Shown: positions 1-64,000 of the stretch, piece after piece
Numbering within the stretch: position 1 is the first letter of the stretch
Layout of the letters: every line of letters starts with the position of its first letter
Assembly: GCA_019090895.1 (NCBI GenBank)
Contig: JAHRVB010000228.1
Location: forward strand, 1-64,000
Direction of reading: 5' to 3'
Length of the DNA: 64,000 nucleotides
Origin: Kangiellaceae bacterium
GTDB lineage: Bacteria > Pseudomonadota > Gammaproteobacteria > Enterobacterales > Kangiellaceae
Notes under the pieces: model-generated
What the model was told of the DNA's origin: nothing
The model's input: only the letters and a program-made list of their open reading frames with translations
The model's database searches: none
Position numbers and translations under genes: made by a program

Positions 1-134
1 GAGTTTTTAGCGAGATCAATTCGGGTAACCGAAGGACGAGTATTCTTTGTCTTCGATACAGCGTTCGTATAAAAAGACGAAAGAATCATGGTCAATGTCA
101 ATAGTGTGCTAATTATCGCTTTTTGAATAACCAT
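1..134 (-). CDS. Secreted protein, N-terminal part only
   Basis: This open frame runs off the left edge of the window and is not in the ORF track. Reading the minus strand from the ATG at 134 gives about 44 residues beginning MVIQKAIISTLLTLTMILSS, followed by FYTNAVSKTKNTRPS. A short basic start, a hydrophobic core and a small-residue region (NAVS) make a classical Sec signal peptide, so the product is probably periplasmic or secreted. There is only a weak purine stretch upstream (GGGAA). Too little of the mature protein is visible to name a family. Confidence 0.55.
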   Translation of the reverse strand, partial: MVIQKAIISTLLTLTMILSSFYTNAVSKTKNTRPSVTRIDLAKN

Positions 135-390
135 TTAAATTCCCAAAGAACTCTGCTGTTAAATCAGTAAGGGAATTATAGAAAAACGGTAAAACGATAG
201 TTTGAATTCAGTCTGAAGAACTATGATTAAACTTCAAATCGAATAGAAACAGTGGGTTGCGAGTGCTTTTTCATTCAAATTCTCAGTATTTTCAAGCGCT
301 GAAGAGTGGGTGCTGAAGAGTAAAAGGATGTGCTACTAGAGGCAAAAGTAGAATTTTCGAATAATTGGTTATAGATTTAATTAGTTGCAT

Positions 391-609
391 CTAACTAAAA
401 ACAAAATATGAGACTGAATAATCTAACCTATTTTCACCAACCACTGATTCAATCGAAATAGGCTCGATATCTACTTTTAATATTTGATACGCACTGACGT
501 TAACCACTAAGTCGCCATTTTCATCCTGAAAAAGAACTTCTTCTAACTCGGCGAGTTTTAATAGCCTTTTCTTTTGACTGTTAGATATTGAAATATCTTG
601 AATGCTCAT
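391..609 (-). CDS. Small hypothetical protein (72 aa)
   Basis: I do not recognise this protein. It is 72 residues long, begins MSIQDISISNSQKKRLLKLAE, is mildly acidic, and has no membrane segment or signal peptide. It may be a small alpha/beta protein, with QDENGDLVVNVSAYQILKV looking like a beta-hairpin. Its start lies 7 nt after the stop of another minus-strand small frame with a strong ribosome binding site (617-733), so the two may form a tiny operon. The gene itself has no good Shine-Dalgarno sequence and would rely on translational coupling. It could still be a chance frame. Confidence 0.4.
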   Translation of the reverse strand: MSIQDISISNSQKKRLLKLAELEEVLFQDENGDLVVNVSAYQILKVDIEPISIESVVGENRLDYSVSYFVFS

Positions 610-616
610 TTTTTAC

Positions 617-733
617 TCAGTTAATCTTTTGGATGACAATACTAGCCAGTATAACATTAGAATAGTCTGATTTAATCGCAGTTAGGGCAATCATGTTGCT
701 TAATTGTACAATTCTAAAGCGTCGAGCTTTCAT
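617..733 (-). CDS. Very small hypothetical protein (38 aa)
   Basis: This frame is shorter than the ORF track limit. The minus strand carries AGGAG eight bases before an ATG at 733, which opens a 38-codon frame beginning MKARRFRIVQLSNMIALT and ending at a TGA at 617. The N-terminus is strongly basic and the remainder moderately hydrophobic, with no clear transmembrane helix. The strong ribosome binding site and the position 7 nt ahead of the 72-aa frame are the only support. No family is recognised. It may be a small protein, a leader peptide that sets up translation of the next gene, or a chance frame. Confidence 0.35.
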   Translation of the reverse strand: MKARRFRIVQLSNMIALTAIKSDYSNVILASIVIQKIN

Positions 734-919
734 TGTTTGCACTCCTCTTAAAAAATAGTTCTGTTCCCAATTCGGTCATCGACTAATTTTGATCTTCTCA
801 TAGCATTATTTATTACTTGGTGTAACATCATCAAGTAATTTCAAAACACCGAATTTCTAATAGGCAGATTTAAATACGACCGTCGTTAGAAGGCTGGATT
901 AAAATTGATATCATAAAAT

Positions 920-1753
920 ATGTTAAACCTCTTTAATCGTACACAATCACTGCTTGATGAAGAAATCATTGAATGGATTTTCAATTGTTACGCCTGGACA
1001 CTCGATCAATTTGATAAAAACGTTTTTTTGAACGAAGCGGTGTTAGTAATCCCCGACAATAGTCATTTTCCCGGTAAGGAAACCTCGGCAGATGGCATGG
1101 CGAACTTAATATTCGATCAAGTTAAGCAATTTGCAGGAATGTCACATTGGCCCACTCGATTATATAACTTGGCAACTAGTAATGGTATGGTTCCTGTCAA
1201 TCAGTCGATTATCATTGACGGTGCGTTGCGTGGCAAGAACGCGAACATGCAGTCTTGGCATTCGACCGCGATACAGGGAGGCAATCCTCAATCAGAGCTG
1301 TTTGTTAGTAGCTATCCTCAACCGATCAAAAGTATCAATTTTAGTTTTCACCCTCAGCAATTAAAAAGCCCCGAGGGCATCATTGCTCATTTTGCCCATG
1401 GTTTATCACAACATTTGGCAGGCACCGCCAAAATCCTACCACCTGGTGGTATCAACTATTTGCCTATGGCTGGGGAATTAACAGGGATTTTTATGGGCTT
1501 TGGTATTATGTTCTCTAATAGTGCGGTAATCGCCAGAGCCGGTGGATGTGGCGGTGGCCAATCTCCAGTTAGACAAGTTATATTAAGCGAAGAGGAGGCC
1601 ACCTATGCTTTGGCGGTGTTTTGTCACCTAAAATCGATTGATGGAAGAAGCGCAACTAAGCATTTGAAAAAGCATCTACGTCCTTTTTATAAAGCTTCGA
1701 TAAAGGATTGTAAACTTCGGTTGAAGGAACGTAGAGACTTGAAACTAACATAA
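920..1753 (+). CDS. Conserved-looking hypothetical protein (277 aa)
   Basis: The product is a soluble-looking protein of 277 residues with no signal peptide. The N-terminal half reads as an alpha-rich domain with conserved-looking aromatic and proline motifs (HFPGKE, FAGMSHWP). The C-terminal half has AHFAHGLSQHL, PPGG and then GELTGIFMGFGIMFSNSA. That arrangement reminds me of proteins with an AHELxHxL metal-binding helix followed by an acidic third ligand. Here the glutamate and second histidine of an HExxH motif are absent, so any peptidase function would be lost. That comparison is inference from memory. The start has no clear Shine-Dalgarno sequence, and a terminator-like hairpin follows at 1817. 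Confidence 0.7.
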   Translation: MLNLFNRTQSLLDEEIIEWIFNCYAWTLDQFDKNVFLNEAVLVIPDNSHFPGKETSADGMANLIFDQVKQFAGMSHWPTRLYNLATSNGMVPVNQSIIIDGALRGKNANMQSWHSTAIQGGNPQSELFVSSYPQPIKSINFSFHPQQLKSPEGIIAHFAHGLSQHLAGTAKILPPGGINYLPMAGELTGIFMGFGIMFSNSAVIARAGGCGGGQSPVRQVILSEEEATYALAVFCHLKSIDGRSATKHLKKHLRPFYKASIKDCKLRLKERRDLKLT

Positions 1754-1816
1754 TAATAATTTCAGGCTTGGTTTAACGTAAGTCGTACTGGTGAATTATA
1801 TCTAAGCTATAGCAAT

Positions 1817-1843
1817 AAAGACCGTGCGTCAGCATGGCCTTTT
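1817..1843. terminator. Probable bidirectional terminator
   Basis: An imperfect hairpin (AAAG-a-CCgTGC, loop GTCA, GCAtGG-c-CTTT) lies between two convergent genes. It is followed by a T-rich stretch on the plus strand and by CTTTATT on the minus strand, so it could end transcripts from both the 277-aa gene and the lipoprotein gene. Confidence 0.55.
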
Positions 1844-1879
1844 AATATTAACTATTAGTTTGATGTGCAACAAATTAAG

Positions 1880-2272
1880 CTACTCTAATATCCCTTTACG
1901 AACCTGAATGTCCGATTCATTAATGACGTATTTTTTAACGATGCTTTTTGAGTCAAAAAGTATAACTAGTTCTTTCTTCTTACCGTCTTGTACCCTAGAG
2001 AATACGTTATAAGGAATGAAGTTTTGAGCACGGGGCGTTAGGTGCGTGTATTCGTATTTAGCTACTTCAAATCCGTCTCCAGTGAACGTCGTGGTACTCG
2101 GTGTACCTAAAATCGTATAAATATCTGTTTTATTAGTGACTCCCTCACGTATTTTAGTTGAAATAGAAGAACTCGTTTCATACTGCAAAGAGTTATTTCC
2201 TATTGATGAGCAGCCAGCCATTAAAACAAATATCGATACTACTACGCATAAGCGAATACTTGCTGAATTCAT
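1880..2272 (-). CDS. BamE/SmpA-like lipoprotein
   Basis: This is a 130-residue lipoprotein. A signal sequence with core LCVVVSIFVLM ends in the lipobox MAGC, so lipidation is expected at Cys20 or 21. The mature part contains KIREGVTNKTDIYTILGTPS followed by two beta strands, which matches the SmpA/OmlA/BamE fold (helix with a 'G.t...v...lG.P' turn, then a sheet). True BamE is an outer-membrane BAM-complex subunit of similar size. This copy lies outside any bam context and ends with a longer tail (DIQVRKGILE), so it is more likely a BamE-like paralogue of unknown role than BamE itself. Confidence 0.75.
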   Translation of the reverse strand: MNSASIRLCVVVSIFVLMAGCSSIGNNSLQYETSSSISTKIREGVTNKTDIYTILGTPSTTTFTGDGFEVAKYEYTHLTPRAQNFIPYNVFSRVQDGKKKELVILFDSKSIVKKYVINESDIQVRKGILE

Positions 2273-2695
2273 GTTGTTTCTCCAAAGTTTTGATAAGTCG
2301 TTTGTTTGTGTGAAGCGATCTTACTGAGTCCCAGTAAAGAAAGACGTATCAAAATGTACAAATCTGTCTCGGTATTAAAGCTTGGTTGTGCAGGTACTAA
2401 AAAGCATTGAATAGAGAACTAATTACTGGTTGTAGTAAACAGTTAATACTTGCTCGAAAGATAAAAACAATGAGGTTTGGTAAATGGGCTAATGTTCGAG
2501 AGAGGTTAATCGTTTATTTTGGCTTTTTGCAAGACTAAACAATTGAATACAGCGATCCTAAGCTTTGTTGGATAATGTTAAATCATTGACAACCCCCGAG
2601 TTACCTAGCTAGTAGTAAATCTAGCACTATTTAGAAAGCTGAGCTTAATCAAGCGAATCATTAATTGATCCAATTTTGTAGCAGCACAAAGAACC
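2273..2695. other. Intergenic stretch, no gene seen
   Basis: About 420 bases between the divergent lipoprotein and HigB-like genes hold no credible frame in either strand. The stretch is AT-rich and presumably contains the promoters of both neighbours. No strong hairpin was found. Confidence 0.5.
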
Positions 2696-2721
2696 TTAAT
2701 TAACATTACAAATTGCGATAA
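2696..2721 (+). promoter_or_regulatory. Upstream element shared with 6222-6247
   Basis: The 26-base stretch starting TTAATTAACATTA and ending GATAA matches 23 of 26 bases of a stretch at 6222-6247. Each lies about 50 bases upstream of a start codon: here the HigB-like gene, there a small secreted protein. The shared position suggests a common promoter or regulator site. The regulator is unknown. Confidence 0.4.
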
Positions 2722-2735
2722 TTGGGAGATTATCG
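2716..2735. promoter_or_regulatory. Candidate operator of the toxin-antitoxin pair
   Basis: A perfect 6-bp inverted repeat, CGATAA-N8-TTATCG, lies 41 bases before the GTG start of the toxin-like gene. Type II antitoxins usually repress their own operon by binding such palindromes at the promoter. Assignment to the HTH protein encoded at 3054 is inference. Confidence 0.4.
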
Positions 2736-2775
2736 AGTGGCCAATAGCTAACTTAGTCTTATTTAGGAAGCAAAC

Positions 2776-3039
2776 GTGATTGTAGTCTCTAGGAACAAAC
2801 TGGTAAATGCGTTAGAAATGCACCCAACAGCAAACCAATCTTTGCTCGGATGGTACAAGGTCATTAGCGAAAGCAAGTTTTCGTCGGAGCAAGATTTAAG
2901 AACGACCTTTAGCGGTATAAACAGTCGCGAAGATCGCTTCGACTTTTCCATTCCAGGTACAGATTTGCAAATCCGAACCCTGATCAATTTTGACACCCAG
3001 GTCACTTACATTGAAACGATACGGCCAAGCCGTTTATAA
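2776..3039 (+). CDS. HigB-like type II toxin
   Basis: The product is an 87-residue RelE/HigB-superfamily-like protein, expected to be a ribosome-dependent mRNA interferase. The N-terminus MIVVSRNKLVNALEMHPTAN and the single W of 'LLGWYKV' fit the HigB toxin pattern (start, hydrophobic strand, helix with 'hP.a...l..W'), as does the strand pair near the end. The usual C-terminal 'tH.eYd' motif is missing and the chain stops at IETIRPSRL, so activity may be altered. The GTG start is supported by AGGAAG six bases upstream. The antitoxin gene follows after 14 bases, in the toxin-first order typical of higBA. Confidence 0.7.
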   Translation: MIVVSRNKLVNALEMHPTANQSLLGWYKVISESKFSSEQDLRTTFSGINSREDRFDFSIPGTDLQIRTLINFDTQVTYIETIRPSRL

Positions 3040-3053
3040 AGAGGTAAATAATA

Positions 3054-3461
3054 ATGGAATCAAGGTTAGAAAGATCGGCTAAGAATTGGGATATTCTAGC
3101 CCCAGTTATAGATACTCCGAGTGATGATGCCGACTACGATACACTTTTATCGGACATTGAAGTGGCAATAGAGTTGAATCGTGATCGAAATAGCAAAACA
3201 CTGATTGAATTGATAAAATCGATGTCGACTGCGGCGTTAAATTATCAATCGAATACTAATCCTACACTCGACGGGAATGGTATGGACGCGCTCAGATACT
3301 TAATAAAGCTGCATCGGATTCGTCAAAACGACCTACCTGAAATCGGTAGTCAAGGAGTTGTATCAGAAGTCCTGAGTGGTAAACGAGCGCTAACACTTCG
3401 TCATGTAAAGGGACTAGCTAAGCGATTCAAAGTATCACCAGGTACATTTATCGATCTCTAA
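3054..3461 (+). CDS. HigA-like antitoxin with XRE-type HTH
   Basis: This 135-residue protein has an N-terminal region of about 75 residues that probably binds the toxin. It is followed by a helix-turn-helix of the XRE family from about residue 80 (ALRYLIKLHRIRQNDLPEIGSQ, then VVSEVLSGKRALTLRHVKGLAKRF). The phrase 'vSEvLsGKR.Lt..hi..La.rF.vsp..Fi' is characteristic of the HigA/COG5499 antitoxins. It should neutralise the preceding HigB-like protein and repress the operon, with CGATAA-N8-TTATCG upstream as the likely site. A stem-loop at 3506 may end the transcript. Confidence 0.85.
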   Translation: MESRLERSAKNWDILAPVIDTPSDDADYDTLLSDIEVAIELNRDRNSKTLIELIKSMSTAALNYQSNTNPTLDGNGMDALRYLIKLHRIRQNDLPEIGSQGVVSEVLSGKRALTLRHVKGLAKRFKVSPGTFIDL

Positions 3462-3505
3462 CATCATATGATACGACCAAATTTCAACCACCTATCTGTA
3501 AACAA

Positions 3506-3530
3506 GGGTTAATGTCTCTTGAATTAACCC
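3506..3530 (+). terminator. Stem-loop after the toxin-antitoxin operon
   Basis: A perfect 8-bp stem (GGGTTAAT / ATTAACCC) with a 9-base loop lies 45 bases after the antitoxin stop. No T-run follows, so termination would be weak or Rho-assisted. Confidence 0.4.
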
Positions 3531-3554
3531 CTCTGATTCTGTCTGGTATTGCCG

Positions 3555-3809
3555 TTAGTAATAGACTACGCTTAGCAATATAACTAAGCGTTTTAGAAGA
3601 ATATTATTCTTGTGCATCAAAATGATTTCAAAACACCCCTTCGACACTATTAAAATAGCATAACCCTCTGTATTAACACGATATAGCCTGATCGAATGTT
3701 TTTTCGGGGAATGTTCTTTGAAATAGCAATTGTAATTGTCCAGTAATTTTGCACTTCGCATATTTGTTAAAAATACTTGATTAATTTTAGTTTGAGAATC
3801 AGTATTCAT
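3555..3809 (-). CDS. Doubtful hypothetical protein (84 aa)
   Basis: An 84-residue frame begins MNTDSQTKINQVFLTNMRSA and ends in a hydrophobic tail rich in Leu, Ile and Val. No family is recognised. There is no ribosome binding site at the usual distance (only GGTGA about 14 bases upstream), and the region is very AT-rich, where long frames are easily produced by chance. It is listed because nothing else explains this stretch. Confidence 0.22.
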   Translation of the reverse strand: MNTDSQTKINQVFLTNMRSAKLLDNYNCYFKEHSPKKHSIRLYRVNTEGYAILIVSKGCFEIILMHKNNILLKRLVILLSVVYY

Positions 3810-4190
3810 TCGAAGAAAAATATCACCGAGCCAAACTGAAAAGAAAATATTAAAATCGTGCGCAAAAAACAGGCAATAGCGAGGGTACTTTTAACAAGTA
3901 GCGGTTTCTTTCTCTTACAAAATGCTGACTTTAAGAGATTGATCAGGGGGTGTACTTTATAAAAGGTAAACACCTGCGATTTGTTTACGATTGAGAAAGT
4001 GTATTTTTAAGATGTATTCAATAGGAATAGCTGGGTGCTGAATGTACGATGAAATAAATGAAAAGCGAGTTGTTCTAATGCAAATGTCTGAAGTAAAGGT
4101 ATATTCCAAGCACCAAAATACGATTGTATGTCATATCGTTTCCATTGATTCGATTCAGCTAGACGTAGCGACGGTAGTCGGGCAGGATTT
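3810..4190. other. Leader region of the ToxR-like regulator, two hairpins
   Basis: About 380 bases with no credible gene. Two inverted repeats are visible. TCTCTT at 3911 pairs with AAGAGA at 3933. A longer imperfect stem, GGTG-TACTTT with AAGGTA-aa-CACC, spans 3949-3974. They could structure the 5' leader of the regulator gene that follows, but no known riboswitch pattern was recognised. Confidence 0.35.
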
Positions 4191-6185
4191 TTGAGAGTGG
4201 CTAAAAGTAATAAATTGATTCTTGGTAAATGCGAGTACAATCCTGAATCTAGAGCTATAGGTAGTGAAAATAATCCGCCTCAAATTATCGGCCATGTCCA
4301 AGCCAAATTACTCCAATTACTCTATTCTAGTCCAAACGTTTATTTTTCTAATGACGATTTGCAGAGAGAAGTCTGGGACGGGCGAGTCATTGAAAATACT
4401 ACCATTCGGACTACTGTCTCTTATTTAAGAAAAGCCCTCGGTGAATCTGAGGAATGCAAGTACATCGATTCTGGCAGAAATAAAGGCTATCGCTTTGTCG
4501 CTGATATTGAAGAGATCACGCCTAAGAGACAAATTAAGAAATTTTTCCCATTTGTTGTCATTGCCGCGTTGGCACTAATATTGATTTATGTGGTGTTTCC
4601 ACTATCGACTCCACACCAAGTTCCCAAAATACAAACAACTTTGATTGGACAAGAACTAGAAGCGTCTGTCAGTGGGGAGTTGATGGTTTTCTCTCATAAA
4701 GAAGAAGGCAGTCAATATTGGAATTTATACTCAAAAGAAATTGGCAAAGAGAGTTACTTTCGCTTAACTGATGGTTCTTTTAATGATAGAAATTCTGCTC
4801 TCAACGAAGAGGGTCTAAAAATAGCTTTTAATCGTCACGACGGGGAAAGCTGCCAAATAATTGTTGCAAATATAACGGGTAGCAGAAGAGAGTTGGATAA
4901 TATGAAGAAAGTGTTCGATTGCCCGGTCGAGTCGTTTTCAGTTTCAATTGCTTGGAAAGATAGGAATAATCTATACCTGTCTTACTCCACTTCGATTTCA
5001 AAAGCATACCGCGTGTATATATTGGATATTAATACGGGTAAAACAAAGTCTATATTGTCAGAAGTCGTTTCTGGGCGTGGTGACTATTTTGTGACTGCAA
5101 ATAGGGATGCGAAGAAACTTGCCTATTTGAAAAATGTAATCGGTAACAAAACGGAAATATGGTTTTATGATGAGATTTCGAGAAATTCTAGTAAAGTAGC
5201 CTTAATACCACAAATATTGATGTCTATTGACTGGATTGATGAGAATAAACTAGTTGTTCGAACAGGCTACGGAGAGTTAAGTAGTTTAGATATAGTCAGC
5301 GGCGAGCTTACAATATTATTTGAGACTGACAAAACGATTTCTTTTCCGTTTGCATATAACCAATCTATGATTGGTTATATGCAAGGATTTCTAAAAGTAA
5401 GAGATATTATTCGGCTTGAGCCAGATGGTGGTTCAAAAAATGTCATTTCTTCTTCATTCCGAGATTTTAGTCCCGTATATGCAGAGAAAGCTGGAAGTAT
5501 TGCGTTTATTTCGAATCGATCAGGAAAGTATCAAATTTGGCTGCTCAACAAGGAAAATGAGCTTACTCAAGTTACCCAATTTAAAGATAATCCGAGGATT
5601 GGAAATCTAACAATAAGTCATGATGGTAAGTTAATAGGGTTTGTTATCAATGCCCATCTCCAAATTATGGGAACCGATGGCTCGTTAAAATTTAAGAGTA
5701 AAGAAAAAAACGTATACAAGAACCCTGTTTTTTCAACCAATAGCCAAATGGTTTATTATAGTTCTAACGTCAATGGTGAATGGTTTATTGAATCCCGCCT
5801 AATGTCTAAATTAATAGAAAAAACAATAGTTGAACAAGGGTACGTTATTAAGCCCTGTATCAAAAGTGATTGTTTTTACTTTATCAAGACTAACGACTCA
5901 ATCTTATACAAATCAGAAAACGGAAATTCGGCGTCTACAGGTGTTATTCTTAAGGATATAACAAGACCCGACCAAATGCTCATAATGGATGACCTTGTCT
6001 ACTATTTGAATAGAGAGGGAAGTCAGTCAGAATTATTACAACAAAATCTGACTACAAAACAGGTGAAAAGCATTTTACCACTGCCTTCATTACGTTTTTC
6101 TATCCAGAAAAAACCATTAGGTGTGTTTACTTCGATATATAGAGAACCCGAAACTTTACTGGAATCTGTTAATTTACAAGACTAA
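4191..6185 (+). CDS. ToxR/CadC-like membrane regulator with beta-propeller
   Basis: This 664-residue one-component regulator carries an OmpR-type winged helix at about residues 10-105 (NDDLQREVWDGRVIENTTIR, then SYLRKALGE and GYRFVADI). A single transmembrane helix follows at about 118-138 (FFPFVVIAALALILIYVVF). The large C-terminal part has repeated short beta motifs such as ISNRSGKYQIWLLN that resemble TolB/PD40 propeller blades. The DNA-binding part should be cytoplasmic and the propeller periplasmic, as in CadC-like sensors. The longest frame starts with TTG at 4191; GTG at 4197 is also possible with AGGA nine bases upstream. The small secreted protein gene next door is a plausible target. 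Confidence 0.85.
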   Translation: MRVAKSNKLILGKCEYNPESRAIGSENNPPQIIGHVQAKLLQLLYSSPNVYFSNDDLQREVWDGRVIENTTIRTTVSYLRKALGESEECKYIDSGRNKGYRFVADIEEITPKRQIKKFFPFVVIAALALILIYVVFPLSTPHQVPKIQTTLIGQELEASVSGELMVFSHKEEGSQYWNLYSKEIGKESYFRLTDGSFNDRNSALNEEGLKIAFNRHDGESCQIIVANITGSRRELDNMKKVFDCPVESFSVSIAWKDRNNLYLSYSTSISKAYRVYILDINTGKTKSILSEVVSGRGDYFVTANRDAKKLAYLKNVIGNKTEIWFYDEISRNSSKVALIPQILMSIDWIDENKLVVRTGYGELSSLDIVSGELTILFETDKTISFPFAYNQSMIGYMQGFLKVRDIIRLEPDGGSKNVISSSFRDFSPVYAEKAGSIAFISNRSGKYQIWLLNKENELTQVTQFKDNPRIGNLTISHDGKLIGFVINAHLQIMGTDGSLKFKSKEKNVYKNPVFSTNSQMVYYSSNVNGEWFIESRLMSKLIEKTIVEQGYVIKPCIKSDCFYFIKTNDSILYKSENGNSASTGVILKDITRPDQMLIMDDLVYYLNREGSQSELLQQNLTTKQVKSILPLPSLRFSIQKKPLGVFTSIYREPETLLESVNLQD

Positions 6186-6221
6186 TAACTCTTTTGTAGT
6201 TATTCGCTTAATGACGCAACT

Positions 6222-6247
6222 TTAATTAACATTATGAATTGAGATAA
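6222..6247 (+). promoter_or_regulatory. Second copy of the 26-bp upstream element
   Basis: This stretch matches 2696-2721 at 23 of 26 positions, differing only in the CA/TG pair and one C/A. It lies 47 bases before the ATG of the small secreted protein. See the finding on the shared element. Confidence 0.4.
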
Positions 6248-6294
6248 CATACAGTATGATTCGACTCCCCCTAATATAGTATGGAAGTATCAAA

Positions 6295-6561
6295 ATGAAA
6301 AAAGTTATCTCAAAGACACTAATATTCTCTTCGATCTTTTTAAGTGCATCTATCGTAGCAGATCCTGAAGAGACCGGCCCTAGATTCGAAATCGATCAAG
6401 AAGATCCCGATATTTGTGTGCCTTTTCCTTCCTGTGCTCAATTAACTTTACAATCAAATATCGAAGCTGCAGAAGAACTGTCTGAATGGTCTAGATTTTG
6501 GCAAGAACTCACCAATGATATGCAGAAAAACGCTCAACAGATAGTACCCCAGGCTGAATAG
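6295..6561 (+). CDS. Small secreted protein (88 aa)
   Basis: The 88-residue product has a Sec signal peptide (MKKVISKTLIFSSIFLSASIVA, cleavage probably before DPEE). The mature protein of about 66 residues is acidic and carries two cysteines spaced ICVPFPSC, which could form a disulfide. The second half is helical (AAEELSEWSRFWQELTNDMQ). No family is recognised. It sits 109 bases after the ToxR-like regulator on the same strand, with its own AT-rich upstream region that contains the shared 26-bp element. This suggests separate transcription and possible control by that regulator. Confidence 0.65.
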   Translation: MKKVISKTLIFSSIFLSASIVADPEETGPRFEIDQEDPDICVPFPSCAQLTLQSNIEAAEELSEWSRFWQELTNDMQKNAQQIVPQAE

Positions 6562-6864
6562 ACCGTCTGTCTCTATAATTAGATATGCTAATAAGTATCA
6601 GTTCTCAAGCTCTTATATTCGATGAAATTTATCTGAAATGAGAGCTTGGTGAGCTATTCTTACATCTTGTACCTAGAGAGTGTAATAGGCACTCGTCTAT
6701 TAATCCTTTCTACCCGATGCTAAATGTTCCTAGCAACTATGTTTCGGATATCGTGGTTTACGTTCATAAATAATCAACCATAAGATCCCGATTAGCTTAG
6801 TTCAAAGAAAATCGTTACACTTGCGCCAAATATATCCAATAGATACGATCTCACAACAGAAGCT
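6562..6864. other. Intergenic stretch with an inverted repeat
   Basis: About 300 bases without a gene. An 8-bp perfect inverted repeat (CAAGCTCT at 6606, AGAGCTTG at 6641) could form a hairpin with a 27-base loop, perhaps part of the end of the secreted-protein transcript. Nothing else was seen. Confidence 0.35.
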
Positions 6865-7332
6865 ATGACCGAGCCAATTAACTACGCTGTGACCTACAAG
6901 TTAGATAAAGCACACTTTAAAGAGTGTTACGAACAATCTGCCCCATCAGTACAAAATAAGGATTACCGGAAGGCTGCGATTTTTGGCGTGATTGGAGTGG
7001 GGCTTTTCTTTGTTGAAGCCGAACACTATTTCATTCCTTTCTTCATATTTTGCCTTGCAGTAGTTGAAATTCTGAGCGTTAAGTATCGTGAAACATGGTG
7101 GGTGTGGCGTCAGTTATTGAGTAAAGCAGCCAATGACTCTGTGGAGCTTACCTTGAATGAAGAGGGCGTCTTTAGCGAATCAAAACATATAAATACACAG
7201 ATACTTTGGAATGATGTGAATTCCATTGAACCCACCTTTAAAGGTCTATTGCTTAGACATAAAGGTGGAATAAATTACCTTTCTAATAGCCATCTCGATA
7301 AAAAGACTATTGAATTTGTTCTTAGTCATTAA
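6865..7332 (+). CDS. YcxB-like membrane protein
   Basis: This is a 155-residue inner-membrane protein of the YcxB-like type, function unknown. The N-terminus (INYAVTYKLDKAHFKECYEQS) is a short cytoplasmic strand-helix. Two adjacent transmembrane helices follow at about residues 37-75 (AAIFGVIGVGLFFVEAEH and FIPFFIFCLAVVEIL). The C-terminal domain has 'VELTLNEEGVFSESKHINTQILWNDVNSIEPT', the pattern seen in YcxB-like proteins where a PH-like beta domain ends the chain. No operon is obvious: 82 bases separate it from the HutD gene. Confidence 0.7.
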   Translation: MTEPINYAVTYKLDKAHFKECYEQSAPSVQNKDYRKAAIFGVIGVGLFFVEAEHYFIPFFIFCLAVVEILSVKYRETWWVWRQLLSKAANDSVELTLNEEGVFSESKHINTQILWNDVNSIEPTFKGLLLRHKGGINYLSNSHLDKKTIEFVLSH

Positions 7333-7414
7333 CCTGCATGCTTAGCTGACTATGATGGTCCCTGTTTTAGATTGTGAGTTGTTCAACTTTTTGTTTCTAA
7401 TAGAGTTCCACTAG

Positions 7415-7996
7415 ATGTTCACCGTTATACATAACAATAAATTTAAGAAAATCCCTTGGAAAAACGGCAAAGGTACGACACTGGAATTAGCGATCAGTGA
7501 AAATGGCTCTTTGTCCGATTTTGACTGGCGGTTAAGTATTGCAACCGTATCTAAAAATGGCGCCTTTTCCGATTTTAGTGGTTACTCTCGAAATCTAATT
7601 TTAATTGATGGAAAGGGGATAGCACTTCATCACAATAAAAACCAAGTTGATCGATTAGAGAAAATACTACAGTTTTCGACCTTTAATGGAGCGGACAAAA
7701 CAACTGCTTCGCTTTTCGATGGGCCCATTACTGATTTTAATGTAATGACTAAAACTCTGTGCTTGAGTAACGTTGTTGAGACCTTTAGTGGTTTCAATCA
7801 AGTTACTCTTAGAGTTTCGGATATCGCTTTCATTTATGGCTTGAAACACTCCTTAAGAATCTCATCGAGTCATTTCAAAAGCGAGCAACAATTGCAACAA
7901 AGTGATCTCGCGATGATTTCAGGCGAAAAACATGGCGATACCCGGATAGAAGGAAATGATTTCATACTGGTCTATATCGACAGGAAAGAACCATAA
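7415..7996 (+). CDS. HutD/Ves family cupin protein
   Basis: The 193-residue protein fits the HutD/Ves family, a bicupin fold. The opening 'KKIPWKNGKGTTLELAI' and 'FDWRLSIATVSKNGAFSDFSGYSRNLILIDGKGIAL' carry the family signatures (pWknGgG.T.Ei; fdwRlSiA.v...GpFS.fpG.dR.l..l.G.G). HutD often accompanies histidine-utilisation genes and is thought to control that pathway. There is no hut gene here, so the role may be closer to the stand-alone Ves protein. The chain is of normal length. The ATG has no strong ribosome binding site. Confidence 0.88.
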   Translation: MFTVIHNNKFKKIPWKNGKGTTLELAISENGSLSDFDWRLSIATVSKNGAFSDFSGYSRNLILIDGKGIALHHNKNQVDRLEKILQFSTFNGADKTTASLFDGPITDFNVMTKTLCLSNVVETFSGFNQVTLRVSDIAFIYGLKHSLRISSSHFKSEQQLQQSDLAMISGEKHGDTRIEGNDFILVYIDRKEP

Positions 7997-8082
7997 GCTA
8001 TTGATTGTATGAGATAAACTTCGAATCCACTCAAATAGAAATAGTTGATTGTTATTGGTAGTATACGAATGGTTAACCAGTG

Positions 8083-9597
8083 TTAATCCGACACTCTATT
8101 TCTACCGGCATTCTTTGAACGATACAGTGCAGAATCAGCTCTTGAAATTAGTGATTCTTGATTCTCTCCTACCTTCCACTCTGCAACACCAAAGCTGGCT
8201 GTCACATTGTCTACTTCGGGGAATTTAGTCTTTTCTAATGTGACTCGTAGCTTCTCAGCAGTAACATGAACATTTTTGATATCCGTCGACGGGCAAATAA
8301 TAAGAAATTCTTCGCCGCCCCATCGACCAAGAAAATCGTTGGTTCTTAAGTTTGATTTGGTAAGTTGAGCTATTTTTTCCAATACCCGGTCACCAACAGT
8401 GTGACCAAACTGGTCATTAATTCTTTTAAAGTAGTCTATATCTATCATGATCACCGAAAGAGGCGAACAATACCTTTTACTGCTTCTTATTTCTTGTGTG
8501 AAGACCTCGTCCATTTTGAGCCGATTATAAGTCTTTGTTAAAGGGTCGGTGACTGATAGCAGTTCTAGCTTTCTCTTAGAATCGGTTAATTGAGCATTTA
8601 GATTCTTTAAATAACGATTCCACCAGGTAAGAACAGACACAACAAAAATAACAGTCAATACAGCCCACCAGTATTTTTGATAATTAACATCGGGGTTAAA
8701 GCTAACGACCGCGCCTTCGGTCATGAATTCTTCTATATGCCTGGGGTCAGTGGCTAGAAGAGATTTTTCCAAAATTCGATGTAACAATGCATTGTCTTTT
8801 GTTGTGGCTAATGACGCGATGTCATCATAAACGGCTGGTAAAACACCGGATACTTTAAGTTCTCTTTTGTGTTCGTTGTTAAATAGGTTTGCAGCAGAAT
8901 ATATCGATACTATGGTACCAAAGGCTTTACCTTCCGCGATGTAATCGAGCTCATCTTGAATAGTGTCTACATAAACAAACTTTATGTTAGGGTAATTATT
9001 CCTTATTTGTGCAACGGCATGATTGCTTCTTAGCATTACAAAGACTCGATCGACAACTTCATCCAAGTCCCGAAAATAATATTCTTGTTGCCTAGTGATT
9101 ACCACTCGTTTGATCCTGACATAAGGTCGGGTAAAGTTCATATATTCACTACGAGCCACTGTTTTTGTCGCCCAAGGCAATATATCGCAATTTCCACTAT
9201 TAAGCTCTTCTAACGCTTTTGCCCAGGCTATAAGCGGTGTAGCTTCGAAAACAAGTCCACTTTTCTCTGCAATTAATCTGACTATTTTCAAGCTGGCATT
9301 TTCGCTTGCCTGCTGTAATACGTTACACACTATGAGAACTTTTTTACTGGCAATGAAATTCTTTTCAGCCTCAGTAAATAGCTCTAACATGTGAGGAGAG
9401 GGATTTGCAGTGTTTTTGGTTTTAACGCTGGAGTCTGTGTTAGATAGGTTGGGCTTTGACGTGTCTGGATTAGAAGAGCCAGGATTAAGTGAGTCAGGTA
9501 TCGCAGCATAGCTAGTACTAGAAAGTACAGCAAAGTTCGCCATTACGACCACAGAGCACTTAATAACAGTGAATAGAACAGCTTTACATATTGTCAT
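8083..9597 (-). CDS. Diguanylate cyclase with periplasmic substrate-binding domain
   Basis: The 504-residue protein should make cyclic di-GMP in response to a periplasmic ligand. After a signal peptide or anchor, a low-complexity Ser/Asn/Pro/Asp linker (about 36-65) leads to a family-3 solute-binding domain (about 75-305; WAKALEELNSGNCDILPWATK is typical). A transmembrane helix is at about 313-333 (WWAVLTVIFVVSVLTWW), then a short coiled coil and a GGDEF domain from about 345 with the active motif WGGEEFL. An RxxD inhibitory site (RTND) sits five residues before GGEEF, so product feedback is likely. No EAL domain is present. A perfect palindrome lies 53 bases upstream. Confidence 0.93.
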   Translation of the reverse strand: MTICKAVLFTVIKCSVVVMANFAVLSSTSYAAIPDSLNPGSSNPDTSKPNLSNTDSSVKTKNTANPSPHMLELFTEAEKNFIASKKVLIVCNVLQQASENASLKIVRLIAEKSGLVFEATPLIAWAKALEELNSGNCDILPWATKTVARSEYMNFTRPYVRIKRVVITRQQEYYFRDLDEVVDRVFVMLRSNHAVAQIRNNYPNIKFVYVDTIQDELDYIAEGKAFGTIVSIYSAANLFNNEHKRELKVSGVLPAVYDDIASLATTKDNALLHRILEKSLLATDPRHIEEFMTEGAVVSFNPDVNYQKYWWAVLTVIFVVSVLTWWNRYLKNLNAQLTDSKRKLELLSVTDPLTKTYNRLKMDEVFTQEIRSSKRYCSPLSVIMIDIDYFKRINDQFGHTVGDRVLEKIAQLTKSNLRTNDFLGRWGGEEFLIICPSTDIKNVHVTAEKLRVTLEKTKFPEVDNVTASFGVAEWKVGENQESLISRADSALYRSKNAGRNRVSD

Positions 9598-9649
9598 AAA
9601 TTAAGCGTCACTTTGCCGAAACGATACAGGTCTACATGCTGCTTCTGAT

Positions 9650-9664
9650 ATTTGGCCGCCAAAT
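9650..9664. promoter_or_regulatory. Palindrome upstream of the diguanylate cyclase
   Basis: ATTTGGC-C-GCCAAAT is a perfect 7+1+7 palindrome located 53 bases before the start of the GGDEF gene on the minus strand. It looks like a repressor or activator half-site pair. The binding protein cannot be named. Confidence 0.35.
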
Positions 9665-10029
9665 GCTTACGATTTAGAAATAACATTATCTCAAGTCTAG
9701 CCTATTTTATTGATATTTGGTCCTAAACCATGCAAACAAGCTCATTTATCGATGCTTTATGTCCTTTTTGGTAAGGGAAGTGTAGAAAGGGTGATAAAAG
9801 GTAGTTAGAGACTGGAACATTCGAGTTACAGAGCTTAACCATGAAACTAAAGTCTATTCTGGTAAATGGTACCAAGGTTCTCCCATTGTTAAGTTGCAGA
9901 TACCTACTGATTCGATATCTATCGCCATTTGAAATAGCGTATGATCACCCAATGCGTGTTCTGGCCTTTGTCTAGCATTCTTTAGAAGGAACATGGATTA
10001 TTATTACAACTGCTAATTTGGGAGTTACG
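9665..10029. other. Intergenic stretch before the NYN gene
   Basis: About 365 bases with no convincing gene. A 44-codon frame at 9841 lacks a ribosome binding site. A seven-residue micro-frame (ATG at 9993, MDYYYNC) follows AGAAGGA very closely and ends 13 bases before the preferred NYN start. It could be a leader peptide or chance. Confidence 0.3.
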
Positions 10030-10503
10030 TTGAAGAAAATTGCTATCTTTTCTGATGTTCAAAATATCTATTACACCACGCGACAAGCCTTCGGGCGTCA
10101 ATTTAACTACCGCGAGTTGTGGAAGGTTATTAGCGAGCAGGGCGAAATCGTCATAGCGAATGCTTATGCCATTGATAAAGGTGATGCTCAACAACAAAAA
10201 TTCCAAAGCGCGCTGAAGCACATTGGATTTGAGGTTAAACTAAAACCATATATACAACGCAGCGATGGTTCAGCAAAAGGCGATTGGGATGTGGGCATCA
10301 CCATCGATGTATTGGAAGCTGCGAAAGAAATCGATCAAGTCGTACTGCTTTCAGGAGACGGCGATTTTGATTTGTTGATGCAGAAAGTTGAGAATGATTA
10401 CGGTGTTAAAACCTTAGTTTACGGTGTTCAGCCACTTACAGCTAATTCACTAATTAACGCATCAAACCAATTTATTCCGATTGACGATGGCCTTCTGTTG
10501 TAG
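10030..10503 (+). CDS. NYN domain protein (LabA/DUF88 family)
   Basis: This 157-residue PIN-like protein belongs to the NYN group, which are predicted metal-dependent ribonucleases. Acidic residues expected in the active site are visible in 'IAIFSDVQNIY' near the start, 'KGDWDVGITIDVLEAA' and 'VVLLSGDGDFDLLMQKV'. The ORF track starts at TTG 10018, but GGAG sits five bases before a second TTG at 10030, giving the N-terminus MKKIAIFSD that matches the family start. I therefore choose 10030. It is probably monocistronic, or weakly linked to the U32 gene that follows after about 140 bases. Confidence 0.9.
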   Translation: MKKIAIFSDVQNIYYTTRQAFGRQFNYRELWKVISEQGEIVIANAYAIDKGDAQQQKFQSALKHIGFEVKLKPYIQRSDGSAKGDWDVGITIDVLEAAKEIDQVVLLSGDGDFDLLMQKVENDYGVKTLVYGVQPLTANSLINASNQFIPIDDGLLL

Positions 10504-10644
10504 ATGCAACGAGCATTCTCGACTGGTTCAGCCTCGATCTGTTGGCGTTCAGCTTGATAGATTGAGGTGATAAAGATAAACTCGCGTCCTTTGATTAAGG
10601 GCGCATCTACCCGACATAATAGCGAATACCTGAGAATTTACTCA

Positions 10645-12933
10645 ATGAGTAGTGAACATAACACATCTAGAAAAATTGAACTGTTATCGCCTGGTGGTGA
10701 TGTTGAGGCTATTAAAGCTGCAGTGGTAGCAGGAGCGAATGCTGTATATTGTGGTTTAGATACCTTCAACGCTCGTAATCGCGCCTCAAATTTGTCGTTC
10801 GATGAACTCAATGGTGTATTAAGATTGGCGCACCAATACAACTGCCAAGTGTTTCTAACGTTAAATGTAGTGATTCTAGAGCAAGAATTAAAGGCTCTTT
10901 TTAAACTGCTTAATCAACTGGTTAATACCACGTTAGACGGAATTATTGTTCAAGATCTCGGCCTATTTAACTTGGTTAAAAAGTACTTTCCTACTTTAGA
11001 TATTCACGCGTCTACGCAATTAACAACGCACAATGAAGGGCAAATACGTTTTTTGAGTAAAATCGGCGCATCAAGACTTAACTTGTCTCGTGAGCTCAAT
11101 CTTGAAGAAATTAAATCACTGACCGCAACGGCCCATGGGAACAATGTTTTAACCGAAGTATTTGTACATGGTTCTTTATGTATTGCATTCTCAGGTCAGT
11201 GTTATTCGAGTTCAGTCAGTGTAGGTAACTCGGGTAATCGAGGTCGTTGTAGCCAAGCTTGTCGTGACGAATATGAAATAACAGCAGCAGGTAATAAATT
11301 TCCATTAAATCTAAAAGATAATTCAGCGTATTTTAACTTACCAGAGTTAGTCGATGCTAAAGTCGATTCATTAAAAATTGAGGGTCGAATTAAAGGCGCT
11401 CATTACGTGTATACCGTAGTTGATAGCTGGCGAAAACAGATAAACAGTTTTGTTGAGTCAGGTAAATTGTTAGCCGACGATTCCAACCTACATAAGGTCT
11501 TTAATCGAGATTTTACCAATTCGTTCTTAACGGGTGACTTAACTAAATCGATGTTTATCGATAACCCTCGAGATAATAGTGTCAATTATGCAGTCGACAA
11601 GAGCGATGCTATTTCGGTCGTACAAATCCAAGAAGTAAAAGCTGAACTCTATCAAGATAAAAACAGCTTGGGTGAACAGTTGAAGAAAAAAGTAGCAGCG
11701 ATCAATATCGATAAAATTCCGCTGGCTTTAGAATTTATTGGACAGGAACATCAACCACTAAAAGTACGTGCCTTAGCGGGAAATGAAGTATATGAAGCAC
11801 AGACCGAATCTGTACTTCTTTCATCTGATAAAGCGGTTGTTGACCATGACGCCTTAAATAAGCGTTTTAAATCTTTTAACGATGCTAACTATGTCATGGA
11901 AGAATCCAATTTTGATGAGTTTAAATCGGGGTTAAGTATTCCTTTTAAAGAACTCACCCAACTAAAAAAGAAAATGGCCTATCTTCTTAATAACTCAAAA
12001 GAACTCATTGCCCCTGTCGAATTACCAAAGCTAGCCAAGCATGCGAAAGTAGATCAGGACACAAAGCTATCTGTTTTAATTGCAAGTGAAGACGATGCGG
12101 CACTTGCTGATATAACTGAAGCCGATATCTATTTCAAAATACCCGAAAGCCTTAAAAAGAACTGTACAAAATATATAGAGTTGTTACTAAGAAACCCTCG
12201 ATTAATACCTTGGTTTCCTGCTGTATTAATCGGTAAAGATTATATTGAAGCGGTTAAGATCCTAGAACAAGTTAAACCCACTCGAATCGTTTCAAATAAT
12301 ACGGGACTTGCATACAAAGCATTTGAAATGGGGATCGAATGGATTGCAGGCCCCTTCCTAAATACTACAAACTCCTATGCATTACATACTCTACAAGAAG
12401 AGCTCAATTGTGCCGGGGCATTTATATCCAATGAAATTAATAAAATGCAAATTAGAAATATTAGAAGGCCTAATAATTTCAAACTGCTTTACAGTATCTA
12501 TCATCCTATATTGATGATGACCAGCCGACAGTGTTTCTTCCAACAAACAGTCGGTTGTAAGAAACCGAGTATCGAAGACGGCTGCATGCTCAAGTGTAAG
12601 AAGTCCACGACTATTACGAATGTTAAAGGTGTTTCATTTGCAGTCGATAAACAAAAGGGTGGATATCCTAGTATTTATAATCACGAACAGTTTCTAAATG
12701 TTGATGTAGTGAATGACTTGTCGGAATTATTCGATGAGTTTTTCATAGACTTAACTAACATTGGTGCAGGTTCAAAAGACCAGCCTGATAAGGCAGTTCT
12801 AGTGAAATACTTTGAAACGCTTCTAAACGGTAATGACGAACTAACTGACAACAACCGGAAAGAAGATTCAAAGGCACAACTTAACCGCCTTGTTCCAATA
12901 GCGACCAATGCCCAGTACAGCCAAGGACTTTAA
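10645..12933 (+). CDS. rlhA: U32 family protein, RlhA-type 23S rRNA hydroxylase
   Basis: The 762-residue protein (788 from the GTG at 10567) has a U32 'peptidase' domain. It opens ELLSPGGDVEAIKAAVVAGANAVYCG and includes the cysteine motif HGSLCIAFSGQCYSSSV with GNRGRCSQACR. A DUF3656-like part follows, and the C-terminal region has 'SRQCFFQQTVGCKK', 'DGCMLKCKKS' and 'IDLTNIGAG'. This matches E. coli RlhA (YdcP), which hydroxylates C2501 of 23S rRNA using prephenate and probably an iron-sulfur cluster. The ATG at 10645 lies just before the conserved domain. The upstream GTG adds 26 basic residues and cannot be excluded. The chain is about 100 residues longer than E. coli RlhA. Confidence 0.8.
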   Translation: MSSEHNTSRKIELLSPGGDVEAIKAAVVAGANAVYCGLDTFNARNRASNLSFDELNGVLRLAHQYNCQVFLTLNVVILEQELKALFKLLNQLVNTTLDGIIVQDLGLFNLVKKYFPTLDIHASTQLTTHNEGQIRFLSKIGASRLNLSRELNLEEIKSLTATAHGNNVLTEVFVHGSLCIAFSGQCYSSSVSVGNSGNRGRCSQACRDEYEITAAGNKFPLNLKDNSAYFNLPELVDAKVDSLKIEGRIKGAHYVYTVVDSWRKQINSFVESGKLLADDSNLHKVFNRDFTNSFLTGDLTKSMFIDNPRDNSVNYAVDKSDAISVVQIQEVKAELYQDKNSLGEQLKKKVAAINIDKIPLALEFIGQEHQPLKVRALAGNEVYEAQTESVLLSSDKAVVDHDALNKRFKSFNDANYVMEESNFDEFKSGLSIPFKELTQLKKKMAYLLNNSKELIAPVELPKLAKHAKVDQDTKLSVLIASEDDAALADITEADIYFKIPESLKKNCTKYIELLLRNPRLIPWFPAVLIGKDYIEAVKILEQVKPTRIVSNNTGLAYKAFEMGIEWIAGPFLNTTNSYALHTLQEELNCAGAFISNEINKMQIRNIRRPNNFKLLYSIYHPILMMTSRQCFFQQTVGCKKPSIEDGCMLKCKKSTTITNVKGVSFAVDKQKGGYPSIYNHEQFLNVDVVNDLSELFDEFFIDLTNIGAGSKDQPDKAVLVKYFETLLNGNDELTDNNRKEDSKAQLNRLVPIATNAQYSQGL

Positions 12934-12990
12934 ACTGTGTGATTGGTCTAACCAATACAAGACTAATATCAGTCTAAGTATGTCAAGGCT

Positions 12991-13668
12991 ATGAGCTATC
13001 CTATTCTCTATTCGCTTCAACATTGCCCCTATGCGATGCGAGCGAGAATGGGGGTTCTTCTGTCAGAGCAACCGGTGTACCTCAGAGCTATCATTCTAAA
13101 AAACAAACCAAGAGAAATGTTAGAAGCGTCACCGAAAGGAACAGTGCCTGTCTTAGTCTTCGATAATCAAGACAGCTCTAAACTAAAAGTCATCGATGAA
13201 AGTTTAGATGTAATGTTATGGGCTTTAAGAAAAAATGACCCTAGCAATTTACTCTATAGCAATCAGCCTGATATGTTAAAAGAGATGCTTTATCTGATCA
13301 TTTTATTTGATACCGAGTTTAAGCCCTGTCTGGAACGATATAAAAGTGCAAAACGTTATCACGGATCAAATAGAGAAGATTGTCGTTTAGCCTGTGAGAA
13401 ATACATCGCTCTACTGGAAAAAATGCTATACGAAAACAAATATGTGGTAGGGGAGCAGTTAAGTCTGGTTGATTACGCAATCTTGCCCTATATTAGACAA
13501 TTTGCGCGGGTGGAACGCCAGTGGTATTTAGCGAGTCCTTATCCTAAAACCAAACACTGGCTAAAGTCACACTTAGAATCGCCAGTATTCTCAAAAATTA
13601 TGAAAAAGTACCCTCTATGGTTAGAGGGGCATGATGTAGTGATATTCGGTGGTGCTAATTCAAATTGA
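12991..13668 (+). CDS. Glutathione S-transferase family protein
   Basis: The 225-residue protein has a thioredoxin-like N-terminal domain (YSLQHCPYAMRARMGVLLS) with the CPYA motif that carries the catalytic cysteine or serine position. The cis-proline motif follows (SPKGTVPVLV), then the glutathione-contact ESLD. A helical C-terminal domain from about residue 85 includes 'LSLVDYAILPYIRQFARV', the usual N-capping box region. The CPYAxRAR form is common in proteobacterial GSTs of the omega/YfcG-like kind. The substrate is unknown. It lies 57 bases after the RlhA-like gene and may be cotranscribed. It converges with the DUF5916 gene. Confidence 0.9.
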   Translation: MSYPILYSLQHCPYAMRARMGVLLSEQPVYLRAIILKNKPREMLEASPKGTVPVLVFDNQDSSKLKVIDESLDVMLWALRKNDPSNLLYSNQPDMLKEMLYLIILFDTEFKPCLERYKSAKRYHGSNREDCRLACEKYIALLEKMLYENKYVVGEQLSLVDYAILPYIRQFARVERQWYLASPYPKTKHWLKSHLESPVFSKIMKKYPLWLEGHDVVIFGGANSN

Positions 13669-13719
13669 GTTTCCTTGTTAATCCTTCCTTTTTTTATATG
13701 GAATAACACAAATCTATGA

Positions 13720-16005
13720 TTAAAATTGGTAGCGGACTTTAACTAAAAAGTTATCGCCATCCCTTGCTTGCCAACCGGGACTAAACAAATTTGATAACGA
13801 GACATCTTCTTCAAGGTTTGATCGGCCTCCGCGACTATAAACGATGTAAATATTTGAGAGGGGCGATAGTTCGTAGCGATATCTTACCTGCATTGAAGTA
13901 TCGGAAACGCTAAAATTAGCAACTGATTGACTGAGCTCGTAAAGCTCTCCTGGTTGAGTAACTTGGAAAGCTTGCTGACCGCTAGCGCTAAGAGCGAGCC
14001 ATTCGACCTTAAAGATCAGCTCTTGCTGTTCATCAATTGTCGCGTTGAAATTAATGCGAGTAGTGAGTTGTTTTTTCTTATAGCTGTTTAGCTGATTAGC
14101 TTGCTGCCACAGCATCCAGTTTTCGCTATCGTAAAACCAGACCCCAATATTCAGTGAGTAGTGGTCAGTAAAGTAATAGGTGCCATGAGCATGAGCACTG
14201 AAACCGTTGCCTTTTATTGCTTGATCAAAAATAGCACTGTGCGCATGAAAGCTAGATTGCCCCCTACTAGCAGCGTGATAGAGTAGTTCAAATTGGTATC
14301 CGTCTTTAGTCGCGAGGATATTATTGCCACGAGTGATAAGATCATCGTGTGCGTTACTATTCAATGTTAGCCCCGTCATTAGGCTGCTGCTATCTTTCCA
14401 ATACCATGTATCAGATAAGTTAAAAGAAGAAACTAAGTGGACGCCTGCATTATTCTCCTGATGGTCGAACTCAAGATTAAACTTGTGTTCTTTGATTGAG
14501 CTTTCTAGCTCGAACTTGTTGTCCTGCCAACGGTTCGAATAACCAAATGATGTGAAATTATTGCGAGGCAAAAAACCCAAATCATTGACTTCAAAGTCAT
14601 CGCCAAAATGGTTAAGTTTTATTGTGTGTTGCCAATTGTTAGAAAGTTGGTGCTGAGCTTTAACAGTAACAGCATGATCCCGTTGCAGTTGATTGCGTTC
14701 GGAAATGTCAGAATAGATTAGATGAGATGAAATAGTTAAGTCTTGATTGATTTTATAGTCATAATCCAATGCTTGTACCGTTGCGTTTCTATCGATATCT
14801 GGACGGTCTGTGTGGGTAACTAAATAACCGATATTGTAGTTATGATTTTGGCTAATCACACGGCCAACATAATAATTACGGCCTTCTGAATCGGTACCTT
14901 CATCTTCTATAGCCGAGAAAATGCCATAGTTAAAATCTTGTCCAACGCTGGTAAATTTAAGCGCGCCTAGCAGATCGCTACCTAAGTCCTCACCAGTGTC
15001 GGGATTACTTCCAATTCGTCTTGTGTGTATCAATCGTAAAGAATTGGTTCCATTCAGATCGAAAAGTGTTTGATTTTCAGTAAAAAAAGGTCTGTTCTCG
15101 CTAAAGAAAGTTTCTGTCGGCGAAAAATTAACAACCAGCTGATCACTTTCTATTTGACCGAAGTCTGGATTAACAGTAATACTAAGTTGTTGGTTGTTCT
15201 TGGGCTTCCAAAATAAATCCAAGCCCGCATCGTAAATAGTCTCATTAGCAACGCGATCATTTCTTGACGAGCCGAAACCAAATACCTGCAATGATGACTT
15301 TGCATAATCATTTATTGTCAAAATCGGTAATTCTGATAAGAAACGTTGTCGACTATAATGAATTGGCGAGTTAGCATAAGTTTTAGATTGATGCGCAACT
15401 CGTCTCGATATATACAAGCCTATGTTCCGTTGTTCTGAATTTACATCAACCATCGGAGCAATATCCCAAGGAATATGAACTTCGACATACCAATGCTTTT
15501 CATCACTCGATGTTTTTGCGAACCAAACGCCATTCCATTCATAGTTATAACTATTTTCATTTTGGTAAGTGCCATCCTCAATTGAGCCACCATTAGCTAT
15601 AGTAAAACTATAAGCGGATAAGCCGTCATTATTGAAATCAATAACGATATTGTTATAGTCTGCATTCATATGCGCGTCTCGGGCGCTTCGTTGACTATAT
15701 TGAGTTGTTTTCTGTTGATGATTGGTAATTAAAAAGTAAATACCATGACTATCGCTGAAGGATTGAACTTCTGTCAGATAATCAGGCGCGTTTCGAGTGA
15801 AAGGTGCGACGGTGAAGAATGTGTTCTCGCTCTTTTGTTGCCGCCATTCTATGTCGTCTGGTTTTCCGTCAACCGTGATTGCGTGGAGTTCGGAAACTAA
15901 AAATAGTATGAATAGTTTAATTAATCGTCTTGCTATTCGTTGCGAAAATTTAATGATTGAAATACCGGCGTCTGTCAAATTACATTTTAATAGAGCATTA
16001 ATCAC
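13720..16005 (-). CDS. CBM9/DUF5916 outer-membrane-type protein
   Basis: The 761-residue protein has a signal peptide (core LIKLFILFLVSELHA), preceded by an unusually long n-region. Residues about 43-215 look like a family-9 carbohydrate-binding domain (DGKPDDIEWRQ, then DFNNDGLSAYSFTIANGG and WYVEVHIPW). From about 230 to the end is a DUF5916-type domain with many short amphipathic beta strands and a final aromatic residue (VKVRYQF), typical of an outer-membrane barrel. GTG start with AAAGG eight bases upstream. It is separated by 240 bases from the sigma/anti-sigma/PDZ operon, but its own upstream region carries the same bipartite element as the sigma gene. It is therefore a likely target of that sigma factor. 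The substrate is unknown. Confidence 0.85.
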   Translation of the reverse strand: MINALLKCNLTDAGISIIKFSQRIARRLIKLFILFLVSELHAITVDGKPDDIEWRQQKSENTFFTVAPFTRNAPDYLTEVQSFSDSHGIYFLITNHQQKTTQYSQRSARDAHMNADYNNIVIDFNNDGLSAYSFTIANGGSIEDGTYQNENSYNYEWNGVWFAKTSSDEKHWYVEVHIPWDIAPMVDVNSEQRNIGLYISRRVAHQSKTYANSPIHYSRQRFLSELPILTINDYAKSSLQVFGFGSSRNDRVANETIYDAGLDLFWKPKNNQQLSITVNPDFGQIESDQLVVNFSPTETFFSENRPFFTENQTLFDLNGTNSLRLIHTRRIGSNPDTGEDLGSDLLGALKFTSVGQDFNYGIFSAIEDEGTDSEGRNYYVGRVISQNHNYNIGYLVTHTDRPDIDRNATVQALDYDYKINQDLTISSHLIYSDISERNQLQRDHAVTVKAQHQLSNNWQHTIKLNHFGDDFEVNDLGFLPRNNFTSFGYSNRWQDNKFELESSIKEHKFNLEFDHQENNAGVHLVSSFNLSDTWYWKDSSSLMTGLTLNSNAHDDLITRGNNILATKDGYQFELLYHAASRGQSSFHAHSAIFDQAIKGNGFSAHAHGTYYFTDHYSLNIGVWFYDSENWMLWQQANQLNSYKKKQLTTRINFNATIDEQQELIFKVEWLALSASGQQAFQVTQPGELYELSQSVANFSVSDTSMQVRYRYELSPLSNIYIVYSRGGRSNLEEDVSLSNLFSPGWQARDGDNFLVKVRYQF

Positions 16006-16038
16006 TTTAATTACCTTTGTTGCGATAGTTAATAATTA

Positions 16039-16067
16039 AAGATGCTTCAGGTTATATAATCGTCGCA
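16039..16067 (-). promoter_or_regulatory. Putative ECF sigma promoter of the DUF5916 gene
   Basis: On the minus strand, TGCGACG-N14-AGCATCTT ends 33 bases before the GTG start. The same two blocks with the same 14-base spacer lie before the sigma factor gene (18026-18054), while the spacer sequences differ. Read as hexamers it is TGCGAC-N17-CATCTT, a normal -35/-10 geometry but not the housekeeping consensus. Confidence 0.7.
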
Positions 16068-16222
16068 AGAACATTGAACTTTTTGTGGAATCTAGTTTCG
16101 TTCTAAGTTCTATCTTTGAAGTCTTGGAGATAAAAGGCATAAGTTAGAAAGATGCTACTTAGGACATGTAGTACACAATCGACATTAAATGGCTTAGGAA
16201 TTGCTGGTCTTTTTGTTCAAAA

Positions 16223-16254
16223 TATTTCGCTATTTCGCTATTTCGCTATTTCGC
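16223..16254. repeat. Four tandem copies of TATTTCGC
   Basis: Four perfect 8-bp units are followed by a partial fifth (TATTTTGT). The array overlaps the last codons and stop of the PDZ gene, because on the minus strand it reads as repeated GCGAAATA and supplies the TAG. Units of 8 bp are not a multiple of three, but the stop falls within the first units read, so changes in copy number would mostly leave the protein unchanged. Confidence 0.9.
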
Positions 16255-16770
16255 TATTTTGTTGCTCACACTAAATTCATAGCCTGGCGCTAAGATACTT
16301 ACAATTGTGCTTTCACCAGTTTTGACCACACCATTATGAGAATAGGTGACTATAACTTTGTCTCCATCTTTTAATTCTTTCAAAAAAGTGGAATATTTAT
16401 CAGAGGTGAGTTGTGGTTCCAAGCCGGCTAATTTTAGTTGATTAATCTTGATCAATATATCCCCCGTTTTAATTCCTATTTTATAAGCGGCAGTGTGAGG
16501 GGTAACACATTTCACCTTAAATCCCTGAGTAGTACCTTTTCCGCATACACCGAAATGAACAAGTGTATGACCGGAATGACGCAATGAGAATTCCTTTTGA
16601 CTAGTAATTCTTAAGAGCTTAGATGCCAAAAACTCTAATTCTGTCCTGAGCAGCTTAATTTGCTCTTGCTGTATATCATTTAAAGCGTTGCTGTCTGAAC
16701 TGTCTTTCGCACAAACGTATTTTGAAAACAAAAAGGTGAGGGGGATCAAGAAATAAATCAAAACTTTCAT
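16246..16770 (-). CDS. Secreted PDZ-domain protein
   Basis: The 174-residue protein has a signal peptide (MKVLIYFLIPLTFLFSKYVCA) and a helical stretch at about 30-60. A PDZ domain spans about 75-165 (GFKVKCVTPHTAAYKIGIKTGDILIKINQ carries the typical 'A.k.Gik.GD.I..in' loop). No protease domain is present, unlike DegS or RseP. It begins four bases inside the end of the anti-sigma gene (ATGA overlap), so it is translationally coupled to it. PDZ domains bind C-terminal peptides, and an inferred role is to sense or present misfolded envelope proteins to the anti-sigma factor. The C-terminus lies in an 8-bp tandem repeat. Confidence 0.85.
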   Translation of the reverse strand: MKVLIYFLIPLTFLFSKYVCAKDSSDSNALNDIQQEQIKLLRTELEFLASKLLRITSQKEFSLRHSGHTLVHFGVCGKGTTQGFKVKCVTPHTAAYKIGIKTGDILIKINQLKLAGLEPQLTSDKYSTFLKELKDGDKVIVTYSHNGVVKTGESTIVSILAPGYEFSVSNKIAK

Positions 16771-17405
16771 AATAGTTCTCTCTGTTCTAGTGACTCTAGA
16801 ATTACTGGCTCTTTATTATAAGCAGCATGTAACGTATTTAAATGTTTAACCCTGTTTGTCCATAGAACTTCTAGTTGTTCTATATTTTTCTTGGATTGCA
16901 TATCAATTAATTGCTGGTCTAGCATAACGAGTTGCCATTGCAGCTTCTCGATCTGAAAGCTTTGTAGTTGTGTGAGTTGAATGTCATTCTCAGAGTAATT
17001 AGACAGAACATATTCCAAAGCACTTGATTGGGCTTGCAATTCAAGTAATAGGTTTTCTATTGGAGCGACAGGTGGCTGTTTGAAGTTAAATATTGCTGTG
17101 AATCCAACCGCTAAAATTGAAGCTGCCAGTGTGTATAGTGGGCGAGTGAGAGCATGTTTTTTTGTCAAAGGCACCTGTAGTAATTTGGCTCTTTGTCTTT
17201 CTTTATCGATGCATTTATGTGCGATAAGGATATCATCCCAGTGAGTACTAGGTGTGTGCTGAACGGCTACGTGATTAAGCTCTGTCGAGACACGGTCGAG
17301 TTTTAGAATTTCGTGTTGACAACTTTCGCATTTCGCGATGTGCCGACTGGCTAACCCGATTTCACCATCTCGAGCAGCGAGTAATTCAGTAATATTAGCA
17401 TGCAT
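16767..17405 (-). CDS. Zinc-finger anti-sigma factor
   Basis: The 212-residue membrane protein has a ZAS-type motif, H22-x3-C26-x2-C29 (RHIAKCESC), near its N-terminus; His2 may be the fourth ligand. A single transmembrane helix is at about 91-108 (YTLAASILAVGFTAIF), and the periplasmic part (about 113-195) is Gln/Leu-rich and likely coiled coil. This is the layout of anti-sigma factors that hold an ECF sigma factor at the membrane. Its start overlaps the sigma stop by one base (TAATG), and the PDZ gene overlaps its end. Pairing with the sigma factor is inferred from position and motif. Confidence 0.88.
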   Translation of the reverse strand: MHANITELLAARDGEIGLASRHIAKCESCQHEILKLDRVSTELNHVAVQHTPSTHWDDILIAHKCIDKERQRAKLLQVPLTKKHALTRPLYTLAASILAVGFTAIFNFKQPPVAPIENLLLELQAQSSALEYVLSNYSENDIQLTQLQSFQIEKLQWQLVMLDQQLIDMQSKKNIEQLEVLWTNRVKHLNTLHAAYNKEPVILESLEQRELL

Positions 17406-18019
17406 TACAAAACTTCCTTTTTAGAGGTGTTTTCTAACTCGGTCGAAAAACATTCTCGCAAGGTTTTAAAAGCTCTGGATAACAATGACTTAGAATAGCT
17501 TTCTGTTTTCCCCATCATAACCGAAATCTCTTGGTGGCTATAACCTTCGACTTCCTTTAACCAAATCACAATACGAGTAGCAGAGGGAAGCTTGGCTAAA
17601 GTCTTTTCTAAGGTCGACTCTACTTGATATTGGTGAATTCCTGCTCTATCAAGGTTCTCTAGGTTTATAAATTCTGCAATATTATAGATTTCGTCACCGC
17701 TATTTAAGTGGTGATGGTCGTCTAACCGTTTATTCTTTCTTAGTAGCATTAATGATTCATTAATAGCAATTTTTCTTAGCCACATACCAAATGGTGCCTG
17801 TGACTGAAAAGACTCAACACCATCAAGTACCTTAATAAAGGTATTTTGCAATACGTCCTCGGCCATTTCCCTCTGACTAGTCAATCTATATGCAAGGTTG
17901 AATACAGCGACTGAAAAGGAGTTAAAAAGTACTTCATGCGCAGACAAGTCTCCGTTTTTTGCACGGCTAATCACTGATGGCTCGATCGCCATATTAAAAG
18001 GTGATTCTTTATCTTTCAT
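17405..18019 (-). CDS. ECF-type RNA polymerase sigma factor
   Basis: This 204-residue sigma-70 family protein has region 2 at about residues 25-95 (VFNLAYRLTSQREMAEDVLQ, then NTFIKVLD and MWLRKIAINESL). A somewhat long linker leads to region 4 at about 135-190 (LAKLPSATRIVIWLKEVEGY, then SHQEISVMMGKTESYSKSLLSRA). There is no region 1 or 3, as expected for ECF factors. It is the first gene of a tightly overlapping sigma/anti-sigma/PDZ operon. A bipartite promoter-like element shared with the DUF5916 gene lies immediately upstream, suggesting autoregulation. No Shine-Dalgarno precedes the ATG, and the mRNA may be nearly leaderless. Met10 is an alternative start. Confidence 0.95.
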   Translation of the reverse strand: MKDKESPFNMAIEPSVISRAKNGDLSAHEVLFNSFSVAVFNLAYRLTSQREMAEDVLQNTFIKVLDGVESFQSQAPFGMWLRKIAINESLMLLRKNKRLDDHHHLNSGDEIYNIAEFINLENLDRAGIHQYQVESTLEKTLAKLPSATRIVIWLKEVEGYSHQEISVMMGKTESYSKSLLSRAFKTLRECFSTELENTSKKEVL

Positions 18020-18025
18020 ATATGT

Positions 18026-18054
18026 AAGATGCTATGAATTGATAAAACGTCGCA
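18026..18054 (-). promoter_or_regulatory. Putative autoregulatory ECF promoter of the sigma gene
   Basis: TGCGACG-N14-AGCATCTT on the minus strand has the same blocks and spacing as upstream of the DUF5916 gene. It ends only six bases before the ATG, so the start of transcription would fall at or next to the start codon. Confidence 0.7.
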
Positions 18055-18663
18055 GTAAGTTGAAATTATTTATCATTGATATCACCAGCCTTAACCTTTG
18101 AGAGTTTCAATTCGAGGTTGGATTCTGTCAAAGAGGACTATTTTGGTTTCCTCAAATGGATAAATACGCTCACTTCTACTGAGAAACTCAAAGATCGTAT
18201 TCCATTTTAGTTTCTTAGTAGATAGATTCTGTAAGAATAAACAGGGTCAACATTCCACATTTTGTTTAAAAGGGTCTATCGGTTGTAAACCCCACCAACT
18301 TTTAGGATTGTCATAATCTCCCTTACACATTTCAAAGTGAAGATGGATCGCTGATGCCGCATTTTCTCCTTTTTCTGCGTACAACATTGGTCCGTAATGA
18401 AGCTCGTTCTAGTATTGCAGATTTGTAGGTTACCGACAAATATAAACTTTGCACGTGCGATAAGGTAGAACGAGATAGCGGCCTATGCTTAATGTTCCGC
18501 TAGAAAATACTTGATTCTGTATAGTTTTAACTAAGTAAGGGAGCTAACAAAACAATTCAATACCATATGACCTTCCAACTCTTTCAATTTGCAGTAAAAC
18601 GCCTCAGTTGTTAGTCTTGTCCGTTAAGAATAATAATTAACACTTATAAAAAGGGGAACTGCT
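18055..18663. other. Intergenic stretch holding a peptidase remnant
   Basis: About 600 bases without an intact gene between the sigma operon and the OPT transporter. The middle holds the M23 fragment described separately. The remainder shows no frame with a start signal. The OPT promoter presumably lies in the last 150 bases. Confidence 0.5.
18247..18408 (-). pseudogene. Remnant of an M23-type peptidase (C-terminal end)
   Basis: The minus strand reads NELHYGPMLYAEKGENAASA, then IHLHFEMCKGDYDNP, KSWWGLQPIDPF and a TGA stop. HLHFE is the metal-binding H-x-H motif at the end of lysostaphin-type M23 peptidases, followed here by a plausible family C-terminus. Upstream the frame is closed by TAG, while another frame continues with a VGNLQ-like stretch, suggesting a frameshift. 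No start or remaining catalytic region is visible, so this is most likely a decayed gene end of 54 codons. Confidence 0.6.
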
Positions 18664-20712
18664 ATGTCCAATAGCCTACCACCACCGATCGTTTCCGCCG
18701 ATAGACATTTAGCCGAGATCACTGTTAAAGCGCTTATTCTAGGCATTATCTTGTCGATGCTTCTAGCGGCGGCCAATGCTTACATAGGATTATTAGTCGG
18801 TTTAACTGTATCGGCTAGTATCCCCGCTGCAGCTGTATCCATGGGATTGTTACGGTTATTTAAACGTTCAAATATATTAGAAAATAACATGGTGCAAACT
18901 TCTGCCTCTGCCGGGGAGTCTTTGGTTGCGGGCGTGATTTTTACGATCCCAGCTCTCGTAATGATGGGCGCTTGGGAGCGATACGATTATATGTCAATAG
19001 TGTCTCTTGCTATTATCGGCGGGATACTCGGTGTTGCCTTTACCATTCCTCTAAGACGTGCACTAATTATTGAAGCCAGACTCAAGTTTCCAGAAGGGGT
19101 AGCAACTGCCGAAGTACTTAAAACTGGCGGTATAGAGACTGATAGAACGAAAAAATCAGATGCAACCGATTTAAAATCCGAAGCAGAAACAGCTCAAGGT
19201 CTAAAACGACTTTTACAAGCGGGTGCAATTGGCGCTGGTTTTAAATTGTTAGAATCGGGCTTTGGTGTATTTGCTGGTGGTATTGCTACAGTTAAATCTT
19301 GGTTTGGCGGTATATTCTTGTTTTCCGGTAACATTACTTTAAGCCCCGCTTTATTAGGTGTTGGTTATATCGTCGGACTCAATGTTGCATTACTGGTCTT
19401 TATTGGCGGTGTTATAGGAACGCTGATTGGTGTTCCCGTCAATTGGTTCTTTAATAGTGAATCGATTTTAGCTGCAAACGGAATGGATCCTGCTACAGCT
19501 TGGGCCGATATAGATTCGAGTCAATGGACTGGGCTTGCAGGGCAAGCTTGGCAAGATTGCCGCCGTATTGGTGTTGGCGCTATGATGGTTGGCGGAATTT
19601 GGTCGTTAGTAAGCTTAGCTAAGCCGTTATATGCTGGCGTCAAAGCGAGTATAGAAGCCTATCGTGCATCAAAACGAGTCGGAGGCGTTCAACCGATTAG
19701 AACCGATTTGGATACCCCAATAAATATTGTCGGTATCGTTGTTCTTCTGTCCATCGTTCCATTGTTCTTTGTTTTTTACACGGCTCTTGCCGAGTATGAA
19801 GGACGCACAATGATAGCATCGGTTATGACGGTCTTAATGCTAGTCTTTGGATTTATATTTTCTTCAGTTGCCGGCTACATGGCGGGATTGGTCGGAAGCT
19901 CAAATAATCCAATTTCTGGAGTCACTATTGCGACAGTGATTATCTCGGCTCTCATCCTATTACAATTGATGGGGAATGAAGGCATGGCAGCTACTTTAGG
20001 GCCGATAGCGGTGATTTATTTGGCCAGTATTATTTGCTCGGCCGCGGCAATTGCTGGCGACAATATGCAGGATCTTAAATGTGGCCATATCGTCGGTTCA
20101 ACACCATGGCGTCAACAGCTATTTCAAATTGTTGGTGTGGTTGCTGCTGCGATAGCAATTCCTTGGGTATTAAGTGTTTTAGATGCTGGTTATGGTATTG
20201 GTCGTCCAAGCCCATTAGGCAATGGGACTACCTATTTAGCCGCACCACAGGCCGGTTTAATGCAGGCACTTTCTACTGGAATATTTGGTGCTGGGATAAA
20301 ATGGAATTTTATATTCATGGGTTTTGGTTTAGCTTTAGCGCTCATTATCCTAGATAAAATTCAAGAGAAACGCGGTTCTGATTTCCGATTTCCAGTACTT
20401 GCGGTTGCTGTCGGTATTTATCTACCACTAGGACTTTCCGTACCTATTTTTATCGGTGGACTTATTGCTCATATAGTTAAGAAAAAATCGGCTAAGGAAG
20501 ATAACAAAATCCAGCAGAAACGCGAGAACTCAGGACTTCTATTAGCATCAGGCTTGATTACTGGTGAGGCGTTAATGGGAGTCGCGATTGCGATGATAGC
20601 TGCTTTTGTCATGCCATTACCGGCCACTATAGCGATGGGCGCAATTTTGGGTACCGTCGCAATGATTGCGGTCATCGTTTATTTGTATCGAAAAGTGGTC
20701 ACTGCAGTTTGA
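18664..20712 (+). CDS. OPT family oligopeptide transporter
   Basis: The 682-residue integral membrane protein of the OPT family has roughly 14-16 hydrophobic helices. It begins with the characteristic 'ITVKALILGIILSMLLAAAN' and 'AYIGLLVGLTVSASIPAA'. The motif 'PEGVATAEVLKTG' and the glycine-rich 'SAAAIAGDNMQDLKCGHIVG' are typical of the prokaryotic OPT branch, and the length is normal. These carriers import small peptides or metal chelates by proton symport; the substrate here cannot be told. It is preceded by AAAAGGGGAACTGCT, a good ribosome binding site. It stands alone and is followed by a strong terminator. Confidence 0.95.
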   Translation: MSNSLPPPIVSADRHLAEITVKALILGIILSMLLAAANAYIGLLVGLTVSASIPAAAVSMGLLRLFKRSNILENNMVQTSASAGESLVAGVIFTIPALVMMGAWERYDYMSIVSLAIIGGILGVAFTIPLRRALIIEARLKFPEGVATAEVLKTGGIETDRTKKSDATDLKSEAETAQGLKRLLQAGAIGAGFKLLESGFGVFAGGIATVKSWFGGIFLFSGNITLSPALLGVGYIVGLNVALLVFIGGVIGTLIGVPVNWFFNSESILAANGMDPATAWADIDSSQWTGLAGQAWQDCRRIGVGAMMVGGIWSLVSLAKPLYAGVKASIEAYRASKRVGGVQPIRTDLDTPINIVGIVVLLSIVPLFFVFYTALAEYEGRTMIASVMTVLMLVFGFIFSSVAGYMAGLVGSSNNPISGVTIATVIISALILLQLMGNEGMAATLGPIAVIYLASIICSAAAIAGDNMQDLKCGHIVGSTPWRQQLFQIVGVVAAAIAIPWVLSVLDAGYGIGRPSPLGNGTTYLAAPQAGLMQALSTGIFGAGIKWNFIFMGFGLALALIILDKIQEKRGSDFRFPVLAVAVGIYLPLGLSVPIFIGGLIAHIVKKKSAKEDNKIQQKRENSGLLLASGLITGEALMGVAIAMIAAFVMPLPATIAMGAILGTVAMIAVIVYLYRKVVTAV

Positions 20713-20775
20713 AGCTGGCTATAAATTAGTTTGTACTAAAAGCTATTGATACATTTACTCGCTGTTAATTGTGAT

Positions 20776-20811
20776 ACTGGCCATCAAAATGAATTGATGG
20801 CCAGTTTTATT
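20776..20811 (+). terminator. Rho-independent terminator of the OPT gene
   Basis: A perfect 11-bp stem (ACTGGCCATCA / TGATGGCCAGT) with an 8-base loop is followed by TTTATT, 63 bases after the transporter stop. Confidence 0.85.
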
Positions 20812-20899
20812 CTAAATACAGAAAATAAATGATCTATTTACTCCGGCCGGTTAAAACCGTTGCGGGTTAAAATCTTCATTTTCACTCATCAGATCGGGT

Positions 20900-21634
20900 T
20901 TAACCAACTGCCTCAATAATATTTTCGGCAAAACTAGCATACGCAGTTTCGAACTCTTTCGCCATTGTGTCTGGAAACAGATGAAACTTACCTTCGTTTA
21001 AATGACTGACAATACCTTCAGCTACAATCGATGAGGGTTCGGCAATATCCATCATTCCTCCGGTAATGGCCATGTCAGTAGCTATAGGCCCAGGGTGAAC
21101 GCTTAGTACAGATATACCTTTTTCAGCGAGTTCCTCTTTTAGACCTTGAGTAATAGAATAAGTCGCTGCTTTAGATGCAGAATAAGTAGTTAAGTCCTTA
21201 AAATTCTTAATCGATGCTACGGAGTTCAGCTGTACAAACGCTCCAGGTCCATTATTTTCCAATATTGGTGTAAACGCTCTAGCGATACGCAGTAATCCAA
21301 AGGTGTTGATTTCGAGCTCATAACGCAGTGCTTGCTCAGCATTATCGCTTAGAGCAGAAGCCATCGCTAAAACACCTGCGTTATTGACTACTACCTGTAC
21401 ATCAGGTGCAGCTTTAGCTAAATCAGTAATGGTTTCTGGTTTTGCTAAATCCAAATGCAATCCAACGAACCGATCCCCGTAGGTAGCTTTTAAATCATTA
21501 GTAGTGTTGATATCTCTTACACCAGCGTAAACCTTACGAGCACCATGTTTTAGAAACGATTCAACGATCGATCGGCCTATTCCACGATTTGCGCCAGTAA
21601 TTAACGCGACTTTATCTTTAATACTAAAACTCAT
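20900..21634 (-). CDS. SDR family oxidoreductase
   Basis: This 244-residue classical short-chain dehydrogenase has a Rossmann nucleotide site (ALITGANRGIGRSIVESF), the NNAG motif (VVVNNAGVLA), the active-site Ser (LNSVAS) and Tyr-x3-Lys (TYSASKAATYSI). The substrate is unknown; NAD(P)H-linked oxidation or reduction of a carbonyl is expected. It is divergently transcribed from a TetR-type regulator. The 160-base gap between the start codons carries two operator-like palindromes, so it is very likely the regulator's target. This arrangement is common for aldehyde or quinone stress genes. Confidence 0.93.
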   Translation of the reverse strand: MSFSIKDKVALITGANRGIGRSIVESFLKHGARKVYAGVRDINTTNDLKATYGDRFVGLHLDLAKPETITDLAKAAPDVQVVVNNAGVLAMASALSDNAEQALRYELEINTFGLLRIARAFTPILENNGPGAFVQLNSVASIKNFKDLTTYSASKAATYSITQGLKEELAEKGISVLSVHPGPIATDMAITGGMMDIAEPSSIVAEGIVSHLNEGKFHLFPDTMAKEFETAYASFAENIIEAVG

Positions 21635-21700
21635 TTTGAATCCTCAATAGTGTGTAAAATAATGGCCTATTACTAATAGGAAATAATACTTAACGTATAT

Positions 21701-21745
21701 TGTACCGATCAGTATGTATTTGCGTTTATTGTACTGATCGGTATA
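21701..21745. promoter_or_regulatory. Two tandem TetR-type operator palindromes
   Basis: TACCGATCAGTA (21703-21714) and TACTGATCGGTA (21732-21743) are each near-perfect palindromes, and each is the reverse complement of the other. Both are preceded by TTG and lie 29 bp apart centre to centre. They sit between the divergent SDR and TetR genes, where such a repressor would block both promoters. Confidence 0.75.
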
Positions 21746-21794
21746 CTTATGTCAACTAATAAATTTAATTGTTTGAAACCAAGCGGAAATTAGC

Positions 21795-22397
21795 ATGAGC
21801 GCAGGACGTAAAAGAGAATTCGAAGTTAACGAAGCATTACGCAACGCAATGTTCACCTTTTGGGAAAAAGGATACACTGGTACTTCGTTGACCGATTTGA
21901 CGATCAGTATGGGCATTAATAAACCCAGTCTTTATAGTGCGTTTGGAAATAAAGAAAAGCTATTTGTCAGCGCTACAGGTTATTACACTCAAAATTTCTC
22001 GTTACAGAATATTGCGAAGTTGCGAGCTGATGATCTTTCAGTCAATCAACGTTTATCTAATTTCTTATTGGCTGTCATTGAAACACAATGTGACCCAAAG
22101 CTACCAAGCGGTTGTTTTGTCTCTTTGTGTGCTAGCGAAGCGGCGGGTGAATGTATGCCGAAAAACGCAGTTAAAGCTATTCGTGAAATTCAATCCGATA
22201 CAGAGAGATTTCTGAAGGAATTTTTTGAGAAAGAAAAAGAGCAGGGCAATTTAAAAAGTACGATCAACATAAATTTGGCCGTTCTGCTTACGACTACTTT
22301 TATTCACGGCACTGCGTCCATGGCGCGAAGTAACAAAGCCTTTAGTGAAATTAGCGAGATGATCAGACCCGCAGTCGAATCAATTATCTCGTTATAA
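21795..22397 (+). CDS. TetR/AcrR family regulator
   Basis: The 200-residue protein has an N-terminal TetR helix-turn-helix (GYTGTSLTDLTISMGINKPS, then LYSAFGNKEKLF) and a helical ligand-binding domain. The C-terminal half with 'LPSGCFVSLCASEAAGE' fits the TetR_C subgroup that often controls a divergent reductase and responds to electrophiles through cysteines. Here Cys residues are present in that loop. It very likely represses itself and the SDR gene through the two palindromes at 21701-21745. The start at MSAGRKREFEVNEALRNAM is normal for the subgroup. Confidence 0.93.
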   Translation: MSAGRKREFEVNEALRNAMFTFWEKGYTGTSLTDLTISMGINKPSLYSAFGNKEKLFVSATGYYTQNFSLQNIAKLRADDLSVNQRLSNFLLAVIETQCDPKLPSGCFVSLCASEAAGECMPKNAVKAIREIQSDTERFLKEFFEKEKEQGNLKSTININLAVLLTTTFIHGTASMARSNKAFSEISEMIRPAVESIISL

Positions 22398-22456
22398 CGC
22401 CGATTAACACATAATATTTTTAGTGGTGAACTTTCATTTTACCTTACGATGCTGAC

Positions 22457-23245
22457 TTAACTGTTCTCATACCATATCTTAAACTCATTCGCTCGTTCTC
22501 GGCTAACCACAATATTAAAATCAGGTTGGTGTGTTAGGGTAATTACTAGCTTATTTCCAAAACCCCGCTTTACGTTAATGATTGCACGGCTGTTACAGAT
22601 CACCTTGCGATTCAATTTGAAAAAATATTTTGGTTCTAATAAGTCCATTACATTGATTAACGATTTATTGAGTGAGTAGATTCGGCTATTATCAGCCACA
22701 CAAAAAGTGGATTCATCGGCATAAATATAGGCGATATTTTTGACTGGTAGTTTAATTAGCTCTGTACCTCGTTTCACCAAAAAACTACTCGCATATTGCT
22801 CAAAGACTGTTTGGATACTATTCAATAGAGGCGTGAGCGACTGGTTGTCTTGACGACCATTTATATGATAACGATTGTATTTTATTAGTGCTTTATTGAC
22901 GCTATCAAAACTGGTTGGTTTTAATAGATAGTCAACGCTATTCAACTTAAATGCGTTAATTGCAAATTCGTCATAAGCGGTTGAGAATATAATCGGGGTA
23001 TGAATTTTAATACGATTAAATATTTCGAATGCTGAGCCGTCACTTAGTTGTATGTCCAAGAATACTAAGTCGGGCGCTGTATTTGTAGAAAACCATAGAA
23101 CGCATTCATCGATACTTTTTATCCAATCGACAATTTCGTAATTTCCTGACGATTCCTCTACAAAACGTTTTAGATTTTTATAAGCTGGTTCCTCGTCTTC
23201 TATAATGAGTATCCTAGTCTTGGCCTTAGAGTCATTTTTTATCAT
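22457..23245 (-). CDS. LytTR-type response regulator
   Basis: This 262-residue response regulator has a receiver domain at about 10-130 (RILIIEDEEPAYKNLKRF; phospho-acceptor Asp in DLVFLDIQLSDG; the switch Thr/Ser region FSTAYDEFAINAF; Lys in LLKPTSF). A LytTR DNA-binding domain follows at about 155-255 (VKRGTELIKLPVKNIAYIYA, then KYFFKLNRKVICN). Its start overlaps the end of the kinase gene by 14 bases, so the two form a co-translated AlgR/LytR-type two-component system. The target genes are unknown; the upstream DUF5694 gene on the same strand is a possible partner. Confidence 0.95.
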   Translation of the reverse strand: MIKNDSKAKTRILIIEDEEPAYKNLKRFVEESSGNYEIVDWIKSIDECVLWFSTNTAPDLVFLDIQLSDGSAFEIFNRIKIHTPIIFSTAYDEFAINAFKLNSVDYLLKPTSFDSVNKALIKYNRYHINGRQDNQSLTPLLNSIQTVFEQYASSFLVKRGTELIKLPVKNIAYIYADESTFCVADNSRIYSLNKSLINVMDLLEPKYFFKLNRKVICNSRAIINVKRGFGNKLVITLTHQPDFNIVVSRERANEFKIWYENS

Positions 23246-24278
23246 AATTATTGATTTTTAGTAGCGGTATCTTAACTTGAAACGTCGATTCTTCCTGAAC
23301 GTCACAATCGATTACTTCGATCTTTTCATCTGACAACAAGTGATACCGCTGTTGTAAGTTTTCAAGGCCAATACCAGAAGACGTTCCGTTGTCTATTTTT
23401 CTGTGCCTATTATTAGTAATGGTTAATGCCTCATAGGACTGAATGATGGAGCAACTGATAAAGTGAGTGTTATCTATTCGATTATGCTTGATGACATTTT
23501 CGAGTAAGCTTTGTAAAGCAAAAGGTGGCAAGTAAAACATTTGGGTGTCTTCTAGGCGAAATTCAACTGTTAACCAGTCCTTAAATCGACCTCTTAATAG
23601 GGCGATAAATAGTTCTGAGTATCCAATCTCTTCCTCAAGCGTTATCAACTGATTATCTCGGTTATTCAGTATGTGCCGAAATAGGTCTGAAAGATTTTTT
23701 AAATAGTCTTGAGCGTCGGTATTTTTAGGTTCTATCATTGATTGTAAAGTGTTGAGATTGTTGAAAAGGAAATGGGGGTCAAGTTGTGTTTGTAATGCCC
23801 GTAGTTGAGCGTTAACAGTGGATTTCTCCAATAGAGCGTTTTCTATTTCCGCTAACTGTTGTGTTTTTAGCGTCATCACTAGCATGGCCAATAAGGTTAC
23901 AGTAAAAGCGACTATCACTGCGTGGGTACTATAGTTGGCAAAATGAACCCAGCTTAAACTATCATATTGCGGTTCAAAAATAATTAGATATTGTTTAAAT
24001 AATGCAGAGGAAACAATACTAATTGTTGATATTGTCGCGATTGAAATAAAGAAGTTGTAAGCCGTTATCTTGTTGCCCAAGTTGAGGACTTTGCTACTGA
24101 TGTACCAATAGAGATAGAGATTTGCAATCTGCAAAATAATTGCTTGAAGGCTGAAGTATTCTTGACTACTAAAAAAACTTGCGGCGTACATATTTAGGTA
24201 TAAAAATAAACCTAGAATTGCTGGAATCGTCCAGAATAATTTTCTTTCCTGTAATTTGGGCGACGAATTCATTAACAA
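23232..24278 (-). CDS. LytS-type sensor histidine kinase
   Basis: The 348-residue inner-membrane kinase has four to five predicted transmembrane helices in residues about 12-145. A short coiled coil (QQLAEIENALLEKSTVNAQL) follows, then the His_kinase domain with the phospho-acceptor motif QTQLDPHFLFNNLNTLQ. An ATPase domain (PPFALQSLLENVIKHN; GIGLENLQQRY) completes it. This is the LytS/YehU class without periplasmic sensor domain. It is coupled to the LytTR regulator that overlaps its stop. It lies 131 bases after the DUF5694 gene. Confidence 0.93.
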   Translation of the reverse strand: MLMNSSPKLQERKLFWTIPAILGLFLYLNMYAASFFSSQEYFSLQAIILQIANLYLYWYISSKVLNLGNKITAYNFFISIATISTISIVSSALFKQYLIIFEPQYDSLSWVHFANYSTHAVIVAFTVTLLAMLVMTLKTQQLAEIENALLEKSTVNAQLRALQTQLDPHFLFNNLNTLQSMIEPKNTDAQDYLKNLSDLFRHILNNRDNQLITLEEEIGYSELFIALLRGRFKDWLTVEFRLEDTQMFYLPPFALQSLLENVIKHNRIDNTHFISCSIIQSYEALTITNNRHRKIDNGTSSGIGLENLQQRYHLLSDEKIEVIDCDVQEESTFQVKIPLLKINNYDKK

Positions 24279-24409
24279 CAGCTTTGGGTGATTAAGGATT
24301 TGCAGGTTAACCGGAGTTGCAGCATTTTACAACTCAGTAATTGGTGGTGGCTCTATTTGTACTTAGAGATTAAGATGTGCCGTCTAAAAGACGATTATCG
24401 CCTTACCAG

Positions 24410-25306
24410 CTAATTATCTATTAAAATGCTGTTGGTATTAACTAACTCAAAGTTTGGATTATCCTCAAACATGTGTTGTAAAATACGAACGTGCCCAGCG
24501 CCTATTATAAGCAGTATTTTTTTATCGGTTGACTTGTTAACTCGCTTATAGATGTTGGCATATATTTTTATATTTCGTTTATACCACTCCGCCGCTAGCT
24601 CTGCACCTATGTAATCTGGGTCTAAAGGTACCATTATATGTTTAATTTTATCGACGATTTTCTCTGAGGCTTCTAATCTGTGTTGCGGGGTGGGGGAAAT
24701 AACTTGGGTTGCCAAATCAGTGTAAAACATATGGTAGCTTAGAATATTTTCTGGACGATTTATATTAACTAACCTTTCTATGACTGTCCGAGAAGCGTCG
24801 GCTTTATCAGATTCTTTATGTCCTTTAGATACTTTTTCTAGCGCTTTAGTGACTCCAGTTAGGCCAAACCGCCTAATTCCTTCTTCAAGTTCGTCATAAG
24901 GAAAAACACCGGGGGCATCAACTGTGTAAATTTCTTTATGTTCTAGTTGAGCGGCTACCTTGAATCCCAGTTGGTAGATTTCGTTGGCCTTTTTGTCTAT
25001 ACCAAAAGTACCGTGGAGATACTGTTGGTATGTTTTATTGATACTCTTTTGATAGGTAACGGGTCGTTCAATAAATACTTTGTCGGGATTAAATCCGACC
25101 AATCGAGAGTTAACCAGCGCTATTTCCTGTTGAGTCTTTTTGGACAAATGATCAAATGTTGTCGACTTAATTACATCCAAACCAGGGTTTTGAAAATGGT
25201 ACGTTCCTAAAATTAAGATTTCAGTTTTTTCGTGAGTTTGCGCTAAAGCAAAGTGATTTAAAGCAGTTGTTAGAATTATAATTAGCTTAAGTAGGTGTTT
25301 CGACAT
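24410..25306 (-). CDS. DUF5694 domain protein, secreted
   Basis: The 298-residue protein has a signal peptide (LLKLIIILTTALNHFALA) and then 'EILILGTYHFQNPGLDV' with 'NPDKVFIERPVTY' further on. These match DUF5694 proteins, which resemble the TraB/PrgY fold. Conserved His, Glu and Arg in these motifs and the late 'LLIIGAGHVRILQHMFED' could build an active site, but the reaction is unknown. It is followed on the same strand by the LytS/LytTR genes, so it may be the first gene of that operon or an input to the sensor. It is probably periplasmic. Confidence 0.82.
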   Translation of the reverse strand: MSKHLLKLIIILTTALNHFALAQTHEKTEILILGTYHFQNPGLDVIKSTTFDHLSKKTQQEIALVNSRLVGFNPDKVFIERPVTYQKSINKTYQQYLHGTFGIDKKANEIYQLGFKVAAQLEHKEIYTVDAPGVFPYDELEEGIRRFGLTGVTKALEKVSKGHKESDKADASRTVIERLVNINRPENILSYHMFYTDLATQVISPTPQHRLEASEKIVDKIKHIMVPLDPDYIGAELAAEWYKRNIKIYANIYKRVNKSTDKKILLIIGAGHVRILQHMFEDNPNFELVNTNSILIDN

Positions 25307-25539
25307 CTTAGATTTCCTTTGTTAAAGTAGAAAATCAATGTAAATTAATCGTTGTGTATTTTAAAGCGACTATTTGTTGAAACGGTAATAAGTCGCCTCG
25401 AAACGGTATCGAAAGAGTCTGTTGTCGACATAGTGGCAGTAAGCGTCAGCCAATTGGCACTGTGAAAAATCAACAGACTCCATAGTTGCTACTTCAATAT
25501 AAGGAGTCGTTTTCTAGATATTTATATTAATACTAAATA

Positions 25540-26538
25540 TTAAAGCTTAACGATCAACTTTCCTTTATTTTCGCCAGTGAAGAATAAATTTAATCCTTCT
25601 ATGGCTGATTCTAATCCTTCAAGAATATGCGAGCGATGTTTGATCTTTCCAGACATAACGTAGGGCGTTAGCTTAGCAAGAAGGCTCGGCACTTCTGCAA
25701 AGTGATCGGGCATAGTGAATCCTTGAATGGTTAAGCGTTTCTTGATAACAGGAATCCAATTGGGACCAGGGCTAGGAACTGCTTTGGAGTAATCTGCAAT
25801 CATTCCACAGACGACCACACGGCCATGAGCGTTCATTCGTTCAAATATTAAGTTTTGAATTGGTCCGCCGGTATTCTCAAAATATAAATCAATACCCTTG
25901 GGAGCGAGTTTAGCGAGTTGCTCTGCCAAATTATTGGATTTGTAATTGATAGCACCATCAAAGCCAAGCTCATTAATAATCCAATCAGCTTTTTCATCTG
26001 TTCCAACAACGCCTATAACGTTTAAACCATCAGCCTTAGCCAGTTGACCTACCAACGAACCTACTGAACCTGCAGCACCAGTGACAATAAGAGTCTCACC
26101 TTGCTTAGGCTTTCCAACATTAAAAAGCCCCTGGGTGGCAGTTAAGCCCGGCAGAGCAAAGATTGACAGCACTGCTTCGTCAGGGAGTGGTGCTTCTACC
26201 TTATTCATTCCCGTGCCGTTGCTAATCGCGTACTCTGTCCATCCGATTAACCCCATCACTCGATCGCCCACTTGAAAATCAGGATGATTACTTTCTACTA
26301 CTTCACCTATGCCGGAGCTACGCATCACAGAACCTAATTCTACCGGTGGGATATAACTTTCTCTGTCTGGGCTCATCCAACCGAACATCGCTGGATCTAA
26401 TGACATGTGATTTTGCTTGATCAGTATTTCTCCAGGCCCTGCCGTCGGTATTTCTTTTTGAATCACTTCAAATAATTCTGCACTAATTGGTCCTGCTTGA
26501 GGACGCTTGATGAGGTTTATAGCTGTGTAAGTTGTCAT
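25540..26538 (-). CDS. NADP-dependent MDR-family oxidoreductase
   Basis: The 332-residue protein is a zinc-independent medium-chain reductase of the prostaglandin/curcumin reductase (PTGR/CurA-like) type. The N-terminus has 'NLIKRPQAGPISAELFEV', the nucleotide-binding loop is GAAGSVGSLVGQLAK, and later come 'GIDLYFENTGGPIQNLI' and 'RVVVCGMIADYS'. The ORF track starts at 26556, but AAGGGA lies six bases before an ATG at 26538 (MTTYTAINL), which I take as the start. It should reduce enals or enones using NADPH. It is divergent from a LysR regulator, with a palindrome between them, and is its likely target. Confidence 0.93.
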   Translation of the reverse strand: MTTYTAINLIKRPQAGPISAELFEVIQKEIPTAGPGEILIKQNHMSLDPAMFGWMSPDRESYIPPVELGSVMRSSGIGEVVESNHPDFQVGDRVMGLIGWTEYAISNGTGMNKVEAPLPDEAVLSIFALPGLTATQGLFNVGKPKQGETLIVTGAAGSVGSLVGQLAKADGLNVIGVVGTDEKADWIINELGFDGAINYKSNNLAEQLAKLAPKGIDLYFENTGGPIQNLIFERMNAHGRVVVCGMIADYSKAVPSPGPNWIPVIKKRLTIQGFTMPDHFAEVPSLLAKLTPYVMSGKIKHRSHILEGLESAIEGLNLFFTGENKGKLIVKL

Positions 26539-26647
26539 ATTGTTCCCTTTGAGCATTTCAGTTTAAAAATGATTTTCGAGATGATTTATTGGTACAAAGT
26601 ATTATTACTGCTACTTATTGTAAGATATATGCTAGTTTATACAATTC

Positions 26648-26670
26648 ATTATTGTCCAAACGACAATAAT
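26648..26670. promoter_or_regulatory. Inverted repeat, probable LysR binding site
   Basis: ATTATTGTC-N5-GACAATAAT is a perfect 9-bp inverted repeat containing the T-N11-A pattern of LysR boxes. It is centred 40 bases before the LysR start and about 120 bases before the divergent oxidoreductase. Confidence 0.7.
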
Positions 26671-26698
26671 AGTTTGAATATAAGGTGTTGATAACAAT

Positions 26699-27604
26699 AT
26701 GGATCAATTAAAAGCGTTGAAGTACTTCGTTGCCGTAGTGGAGACAGAGAGCTTTACAAACGCAGCTGCCCGCTTTTCTGTACCTCCATCATCGCTTTCA
26801 AGACGCATTGCTGATTTGGAAAGTAGCCTCGGAGCAAATTTATTAAAACGTTCTACTCGTGTGGTTCAAGTGACTGAGATTGGCAGAGACTATTATAGCC
26901 AAGTGTCACAAATCATCGATGATCTAGAGCAAAGCAATGAAGCTGTTAAGAGTTATCAATTAAAACCCAAAGGACAACTGAGAATAAGTTGTATGACAGG
27001 TTTTGGAGACAGAATACTTTTGCCGCTGCTGGAAGAGTTTAGTGAGCTCTATCCGGACATTATCTTGGATGTACACTTGAGTGATGAATTATCGGACCTA
27101 AGTCGGGACAATGTGGATATTGCCATTCGTGGGGGGTATGCTCCAAATGAGAGAGTTGTTGCGCTCCGGCTGATGGATAATCTGTTTGTACCAGCTGCGT
27201 CAAAAAGTTACTTGCAGCGCATGGGAGTCCCGCAAAACGCATTGCAGCTCAAAGACCATAAAGGACTCTATTACCGAACCCCAATCGGCCCAACGCCGTG
27301 GCTTTGCGAAGTCGAAGGACAATGGCAAGATGTATCAGCACCAGCAGTTGCAATAAGCAACGCAGGTCGTTGGTTGCTCAGTAAGGCTGTACAAGGGCAG
27401 GGCATAATCATGTTACCGAAGTGGGTGTTACAACCGTATATTGATAGCGGTGAACTACAGCTATTGGAGATTAATCCGCAATTATCAACCACCCAAAATC
27501 CAGAATTCGCAATTTATTTACTCTATCAAAAACAACGCTACCATGTGCCAAAAGTTAAGGTCGCGGTAGATTTTTTGGTTGCTAGAACACGACGAGAGAA
27601 TTAA
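26699..27604 (+). CDS. LysR family transcriptional regulator
   Basis: The 301-residue LysR-type regulator has a winged helix at about 1-60 (MDQLKALKYFVAVVETESFT, then NAAARFSVPPSSLSRRIADLE). A linker helix leads to the co-inducer domain (about 90-295; GQLRISCMTGFGDRILLPLL, then VDIAIRGG). It fits the subgroup that sits beside reductases and dehydrogenases (AaeR/CrgA-like). Divergent location next to the NADP-dependent oxidoreductase and the shared palindrome point to control of that gene, with the inducer likely an aldehyde or unsaturated carbonyl. No terminator with a T-run follows. Confidence 0.94.
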   Translation: MDQLKALKYFVAVVETESFTNAAARFSVPPSSLSRRIADLESSLGANLLKRSTRVVQVTEIGRDYYSQVSQIIDDLEQSNEAVKSYQLKPKGQLRISCMTGFGDRILLPLLEEFSELYPDIILDVHLSDELSDLSRDNVDIAIRGGYAPNERVVALRLMDNLFVPAASKSYLQRMGVPQNALQLKDHKGLYYRTPIGPTPWLCEVEGQWQDVSAPAVAISNAGRWLLSKAVQGQGIIMLPKWVLQPYIDSGELQLLEINPQLSTTQNPEFAIYLLYQKQRYHVPKVKVAVDFLVARTRREN

Positions 27605-27965
27605 CACTAATGAATAATGTTATCTCATTGATTATTTAGGCTCAAAAAGGGATCATTGCGACCCCTTCACGTCCAATGCTACAACTTATATTGATAGTAA
27701 CTTCGTTATATTCGAAAGGTGAACTCTCAAAATCACGAGTTCTCTCTGCTGTATTAGTAATTTTGGAGCCGAACCTGAAAACAAAGTAAGCTTGTTGCCT
27801 AACCAATATCGGGCTGATTATACTAAATAATCACAAATAGAATTTAATGAGATATTGTCTAGCTATTATTGCAGCAAGGCGTAATTGAATACTAACTAGA
27901 GACTTTGGTTTGTGTTCTTTGATTCAAAAAACCTAGACAAACCCCAAATTTTTAAGAGGAACCAA
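27605..27965. other. Intergenic stretch, no gene seen
   Basis: About 360 bases hold no credible frame. The last part leads into the AGAGGAACCAA ribosome binding site of the broken LysE gene, so a promoter for it probably lies here. Confidence 0.45.
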
Positions 27966-28607
27966 ATGACTGCCGAAATTAAGTCATAACTACCCGAACT
28001 AATATCCGTAAGCGTTATCGCCATTTTTATGGCAATTTGTCCTGGTGCCGACTTTGTGATGACCACTAGAAATAGTGTTCTTTATAGCTGTTTGGCAGGA
28101 TTGTATTCTTCGTTGGGTATTAGTTTAGCGATTTGGGTACATGTGGCTTATTCGATTGCGGGTTTGGCGATAATCATTTCCAACTCTATAGTGCTTTTCT
28201 CAATGATTAAATATCTTGGTGCTGTTTATCTAATTTACACTGGATGGAGGACGTTCCGTACAACCTCCAACTTAGATATTGTTGAGCAAACCAATAAAGT
28301 TGAGTTATCCAACTTTTACGCATTTAATATTGGTTTTATTACCAATGCGTTAAATCCAAAGACGACAATATTTTTCCTCAGTATATTTACTCAAGTCGTA
28401 ATTTCAGAGACACCGTTATGGTCGCAAGTCGTTTATGGGGTGATCATCTCTGTAGCTCATTTAGTTTGCTTCGGAACGGTGTCGTTACTCTTGAGCCTGT
28501 CGATTTTACTAAAGAAGTTTCAATTATATAAGCGCAGCATTGAAAGAGTAGTTGGTAGTTTACTGATAGGTTTCGGGATTAAGATTGCTACAACTAGTAG
28601 TGGATAA
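27966..28607 (+). pseudogene. LysE/RhtB family exporter with premature stop
   Basis: The ORF track shows a 192-residue frame from an internal ATG (28029), but the true start is upstream. AGAGG lies six bases before ATG 27966, which opens MTAEIKS, then TAA at 27987-27989, then LPELISVSVIAIFMAICPGA in the same frame. Removing that stop gives 213 codons, the normal LysE size, with the expected first helix before the PGAD motif. CAA to TAA is the simplest change. The rest is intact, with about five more helices (ALNPKTTIFFLSIF is typical). The family exports amino acids. Reinitiation at 28029 would lack most of helix one. Confidence 0.8.
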
Positions 28608-28944
28608 ATGGTCTGAGCTAGTATGTTAGATCCATCTAACGATCAACAGAAAGCGGTGTATGTATCCTGTGGGGCGAATGAAGCGGGTCTTTTGTTAATT
28701 TTAAGGTAAATCAGCAATAACCAGCTATTCGAAGTGAAAGTCTTGTGGATGATAAATTGAACGCCAAGTTATCGTAAGAGTTTCAAGAATATAACGATCC
28801 AAGGAGAATTTGTTAGCTCGAGGGCAATATAAAGTTTGTCGTTAGCCAACAATCTAAACCTTCATGATTTAAGTTCGCAACTCAAAACAGTCATTGGTTG
28901 ACGTAAAATAATGGCTGTCTCTTATTGATTTAAATATCGATTGT
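28608..28944. other. Intergenic stretch, no gene seen
   Basis: About 340 bases between the convergent LysE remnant and the second RND permease. No frame with a start signal and no clear hairpin with a T-run was found. Confidence 0.45.
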
Positions 28945-31900
28945 TTACTTTCGTTTGGTTGAACTTATTCTTAAATTAGACATACTCCACTTCAATCCCT
29001 TTGTGCCAATTGAGCGCCAGAGGTCTGCCACTAGATTTCTCACAAAATCTAAGAATAAATAGATGACCGGTAAACAAATTAATGTGGTTAACGTTGAATA
29101 GGCTAACCCACCAATTACTGCTCGTGCCATTGGGAAGTAGGGTGGTCCACCGCCGCCTAATTGAGTATCACCTAAACTTAGGGGGAGTAGTCCTAAGATG
29201 GTCGTTAGAACCGTCATTAATATGGGTCTTATACGATCGTTAGCCGCATGTAATATTGCGTGCTTTTTGTGGTGACCAGCATCACGGTAGTGGTTAATTC
29301 TATCAACTAATACAATTCCGTTATTTACGACAACACCCATTAGTACGAGAATGCCAATTAAGGCCATCATAGATAAAGTGGTGTCGGTGATTAAAAAGTA
29401 AATAAAGACACCGACTACTGCGTAAGCGATTGACGTAATAACGGCTAGCGGTAGCATAAGCGATTCAAATAGTGCAGCCATCACGATAAATATCATGAGT
29501 ACTGCTAACAACATGTTTGTGCTCATGATTTTTCCTATTTTTTCTTCGCGATCGGTGCTGCGACCAAATCCCCAACTATAGCCTGGTGGCAGTATAATGT
29601 TTTCCATTAGAGCATCAGAAGCTTCTCTAATTTCTTTAGCCGTTGTGTCTTTATAATCGATAGTTAACCGAAATGAAGTACGGCGGTCAAATCTCGCAAT
29701 CTGAGGTAGAGACTGTTGCACTTGAAGCTTTGCAACACCGTCTAAACGAACTGTTTTACTACCTCCTGGTTTTGGGTTAGGTAGTTCAATCGGTAATCCT
29801 CGCAAATCGCTAATTGACGCTCGTTTTTGTCCTTCAAACGTCAATGATATATCAGTTTCACCCAGCTCTGAACGAAACGTGCGAAGTTGCTGTTTTCTAA
29901 GTGCAATGGAAATATTTCTTCCTACCTCTTGGGGTGTTAATCCAAGTTGACTGAGCTTTTGGGAGTTCAAAACCACACGTACTTCCTGAGTGCTCATACT
30001 TGAACCATAGGTGACATTGGCGACGCCTTTTATGTTTCTAATCACAGGTGAAACTTGCTGGGCTATTTTTATTAAAGTCTCTGTATCTTCGCCGTTAATA
30101 CCTATGGTCAGCGCCTCTTGACCTCCCGATCGGTTTCTATCAAAGCCGGGTCTTCCAATGGCTAGTTTTGGCATGTGTTTTTCGATGTAGTCTTTGATCT
30201 CTTTATTAGTCTTAGTACGTTTGTCGTCTTCAATAAGTAATAAAGTAGAGCCGGCTTCTTGGCTGACGTAATATGAATAAACATTTTCAATATCGAGTTT
30301 TTCTTTATTATCGTATAAAAAATTCTCGATTCGATCGACAGCAGCTTCCACTCTTTCTAATTCATAATTTCCTTCAATGTTATATGAAATGAACAATCGA
30401 GAGTCTTCTTCCTCAGGAAACATGTCGCTATTAACAACACCGGCCAGACCAATCGGTAGAAAAAAACCAATACAGATTAATCCGGCATAAAATGGGTGGG
30501 ACATCATCCACTTAAGAAACTTAGAATATCGACCGTGTTCTTTAATGGTATCGGTATGACTAATAGTTTTCGTCTTAGATTTCATTTTACTTAATGCTAG
30601 TGGAATGATTGTCATTGCAATGAAAAGCGAAGCACCTAACGAAATGACAATTGTCGATGCAACGTGACTAAGGAAAACGGTAATATCGACTTTCTCACCT
30701 ATAATATTTGGCAAGAAAACAATACCTGTCGTGATGGTGCCAGCAACAACTGGAATACCAACATCTTTCACTCCTTTCAGAGTAGCTTCATAAGGCTTGT
30801 CGGGCATTTGTTGTCGATAGCCAAAAATACTCTCACTCACAACGACAGCATTATCGACTAACATTCCAATGGCAAGCATAAGTCCCATCATTGATAAAAG
30901 GTTGATGCTTACGTTCAAGAAATACATTGCTGCAAGAGTAATTAGTAAAGAAAATGGTACTGCGAGTGAAACGATTATTGTTAGTCTTACATCCCTAAGA
31001 AATATAAAGAGTACTAACGAAGAAAGTAAAAAACCTATAAATCCAGACTTTGCAATATCGCCTAGTGAACTGACTACTCCGTCAGCTTGATTTTCCATCA
31101 CGAAGAGTTTAATTCCTTCAAAATCAGGTAGTTCCTCAATGCGTTTCATTTCTTCAATCACGGCATCTGCTGTCGCTACTAGGTTAGCATCTGCCTCTCT
31201 AGTGATATTGATCCCTACGGCGTATTTCCTATCAAGATGACGGCCGACTTCAATCTCTTCTTTGTCGAATGATACGTGTGCGATATCAGAGAGTTTTAAT
31301 CCCTTGTCATTAACAACAAAGTTCTTAATATCATCTAAAGAACCGAATTGTTGATTAACCGTAACTCTAATCCCATAGTCGTCATCTTTGACTTCACCCG
31401 CGGAAATTAAGTTGTTAGAACCTTGTAGTTTAGCTAGTAAAGAATTGGTATCGATATGATAAGCTGAAATCCTTTCCGGTATTAATTCGATTTGAAACGT
31501 TTTTGGAGCAACACCGTGTATGTCTACTTTTGATACTCCCGGTATTCTTTCCAGTCGTTGTTTTAGTTGTCTATTTAACACCTGAAAAGAATCGCTTAGA
31601 TCGGTATCCGCTGATAGTCTAGCTTGAATGATTGGCTGATCGTTGGTACTTCCTGTAAATATAAAAACTCTTCGAAGGTCATCCGGTAATTCGTCTCGTA
31701 TAGCATCGATTTTTTCTCGAGCCTCTACTCCCTTCAATTTTGCATTAATCCCCCAATCAAAGATCAGCAAAATCTGAGCTTGATCTTGATTGCTAAAAGA
31801 CTGCATCTGTTCGATCGACCCCATAGTCGCAAGCGACTCTTCTAAGGGGCGAGTAATGTTCTTTTCAATTTCTTCTGGAGAGGCTCCAGGATAGTTTGCT

Positions 31901-32043
31901 TGAACAAATGTAATCGGGAATTGTATTGATGGAAAAAACTCTAGCGGTAAAATACGGCTCGATGCTAACCCCATCACAACTGCACAGATAAAAATCATCG
32001 ATACAGTCACCGGCCGTTTAAGAGCGATCTTTGTGAACCACAT
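28945..32043 (-). CDS. RND efflux permease (second of two)
   Basis: The 1032-residue inner-membrane RND transporter has the usual 12-helix layout with two large periplasmic loops (TM1 near the start, TM2-6 at about 330-490, TM7 near 515, TM8-12 at about 845-1010). The proton-relay helix reads GMLVDNAVVVSES, with Asp followed by Asn rather than Asp-Asp. It fits the HAE/MdtB-like group of multidrug or lipid pumps; the substrate is unknown. It begins one base after the stop of the first permease, with GGGAGAGC as ribosome binding site, so the two are co-translated and may form a mixed trimer as in MdtBC. Confidence 0.95.
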   Translation of the reverse strand: MWFTKIALKRPVTVSMIFICAVVMGLASSRILPLEFFPSIQFPITFVQANYPGASPEEIEKNITRPLEESLATMGSIEQMQSFSNQDQAQILLIFDWGINAKLKGVEAREKIDAIRDELPDDLRRVFIFTGSTNDQPIIQARLSADTDLSDSFQVLNRQLKQRLERIPGVSKVDIHGVAPKTFQIELIPERISAYHIDTNSLLAKLQGSNNLISAGEVKDDDYGIRVTVNQQFGSLDDIKNFVVNDKGLKLSDIAHVSFDKEEIEVGRHLDRKYAVGINITREADANLVATADAVIEEMKRIEELPDFEGIKLFVMENQADGVVSSLGDIAKSGFIGFLLSSLVLFIFLRDVRLTIIVSLAVPFSLLITLAAMYFLNVSINLLSMMGLMLAIGMLVDNAVVVSESIFGYRQQMPDKPYEATLKGVKDVGIPVVAGTITTGIVFLPNIIGEKVDITVFLSHVASTIVISLGASLFIAMTIIPLALSKMKSKTKTISHTDTIKEHGRYSKFLKWMMSHPFYAGLICIGFFLPIGLAGVVNSDMFPEEEDSRLFISYNIEGNYELERVEAAVDRIENFLYDNKEKLDIENVYSYYVSQEAGSTLLLIEDDKRTKTNKEIKDYIEKHMPKLAIGRPGFDRNRSGGQEALTIGINGEDTETLIKIAQQVSPVIRNIKGVANVTYGSSMSTQEVRVVLNSQKLSQLGLTPQEVGRNISIALRKQQLRTFRSELGETDISLTFEGQKRASISDLRGLPIELPNPKPGGSKTVRLDGVAKLQVQQSLPQIARFDRRTSFRLTIDYKDTTAKEIREASDALMENIILPPGYSWGFGRSTDREEKIGKIMSTNMLLAVLMIFIVMAALFESLMLPLAVITSIAYAVVGVFIYFLITDTTLSMMALIGILVLMGVVVNNGIVLVDRINHYRDAGHHKKHAILHAANDRIRPILMTVLTTILGLLPLSLGDTQLGGGGPPYFPMARAVIGGLAYSTLTTLICLPVIYLFLDFVRNLVADLWRSIGTKGLKWSMSNLRISSTKRK

Positions 32044-32044
32044 A

Positions 32045-35000
32045 TTATTGCTCTCCCTCTAAACTAAGCGAGTCAAGATTTAGTTCGTTTAGCTCAATGG
32101 TTTTAGAATAATCTTTGTTATCCAGTATTTGATACATCACTGGAATAATAATTAGAGTTAACAATGTCGATGCTAGTAATCCGCCGATCACTGTGATTGC
32201 CATAGGCGCTCTTATTTCAGTTCCTTCACCGATGCCAATTGCGAGTGGGATCATACCCAATGTAGTTGTCATCGTGGTCATCAATATAGGGCGAAGTCTA
32301 GATTCTGCAGCTTGTACAATGGCGTCCATTTTACTAATCCCAGCTACACGCAATTGATTAATTCGGTCTATGAGTACTATTGCGTTATTAACAACAATAC
32401 CTGCAAGCATAATAAGACCTAGAAAGACCACTACACTTAGCTCTGTATTAGTGATAATAAGCGCGAATATAGCCCCGATAACCGCAAGTGGTACGCTCAA
32501 TAGAATTATAAACGGGTGTAGTAGAGACTCAAATTGAGAGGCCATTACTAAATAAACCAGAAATATAGCGAGAGCGAGTGCCACTAATAGCGAGTCATAA
32601 CTTCTTTCCATTTCTTCGCCTTGGCCACCAATTTGAAAATTAGTTCCAAACGGCAATCGCAGGTCGGATAAAAGAATTTGAGCTTCGTTTGTCGCTTCGC
32701 CTATCCCTCCATAAGCTACCTGCGCTTCAACTAGCACTACACGCTGTTGATCGATTCTCATGACTTCGCTCGGACCTTGAGTTAATCGGATCTCGGCGAC
32801 AGCTTGTAATGGTATCGGTCGAACGGAACTCGGGTTAATAAGTAGATTTTTAACATCATCTAGCTCGTCTCTGGCGGAATCCTCCAAACGCACTAAAACT
32901 TCGATTTGTTGTTCTCTCAAACGATAACGAGTCGCTTTGTTGCCACGGATAGAGTTGACAACAACGTTGTTTGCTTGCTCGATAGAAAGTCCAAGTTGGG
33001 CCATTTTTTCTTGGTCAAACGTAATTTGAACTTCGGGATAACCGCGTTTCATATTAGTATGTAAGTCAATATACCGATCAGAAGATGATAGCTTTTCGAC
33101 AATTTTCTCTGCGGCGCTTTTCAACATGTCAATGTCGTAACCATAAACTTCTATACTCAATGGTGTAGAGAAACTGAATAACTGAGGTCGCTCAACATCG
33201 GCAACTAGTCCTTTACTTTCTTTGGCTAATAACTGACGAATGGTATATAACAATCGGTCCTCACCTTCACGAGAAATTCCTTGTTCAAGAAGCAGACTAA
33301 ACTCCGCTTGGTTTTCGCCTTCTTGTTCAGGGTTTGCCGTTAGTTTATTTCCGGAACCGGCAACAGCAAAAACTTCTTTTACACCATCAATCACTTGTAA
33401 GCTTTGTGATAGTGCCATCACTTTTTTGTCGGTCAATTCTATCGCCATACCAGGACTGTACTGAACTCTCACGACCAACTCGCCCTGAGCCATTTCAGGT
33501 AAGACAACCCTTGGAATATCCTTAATAAGGTAGAGAGTGCTACCAAACAAACTTACCGCAAGAACGAGAGTTATTGCTTTGGAGTTTAAAGATGATTTAA
33601 GCAATGATAAATAGAATACTGATAGTGGTTGATACACTTTATCAAATAGTTTCTTGAGTAAGCCAAATCCAAATCCAAAAACAACCGATAGTCCTTTTGC
33701 AACTATTTTAACTACAAAAAACGCCCCCGCTAGGACCAGTAAGATAATTTCGAATGGTAACAAAAGGATTCTTATCCAAGTGCGTTTTTGACTTCTTTCT
33801 ACGACAGGTAAAGAGCCTGATTTTTTTTCTCCAATCGCTGCCATTGTCGGAATGATTGTTAGAGCAACACCGAGAGATACGATTAACGAAAATGTGATGG
33901 TTAACGCTTGGTCTCGAAATAGTTGGCCTGCGATACCTTCGACGAAAACAAGCGGTAAAAATACTGCAATAGTGGTTAAAGTAGAAGCCGTAATAGCCCC
34001 TGAAACTTCATTTGCTCCTTCTAACGCTGCCTGCACTATGGTGGTACCTTGTTCTTTCTTCTTGGCGATATTTTCTAACACAACGATTGCGTTATCGACC
34101 AGCATACCAACGGCTAACGCTAGCCCACCGAGAGACATGATATTCATATCGATATTTGCGGCAAACATCAAATTAAAAGTAATAATGATTGATAGTGGGA
34201 TGGTAAGAGATATGATCAAAGTTGGACCAAACTGACCGAGGAATAGATAGATAACGACCATTGCTAGTAGACCGCCGATAAGTGCTGACATGACTAATTC
34301 CGATATAGCGTTATCGATAAACTCTGAAGCATCAGTAAGTACGGTCAACTTCATTCCTTCTTCTAGTTCTTTGTTGATTTTAGAGAGTTGAAAATGCACG
34401 GCTTCGGCAACTCTAACGGTATTCGCATCTCCTTCTTTATAAATTGACAGCTCTACTGCTTGTTGGCCGTTGTGACGAATAATAGCGGTTGGATCTTTAA
34501 ACGCAGACTTGACAGTCGCAATATCCTTTAACCGTACAATCTTTTGATCTTTAGAGAGAATTATAGTGTTCGAGAAATCATCAATGGAACGGTATTCGTT
34601 AAAGGTTCGAACCAACAGCTGTTGATGCCCATTTCTTATTTGCCCACCACTCATATTAATATTTTGAGTCCGAAGTTTATTTGCTATATCTGAGACAGAA
34701 ATACTGAGTTGTGCTAGTTTTTCTTGGTTAAGTGAAATCTGGATTTCATCTTCTAGTCCTCCGGATGCTTTTGATGCAGCTACGCCTTCGATTGTTTCAA
34801 TCCGTCTGGAGAGTTGTAAGTCAGCGTAGCGTCTTAAACTAGAAAGGGCCGCTATTGGATCTTCGCCATCTTGTACGTCTTTACTTAAACTCATGCGAAT
34901 AATCGGGTCGTTGTTCGGATTGAATCTTAGGAGTGAGGGCGCTGTTACTTCAAGGGGGAGTTGAACTTGTTCGAGTTTTTCTCTAACGTCTAAGCTAGCG

Positions 35001-35308
35001 ACGTCAATGTTGGTTCCCCAATAAAACTCTAGGTAGACATCGGATCGACCTGCTTTTGATACGGAGCGAACTTGACGCAATCCTCGAATTGTTCCTAACA
35101 CGCCTTCAAGGGGTCTTGATATTAGGTTTTCAACTTCCGCGGGTGCTGCTCCTTCAAAATCGGTACGGACTGTTAGAGTGGGATAGCTCAGCTCAGGAAG
35201 TAAATTAAATCCAAGACGATTGAGTAGCACCAATCCGAACACGAGTGCCGCGAGAGTGAACATAGCGACAGTGACCGGTCTGCGAATGGCGGTAGCAATA
35301 AGGTTCAT
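32045..35308 (-). CDS. RND efflux permease (first of two)
   Basis: The 1087-residue RND permease carries the relay motif GMLVDNAIVVLEN near residue 405. It is about 50 residues longer than its neighbour. Between TM6 (about 470-492) and TM7 (about 578-596) there is an extra hydrophobic stretch at about 510-555 (WIRILLLPFEIILLVLAGAF, then FVVKIVAKGL and VVFGFGFGLL), which looks like an added helix pair or amphipathic segment. It is the middle gene of the operon adaptor-permease-permease, 128 bases after the adaptor. The two permeases are only moderately similar, so they are not a recent duplication. Confidence 0.95.
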   Translation of the reverse strand: MNLIATAIRRPVTVAMFTLAALVFGLVLLNRLGFNLLPELSYPTLTVRTDFEGAAPAEVENLISRPLEGVLGTIRGLRQVRSVSKAGRSDVYLEFYWGTNIDVASLDVREKLEQVQLPLEVTAPSLLRFNPNNDPIIRMSLSKDVQDGEDPIAALSSLRRYADLQLSRRIETIEGVAASKASGGLEDEIQISLNQEKLAQLSISVSDIANKLRTQNINMSGGQIRNGHQQLLVRTFNEYRSIDDFSNTIILSKDQKIVRLKDIATVKSAFKDPTAIIRHNGQQAVELSIYKEGDANTVRVAEAVHFQLSKINKELEEGMKLTVLTDASEFIDNAISELVMSALIGGLLAMVVIYLFLGQFGPTLIISLTIPLSIIITFNLMFAANIDMNIMSLGGLALAVGMLVDNAIVVLENIAKKKEQGTTIVQAALEGANEVSGAITASTLTTIAVFLPLVFVEGIAGQLFRDQALTITFSLIVSLGVALTIIPTMAAIGEKKSGSLPVVERSQKRTWIRILLLPFEIILLVLAGAFFVVKIVAKGLSVVFGFGFGLLKKLFDKVYQPLSVFYLSLLKSSLNSKAITLVLAVSLFGSTLYLIKDIPRVVLPEMAQGELVVRVQYSPGMAIELTDKKVMALSQSLQVIDGVKEVFAVAGSGNKLTANPEQEGENQAEFSLLLEQGISREGEDRLLYTIRQLLAKESKGLVADVERPQLFSFSTPLSIEVYGYDIDMLKSAAEKIVEKLSSSDRYIDLHTNMKRGYPEVQITFDQEKMAQLGLSIEQANNVVVNSIRGNKATRYRLREQQIEVLVRLEDSARDELDDVKNLLINPSSVRPIPLQAVAEIRLTQGPSEVMRIDQQRVVLVEAQVAYGGIGEATNEAQILLSDLRLPFGTNFQIGGQGEEMERSYDSLLVALALAIFLVYLVMASQFESLLHPFIILLSVPLAVIGAIFALIITNTELSVVVFLGLIMLAGIVVNNAIVLIDRINQLRVAGISKMDAIVQAAESRLRPILMTTMTTTLGMIPLAIGIGEGTEIRAPMAITVIGGLLASTLLTLIIIPVMYQILDNKDYSKTIELNELNLDSLSLEGEQ

Positions 35309-35436
35309 AAATTTTAGTCCTTGGATTGAACAATAGTATTTCGTGCTCTATAAAGAAGCTATAAAGCACCAATTATGGCAGTCTCAAATGTCAGTATTAA
35401 ACGAGAGTGTTCGTTTAAGTTAATTCTATTCGCCCA

Positions 35437-36633
35437 CTAAGGATTAGAGGCGACGGTTGATGGAGATTGCGCTTTATTACTAGTGGCTTCTTCCGTTTTT
35501 GTTTCAACTATTTGACCATTTAACCCAACAATTTCTACCAGTGTTTCGTGCTTGATGATTTGTTGACCGGTGGTTATAACGTGATCGTTTTCTGTTAATC
35601 CGTCGGTTATTTCAAACACACCGTTATGCTGGAATCCAACTGTTACTGGCGTTTGGATTGCTTTGTTTTCTTTTACGATAAATACGTGTGAACGATTGTC
35701 TTGGGTAATAACAGCTTGTTGTTCGATTAGTAAACTACCTTGGTGAATATCGAACACCACTTCGACTTTTCCAAACATACCTGATTTTAAGAAATTGTTA
35801 TCGTTGTTTAATTTCGCTACGACTCTAAATGTTCCCGTACTAGTATCAATGGTTGGTCTGATTCTCTCAATTTCGCCGATAATAACTTGGTCTCCCATGG
35901 CGTCAACTTTAAGTAGTATCTGTTGCTGTTTGCGTACGTTGGCCAATTCTTTTTCAGGAAGATGCAACACTGCTTTCAAAGTACTCAAGTCAACGATCTT
36001 AAACAACATATCATTGTCACGTATAAGATTACCTTGCTTGACCAATCTTTCGGTAACAATTCCGCCGATTGGAGCTTTGATGCTAGCGTAATTGAGTTTT
36101 AATTTGGCGAGTTTAAGTTGAGCAAATTGAGCTTCATATTCAAATTTTGCTCTATCAAGTGTATCAGAACTGCCTAATTTTCTTGCGAAAAGAGATTGTT
36201 GTCTTTCTAACTCTTTATTTAATTTTTTTGAGGTCGCTTTTAGCTGTGCAACTTCTAGAGATAATTGTTCAATATCCAGTTGAGCCATTAATTGACCTTT
36301 TACAACGGTATCGCCTTCTTCCACCAATATGCCCTGCAGTAAACCCGTAGAGCGAGCAACGACTTGTACTTCATTTTCCGCCTCAAGTGTTGTTATGGTC
36401 CGATAGGTTTGCTGAATGTCGCCTCGTGCGACAGATACTACTTCGACCGGTACTGGTGGTTTTTCGTCTTTTTTATCTTTAACGTCAGCTACCTTAGACG
36501 ATTGATCAGACTTTGAGTCGTCGTTAGAGCCACTGTCGCTACAGCTACTAACGATAACGGATGCGCTAAGAAAAATAGCTAATAACCAATGATTTTTTGA
36601 GCGGTCATTTATTAAGTTATTTGTGGCTTTCAT
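35437..36633 (-). CDS. RND periplasmic adaptor lipoprotein
   Basis: The 398-residue membrane-fusion protein of the AcrA/MdtA kind is the first gene of the RND operon. The ORF track begins at 36768, but AAGGAA sits before an ATG at 36633 (MKATNNLIND), giving a normal signal peptide with lipobox VSSC. A Ser/Asp/Lys-rich linker follows, then the lipoyl half-motifs (EVQVVARSTGLLQGILVEEG and ASIKAPIGGIVTERLVKQGN) flanking a short alpha hairpin. Beta-barrel and membrane-proximal domains follow. It should bridge the permeases to an outer-membrane channel encoded elsewhere; no TolC-like gene is present here. Confidence 0.94.
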   Translation of the reverse strand: MKATNNLINDRSKNHWLLAIFLSASVIVSSCSDSGSNDDSKSDQSSKVADVKDKKDEKPPVPVEVVSVARGDIQQTYRTITTLEAENEVQVVARSTGLLQGILVEEGDTVVKGQLMAQLDIEQLSLEVAQLKATSKKLNKELERQQSLFARKLGSSDTLDRAKFEYEAQFAQLKLAKLKLNYASIKAPIGGIVTERLVKQGNLIRDNDMLFKIVDLSTLKAVLHLPEKELANVRKQQQILLKVDAMGDQVIIGEIERIRPTIDTSTGTFRVVAKLNNDNNFLKSGMFGKVEVVFDIHQGSLLIEQQAVITQDNRSHVFIVKENKAIQTPVTVGFQHNGVFEITDGLTENDHVITTGQQIIKHETLVEIVGLNGQIVETKTEEATSNKAQSPSTVASNP

Positions 36634-36952
36634 TTTTTTTCCTTGGCATCTATGGATAATAGGGAAGTACTTTTTTAAGTACTCAATAACACAGTATGTT
36701 GTCGGGAATTGCAGGTTTTGTGCCAAAAATGGAAGATAATCAACAAATTCCGTAGACCCCAACAGCAACGTACTTGATATGGTGTATTATATGACTAAAA
36801 CACCTTTCAAAATGTGTTCTGTTTGTAACAAAGTATGTGACTGGTTAGATTTATCACTACAATTTAGCGGTTTTAACCAACTAATTTAAAGCGGTAGTGA
36901 TTAGATTCGAAGATGACACTAAAAATGGAGAATAGCCTGTAAATTGAGCTAA

Positions 36953-37456
36953 TTAGAACAATTCCACCGTTGAGACGGCTTCTTCTTTATTGAAGGTTTT
37001 TTCTATCAGTGATTTGACAGCAGCTTCAAATCCCTCGCCATTTTTAATACTATCAAACAGCTCTTTTTCTTCTCTCATGGTGTAACTTTTTTCAATTCTT
37101 TCAAAAATTTCATTCCATTCAGCTTCATTGCCTCTCGCTTTGATTTCAAGTGCTTCGATTGCGTCTTGGATATTGCTCATAATATGCTGTAATCGTTGAG
37201 TCATTCGGTCGTAGAATTGGAAGTCAACAATAGCGTTTCGAACCTTGTCTTGGGTACTTTTATGAATAATTTGCAATTCAGTAATGTCGCTTGCATCTTT
37301 TGAGCCTATCAATCCTTCGACTCTGTTATACCCCTCAACGATTTCAATGAATAACTTCGATAGGTCATCAAATGGCTGTTCCGTTTCTTTTAAAGATAAT
37401 GCTAGTTGTGCAGCAGCCAATTGAAGGAGAGTGACTTGGTTTGTATTGTGTTCCAT
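36953..37456 (-). CDS. Helical protein with CheZ-like D-x3-Q motif
   Basis: This 167-residue all-helical cytoplasmic protein has no named relative that I recognise with confidence. The middle helix reads IVDFQFYDRMTQRLQHI. In CheZ the catalytic helix carries DFQDLTGQ, where Asp and Gln four residues apart dephosphorylate CheY-P. Here D83-R-M-T-Q87 has the same spacing and surroundings. The preceding helices and the acidic C-terminal helix could form a four-helix bundle. A role as a response-regulator phosphatase is inference. It is monocistronic, between the RND operon and the divergent tetR-fadE operon. Confidence 0.7.
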   Translation of the reverse strand: MEHNTNQVTLLQLAAAQLALSLKETEQPFDDLSKLFIEIVEGYNRVEGLIGSKDASDITELQIIHKSTQDKVRNAIVDFQFYDRMTQRLQHIMSNIQDAIEALEIKARGNEAEWNEIFERIEKSYTMREEKELFDSIKNGEGFEAAVKSLIEKTFNKEEAVSTVELF

Positions 37457-37677
37457 TGATTCGCCTGTATCAGTCGATAATTGTGTTGCATAGCTTGGGT
37501 AAACGTAAGATGAAAGATCATGAACTTACATTGCTAGTATAGGCAATTATCGTGGAAACGCTATGGTCTTTAGGAGAAAACGAAGCACTTTTGTTTCTTA
37601 CTACCTATAGTTTCATAAGTATCATTCAAAAGCCCATTTTGAGCGGTTTTTCACCGTCTGTGTTAGTCGTTAAGGGC

Positions 37678-37723
37678 TTGACTTTTTGATATTTAGAACG
37701 TATGTTTAAAACACTTGTTTGAA
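37678..37723 (+). promoter_or_regulatory. tetR-fadE promoter with PsrA-like operator
   Basis: TTGACT and TATGTT with a 17-base spacer form a sigma-70-type promoter. Overlapping the -10 is TTTAAAAC-ACTT-GTTTGAA (6 of 7 pairs symmetric), close to the C/GAAAC-N4-GTTTG/C site of PsrA, a TetR repressor of fatty-acid oxidation. The likely ligand is a long-chain fatty acid or acyl-CoA. Confidence 0.65.
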
Positions 37724-37744
37724 TTGACCATGTAAGGCTTTGAG

Positions 37745-38443
37745 TTGAGCACAACTAAAGACAAAATATTGAACGCAGCCGAACGTCTGTTCGCAGATCA
37801 TGGTTTTTCTGAAACGAGCTTGCGCATGATAACCGCAAGCGCTGAAGTTAATCTTGCATCGGTAAATTATCATTTTGGCTCTAAAAAAACACTAATACAA
37901 GCAGTATTTGATCGTTTTATGGGCCGGTTTACAAATGAGCTTAGTGTCGAAATGGACCGATTAACCGCAATTAGTGATGTGCTTACCGTAAGGAGTGTAC
38001 TCGAAACACTTGTAAGACCATTGACTTTATTGGAGCAATTGAGACCCCATGGAGCAGGAGTCTTTATGAACCTGTTAGGTCGAGCTTATGCTGAAACTCA
38101 GGGTCATATGAGACGTTTTGCATTAGAGCATTACTCTGATGTACTTCATCGGTTTACCGATCTACTTCATAAAGCCAGTCCGCATTTACATCAACAAGAA
38201 ATGTTTTGGCGACTTCATTTCATGTTGGGATCATTTATATTTACCCTCGCTGGACACCGTGCTCTCAAAGAGATTTCTGAAAGTGATTTCAAACAAACCG
38301 TATCTATAGAACAAATTATAAATCGACTTGTACCCTTCATGTCAGCAGCATTCTCTCATGACGCAGTTAACCAAGACAATATAGCAGATTGTAATCTTCA
38401 AAATAAACCTACTACTCAGTCTGCAGGAGATGTTAGATCATGA
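37745..38443 (+). CDS. TetR family regulator, PsrA-like
   Basis: The 232-residue TetR protein begins at TTG (MSTTKDKILNAAERLFADHG) with TAAGG upstream. The helix-turn-helix is 'FSETSLRMITASAEVNLASV', then NYHFGSKKTLIQAVF. The long C-terminal domain resembles PsrA-type regulators of beta-oxidation, and the 4-base overlap with fadE supports that. It probably represses its own operon through the palindrome over the -10, with relief by fatty acids. Assignment to PsrA rather than another TetR member rests on context, not on diagnostic residues. Confidence 0.88.
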   Translation: MSTTKDKILNAAERLFADHGFSETSLRMITASAEVNLASVNYHFGSKKTLIQAVFDRFMGRFTNELSVEMDRLTAISDVLTVRSVLETLVRPLTLLEQLRPHGAGVFMNLLGRAYAETQGHMRRFALEHYSDVLHRFTDLLHKASPHLHQQEMFWRLHFMLGSFIFTLAGHRALKEISESDFKQTVSIEQIINRLVPFMSAAFSHDAVNQDNIADCNLQNKPTTQSAGDVRS

Positions 38444-40899
38444 TTTTGTTATTTCAAATATTCATATTAGTGTGTGTTATTTGGGCAAGCGCTTATTTTA
38501 GGGCCCGAATGGGTACAGCTCTAGCGTCGGCCGGAGCTGCGCTGGTTATGATCACAATGACCAGTGAATTTGTATTGGTGCCATGGTTGTTGTTTTTTCC
38601 AGTAGCGATTCTTTTTTTCGCGGATGATCTACGTAAAGATAAGATAACTCGACCGATGTACGAATTCTTTAAGAGAGTTCTTCCACCGATGAACCAGACT
38701 GAAAAGGAAGCGTTAGATGCGGGCGATGTTTGGTGGGACGGTGAATTGTTTCGAGGTAATCCAGATTGGGAATCAATGTTAAAAACTAGCCCGCCGATAC
38801 TTTCGCAAGAAGAACAAGACTTCATTGATAATCAAGTTGAAACTGTTTGCGGCATGGTTAACGATTGGGATATTAGTTTTATCGATAAAGATCTACCTGA
38901 GGCGGCTTGGGACTACCTTAAAAAAGAAGGTTTTTTAGGGTTAATCATTCCCAAAAAATACGGTGGGAAGGGGTTTTCGGCTTTTGCTCATTCTAGCGTA
39001 GTGACTAAATTAGCATCACGTTCAGGCGCTTTAGGTGTCAGTACTATGGTTCCTAATTCTTTAGGACCGGCGGAACTATTGTTACATTATGGAACCGATG
39101 AACAAAAAGATCACTACCTGCCGCGACTAGCCAAAGGCGAAGATATACCCTGTTTTGCACTTACTGGACCGCAGGCAGGATCTGATGCTGGTGCGATGCC
39201 CGACACGGGAATCATTTGCCAAGGTGAATTTGAAGGGGAACAAGTCTTAGGTATCAGGCTCAATTGGGATAAGCGTTATATTACACTTGCCCCAGTGGCA
39301 ACCGTTCTTGGACTGGCGTTCAAATTATTTGATCCGGACTCATTGCTAGGAAATGAACGAGACATAGGTATTACTGTTGCGTTAATTCCTACTTCACACG
39401 ATGGCGTAGAAATTGGCACTCGGCATTACCCAGTTGGTTCGCCATTTATGAATGGGCCTACTCGCGGAAAAGATGTTTTCATACCGCTGTCATGGATTGT
39501 TGGCGGTCAGGACTTTGCTGGAAAAGGTTGGAAAATGTTAGTTGAGTGTTTGTCTGCTGGGAGAGGAATTTCATTGCCTTCCGGTGCAACCGCCGCAGCT
39601 AAAGTAGCCTACAGAGCGACTGGCGCCTATTCGATACTTAGACAACAATTTAAAACCGAAATAGGTCGTTTTGAAGGCGTAGAGGAAGCGTTGGCGAGAA
39701 TTGCTGGCGCGACTTATCAGCTTGAAGCTGCGCGTATAACGACTGCTGGCGCGGTTGATGCAGGACACAAGCCATCGGTTATTACAGCAATTGCAAAATA
39801 CCATATGACAGAATCTGCTCGAAGCTTATTAAATGATGCAATGGATATCCATGGCGGACGAGGAGTTATTCAAGGAGAACGAAATTATTTGGCAAATGCA
39901 TTTATGAGCACACCCGTGAGTATTACCGTTGAAGGGGCCAATATTCTCACTAGAAATTTGATGATTTTTGGACAAGGAGCAGTTAGGTGTCACCCGTTTG
40001 TATACCGAGAGATGCAAGCTGCTTCAAATCCTAATGAAGAACAAGGCTTAGAAGAATTTGATTCTTTATTGTTTAGGCACATAGGTTATGGTTTTAGCAA
40101 CTTTGTTCGTAGTGTGAGCCTTGGATTAAGCGGCGGAAGAATCGCCAGTAAGCCCGTAGCAGGGGTAACTGGTTATTATTATCAACAATTGACTCGGATG
40201 AGTTCTGCCCTCGCATTGGTTTCTGATTTATCAATGGCTATTTTGGGTGGAGAATTGAAGCGAAAAGAGAGACTATCTGCACGTCTAGGAGATGTTCTCA
40301 GTCATCTTTATATGTCTTCAGTTGTATTAAAGTACTATCAAGATAACGGTCAGCAAGCGGCTGATTTACCGTACGTTCAATGGAACATCGATAATAATCT
40401 CTATCTAGTTCAAAAAGCATTGTTTGAATTTTTCGAGAATTTTAAACCTACATGGATCAGTCGAACACTTAAGCGAATAATTTTTCCGTATGGAGCAGCC
40501 TATAAAAAGCCGAGTGATCAACTCGACCATCAGGTGGTGCAGGCAATGCTGTGTGAAAATGAATTGCGAGACCGACTAACTAAGAACATCTATATTGGTG
40601 ATAAAGAGCAGCCCGTTGGTCGAATCGATCATGCTTTTCACCATGTGCTCTCAACCGTTACCATTGCATCTAGAATACGTAAAGCACTGAGAGAAAAGGA
40701 CATCACTAACGGAGGTTCTCTTGAAGAGACTATTGCGAGTGCGGTAAAAGCTGAAGTGATCAATGAACAAGAAGGGCGATCCTATCTGTTAGCAGAATCA
40801 CTGAGACTTGATGCTATTCAAGTGGATGAGTACGAACAGAGCTATATTCGTGGTGAATCAACACAAAAGGTAAAACAAGAACCGGAAAAAGCAGCATAA
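38440..40899 (+). CDS. fadE: Acyl-CoA dehydrogenase FadE
   Basis: The 819-residue protein is the size of E. coli FadE (814). Two hydrophobic helices at the N-terminus (LLFQIFILVCVIWASAYF; MITMTSEFVLVPWLLFFPVA) suggest membrane association. A linker leads to the acyl-CoA dehydrogenase fold from about residue 120 (GLIIPKKYGGKGFSAFAHS; CFALTGPQAGSDAGAMPDTG for FAD/substrate contacts; DIHGGRGVIQGERN) and the FadE-specific C-terminal domain. It catalyses the first step of beta-oxidation. It overlaps the regulator by 4 bases (ATGA) and ends in a strong terminator. Confidence 0.96.
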   Translation: MILLFQIFILVCVIWASAYFRARMGTALASAGAALVMITMTSEFVLVPWLLFFPVAILFFADDLRKDKITRPMYEFFKRVLPPMNQTEKEALDAGDVWWDGELFRGNPDWESMLKTSPPILSQEEQDFIDNQVETVCGMVNDWDISFIDKDLPEAAWDYLKKEGFLGLIIPKKYGGKGFSAFAHSSVVTKLASRSGALGVSTMVPNSLGPAELLLHYGTDEQKDHYLPRLAKGEDIPCFALTGPQAGSDAGAMPDTGIICQGEFEGEQVLGIRLNWDKRYITLAPVATVLGLAFKLFDPDSLLGNERDIGITVALIPTSHDGVEIGTRHYPVGSPFMNGPTRGKDVFIPLSWIVGGQDFAGKGWKMLVECLSAGRGISLPSGATAAAKVAYRATGAYSILRQQFKTEIGRFEGVEEALARIAGATYQLEAARITTAGAVDAGHKPSVITAIAKYHMTESARSLLNDAMDIHGGRGVIQGERNYLANAFMSTPVSITVEGANILTRNLMIFGQGAVRCHPFVYREMQAASNPNEEQGLEEFDSLLFRHIGYGFSNFVRSVSLGLSGGRIASKPVAGVTGYYYQQLTRMSSALALVSDLSMAILGGELKRKERLSARLGDVLSHLYMSSVVLKYYQDNGQQAADLPYVQWNIDNNLYLVQKALFEFFENFKPTWISRTLKRIIFPYGAAYKKPSDQLDHQVVQAMLCENELRDRLTKNIYIGDKEQPVGRIDHAFHHVLSTVTIASRIRKALREKDITNGGSLEETIASAVKAEVINEQEGRSYLLAESLRLDAIQVDEYEQSYIRGESTQKVKQEPEKAA

Positions 40900-40927
40900 C
40901 CGTCCTTTTTGCTTTGAAAGTCAAATT

Positions 40928-40961
40928 AAGCTGTCCAGAGTTACTGGATAGCTTTTTTTTT
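40928..40961 (+). terminator. Rho-independent terminator of tetR-fadE
   Basis: A stem AAGCT-g-TCCAG / CTGGA-t-AGCTT with a 5-base loop is followed by a run of about nine T residues, 29 bases after the fadE stop. Confidence 0.92.
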
Positions 40962-41117
40962 CGTCTAATTTCAGTCAAATTAGGCATTTGGACCTTTTTA
41001 TCTTGAAGACTGAGGCGATGTTTGGCAACATCAACTTTTGTTGGTCGAGTTCGTTCTCGTACCAAATACCAATCAAATTTTTAGTAATTTCACTTGTCGA
41101 AGAATATTAGGATGTTT

Positions 41118-41777
41118 ATGTTGTTTTCATTCATTAGAACGAATGTTTTTAAAGTTGTCATTTTTGCGATTGTTTTGTCAGGTTGTCAGACTATTGACCC
41201 CAATACTGGAGAATCTAAAACAAACAATGCTGTTAAAGGAGCTGCCTTAGGCGCTCTCGTTTGCGGCATTATTGGTGCGAGAGACAGTGGCAAGCATGCA
41301 AGAAATGCTGCATTAGGCTGTGGAGCAATAGGCGCAGGAATTGGCGCCTATATGGACTCACAAGAAGATGAACTACGAAAATCTCTCGCGGATACGGGAG
41401 TTAGCGTTGTTCGAGATGGCGACAATATTAATTTAGTGATGCCTGGTAATATCACCTTTGCGAGTTCCAAAGCGGTTATCCAAGCAGACTTCTTTCCAAT
41501 ATTAAATTCTGTTGGTACCGTTCTGTCTAATTATAAAAAGACGGCGATTGAAATTGAAGGTCATACAGACTCAACTGGCAGTGTAAGTTTTAATTTGAAA
41601 CTATCTGAAGAAAGAGCAAAATCAGTCACTGACTATCTGGTGTCTAAAGGTGTGCAGGCGAAGCGAATTATACATCATGGTAGAGGACCAATGAGACCAT
41701 TGGCATCCAACCAATCTGCAGAAGGGCGCGCACAAAACCGACGAGTTGAAATTAGAATTAGAGCAATCGGTGAATAG
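41118..41777 (+). CDS. OmpA-family lipoprotein with glycine-zipper
   Basis: The 219-residue outer-membrane lipoprotein has a signal peptide ending in lipobox VLSGC and a glycine-rich segment (AALGALVCGIIGARDSG, ALGCGAIGAGIGAYM) like the YMGG/glycine-zipper of YiaD. A C-terminal OmpA domain spans about 105-218 (IEIEGHTDSTGSVSFNLKLS, then ERAKSVTDYL and AQNRRVEI) that binds peptidoglycan. Starts are ambiguous. TTG 41094 is the longest frame, and ATG 41112 and 41118 follow; AGGA five bases before 41118 favours that one. It resembles YiaD but stands alone here. Role: linking the outer membrane to the wall. Confidence 0.9.
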   Translation: MLFSFIRTNVFKVVIFAIVLSGCQTIDPNTGESKTNNAVKGAALGALVCGIIGARDSGKHARNAALGCGAIGAGIGAYMDSQEDELRKSLADTGVSVVRDGDNINLVMPGNITFASSKAVIQADFFPILNSVGTVLSNYKKTAIEIEGHTDSTGSVSFNLKLSEERAKSVTDYLVSKGVQAKRIIHHGRGPMRPLASNQSAEGRAQNRRVEIRIRAIGE

Positions 41778-41826
41778 TTTTAAAGCTGGTGTGATTGGTG
41801 GTTATTCGAACAACGCGGAATGATGA

Positions 41827-42666
41827 TTGAATAAGAAGATGAAAATATATAGTCAAGGAGAACCACTCGCACCCTGGCGAGAAAAATTACACGAGATCAT
41901 TTTCGAAGCAGACACTCCTGCCGGTAAACGATTTGACGTACTACTGATTGTGGCAATTACGTTAAGCGTAATCGCAGTGATGTTAGATAGTGTTGAAGTT
42001 ATTAGGTTTCAGTATGGCGGGATACTAGATGTCATTGAATGGTTTTTTACCATCATGTTTGCCTGCGAATATATACTAAGGCTACTCAGTGTTCGTAATC
42101 CAAGACTATATGCGCTCAGTGTCTTAGGAATTGTTGATTTGATGTCCATATTACCCAGTTTTATTGCGCTTTACTATGTAGGGGCTGAGACATTTTTGGT
42201 CGTTCGAGTGCTTAGGGTGCTGCGAATATTCCGGGTGTTTAAACTTGCAGAGTATCTTGGTGAAGCCAATACTTTGATGATAGCACTTAAAGCTAGCCAA
42301 AAGAAAATAACCATTTTTCTATATAGTATATTTATTTTTGTGGTTGTTTTTGGTTCGGTAATGTACCTAATTGAAGGGGCTGAAAACGGATTTACTAGTA
42401 TCCCTAAGTCAGTTTATTGGGCTATCGTTACACTAACCACTGTCGGTTATGGTGATATGGTTCCGCAAACTCAAATAGGTCAAATGATTGCAGCCACGGT
42501 TATGATCTTGGGCTATGCCATCATCGCCGTACCGACAGGAATTTATAGCGCAGAGCTTGCGCGAGCGGTTAAAAGTGAAGTTTCAAATGTTGCCTGTCAA
42601 AATTGTAGCGAAGAAGGGCACGATGTCGATGCTGAATATTGTAAGTATTGCGGGGCAATACTGTGA
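41827..42666 (+). CDS. Voltage-gated potassium channel with zinc-ribbon tail
   Basis: The 279-residue ion transporter of the Kv/Kch type has helices S1-S4 with a charged S4 (VVRVLRVLRIFRVFKL). A pore loop with filter TTVGYGDMVP lies between S5 and S6 at about 180-235. The C-terminal cytoplasmic tail ends in CQNCSEEGHDVDAEYCKYCG, a CxxC-x11-CxxC zinc ribbon that could make the channel redox- or metal-sensitive. GGAA lies six bases before the TTG start (MNKKMKIY). The stop overlaps the next start (GTGA), so it is translationally coupled to the HolD-like gene, an odd partnership. Confidence 0.93.
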   Translation: MNKKMKIYSQGEPLAPWREKLHEIIFEADTPAGKRFDVLLIVAITLSVIAVMLDSVEVIRFQYGGILDVIEWFFTIMFACEYILRLLSVRNPRLYALSVLGIVDLMSILPSFIALYYVGAETFLVVRVLRVLRIFRVFKLAEYLGEANTLMIALKASQKKITIFLYSIFIFVVVFGSVMYLIEGAENGFTSIPKSVYWAIVTLTTVGYGDMVPQTQIGQMIAATVMILGYAIIAVPTGIYSAELARAVKSEVSNVACQNCSEEGHDVDAEYCKYCGAIL

Positions 42667-43565
42667 AGACCGGTTTGCTACTAAATCATAACTTAGATGA
42701 TTCAACTAGATTGTCTTATTTACAAGCATTAGGAATAACCGTTTGGTCACCAAAGGAAGTCCTCTTAGCGACTCCCGACCAATCATTGCAAACAGAGTCT
42801 ACTAGATATCCAAGTGACACTTCAGTAATCACGGATGTTGGCAGTCGAGAACTCACTGATGATTCGAAAATTGTCGATTCAACGATTGAACCAGTCGTCG
42901 TTGAAGCTACAAATAGGACGAATATTATTCCGCAGGCAAAACAACCTGTTCAATCATCAGTTGTCTCTAACAATAAGCAAACTGTTTCTGAAACTCAGAA
43001 TTCAACCGACAAAGATAAAAGTGTTCAGCACAAACACAAAAATCGTCATCAGCCTCTAATGGCCGGGCAATATTTAAAAGTGGTGAAGTGGTCTAATCCT
43101 TTAGTGACTGACGCAGCCGTTAAGAAAGTGATGATTATCTGTCGTCATCAAATAGACCAGCCTGCGAATAGTTTTGCTCGGATGAATGGCCCGAGTCAAT
43201 TTATGACAGATTATATTGCTGCGCTAAATGCGTTGCTCGATAATAGCGATACTCAAGTCAGTATTCAATTGGCGCATTTGTCTGCTGCAGGGCTAAGTGC
43301 TGATTCTCAGCCATTATCAGAAGTGCTAAGCGATTGCCAACCTGATCTTATTTTGGCACTGGGTGAAGAGACTATTAACCAATTATTTGGAGAGGAATTG
43401 TCTGTTGCTTCAGCAAGAGGAAAGTTAAACTCCATAGAAGAGCGATACAAAGTTTTATCGAGCTACCATCCGTTTTCTCTTATAAAAAATCCGTCCTTAA
43501 AACGGTTAGCGCTTGAAGATCTGGTCCTAATCAGTCAGTTGCTCACCAACCAACTTTCGAGTTGA
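42663..43565 (+). CDS. holD: HolD-like DNA polymerase III psi subunit, enlarged
   Basis: The protein has 300 residues when read from the GTG at 42663, which overlaps the channel stop and removes five residues from the track frame. The N-terminus 'STRLSYLQALGITVWSPKEV' matches the start of psi (LQQLGITQW in E. coli). The C-terminal half has a uracil-glycosylase-like fold pattern (KVMIICRHQ, DLILALGEET, LSSYHPFSLIKNPSLKRLAL). A Ser/Gln/Thr-rich segment of about 85 residues separates them. Psi bridges HolC to the clamp loader. E. coli HolD has 137 residues, so this is an enlarged form as seen in some Gammaproteobacteria. The next gene is rimI, as in E. coli. Confidence 0.72.
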   Translation: MKTGLLLNHNLDDSTRLSYLQALGITVWSPKEVLLATPDQSLQTESTRYPSDTSVITDVGSRELTDDSKIVDSTIEPVVVEATNRTNIIPQAKQPVQSSVVSNNKQTVSETQNSTDKDKSVQHKHKNRHQPLMAGQYLKVVKWSNPLVTDAAVKKVMIICRHQIDQPANSFARMNGPSQFMTDYIAALNALLDNSDTQVSIQLAHLSAAGLSADSQPLSEVLSDCQPDLILALGEETINQLFGEELSVASARGKLNSIEERYKVLSSYHPFSLIKNPSLKRLALEDLVLISQLLTNQLSS

Positions 43566-43569
43566 CCCC

Positions 43570-44034
43570 ATGAAATCGTTAGTGGATATATCTCAGTTAA
43601 ATATCCGCGGAGCTAAACTTTCAGACTTGTCTTCAATCGTTAAGTTAGAAAATCAATCATATCGATTTCCTTGGTCGGAAGGTAACCTTAAAGAGTCGTT
43701 TAACGGTAATTATTTAATTTTTTTAATGTACCTTCCAGATAGAAATGTCGGTCATATGATTCTTCAAAGGGCTGCTGACGAACTTCATCTTCATAATGTC
43801 TGCGTACTCCCAGAATTTCAACGACTTGGGATCGGAAAGCTCTGGATGCAACATATTGAGAGAACAGCCAGAAAATCGCAGAGCAAAGTCATCTTTCTGG
43901 AAGTTAGGAAAACTAATACTGCCGCCATAGCTCTCTATTTAAACACTGGTTTTAAACAGATAGGTGAAAGAAAAGACTACTACCAATCGGATCAAGGAAA
44001 AGAAAATGGCCTTGTCTTCGAGTGGCGGCTCTAA
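43570..44034 (+). CDS. rimI: Ribosomal protein bS18 N-acetyltransferase RimI
   Basis: The 154-residue GNAT acetyltransferase has acetyl-CoA binding segment 'VCVLPEFQRLGIGKLWMQHI' (R/Q-x-x-G-x-G/A), the strand VIFLEVRKTNTAAIALYLNTGF and a late Tyr (KDYY). These are RimI hallmarks, and length and context (holD-rimI) agree. It acetylates the N-terminal alanine of ribosomal protein bS18. The start lies 4 bases after the HolD-like stop, so the two are coupled. The N-terminus is about 8 residues longer than E. coli RimI. Confidence 0.93.
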   Translation: MKSLVDISQLNIRGAKLSDLSSIVKLENQSYRFPWSEGNLKESFNGNYLIFLMYLPDRNVGHMILQRAADELHLHNVCVLPEFQRLGIGKLWMQHIERTARKSQSKVIFLEVRKTNTAAIALYLNTGFKQIGERKDYYQSDQGKENGLVFEWRL

Positions 44035-44264
44035 AAATATACGATTAAATCAATTCCGACAACGATTGATGGATAACTCGATTTGTTTTGATTGAGTTGT
44101 TAGCCCTAATTGGCGATAATTGCGCGCTTAATAAATAGCCAGTCATGTTCCGTTTTAATAGTTGTGTAATTCGAAAATAGACGAATAACCACTTAATGAA
44201 CCTAAGTTAATTGACATAAAGATCACTCGCTATTTTCAAACATATATTTTAACTAGGATTAATC

Positions 44265-45836
44265 GTGTCGATCGAAGTTAACAAACGCCGAACCTTTGCA
44301 ATAATATCTCATCCGGATGCCGGTAAGACAACAATTACCGAAAAACTGCTCCTGCTCGGAAAAAAAATACAAGAAGCTGGCACGGTGAAAGGGCGAAAAT
44401 CAGGTAAACATGCGACATCTGATTGGATGGAAATGGAGAAGGAGAGGGGGATTTCAGTGACTACATCCGTGATGCAATTCCCATACAATGAACGTATTGT
44501 AAACCTTCTGGACACGCCTGGGCATGAAGATTTTTCTGAGGACACTTATCGTACGCTAACTGCTGTTGACTCTGCATTGATGGTAATTGATAGTAGTAAA
44601 GGGGTTGAGCAAAGGACTATTAAGCTCATGGAAGTTTGTCGTCTTAGAGACACCCCCATTGTCACTTTCATGAATAAACTCGATAGAGACATTAAAGACC
44701 CGATTGAACTTATGGATGAAGTTGAAGACGTTCTTAACATTCGCTGTGCGCCTATTACCTGGCCTATTGGTATGGGTAAGCAATTTAAGGGAGTTTATCA
44801 TTTACTCGAAGATAAAATTTACCTTTATTCGACTGGGCAAGGTCATATTATTCAACAAGAACACTGTATTGAAGGGCTCAATAACCCTCAATTGGATGAG
44901 GCGATTGGTTCATTGGCTGAGGAATTAAGAGAAGAGCTAGAACTCGTGCAAGGTGCTTCTCATGAATTTGAATTGGAAGCTTTCTTAAATGGCGAGTTGA
45001 GTCCCGTATATTTTGGAACCGCCCTAGGAAATTTTGGTGTGACACAAATGTTAGATGGATTTGTCGAATGGGCGCCTGCTCCTTTGAGCCGAGTCACTGA
45101 TCAGCGAGACATTGAGCCGACAGAAGAAAACTTTTCGGGGTTTATTTTCAAAATACAGGCGAATATGGACCCAGCTCACAGAGATCGAATCGCTTTTATG
45201 CGCATTTGCTCGGGTCAATATTCAAAAGGTATGAAAATGAAGCATGTGCGGCTCAATCGTGATATCCAGGTTGCCAACGCAGTGACTTTCCTTGCTGGAG
45301 ATCGTTCCAATTTGGAACAGGCCTTTGCCGGCGACATCATTGGCCTCCATAATCACGGAACGATTCAAATCGGTGATTCATTTACTGAAGGAGAAATGGT
45401 CAAATTTACCGGAATTCCAAATTTTGCTCCTGAATTGTTTAGGCGAGTAAGACTTGCGGACCCTTTAAAGAATAAAGCACTTTTGAAAGGATTGATTCAA
45501 CTCTCTGAAGAAGGGGCTACTCAGGTATTTAGGCCTATTAATTCCAATGATTTAATCCTTGGTGCGGTTGGAATTCTCCAGTTCGATGTTGTCGCACATC
45601 GATTAAAAAGTGAATACAAAGTAGAGTGTATTTTCGAGCCTGTAGCAGTCAATACCGCTCGCTGGGTCGAATGTGATGATGCTAAAATGTTGGAGCAGTT
45701 TAAAAATAAGACCACTGATAATTTGACACTTGACGGGGGGAATAATCTGACCTATTTGGCACCAACTCGCGTTAACCTGAACTTAATTCAAGAGAGATGG
45801 CCAGATATCGCTTTTAAACAAACAAGAGAGCATTAA
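44265..45836 (+). CDS. prfC: Peptide chain release factor 3
   Basis: The 523-residue translational GTPase has a G1 loop [16 protein letters not shown]2 '[12 protein letters not shown]' and G3 [13 protein letters not shown]. Its G4 is NKLDRDI. Domain II and a RF3-type C-terminal domain follow (FKFTG-like '[20 protein letters not shown]', 'GVLQFDVV'-type [12 protein letters not shown]). Length compares with 529 in E. coli. It recycles RF1/RF2 after peptide release. The gene stands alone with its own 230-base upstream region, which contains no other gene. Confidence 0.97.
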
Positions 45837-46085
45837 ACCGTAATATTTAGGATTTAACCTAATTTCTATTAAAATCAGTTATTTACCTAAATAATGCTGT
45901 TCTCTATCGAGATAATTTATTATCATGATGGCTGGTCAATGAAATAGTCTACGGTTTTGTTGTATTTATTGACCTAGTGAGTCGACTAATGGTCGACTGC
46001 TAGAGTTATTGTGCTTTCAAATGGGCTGCATAAATAGACCTTCGAAGGTGACGAAACATATTACGTATTAGATATCAGGTTTTGC

Positions 46086-46865
46086 ATGACAAACAATATT
46101 ACTTTATTTGATACTCATTGCCATTTAGATTTTCCTCAGTTTGGTGGCAATCTGAATAAGATGATTATCAAATCCGAAGAGGCTGGTATATCAGGTATAC
46201 TGATTCCTGGTGTAAAAAGAGACGGCTGGCGTGCGATTCGTCAAATTACAGCAACTCATTCTATATGTCATACCGCACTCGGCCTACATCCCATGTTTGT
46301 AGAGCAACACACCAAAAGCCACCTTCATGATTTAGAGATGGCTTTGTCGGTCGGGCCTATTGCTGCAATTGGGGAAATAGGGTTAGATTTCTATAATTCT
46401 ACAGCTAATCGAAGCATGCAAATCCATTTTGTCACGTCGCAGATCAGCATCGCTAAATCGGCTGAATTACCAATAGTTTTACACGTAAGAAAAGCACACG
46501 ATGAAATGCTTAAAATCATTACTCAGATGAAATTTAAAGGCGGCGGCATCGTTCACGCATTTAATGGTAGTGAACATCAAGCGCAAAAATACTGTGATTT
46601 AGGTTTCAAATTAGGTTTTGGTGGTGCCATGACTTATCCAAGAGCTGCAAAATTGCACCGTCTTGCCGCGACATTGCCGCTCGAATCAATTGTTCTAGAA
46701 ACGGATGCCCCTGATATGCCTCCTGTTACTTGCCAACAAAAATATAATACTCCGCTTCATCTGTTTGACAATTTCCGCAGTTTAGTAACCCTTAGACAAG
46801 AGTCTGCCGCTCAAATAGCAATGCAAACGACCATTAACGCCCATGCGATATTGAATTTAAACTAA
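46086..46865 (+). CDS. TatD family metal-dependent hydrolase
   Basis: The 259-residue TIM-barrel hydrolase has the first metal pair in FDTHCHLDF, the glutamate in AIGEIGLDFYN, histidine ligands in VLHVRKAHDEM and IVHAFNGSEHQAQKY, and the final Asp in LETDAPDMP. It is closest to the YjjV/TatD group, which are 3'-5' exonucleases or D-aminoacyl-tRNA deacylase-like enzymes. The length is normal. E. coli yjjV also lies near prfC, which supports a YjjV assignment, but the paralogues are hard to tell apart from sequence alone, so no symbol is given. Confidence 0.93.
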   Translation: MTNNITLFDTHCHLDFPQFGGNLNKMIIKSEEAGISGILIPGVKRDGWRAIRQITATHSICHTALGLHPMFVEQHTKSHLHDLEMALSVGPIAAIGEIGLDFYNSTANRSMQIHFVTSQISIAKSAELPIVLHVRKAHDEMLKIITQMKFKGGGIVHAFNGSEHQAQKYCDLGFKLGFGGAMTYPRAAKLHRLAATLPLESIVLETDAPDMPPVTCQQKYNTPLHLFDNFRSLVTLRQESAAQIAMQTTINAHAILNLN

Positions 46866-47067
46866 CTGACTGAGTCACTCACTATTTTCGGTTTAGTTCG
46901 AAGTTAACAAGCATTTCTCATCTCAGCAAAGCATAACTTGTCGTAGTATCAAATTTTTAATAACTAAAGCGAGTTCACAAATGCTCAATTGCACTGCTTT
47001 AAGCATTTGATATTTAAGCAAAACCAGATACACTTTAATCAGCTATTTTTTATATTACGGGCGTTTC

Positions 47068-48834
47068 ATGCAAGTTAAGACCAACCGAAAAACAGATGTC
47101 ATTCGATTCCTACGTGATTTAGAGCGTGGGGATTTTATAACGTCTGAAGAGTCGGTTGAAGCGACTCAGGAAATTAAACGTAAGTTATTAACTGGTCATC
47201 CTATTAATCAGATAGCCAGTCTAAAGATAAAATCAAAAAAATTGCGAGGTAAAACGCTGACAGCCGAGATTCTTTCTGAACAGTTTGCTGTCCAACATAA
47301 ATTACCTTACGTACGACTGGACCCTCTCAAAATTGATGTCGATGCAGTGACGGCGGTAATGTCTAAAGCGTTTGCTCTTCGGCACAATATTCTGGCTTGC
47401 GAAGTACATTCAGATTATATTGCGGTAGCCACGATCGAACCCGAAGTTATTGGTTGGGTCGCTGGGTTGGAACAAATACTACGTAAACGCATTCAGCTTG
47501 TTATTGCGAATCCTGAAACGGTCAAAAGGCTGCAGAAGGAGCTATATACTCTGAGCTCATCGATTAAAGGCGCATCGGGCGAAAATCTCCAAGATGTAAA
47601 AGTGACCAATTTAGAACAATTGCTAGAAGTTGGTAACGTCGGGGAACTCGACGCTAATGACCAACACGTAGTGCAAATTGTGGATTGGTTACTGCAATAT
47701 GCCTTTGCGGAGCGAGCTAGTGATATTCACATTGAGCCAAGGAGAGAAACCGGAAATATTCGACTTCGCATTGATGGCGTTTTACACAGCGTCTACAAAA
47801 TGCCAGCCAATATTTCAGCCGCGGTGATTGCTCGCTTCAAAATTCTTGGTCGAATGGACGTCGCAGAGCGACGAAAACCGCTTGATGGCAGGATCAAAAC
47901 GAAAACGCCGGACGGATTAGAAATTGAACTTCGCTTGTCAACGATGCCTACCGCATTTGGCGAAAAACTAGTAGCGAGGATTTTTGATCCCACAGTACTA
48001 CTGAGAGATTTTAGCGCGTTAGGACTGGATAAGGACACTGAAGATAGCTGGCTAGAAATGGCAAAACAGCCAACTGGTATTGTGTTGCTAACGGGGCCAA
48101 CCGGTTCTGGTAAGACAACCACTCTATACACCACTCTTAAGTTGCTCGCTACACCGGAAGTTAATGTCTGCACCATAGAAGATCCCATCGAAATGGTAGA
48201 GCCCGCATTTAATCAAATGCAAGTCCACCACGAAATCGATGTCGATTTTGCGACCGGAGTCAGGTCTCTTTTGAGACAAGACCCCGATATTATTATGATT
48301 GGTGAGATACGGGATAAAGAAACAGCAGACATTGCTATTCAGGCGTCGCTTACGGGGCACTTAGTGATATCCACACTTCATACTAACGATGCATCGTCGG
48401 CGATTACGCGGCTACAGGATATTGGTGTACCTGCGTATCTAATTAACGCAACTCTGCTGGGGGTCATGGCACAAAGACTAGTACGAACACTCTGCCCACA
48501 TTGTAAACATGCCGTTGAACCGAACCAAGTTGCTTGGAAAGAACTGACTATAGGCTTTAATATTGCGATGCCGAAACTAATGTTTGAACCGAAAGGATGT
48601 GATGAATGCCGTCAGTCGGGGTATTTAGGTAGGCAGGGTATTTATGAATTGTTAAAAATCGACCCACTGATTAAAAAGGTGACGACGGAAGGAAGTGATG
48701 TAGCACCTATTCGTAAGCAAGCTCTTGAAAATGGAATGATGTTATTGAGAATTAGTGGCGCAAAAAAAATAGCGGAAGGGAAAACGACGGTTGAAGAAAT
48801 CATGCGAGTGGCCGCGCCGAGCATGGAAGAATAA
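47068..48834 (+). CDS. GspE/PulE/PilB-type secretion ATPase
   Basis: The 588-residue ATPase has an N-terminal MshE-N-like region (about 20-170; AEILSEQFAVQHKLPYVRLD, with 'DAVTAVMSKAFALRHNILAC'). A linker leads to the ATPase core: RASDIHIEPR, Walker A GPTGSGKTTTLYT, Asp box GEIRDKETADIAIQAS and the His box TGHLVISTLHTNDASSAI. The zinc motif is CPHCKHAVE, then CDECRQSGYLGRQGIYELL. It should power a type II secretion or type IV pilus-like machine. No other gsp or pil gene is near, so it is a stand-alone paralogue whose machine cannot be named here. Confidence 0.92.
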   Translation: MQVKTNRKTDVIRFLRDLERGDFITSEESVEATQEIKRKLLTGHPINQIASLKIKSKKLRGKTLTAEILSEQFAVQHKLPYVRLDPLKIDVDAVTAVMSKAFALRHNILACEVHSDYIAVATIEPEVIGWVAGLEQILRKRIQLVIANPETVKRLQKELYTLSSSIKGASGENLQDVKVTNLEQLLEVGNVGELDANDQHVVQIVDWLLQYAFAERASDIHIEPRRETGNIRLRIDGVLHSVYKMPANISAAVIARFKILGRMDVAERRKPLDGRIKTKTPDGLEIELRLSTMPTAFGEKLVARIFDPTVLLRDFSALGLDKDTEDSWLEMAKQPTGIVLLTGPTGSGKTTTLYTTLKLLATPEVNVCTIEDPIEMVEPAFNQMQVHHEIDVDFATGVRSLLRQDPDIIMIGEIRDKETADIAIQASLTGHLVISTLHTNDASSAITRLQDIGVPAYLINATLLGVMAQRLVRTLCPHCKHAVEPNQVAWKELTIGFNIAMPKLMFEPKGCDECRQSGYLGRQGIYELLKIDPLIKKVTTEGSDVAPIRKQALENGMMLLRISGAKKIAEGKTTVEEIMRVAAPSMEE

Positions 48835-48837
48835 AGT

Positions 48838-48874
48838 AAAAAAAAGATTCGTTGTCCATACAACAACGAATCTT
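48838..48874 (-). terminator. Terminator of valS
   Basis: A perfect 12-bp stem (AAGATTCGTTGT / ACAACGAATCTT) with a 7-base loop is followed on the minus strand by a run of T residues. It lies 36 bases past the valS stop and immediately after the convergent secretion ATPase gene. Confidence 0.85.
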
Positions 48875-48909
48875 AACTATTAGACCGCGTTAATTGAAAC
48901 TACAGTTAA

Positions 48910-51753
48910 CTAAATAGACAATAACTCAAGTTTTTGCTGTGCTAATTTTTCAATCGATAACTTTGCACTTTCCAATTTTTCTTTCTCCTTAGATACGATT
49001 GCCTCTGGCGCATTGTCCACGAATTTCTTATTGTTTAGTTTGCCTGATAATCGCTTCATTTCGTTTTCTAGTTTTCCTATTTCTTTATTCAATCGATCAA
49101 CCTCAGCTTCGATATCGATTAGTCCAGCAACAGGCACCAAAATTTCTAAATGGTCGGAAAGAGCGGTTGAGCTGGGCGGTATTTCTTCTGATGCCTCCGT
49201 TAGACGTATATCTTCGAGCTTTGCTAAAGACGATAGAAAATTCTTATAGGAAATCAATCGACGGTTATCATCGTCGTTCCCATTCTTCAACAGAACACTG
49301 ATCGGTTTAGACGGTGAAATATTGAGTTCACCGCGAATATTTCTAACGCCAGTGATGATATTTTGAATCCAAGTTAAATCTTCATTGACATCCAAATCAA
49401 CTGAATCAACATCAAAAGTAGGAAACGCAGCCAACATAATAGATTCGGTTGAGCAGTTGGTCATAGGCTTGATTTTTTGCCATATCTCCTCAGTTATAAA
49501 CGGAATCATGGGATGGAGTAAACGCATCATTGACTCGAGTATATTTACCAGTGTGTGCCGTGTTCCTATTTTTTGTTGTTCAGTCGATTGCTCGTTTGTT
49601 AAAACTGGTTTGGATAATTCTAAATACCAATCGCAGTAGTCATTCTTACTGAATTGAAAAAGAGATTGGGTCGCAAGGTCAAAACGGTACTCATTGGTGT
49701 GCTGAATGAATGTTTGAACCGTGAGGTTGAAACGACCGATTATCCACTTGTCAGCAACACTTAACTCTAGCGATTGAGAATTGTCTATGGTCAAACCACA
49801 ATCTTGATTTTCAGTATTCATCAATACATAGCGTGCAGCATTCCATAATTTATTACAGTAATTTCTATAGCCTTCAACCCGGCCAAGATCAAAATTGATG
49901 TCACGACTGGTTGAAGCAAGTGCGCAAAATGTCATCCTTAATGCGTCGGTTCCGTATGAATTAATCCCTTCAGGAAATTGTTTTCGAGTGGCTTTCTCTA
50001 TCTTGTTTGCCGCTTTTGGGTTCATTAAACCCGATGTTCTTTTGGTTACTAACGGCTCTAGCTGAATACCGTCAATAAGATCGATAGGGTCAAGTACATT
50101 GCCCTTTGATTTTGACATTTTGTCACCACTTTCATCACGAATTAGCCCAGTGATATAGATTTCCTTGAACGGAACTTTACCAGTGAACTTAAGTGTCATC
50201 ATTATCATTCTGGCTACCCAGAAGAAAATAATATCGAAGCCAGTGACTAACACACTAGACGGAACAAATTTTTCCAATTCTTCAGTTTGATCAGGCCATC
50301 CCATTGTTGCAAATGGCCATAGTGCCGATGAAAACCAAGTGTCAAGTACATCACTGTCTTGAGTCAGTTTGATGTTATCAGCCAAATTATTTTCTTTGCG
50401 GACTTGTGTTTCGTTTTCAGCGACGTAAACATTTCCTTGTTCATCATACCAAGCCGGTATTCTATGGCCCCACCAAAGCTGACGACTGATACACCAATCT
50501 TGAATGTTCTCCATCCAGTGATAATAAGTCTTATCCCAGTTTTCAGGAACAAATTTGATCTCTCCTGAACGTACTGCTTCGATTGCCGGTTTCGCCAAAG
50601 ATTCGGTAGCAACATACCACTGGTCCGTTAACAGAGGTTCGATGACCACATTGCTTCTATCGCCTCTCGGTACCATGAGCGAGTGGTCTTCGATTTTTTC
50701 CAATAAATCCAGTGAATCAAATTCTGAAATTATTAACTTTCGGGCCTCAAATCGGTCGAGACCTGAGAATATTTCGGGCAGCTGGGAATCGAAGTCATCG
50801 ATGGGTTTGCCACCGAAATAGAACGCCTCTGATTTTTCAAGGATTTTCGCTGTAGGCCCAAAAATGTTAATGAGAGGAAGACTATGTCTTTTACCAACTT
50901 CATAGTCATTAAAATCATGGGCAGGTGTGATTTTTACACAACCAGTTCCGAATTCCATATCCACATAATCATCGGCTACTATTGGTATTTTTCGGTTGAC
51001 CAATGGAAGCATTATGAATTTGCCAATTAGATTCATATATCTTTCGTCATTTGGATCAACTGCTACGGCTGAGTCACCAAGCATTGTCTCCGGACGAGTG
51101 GTAGCAACAACAAGATAATTTTTTCCGTCTTGAGTCTTAGCGCCATCAGCTAAAGGATACCGAAAGTGCCACATTGATCCTTTTTCATCATGGTTCTCAA
51201 CTTCCAAATCGGAAATTGCCGACTGGAATTTAGGATCCCAATTTACTAATCGCTTTCCTCGGTAAATAGTCTTGTCTTTATACAATTGAATAAATACTTC
51301 TTGCACAGCTTTAGACAGATTATCATCCATGGTAAAAGCTTCTCTTTCCCAATCTGGTGAATCACCTAAACGACGCATTTGGTCAGAAATAGTACCACCA
51401 GAACTTTCTTTCCATTGCCAAACTTTTTCGATAAATTCTTCGCGAGTAAAGTCGGTACGCTTTTGCCCTTGAGCATCAAGTTGTCGTTCAACAACCATCT
51501 GAGTTGCGATGCCCGCGTGATCACTTCCACATTGCCATAAAGTATCATCACCGCTCATTCGATGAAAACGAGTCAGAGTATCCATGATGGTATGTTGAAA
51601 CGCGTGACCCATGTGTAGACTGCCGGTAACATTGGGTGGTGGGATCAAAATACAATAAGGGGTGCCGTTACCACTTGCTTTGAAGTAACCATTCGATTCC
51701 CATTGCTTATACCATTTCTGTTCGATATTTTCTGGGGTGTAAGATGTATCCAT
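48910..51753 (-). CDS. valS: Valyl-tRNA synthetase
   Basis: The 947-residue class I synthetase has the HIGH-type motif HMGHAFQ near residue 47 (after PPPNVTGSL) and '[13 protein letters not shown]'. Editing domain motifs '[17 protein letters not shown]' are present, the KMSKS loop reads [14 protein letters not shown], and the anticodon domain ends in a C-terminal coiled coil ([20 protein letters not shown]). Length and order match E. coli ValS (951). It charges tRNA-Val and clears Thr. It is last in the pepA-holC-valS run, 65 bases after holC, and ends at a strong hairpin. Confidence 0.98.
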
Positions 51754-51818
51754 ATTTAACTCTTAATTTTTTCTACAATAAAAAATTGATTATTCGATTT
51801 AATACAAAAATTAGAAAT

Positions 51819-52250
51819 CTAATTAGCGATTTTTCGGTGATTGAGAGGGTATCCTCTTTCTCGGTAAAATTTGAATCTGTCACGAGCCTTTTCTTTGTTT
51901 TCATCATCGCCAAACGCGTATTCAAATACCCATTTAAAGTGACTAAAAAAAAGTGGTACTTCAGTCGCTAGGTTAATTAGAATGTCGGGCTGAATCGTCG
52001 GTTCTTGACCGCAACCGATCTCTATCGGTGGCTTTGTATTTTCGTCCTCACCAACTAGCTGATGCGGTAAAAAACTCTTTGCATCGTGAGTCCACAGCAT
52101 CTCATCGATTTTTTCTGCCATCCGTTTATCATCGGTGTGAATAAAAACTTTTTGGCTTTTTCGGTATCCGCGTTTTACTACCTCAGTGAGATGAGAGTAG
52201 GGAAGTTTGTTTTCTTCATCGTCCACTGAATAGAATTCGATTTGGGTCAT
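51819..52250 (-). CDS. holC: DNA polymerase III chi subunit
   Basis: The 143-residue protein matches HolC. It has 'IEFYSVDD' at the start, 'KGYRKSQKVFIHTDDKRMAEKIDE'-type segment (here RGYRKSQKVFIHTDDKRMA), 'MLWTHDAKSFLPHQLVGE' and 'PILIN-like' PDILINLATEVP. Chi links the polymerase to single-strand binding protein and pairs with psi. The standard pepA-holC-valS order confirms the call. The HolD-like partner is encoded 8 kb away in this same window. Confidence 0.96.
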   Translation of the reverse strand: MTQIEFYSVDDEENKLPYSHLTEVVKRGYRKSQKVFIHTDDKRMAEKIDEMLWTHDAKSFLPHQLVGEDENTKPPIEIGCGQEPTIQPDILINLATEVPLFFSHFKWVFEYAFGDDENKEKARDRFKFYRERGYPLNHRKIAN

Positions 52251-52325
52251 AGTGATCTTCTATTAAAAAAGCTAACGAGTGTATCCAAGATACGATTTTG
52301 ATTGCTCAATTCTAAGCTATACAAA

Positions 52326-53819
52326 CTAAGAATTCGCTCGACTCAAGATATATTGAGTCAGTAGTGGAACCGGTCGACCCGTCGCACCTTTTGCTTTACC
52401 CGTTTTCCATGCTGTGCCGGCTATATCAAGATGAGCCCATTGGTATTTCTTAGTATATCGCGATAAGAAACACGCGGCAGTTATCGTACCAGCGCCACGA
52501 CCACCAAGATTACTCATATCGGCGAAATTCGAGTCGAGCTGCTCTTGATATTCGTCCCATAAAGGCAGCCGCCAAGCACGATCACCGCAGAGTTCACCCG
52601 CATTTAAAAGTTCATGGGCGAGCGGATTGTGGTTGCTTAGTAGTCCAGATGCTTGGTCACCTAAAGCGACAATACAAGCGCCTGTTAGAGTCGCGACATC
52701 GATCACCACATCGGGATCGAAGCGCTCAACATAAGTTAACGCATCACACAAAACCAAACGACCTTCTGCGTCTGTATTCAGGATCTCCACAGTCTGTCCT
52801 GACAATGTTGTTACTATATCGCCTGGACGTGCTGCATCACCGCTAGGCATGTTTTCTGCAGCGGCTATTACAACTACAAGATTTACAACAAGAGACAATT
52901 CAGTCACAGCAACGAAACAGCCGAAAACACCGGCAGCACCGCCCATGTCGTATTTCATTTCATCCATGCGCTCACCGGGTTTCAGTGAAATCCCACCGCT
53001 GTCAAAAGTGATTCCCTTGCCGACTAATACAATCGGTTTTTTTTCTGCTTCAGCGCCGTTATATTTTAAAACGATTAATTTTCCTGGTGTTTTAGATCCT
53101 TGAGAAACAGCTGTAAATGCGCCCATGCCCATTTCTTTGAGTTCTGACTCATCAATGATTTGGCATTCAACGTGGTCGTTTTGAACCGCCAGTATTTTCG
53201 CTTCTTCTGCTAAATAAGTTGGATTTGCTATATTGGGTGGTTGGTTAGCTAAATCGCGAGCTTTATGAGCTCCTTTAGAAACCGCTATTCCTTCCGCTAT
53301 CGCTTGCTCACCAATCGTTAAATCTTTGCGTGTTGTAACATTGAATACGAGACGTCGTACTGGTCTTCTGGCAGTCTCAGATTTGCTCTTATACTCTTCA
53401 AATGAATACAGAGTATCTTGAGTCGACTCAATCGCGTGTCTTACTTTCCAATGGGTATCTCTTCCTTTGACATTTAATTCGCTTAAGAAACAAACCGCAT
53501 CCATTGAGCCTGTCTCATTCAGCGTTGTGATCGCTTTTGCTATGACAGTATTATATTGCTTATCGCCGAAGTCTCTTTCTTTCCCGCAACCAATTAAAAG
53601 CACACGATCTGATAATGTGTTCGGCACATTGTGAAGTAATAATACTTGTCCCAATTTACCTTCCATGTCGCCACGTCTGAGTAAATTGCTAAGATAGCCC
53701 TCACTGACTTCGTCAATTTGCTCGCCCGCTTGGGAAAGTTTTCGTGAGTCAAAAACACCTATAACAACGCAAGCGCTACGCTGTTTTTCTGGGTTACCAC
53801 TTTTTACGTTAAATTCCAT
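52326..53819 (-). CDS. pepA: Leucyl aminopeptidase PepA
   Basis: The 497-residue M17 aminopeptidase has an N-terminal domain, then catalytic motifs '[20 protein letters not shown]' (metal-binding Lys and Asp) and the family signature [10 protein letters not shown]. Other residues are [16 protein letters not shown] and GHSTGSS-like [13 protein letters not shown]. It removes N-terminal Leu and other residues, and in E. coli it also aids XerCD recombination at ColE1 cer. It is first in the minus-strand pepA-holC-valS group, divergent from lptF with 255 bases between, as in other Gammaproteobacteria. Confidence 0.97.
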
Positions 53820-54074
53820 TGAAAGAATCCATTATCAGCTGACTGGAAGGAAGTTTTCATGATACGAAGGTTTATTCTTTAGTGGCAGCAATGCTAAAAT
53901 AGCTCGCTAACAGCCTTTGCATCAATAGAAAACTAGCTAAAACGAGAGTTTAACTTATAAAATCCTTTTTATTAAGTAAAACTCGAACTTTTCTTCAGTG
54001 TTAGCGGTCTCATTTTATACCGCAAACTGTTCGAATTTCACCCAATTGCTTTGTACCTTGATTAGGAATTTAGT

Positions 54075-55238
54075 TTGATACTAAAAAACTATATTAATAA
54101 AGATATTTATCGAACGACCGCAGCTATTTTGTTGGTGCTGATACTTATTTTCGTTAGCTCCCGATTTGTGAAATATATCCAATTAGCGGTCGATGGGACT
54201 ATTTCTGCTAACGCGGTATTTTCGTTGCTCGCGTTACAAATTCCATCAGTCGCCGGCTTTCTCATTCCACTATCATTCTTTTTGGCTATTCTACTGACCT
54301 TTGGCAGGCTCTATTCGGACAATGAGCTAGTTGTTGTTCATGGACTCGGTATTGGTCAGCAAGATTTAGCCAAGATGTTGCTACCTTCGGCGTTTGTGCT
54401 CGCATTAGCGGCTGGGGCATTGTCCACTATTTTAACTCCGTGGGCTTTGACTCAAAGTTCAGTTTTGATGGCAGAACAAGCTGCTCAAGCGAAATTAGGG
54501 GTATTTTCAGCGGGTCGATTTAAAGAAAATAGCACCAGAGACGGTATTGTATTTGTAGAATCCAAAACAGATTCGGGCGAAATTACCGGAGTATTCTCAG
54601 TCTCAAGACAGCTTGAACAAGAATCGAGTCAAAACAATATTTTACAGCTACCTGCCGATAGTCTATCAATTTTGAATAATCGATATGGTCAGGTAAAGAT
54701 TCAAACCGCTCGTTCAGGGCGACATTGGGAAAATGAGGAAACCGGCGTTAATTATTTGGTATTAGAAAACGGTCAATTTAGTGAATTCAATGAAATTGAA
54801 AATCGCTGGCAGCTTACTCACTTTGATTCCTCTTATACAAAAATAGTGCAGGACGACTCTATTAAAGTGTCGGACTCTGCAAAGTCGGCATCGACACTGA
54901 ATTTGATCGCAAAGCTGGGGAATAGACAATGGGCGGAGTTGCATTGGCGGTTAGCCGCACCGATCTCGATACCGCTAATTTGTTTATTGGCCATTCCCCT
55001 GTCACGGACCCAACCAAGAAAAGGAAAGTTTTCTAGGTTGCTACCATCGGTCTTGATTTATTTAATTTATGTTTTATTGATGATGTATTCAAGGAAAATG
55101 GTTGATTCTGGACGAATTCCGGGCGAAATTGGCTTTTGGTGGATCCATCTCGGTTTAGGTCTTTTCGTTTATTGGCTATATTTACCACTAAAGAAAATTA
55201 AAAAGTCCATTCGACAACACAGAGTGGGAGCCAATTAA
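54075..55238 (+). CDS. lptF: LPS export permease LptF
   Basis: The 387-residue inner-membrane permease of the LptB2FGC complex moves lipopolysaccharide from the inner membrane to the outer. Three helices form the N-terminal half (TTAAILLVLILIFVSSRFVK, then LLALQIPSVAGFLIPLSFFL and a third). A large periplasmic beta-jellyroll spans about 135-275, and three helices end the chain (ISIPLICLLAIPLSRTQPR). The TTG start follows AGGAATTTAG. It is divergent from pepA and adjacent to lptG with a 1-base gap. Length compares with 366 in E. coli. Confidence 0.95.
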   Translation: MILKNYINKDIYRTTAAILLVLILIFVSSRFVKYIQLAVDGTISANAVFSLLALQIPSVAGFLIPLSFFLAILLTFGRLYSDNELVVVHGLGIGQQDLAKMLLPSAFVLALAAGALSTILTPWALTQSSVLMAEQAAQAKLGVFSAGRFKENSTRDGIVFVESKTDSGEITGVFSVSRQLEQESSQNNILQLPADSLSILNNRYGQVKIQTARSGRHWENEETGVNYLVLENGQFSEFNEIENRWQLTHFDSSYTKIVQDDSIKVSDSAKSASTLNLIAKLGNRQWAELHWRLAAPISIPLICLLAIPLSRTQPRKGKFSRLLPSVLIYLIYVLLMMYSRKMVDSGRIPGEIGFWWIHLGLGLFVYWLYLPLKKIKKSIRQHRVGAN

Positions 55239-55239
55239 G

Positions 55240-56307
55240 ATGTTTAACTTAATGGACCGATATATCGCTCGACATGTCATTTCAGCGAGCTTACTGATTC
55301 TATTTTTATTAATCGTTTTGCGAGCTATGTTTGGATTGCTGGAAGAATCGAATTCAATTGGTAAAGGCAGCTATCAACTTGCCGACGCGCTTCTTTATGT
55401 AGGTTTAATGTTGCCTCAAAAGGTGTTAGAGCTTTTTCCTATGGGAGTTTTAATCGGATCTTTATTCGGACTTGGAATTCTAGCCGCAAATAATGAGCTG
55501 ACGGTGATGAGAGCAGCAGGTATGACGACTTGGCGAATTGCAGGTTCAACTTTGAAAGCTTCGTTAATACTGATGGTATGTGTGTTGGTATTAAGTGAAA
55601 TTGTTGCTCCAGTCGCAAGTAAGTCAGCACAACAGTTGCGAACATCGGCCTTAAGTGATGGTAAAATTTCTCGAAGCGCGACAGGACTGTGGGCAAAAAG
55701 AGACAACCAAATTATTCATATAGCCAGTATTCATAAAAGTGGCGAAATGCATAATCTGGCAATTTATCAGTTAGATCAGTCGTTTCAGCTTATGAGCTTA
55801 ATAGAAGCAAAGTCTGCAGTAGTGGTCGACGATAAATGGTATTTAATGGAAGTGGCGGAAACTCACTTTGATGAGGGCCGTATTAACAAAATACTGGTGC
55901 CTCAGATGGAGTGGGATAATCCGATTGATGAAGACAACATCGATACTTTAACCTTGAAACCAGAAATGCTCAATATTAGCGGACTAGTCAAATACCACCA
56001 ATATTTAACTAGTAATCTGCTTGATGCCACTGAAATCGAATTGGCTATTTGGCAAAAACTGCTTTTACCAATATCAGTGGCAATAATGATGCTGCTCGCG
56101 GCTAGCTTCGCTTTTGGTCCAATGAGAGACGTATCAATGGGAGCGAGAGTATTAACCGGGGTAATGTTAGGTTTTGGCTTTCACTTGGTTAAACAATCCT
56201 TTGGTCCAATCAGCCTTATTTATGGAGCATCTCCCTTTCTGGGAGCAGTATTACCATTGATTGTATTTGCCGCTTTTGCGTATGGTTTGATGAGAAAATC
56301 AGGTTAG
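55240..56307 (+). CDS. lptG: LPS export permease LptG
   Basis: This is the 355-residue partner of LptF (E. coli LptG, 360). The N-terminus MFNLMDRYIARHVISASLLI carries the family 'LDRYI' start, followed by 'ALLYVGLMLPQKVLELFPMG'-type second helix (DALLYVGLMLPQKVLELFPMG). The periplasmic domain spans about 125-270. The terminal helices include 'MLGFGFHLVKQSFGPISLIYG', typical of LptG. It begins one base after the lptF stop, so translation is coupled. An inverted repeat follows before the convergent RDD gene. Confidence 0.95.
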   Translation: MFNLMDRYIARHVISASLLILFLLIVLRAMFGLLEESNSIGKGSYQLADALLYVGLMLPQKVLELFPMGVLIGSLFGLGILAANNELTVMRAAGMTTWRIAGSTLKASLILMVCVLVLSEIVAPVASKSAQQLRTSALSDGKISRSATGLWAKRDNQIIHIASIHKSGEMHNLAIYQLDQSFQLMSLIEAKSAVVVDDKWYLMEVAETHFDEGRINKILVPQMEWDNPIDEDNIDTLTLKPEMLNISGLVKYHQYLTSNLLDATEIELAIWQKLLLPISVAIMMLLAASFAFGPMRDVSMGARVLTGVMLGFGFHLVKQSFGPISLIYGASPFLGAVLPLIVFAAFAYGLMRKSG

Positions 56308-56326
56308 AGGAGAGGTGAAAGTTACT

Positions 56327-56379
56327 ATGGTCGAAGACCTGTTCACTTATAACTAGTAGTACAAATATGATTCGACCAT
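56327..56379. repeat. Inverted repeat between lptG and the RDD gene
   Basis: ATGGTCGAA at 56327 and TTCGACCAT at 56371 are perfect 9-bp inverted copies, 35 bases apart, in the 72-base gap between convergent genes. The second arm ends at the RDD stop. There is no T-run, so termination is possible but uncertain. Confidence 0.4.
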
Positions 56380-56898
56380 TCAAATGAGAGGTTTTTGATT
56401 ATCATTCTTATAAAAATCTTTTGGTAACTCGATCACTCGACTATCGATTGCCATGTCGTGCCAGCCTCTTTTCTCGCTGTCGAGGAGGCACCAAAGATTA
56501 GCCAGTCCGCCCAAAGAAAGAAATGAACGGAGGTAAGCTTCTTTCCAACTGAGTAATTTCCCATCAGATTTAAATAGTTGCAACTTCCATGCTTTCATTC
56601 CTACCGTCTGACCTCCTTTGACCCAACACCACACATAATAATATTGAACTGTTACAAAGAGATAGATTCCCCAAAAAACATTCTTACTCGCTGCTTGAGA
56701 AACTTGGCTAAAATCGTCGACCCAAGGATTAGTCACGAGATAAAGTGTTATTTGCCCGATAGTGAGGGCCAGGATAAAGATACCTAGTGCCCCTAATAAA
56801 TCATAAACCCAAGCAAATAAGCGTTTCCAAAAAGACGCTAAAGTGACTGGCGTGGGGGTAGAGGACGTCGGCTTACTTTTGTGTGTACGTGATGACAA
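56380..56898 (-). CDS. RDD family membrane protein
   Basis: The 172-residue protein has the RDD domain: 'LASFWKRLFAWVYDLLGALG' (Arg/Asp pair in the first helix), then 'FVTVQYYYVWCWVKGGQTVGMKAWKLQL' and a final Asp-rich segment. Four hydrophobic helices are visible. Its function is unknown; some RDD proteins act in ion or proton exchange or envelope stress. The 5' gene in the lptFG neighbourhood is often an RDD protein in marine Gammaproteobacteria. The N-terminus has a short Ser/Thr/Pro-rich cytoplasmic tail. Confidence 0.9.
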   Translation of the reverse strand: MSSRTHKSKPTSSTPTPVTLASFWKRLFAWVYDLLGALGIFILALTIGQITLYLVTNPWVDDFSQVSQAASKNVFWGIYLFVTVQYYYVWCWVKGGQTVGMKAWKLQLFKSDGKLLSWKEAYLRSFLSLGGLANLWCLLDSEKRGWHDMAIDSRVIELPKDFYKNDNQKPLI

Positions 56899-57004
56899 AG
56901 GCTACTCTGACTTACTGTTTTGGAGTTTGGCCGCAGTCTATCAAATAAATTCGATAATTAGTATTAACTATTCGAGACAGGCTTTATAATGTCGGGTTCG
57001 ATAA

Positions 57005-58249
57005 ATGAGAAAGAATAATAAGGATTACAGTTTGAGCAACTTAAACCTACAAACTCAACGAGTTTTGTCAGGGATGCGTCCATCGGGACGATTGCACTTA
57101 GGTCATTATCACGGAGTGCTTAAAAATTGGGTCAAGTTGCAACACCAACACGAATGTTTTTTCTTTGTTGCAGACTGGCATGTTCTGACAACTCATTACG
57201 ATAATCCCTCCATTATTGAGCAATCCTTGTGGGATATGGTAATTGATTGGTTAGCTGCAGGCGTTAATCCTGGTTCAGCGACCATGTTCATACAGTCTAA
57301 AGTGCCAGACCATGCTGAACTGCATTTGTTACTTTCAATGTTAACACCTGTTAGTTGGTTAGAACGGGCGCCGACTTACAAGGAGCAACAAGATAAGTTA
57401 GCTAATAAAGATTTGAGTACATATGGTTTCTTAGGGTATCCGCTACTGCAGACTGCAGATATTCTGATGTATAAAGCTGGCGCAGTCCCAGTCGGGCAAG
57501 ATCAAGTGCCTCATGTTGAAATGTCGCGGGAAATAGCGAGGCGTTTTAATCACTATTATGGGAAAAAACCTGGGTTTGAGCAGAAAGCTGAGGCGGCAAT
57601 CAAAAAGTTGGGTAAAAAGAATGCCAAGTTGTATAACGCCTTAAGAAAAGATTTCACACAAGAAGGAAATGAAGAATCATTCGACAAAGCGCATGCGCTA
57701 ATAGAAGGTCATGCCAGTATTTCCTTAGGTGATAAAGAACGATTAGTCGGATACTTGGATGGTGGAGGCAAAATTATCCTGCCTGAGCCGCAAGCAATGT
57801 TAACGCCTGTTTCAAAGATGCCAGGATTAGATGGACAGAAAATGTCTAAATCATATAATAATGTGATTGAAATGCGAGAATCTGATGAGAGTATCGAAAA
57901 AAAGATAAAACGAATGCAGACGGACCCAGCCAGAGTTCGTCTCACCGACCCAGGCGACCCGAATAACTGTCCTGTGTGGCAATTACATGAGGTGTATTCG
58001 ACTGTGAAAATAAAGGAATGGGTCACAGAGGGGTGTAAGTCCGCTGGAATCGGTTGTCTCGAATGTAAAGGACCCGTGATTGAATGTATTAAGCAAGAAA
58101 CAACAGAATTTAGAGAGCGAGCGAAGGAATTTGAGGAATCGCCTGATTTGGTAAAGAATATTATATCAGAAGGAACAGAACGAGCTCGTGTTATTGCAAA
58201 AGAAACCATGCAAGATGTTAGAGATGTCATGGGTTTATCGTACCGGTAG
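57005..58249 (+). CDS. trpS: Tryptophanyl-tRNA synthetase, long form
   Basis: The 414-residue class I synthetase has a HIGH-type motif in 'SGRL'-like 'MRPSGRLHLGHYHGVLKNW', 'PVGQDQVPHVEMSREIARRFN' and KMSKS in 'GLDGQKMSKSYNN'. It is about 80 residues longer than E. coli TrpS. An insertion of roughly 70 residues follows 'HYYGKKPGFEQK', and a cysteine-rich stretch near the end (GCLECKGPVIECIKQE) looks like a possible metal site. This resembles the long bacterial TrpRS form. It is first in a run with scpA, scpB and rluB. Confidence 0.95.
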   Translation: MRKNNKDYSLSNLNLQTQRVLSGMRPSGRLHLGHYHGVLKNWVKLQHQHECFFFVADWHVLTTHYDNPSIIEQSLWDMVIDWLAAGVNPGSATMFIQSKVPDHAELHLLLSMLTPVSWLERAPTYKEQQDKLANKDLSTYGFLGYPLLQTADILMYKAGAVPVGQDQVPHVEMSREIARRFNHYYGKKPGFEQKAEAAIKKLGKKNAKLYNALRKDFTQEGNEESFDKAHALIEGHASISLGDKERLVGYLDGGGKIILPEPQAMLTPVSKMPGLDGQKMSKSYNNVIEMRESDESIEKKIKRMQTDPARVRLTDPGDPNNCPVWQLHEVYSTVKIKEWVTEGCKSAGIGCLECKGPVIECIKQETTEFRERAKEFEESPDLVKNIISEGTERARVIAKETMQDVRDVMGLSYR

Positions 58250-58261
58250 ATAAGAGATTAA

Positions 58262-59317
58262 ATGAATCAAGAAAACAAAAATACAGAGCGAGTAAAAACA
58301 GAAGAGGCTTCAACTAAAGATGAGTCCCATTTTGTCGGTGATGACGTAAATTCTCCCAGTGCTCAGACAAATGACAACTCAAACCCTAGTGTTTTTTCTG
58401 ATCGTTCTCATTCGAATATTCAATCTGATGAGAATTCAGAAGCGGGTTCGGTAGATGAATCTGTGGAAGATGGAACGGCTGAAGATGGTCAAGAGCCTGT
58501 ACATCCAGAGTTTAAACTCGCTGAAGGCCCGGCACACTCGCAAGAGGAGATGCACTTTGCGCTCATAGAAGGCGAGCCCATTAGTGAAGTGCCTAAAGAC
58601 CTTTACATTCCGCCGGACGCTCTTGAAGTTTTTTTAGAAGCTTTTGAAGGACCTCTTGATCTTTTATTGTATTTAATTAAACGGCAAAATCTCGATATCT
58701 TGAATATTCCAATCGCTCACATTACAGAGCAATATATGGAATATGTTGAGTTGATGAAATCCGTTAATCTAGAATTGGCCGCTGAGTACTTAGTAATGGC
58801 CGCGATGCTAGCAGAAATAAAGAGTCGTGTTCTGCTACCGAGACCAGTACTAGAAGAACATGAAGATGATCCTAGAGCTGATTTAATTAGACGGCTACAA
58901 GAATACGAGCGATTTAAGAACGCGGCGCAAGATGTTGATGAATTGCCAAGAATGGGTAGAGAAATATTTCAGCTCGAGGCAGAAACACCTGAACTTCATA
59001 TTAATAAGCCGTTACCTGATGTCGATATGCGCGAAGTGCTTTTAGCACTTAAAGATGTATTAGTAAGAGCTGAAATGTTTACCTCGCATCAAATTCAAAG
59101 AGAAGCGCTCTCTACGCGAGAGAAAATGGGAACTGTCTTGGCGATTTTATCAGCAGATAACTTTACTGATTTTATATCGTTGTTTAATATTGAAGAAGGT
59201 CGAGCCGGAGTAGTGGTTACGTTTTTAGCGATTATGGAGTTGACGAAAGAGTCATTAATTGAACTAGTTCAAAGTGATCCTTTTTCCCCGATACATGTGC
59301 GAGCAAGAATCAATTAG
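58262..59317 (+). CDS. scpA: Condensin-like segregation protein ScpA
   Basis: The 351-residue kleisin bridges SMC or MukB-like proteins in chromosome condensation. The conserved part begins at about residue 112 ('DLYIPPDALEVFLEAFEGP', then LDLLLYLIKRQNLDIL) and ends with a winged helix. The first roughly 90 residues are an added acidic, Ser/Asp/Glu/Asn-rich, probably disordered tail not seen in short ScpA proteins (about 240-290 aa). It lies 12 bases after trpS, with GAGATTAA before the ATG, and 63 bases before scpB. Partner ScpB is next. Confidence 0.94.
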   Translation: MNQENKNTERVKTEEASTKDESHFVGDDVNSPSAQTNDNSNPSVFSDRSHSNIQSDENSEAGSVDESVEDGTAEDGQEPVHPEFKLAEGPAHSQEEMHFALIEGEPISEVPKDLYIPPDALEVFLEAFEGPLDLLLYLIKRQNLDILNIPIAHITEQYMEYVELMKSVNLELAAEYLVMAAMLAEIKSRVLLPRPVLEEHEDDPRADLIRRLQEYERFKNAAQDVDELPRMGREIFQLEAETPELHINKPLPDVDMREVLLALKDVLVRAEMFTSHQIQREALSTREKMGTVLAILSADNFTDFISLFNIEEGRAGVVVTFLAIMELTKESLIELVQSDPFSPIHVRARIN

Positions 59318-59380
59318 ACTTTAGCCAAAACTCTACAAAGAGTCAAACCCAAGTAGAAGTTAGGAAATACGAATAAAAAT

Positions 59381-60325
59381 ATGAGCATTGAACAAAATAA
59401 ACTTAAGAATATAATTGAAGCAGCATTGATGGCGGTTGCAAAACCCATGACTATTGAGCAACTGATGCAATTATTTGGCGATGAATATCGGCCATCGTCA
59501 AACGAAATAAAAGATGCGCTTGCCATTTTAGTCAATGAATCAGAAACACGTGGAGTTGAGTTAAAAGAAGTCGCCAGTGGCTTTCGATATCAAGCCAAAC
59601 AAGAATATTCAGAATGGCTGAGCAGGCTTTGGGAAGAAAGACCAGCAAAATACTCTCGAGCCGCACTAGAAACTCTAGCGCTAATCGCCTATAGACAACC
59701 TGTCACTCGAGCTGAAATTGAAGATGTGAGAGGGGTTGGCGTGAGCAGCAGTATCGTTAAAACAATGATAGAGAGAGAATGGATTCGAGTTGTTGGTCAT
59801 CGAGACGTACCTGGTAGACCAGCTCTTTACGCGACCACTAAACAGTTTCTAGATTATTTTAATATGAAGAGTTTAGATGAACTGCCGACCCTTGCTGAAA
59901 TTAAAGACCTAGAAGATCTTAACCCAGAACTTGATTTGCCCAATCCCGATGAAGAGCGAGAAACTCGAGGAGGCAAAGACAAAGCTGCTCCTTCGAACGA
60001 AGAGAATTCAGAAGTTTCAGATTCAACTGAATTGGAGTCCACAGAACTAGATCTAAACAGAGCTTCGAATGAAGCAATATCTTTGGAAGACGGTGACGTT
60101 GCTTCAGGTATTGCGCCTCAAAGTTTTCAAGAGACAGATGAGCATCTGCAGACGAGTGCTTTTGGACAAACAGACGAATCACTTGAAGTAGAAGAGGTTG
60201 ATGTAACAGATTCAAACCAAGAACAGGACGAGCTTAGTGATATTCATACTGAGTCAAACTCAGATAGTTTTTACGCTGAGCATACAGAAGAAGGCGACGG
60301 GTCACTTGAACAAAGTGAAGACTAA
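59381..60325 (+). CDS. scpB: Condensin-like segregation protein ScpB
   Basis: The 314-residue ScpB has tandem winged helices at about residues 6-165 (NIIEAALMAVAKPMTIEQLM, 'ALETLALIAYRQPVTRAEIE', 'RDVPGRPALYATTKQFLDYF'). It binds the ScpA linker and supports SMC function. From about residue 190 to the end there is a tail of about 120 acidic, Ser/Asp/Glu-rich residues, likely disordered. That makes the protein much longer than the usual 180-200 aa. The tail mirrors the acidic N-terminal tail of ScpA in the preceding gene. Confidence 0.94.
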   Translation: MSIEQNKLKNIIEAALMAVAKPMTIEQLMQLFGDEYRPSSNEIKDALAILVNESETRGVELKEVASGFRYQAKQEYSEWLSRLWEERPAKYSRAALETLALIAYRQPVTRAEIEDVRGVGVSSSIVKTMIEREWIRVVGHRDVPGRPALYATTKQFLDYFNMKSLDELPTLAEIKDLEDLNPELDLPNPDEERETRGGKDKAAPSNEENSEVSDSTELESTELDLNRASNEAISLEDGDVASGIAPQSFQETDEHLQTSAFGQTDESLEVEEVDVTDSNQEQDELSDIHTESNSDSFYAEHTEEGDGSLEQSED

Positions 60326-60351
60326 TCGCAAATTTAAATTAGAGCAATGTT

Positions 60352-61176
60352 ATGCAAGATGAAAAATTACAGAAGATAATGGCAAATGCGGGTGTGGCCT
60401 CTCGTAGGGAATCTGAAAAATGGATTCAAGCGGGTCGTGTTAGCGTTAATGGAAAGATCTCAGAAATTGGTGACCGAGCCTTGCTGACAGATAAAATAAG
60501 AGTCGATGGTAAGATTCTTCGCGTCACTAAACCAGAAGATTTCCAACGAAAAATGATTGCCTATCATAAACCGGAAGGTGAAATTTCGACCAGAAAAGAT
60601 CCTGAAGGGCGACCAACAATCTTTGATAGTCTTCCTACAGTACGTAATTCACGATGGTTGAGTGTTGGGCGGTTAGATTTTAATACCAGTGGTTTGATTT
60701 TTTTTACAAACGATGGGAATTTGGCTAATAAATTGATGCATCCGTCTCTAGAAATTGTAAGAAAGTATGCAGTAAGAGTACGGGGGCAGGTGACTGATGA
60801 TATATTAAAGCAGCTGCAATCAAATGTTGACTTAGGTGACGGTGATGCTAACTTTGATACTATTGAGGATGGCGGCGGCGAAGGCGCAAATCATTGGTAT
60901 CACGTGACCCTTAAAGAGGGGCGTAATCGAGAAGTTAGGCGGTTATGGGAAGCTTTCGATATCCAAGTATCACGTTTGCACAGAATAAAATATGGTCCTT
61001 TTGAATTGCCTCGAGCTATCAAAAGAGGACGCTATAGAGAATTAACTCCGGAAGAATTAGTTGAGTTTGAAAAATTAGCTGGCTTACAAAGCACCAAGGT
61101 AAAAGTGGTTCGTCAGATTAAAAGTAAACAACGTCAAAATAAAAGACTTAAAGCGAGAAAAGTATTTAAGAAATGA
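60352..61176 (+). CDS. rluB: 23S rRNA pseudouridine synthase RluB
   Basis: The 274-residue pseudouridine synthase has an N-terminal S4 domain (LQKIMANAGVASRRESEKWI) and a catalytic domain with the Asp in 'VGRLDFNTSGLIFFTND' (normally GRLDxxTxGL). The late segment 'KEGRNREVRRLWEAFDIQVS' is characteristic of the RsuA/RluB group. It makes pseudouridine 2605 in 23S rRNA. The basic C-terminal tail (QRQNKRLKARKVFKK) is common in RluB. It follows scpB by 26 bases, as in many Gammaproteobacteria, and overlaps the next lipoprotein gene by 4 bases. Confidence 0.95.
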   Translation: MQDEKLQKIMANAGVASRRESEKWIQAGRVSVNGKISEIGDRALLTDKIRVDGKILRVTKPEDFQRKMIAYHKPEGEISTRKDPEGRPTIFDSLPTVRNSRWLSVGRLDFNTSGLIFFTNDGNLANKLMHPSLEIVRKYAVRVRGQVTDDILKQLQSNVDLGDGDANFDTIEDGGGEGANHWYHVTLKEGRNREVRRLWEAFDIQVSRLHRIKYGPFELPRAIKRGRYRELTPEELVEFEKLAGLQSTKVKVVRQIKSKQRQNKRLKARKVFKK

Positions 61177-61751
61177 TCAAACTATTCAGTAAAAAATCAC
61201 TCCTCGCGATATTGGTTTCCTGTGCTCTTACTGGCTGTGGTGATTATCCGGATTATAGTTATTCCCAATCCGATAGTTACTGCATGATGAGTTTCCCTTT
61301 CGCCGGAGGAATCATCGGTCGTCAATATATAGGGTATTTCAGAGTAATATCAACACTGCAATACATGGATGCTGATCCGGAAATTCGGGTTATCGCAACT
61401 GGTCCTTCGCATATTGATTTAGAACCGGGTAGTTTTCAACTGCTGGAAATTGGTGATAAGAGTTTTAAACCGGAATATAAATCGAGACATTTAGAAGCTG
61501 AGTTACAACTCTACGGACCTAGTTTTATCTTCAGTGATGAAGAATCCTTAGAGATATATCAATTTCTGCGAGATGGAGAAAATCTTGATATTTTTGGTAG
61601 AATTGAAGTCGGTCATCAGTATGAAACATCGGTGTACAATTTTTTCTTCGGCTCTGCCGATGAGCAATTGAATCACTGTGTGAACCGCTTATTAAATAAA
61701 GATGATTTGAAGGTTCTTGCAGCTAAAAAATTGGAGAACCGCGGCGCATAA
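61173..61751 (+). CDS. Lipoprotein of unknown function
   Basis: The 192-residue predicted lipoprotein has a signal peptide with lipobox ALTGC (MIKLFSKKSLLAILVSC, then ALTGCGDYPDY). The mature part is rich in beta strands and acidic residues with two further cysteines that could pair. I do not recognise the family. Its ATG overlaps the rluB stop by 4 bases, so it is coupled to the trpS-scpAB-rluB run. That may make it a conserved passenger of this operon. A stem-loop follows, and the next gene is convergent. Confidence 0.75.
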   Translation: MIKLFSKKSLLAILVSCALTGCGDYPDYSYSQSDSYCMMSFPFAGGIIGRQYIGYFRVISTLQYMDADPEIRVIATGPSHIDLEPGSFQLLEIGDKSFKPEYKSRHLEAELQLYGPSFIFSDEESLEIYQFLRDGENLDIFGRIEVGHQYETSVYNFFFGSADEQLNHCVNRLLNKDDLKVLAAKKLENRGA

Positions 61752-61752
61752 G

Positions 61753-61772
61753 CTTAGTGGAATGACACTAAG
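61753..61772. terminator. Stem-loop between convergent genes
   Basis: CTTAGTG / CACTAAG with a 6-base loop lies immediately after the lipoprotein stop and just reaches the end of the pterin-synthase gene. It has no T-run on either side, so it is a weak candidate. Confidence 0.35.
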
Positions 61773-62619
61773 ACGTCATTATAGCGCCCTTGTCGACCCC
61801 CTCGTAAGCTTTGACTCGGTAGCTGCTGTTAGAATTATTCAACTTTAAATTGTTGGCTAGGTAACTCGCAATTAATTCAACGGTAGTATCGGACTCAATT
61901 AGAAAACACTTCGATTTTGGGATCATCAACTGAAAAAGCCCCTGGTTTGCATGGTACTCAAAAATCCAGCACTCTTGGTTTGAAAAAATTACTTCCTCTT
62001 TAATATCCTCATTAGTTGCTAGATAGATATCTTTCCACTCTGTCGCTATTTGTTCTGAACACTGAGTGGAAAATTCACCATCTTTCCATACTTCAATCTT
62101 TGAGCGATGCCCGTGTGCAATTCTTTGGCAGTCACCAAAGTGTTTTTTTAATCCATGGGCGTAATGATAAAACGCGCCTTTGATGGCTTCTGGACGGAGT
62201 GAAAGTTTTAGGCCCGTTACATTATCAGGCAATATTTCAGCAATTTTTTGATGGATGCTAACCGCGATTGCTGCCGGAGTGACTTCATTTGCATCCACAA
62301 AATAAACGGCTTGTTGTGGGCTAATATGCTTGTAGTAGTTACCGTCTTCTGATTTCATTAATAGTGTTAGTTGTTGAGGGGTCTGTTCAATTTCTAACCC
62401 TGGATACTGTCTTGCTACGAGTAACTTGTGATCGACTAGATCATCGACACACGACTTGATTCTTTTCTTTACATACGAAAAGTCGAATAACATTCCTTCA
62501 TCATTGAGCTCTCCTTGTAGTTCAACATCCATTATTAAACTTTCTCCCACAATTCCACGTTGAGAGTGAAAATAAGCGAAATCAATAACGGTTAAATTGT
62601 CGACAAAAAGCGCTTGCAT
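61768..62619 (-). CDS. Duplicated 6-pyruvoyltetrahydropterin synthase-like protein
   Basis: The 283-residue protein appears to hold two T-fold halves. The first (about 1-135) has the substrate-anchoring 'FDFSYVKK' and 'DHKLLVARQY' pattern. The second (about 140-283) has the zinc/catalytic cluster 'YHYAHGLKKHFGDCQRIAHGHRSKIEV': His155, His169 and His171 as metal ligands and Cys164 at the catalytic position. QueD makes 6-carboxytetrahydropterin for queuosine, a related PTPS makes tetrahydrobiopterin. This long form is seen in several Gammaproteobacteria as a separate member. The substrate is not settled. It is convergent with the rluB operon. Confidence 0.78.
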   Translation of the reverse strand: MQALFVDNLTVIDFAYFHSQRGIVGESLIMDVELQGELNDEGMLFDFSYVKKRIKSCVDDLVDHKLLVARQYPGLEIEQTPQQLTLLMKSEDGNYYKHISPQQAVYFVDANEVTPAAIAVSIHQKIAEILPDNVTGLKLSLRPEAIKGAFYHYAHGLKKHFGDCQRIAHGHRSKIEVWKDGEFSTQCSEQIATEWKDIYLATNEDIKEEVIFSNQECWIFEYHANQGLFQLMIPKSKCFLIESDTTVELIASYLANNLKLNNSNSSYRVKAYEGVDKGAIMTS

Positions 62620-62722
62620 AGTTGATTATTTCTAATAATTTGAAGGGAAAGTCTAATTTTACCATAAGAACCTGTTAAAATTACCTATCGTTAGCAGTAG
62701 AAGTAAAGAAATCAGGATTTTA

Positions 62723-63772
62723 ATGATGAGTAAACAGTTCCAAGTGTATGGTATGGGAAATGCATTAGTCGATTATGAAATCGAAACTGACAGAGTAGAA
62801 CTTATTGAGCTTGGTATTGATAAAGGCTTGATGACTCTGATCGACTCAGAGCGACAACAAGTTTTATTTGATGCCGTTGGTCGTCGTACCTATTCGCGTG
62901 CGTGTGGCGGTTCGGCCGCTAATACTATTATTGGCGCGCAGACCCTTGGCGCTAATTGCTTTTATTCTTGTAAGGTGGCTAATGATGAAACTGGTCTTTT
63001 TTACCGAGATGACCTTCTTGCGCACAACGTATGCAGTAACTTAGCGGTAGAAGAGCTGCCCGACGGTTTGACTGGCAAATGTCTGGTTTTTATTACACCT
63101 GATGCCGATCGAACCATGAATACCTTTCTCGGTATAACTAGCGAGCTAGGTTTTTCACAAGTTGATATAGAAGCACTGAGTAATTCAGAGTATTTATACA
63201 TAGAAGGTTATCTTGCTGGTTCTGAAACGGCATTAACTGCGGCCGTTGAAACCATGCAGTTAGCGAAAAAAATGAATATCAAAACATCTTTTTCGTTATC
63301 AGATCCCAATATGGTTAAGTTCTGCCGCCAAGGCCTAGAGGCCATTATCGGTGATGGAGTTGATTTATTATTCTGTAATTACGATGAGGCAACTGAATTC
63401 ACAAACACCAATAATTTGAACGATGCAATTAAGATATTGAGTTCACAGAGTAAAATTTTGGTAATAACTCTCGGCGCCGACGGGGCAGTGATTGTATCGG
63501 AAAGTAAAAGAATTGATATTCTCGGCAATGCGGTCAATGCAGTAGACACCAATGGCGCAGGTGATTTGTTTGCGGGTAGTTTTCTTTGTGGCTTAACCAA
63601 TGGATTAAATTTAAAGCAATGTGGCGAGTTAGCCAGTTTTGCGTCTGCACAGTTAGTCACACAATTTGGACCAAGATTAGTCGAGAAAAAAATTAAACTA
63701 GTACGAGAGTTTGCCGAACAATTAGGCCTGAATTTTTTAAATTCAGTTAAGTTAAGTACTGAGTTGGATTAA
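62723..63772 (+). CDS. PfkB-family kinase, probable adenosine kinase
   Basis: The 349-residue ribokinase-type sugar/nucleoside kinase has the signatures 'GMGNALVDYEIE', 'CGGSAANTIIGAQTLGANCFYS' and the anion hole/catalytic motif 'AVDTNGAGDLFAGSFLCGL', whose Asp is the base. The first motif and length fit adenosine kinase-like members of gamma- and alphaproteobacteria. The sugar or nucleoside accepted cannot be told from sequence alone. It is followed 18 bases later by sixA on the same strand, so the two are likely cotranscribed. Confidence 0.88.
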   Translation: MMSKQFQVYGMGNALVDYEIETDRVELIELGIDKGLMTLIDSERQQVLFDAVGRRTYSRACGGSAANTIIGAQTLGANCFYSCKVANDETGLFYRDDLLAHNVCSNLAVEELPDGLTGKCLVFITPDADRTMNTFLGITSELGFSQVDIEALSNSEYLYIEGYLAGSETALTAAVETMQLAKKMNIKTSFSLSDPNMVKFCRQGLEAIIGDGVDLLFCNYDEATEFTNTNNLNDAIKILSSQSKILVITLGADGAVIVSESKRIDILGNAVNAVDTNGAGDLFAGSFLCGLTNGLNLKQCGELASFASAQLVTQFGPRLVEKKIKLVREFAEQLGLNFLNSVKLSTELD

Positions 63773-63789
63773 ACGAATGGGAACTTTGG

Positions 63790-64000
63790 ATGTTACGTAA
63801 TCTCTGGGTGATGCGGCATGGCTTGGCGGAGGACCAGTTCGAAAGTGACTTTTCACGAGAATTGTCAGAGCTGGGAGCAAAACAAGCGAAGAGTGTCGCA
63901 AATCAAATAAAAGATAGCTCATCGCTACAACCTTCGTTTATGTTAGCGAGTCCGTTTGCGCGGACTCAATACACAGCTGAAATCGTTCACCAAACACTAG
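63790..64000 (+). CDS. sixA: Phosphohistidine phosphatase SixA, N-terminal part
   Basis: This 70-codon start of a frame runs off the right edge. It begins MLRNLWVMRHGLAE with the RHG catalytic histidine motif, followed by 'SRELSELGAKQAKSVANQIK' and 'SPFARTQYTAEIV', which carry the further Arg ligands of the histidine-phosphatase fold. This is the SixA pattern (phosphohistidine phosphatase of the PTS/ArcB type). GGGAA lies upstream of the ATG. Only the N-terminal half is seen. Confidence 0.9.
   Translation, partial: MLRNLWVMRHGLAEDQFESDFSRELSELGAKQAKSVANQIKDSSSLQPSFMLASPFARTQYTAEIVHQTL

Follow-up and report, generated by a model that had tools for sequence, protein, structure and literature searches.

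The window, that is, the whole stretch of 64,000 nucleotides that was analysed, comes from a contig of a Kangiellaceae bacterium. It carries on its minus strand an operon for an ECF sigma factor, a putative anti-sigma factor and a PDZ protein, and, downstream of it, a DUF5916 gene. The features discussed in the text are as follows:

17405-18019, minus strand: gene of the ECF sigma factor, 204 aa, with Sigma70_r2 and Sigma70_r4_2 domains; putative specificity residues S178 (for the -35) and M91 (for the -10)
16767-17405, minus strand: gene of the putative anti-sigma factor, 212 aa, with HxxxCxxC (HIAKCESC) and one hydrophobic segment seen by eye
16246-16770, minus strand: gene of the PDZ protein, secreted or periplasmic, 174 aa, without a protease domain (AF2 model and domain search)
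13720-16005, minus strand: gene of the DUF5916 protein, 761 aa, GTG start; its C-terminal ...VRYQF is typical of outer-membrane barrels
18026-18054, minus strand: putative ECF promoter of the sigma operon; -35 TGCGAC (18054-18049), 17-nt spacer, -10 CATCTT (18031-18026)
16039-16067, minus strand: putative ECF promoter of the DUF5916 gene, the second copy; -35 TGCGAC (16067-16062), 17-nt spacer, -10 CATCTT (16044-16039)
18019, minus strand: predicted +1 of the sigma transcript, equal to the A of the sigma ATG, +/- 2 nt (our own estimate from ECF promoter geometry)
16032, minus strand: predicted +1 of the DUF5916 transcript, with a leader of about 27 nt (from geometry only)
16014-16018, minus strand: AAAGG, a plausible ribosome-binding site for DUF5916, read from the sequence

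The first gene of the operon encodes a protein of about 200 aa that matches PF04542 (5.7e-14) and PF08281 (2.5e-12) and has no further sigma domain, which places it among ECF sigma factors, as does the conserved bipartite promoter-like element of its own before the operon. It passes the sigma70-ECF model TIGR02937 (78.4 bits, cut-off 42.9), but not the RpoE equivalog TIGR02939 (74 bits, cut-off 236), and is thus not RpoE (sigma-E) proper. The putative anti-sigma gene follows directly after the sigma gene, an order that is kept in relatives. Its product carries HxxxCxxC in its N-terminal part, as do anti-sigma factors of the zinc-binding type; the motif was found in just 17/80 relatives, within 400 nt of the sigma stop, and is thus not universal in the family. 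Compared with curated families, the protein scored 23.8 bits with NF052375, under the cut-off of 100, and it had no Pfam match. The third gene, also kept in relatives, encodes the PDZ protein. The folds nearest to its AF2 model (pLDDT 89) are the PDZ domains of DegS/HtrA, including that of DegS with YQF/YRF peptides. A 10-nt unit, aaatagcgaa, is repeated four times head-to-tail at 16220-16258 (minus strand), spanning the stop codon of the PDZ gene.

The DUF5916 protein is a member of PF19313 (91.8 bits, gathering score 22.6), and is probably an outer-membrane beta-barrel protein, as judged from its sequence. A search for solved structures related to it by sequence found none, and the literature searched held no mention of DUF5916. 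No terminator-like sequence was found between the PDZ and DUF5916 genes, so that read-through from the PDZ gene could also express DUF5916.

The bipartite word TGCGACG-N14-AGCATCTT occurs on the minus strand at 18054-18026, before the ECF sigma gene, and, in the same exact form, at 16067-16039, where it lies 33 nt upstream of the DUF5916 GTG start. The initial annotation, made from the window alone, had placed two identical copies at these positions and on this strand, and on re-reading the match was exact; the hexamer form that it gave, TGCGAC-N17-CATCTT, was right as well. It had noticed no third copy, and indeed the sole other match in the window with up to three mismatches (46413-46441, three mismatches) is at chance level, 1.38 such matches being expected by chance. 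Pattern searches of the home assembly (4.96 Mb, about 91% complete) found exactly two copies of the full 15-base bipartite word, both of them in the window. The bare pair is nonetheless weak evidence, as the window holds 40 identical 7-N14-8 pairs and a coincidence would be unremarkable, which speaks for a chance repeat without function. Among the same-strand pairs at spacing 14, the element pair is the only one in the window with both copies noncoding. An extra AGCATCTT half-site lies at 16149-16156 (minus strand), about 110 nt upstream of the putative DUF5916 promoter. Its -35 position holds no more than a degenerate TGTGTA, and it is possibly a decayed promoter copy.

Relatives of the sigma factor were collected by a profile scan of 84,980 species genomes, which gave 80 homologous sigma loci (ECF/anti-sigma/PDZ operons). 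The nearest homologue is that of a Colwellia MAG (64%), and the others are mainly from Arenicella-type genomes and Woeseiaceae. The motif was sought within 150 nt upstream of the sigma gene in the 79/80 loci with enough upstream DNA. TGCGAC-N16-GCATC was present directly before the sigma gene in 66/79 loci, across several gammaproteobacterial families and with invariant spacing, whereas shuffling of the upstream regions gave 0.01 on average. Clearly, an element conserved to this extent is real. Together with the motif before DUF5916 genes in trans (see below), this comparison refutes the chance repeat, to which we assign a practically negligible probability.

Other promoter types accompany other related sigma factors. 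The sigma homologues of Rhodanobacteraceae have TGCGAC-N17-CGTC upstream, and the ECF paralogues of the home family itself have TGTAAC or TGTGAC with N17-TGTCT. In the tree, the window sigma factor groups with that of Colwellia (100/99) and then with the Arenicella type (95/80), separately from the paralogues of its home family; the group of the home genome includes relatives of Aliikangiella and Pleionea. A paralogous ECF/anti-sigma/third-gene operon of the same genome (G000:C220:2397-2948, L064) has a promoter of its own, TGTGAC-N17-TGTCTT.

The base differences between these promoters are accompanied by differences in the sigma factors. Residue 178 was S or T with TGCGAC (80/80), V, I or A with TGTAAC (6/6) and Q with TGTGAC (n = 1), and the three independent pairs were all in agreement. 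This residue lies in the recognition helix of region 4.2, and through the alignment with Pseudomonas sigma-H it corresponds to S172 of sigma-E. In the work of Todor et al. 2020 on the rewiring of ECF specificity, a residue of the region 4.2 recognition helix reportedly tracks the -35 bases, an idea that is shared here for residue 178. Residue 91, in region 2.4, was M with CATC (69/69) and D, N, T or S with a GTC-type -10 (18/18), counts that represent just one or two independent events; the paralogous ECF of locus L199, which has a CATC -10 but Q instead of M, breaks this rule. As both residues were picked after seeing the data, the covariation is supporting evidence and not proof. It indicates that the window sigma factor itself would read the element. 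Two paralogous ECF operons that occur together in genome G102 (L199:2935-2962 and L088) differ in the -35 (TGCGAC versus TGTAAC) and in residue 178 (S versus A), as if they were mutually insulated.

Bipartite words can be operators too, and the sigma-promoter role is read here from sequence, so the repeated word might be bound by an ordinary transcription factor or be some other DNA element. Against this stand the fixed 17-nt spacing, a -10 that resembles known ECF -10 elements, the constant orientation and distance relative to the start codon, and the covariation with sigma regions 2.4 and 4.2, and we regard such a role as very improbable. For an ECF holoenzyme, 17 nt has also been reported as the best spacer length (PMC6411747).

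The home genome contains 27 sites with at most one mismatch to TGCGAC-N16-GCATCT. Genes hold 24 of them, one is noncoding without a following gene, and only the two reported sites are noncoding and correctly oriented before a gene. A larger regulon in the home genome was rejected, as there are no more well-placed sites within one mismatch. DUF5916 (PF19313) genes were then sought in genomes carrying the sigma factor. In those of Colwellia and the Arenicella type, the motif was present near the start of 6/10 DUF5916 genes (four with one mismatch, two with two mismatches), while about 0.03 were expected from permuted motifs, which in 150 permutations never gave more than 1. One of the motif-bearing genes, in Colwellia, is not a neighbour of the sigma operon, and its product shares 53% identity with the window protein; for the Arenicella targets this identity is just 22-24%. 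A conserved adjacency of DUF5916 and sigma genes was rejected, as no DUF5916 match was found in the 80 sigma loci (up to 6 kb on each side). Because the motif precedes non-adjacent DUF5916 genes in Colwellia and Arenicella-type genomes, the link is independent of gene neighbourhood. At the DUF5916 genes of Woeseiaceae and other genomes the motif was at chance (2/70 at two mismatches, 0.72 expected), so the link is lineage-restricted. Taken together, these sequence comparisons argue that the link of DUF5916 to the element is real in one branch.

A further reading accepts an ECF promoter, but has one or both copies read mainly by another ECF, such as the C220 paralogue or an RpoE-like factor. 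At least two more ECFs of related type are indeed encoded in the home genome, and a promoter can serve more than one ECF. However, the C220 paralogue has its own type of promoter before its gene and Q, not S, at residue 178, and across genomes the window motif tracks the window-type sigma factor. Moreover, in an Aliikangiella genome with the paralogue type only, where the DUF5916 protein is 55% identical to that of the window and the nearest ECF has TGTAAC-N17-TGTCT, neither motif precedes the DUF5916 gene. This makes another reader unlikely. The element is very probably the promoter (-35 TGCGAC, 17 nt, -10 CATCTT) of an autoregulated ECF sigma factor (18019-17405), whose local regulon would consist of its own operon and DUF5916. 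The initial annotation had proposed that the element is the recognition sequence of the sigma factor, which activates itself through it, and that it ties the sigma factor to DUF5916. The former is supported by the conservation before sigma genes and the residue/base covariation, and the latter by the non-adjacent, motif-bearing DUF5916 genes of Colwellia and Arenicella-type genomes. The two comparisons it had called for, of the genome-wide copies and of the same regions in relatives, also came out in its favour.

The distance from the element to the sigma start codon is nearly constant. Counting the A of CATC as -11, we computed a leader of 0-1 nt in 12 loci, those of the Arenicella/Colwellia type among them, and of 5-6 nt in 37 loci, mostly Woeseia-type. 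In another 15 loci the first in-frame start precedes +1 by 3-4 nt, and most of these have a second ATG in frame near +5. Since the distance that couples the -10 to the sigma start codon hardly varies, the sigma mRNA is predicted from this geometry to be leaderless or nearly so.

Sequence analysis established the conserved promoter-like element, where it is placed, that it also precedes DUF5916 genes of other genomes, and that it covaries with sigma residues. The scheme that we infer from them extends to actual transcription, control by the anti-sigma factor, the signal, the role of the PDZ protein and the function of DUF5916. In it, the released sigma factor would transcribe its own sigma/anti-sigma/PDZ operon, a positive autoregulation with the inhibitor encoded in the same operon, and would transcribe the DUF5916 gene from the second promoter copy. 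Positive autoregulation is the usual layout of ECF sigma/anti-sigma operons. As in RpoE-RseA of E. coli, a two-domain sigma factor (regions 2 and 4) is followed by a putative anti-sigma gene, the promoter is bipartite with rigid spacing, and the target is of the envelope type. Contrary to RpoE-RseA, the -35 and -10 are TGCGAC and CATCTT, the sigma factor is far under the RpoE equivalog cut-off, the third gene of the operon encodes a PDZ-only protein, the regulon would be tiny and local instead of global, and the promoter abuts the start codon.

The PDZ protein also invites comparison with DegS, whose PDZ domain senses the C-termini of outer-membrane proteins. The likeness of the model to DegS in complex with YQF/YRF peptides and the YQF end of the window DUF5916 protein suggest a sensing loop. 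A sensor protease of the DegS type has a trypsin-like protease domain and a PDZ domain; unlike it, the window protein is PDZ only, and its likeness to HtrA PDZ domains is generic (22% identity, TM-score 0.44 by query). The idea is weakened further, as most Arenicella DUF5916 targets do not end in YxF and as YQF is also the end of homologues that are not regulated. That the PDZ protein would sense the C-terminal YQF of DUF5916 is thus speculative. A broader proposal joins this sensing to the start geometry. In Arenicella-, Colwellia- and Woeseia-type operons, the auto-promoter would be fused to the sigma start codon, and a sigma mRNA that is leaderless or has a 5-6-nt leader, next to a DUF5916 mRNA with a normal leader, would bias the feedback at the level of translation; with the PDZ protein sensing the DUF5916 C-terminus, this would amount to a private, one-client circuit of envelope quality control. 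We consider this combination rather doubtful.

As a kind, an autoregulated ECF promoter that serves a small local regulon is nothing unusual. New here are the conserved trans link to DUF5916, the covariation of residues and bases, and the geometry of promoter and start codon. A description of this ECF family and its element was not found in the literature searched, and the analysis supplies a promoter motif and a target for this sigma group. DUF5916 proteins also obtain a first regulatory handle, and the covariation offers a code, open to testing, that would relate sigma residues to the -35 and -10 bases they recognise. In gammaproteobacteria, leaderless sigma mRNAs are predicted to be built into such an autoregulatory loop.

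Other apparent targets were lineage-specific. In four Woeseia-type genomes (L209, L212, L213 and L214), TGCGACGA-N14-GCATCT, or a sequence close to it, stands before a gene whose product is a secreted protein some 190 aa long; the one protein tested, that from L213, had no Pfam match. By its upstream sequence, this gene is likely a target of the ECF in these genomes. In the Arenicella-type L203 and L204, the motif was found before an M13-like peptidase gene (one genome) and a DUF885-like gene, both identified by eye only.
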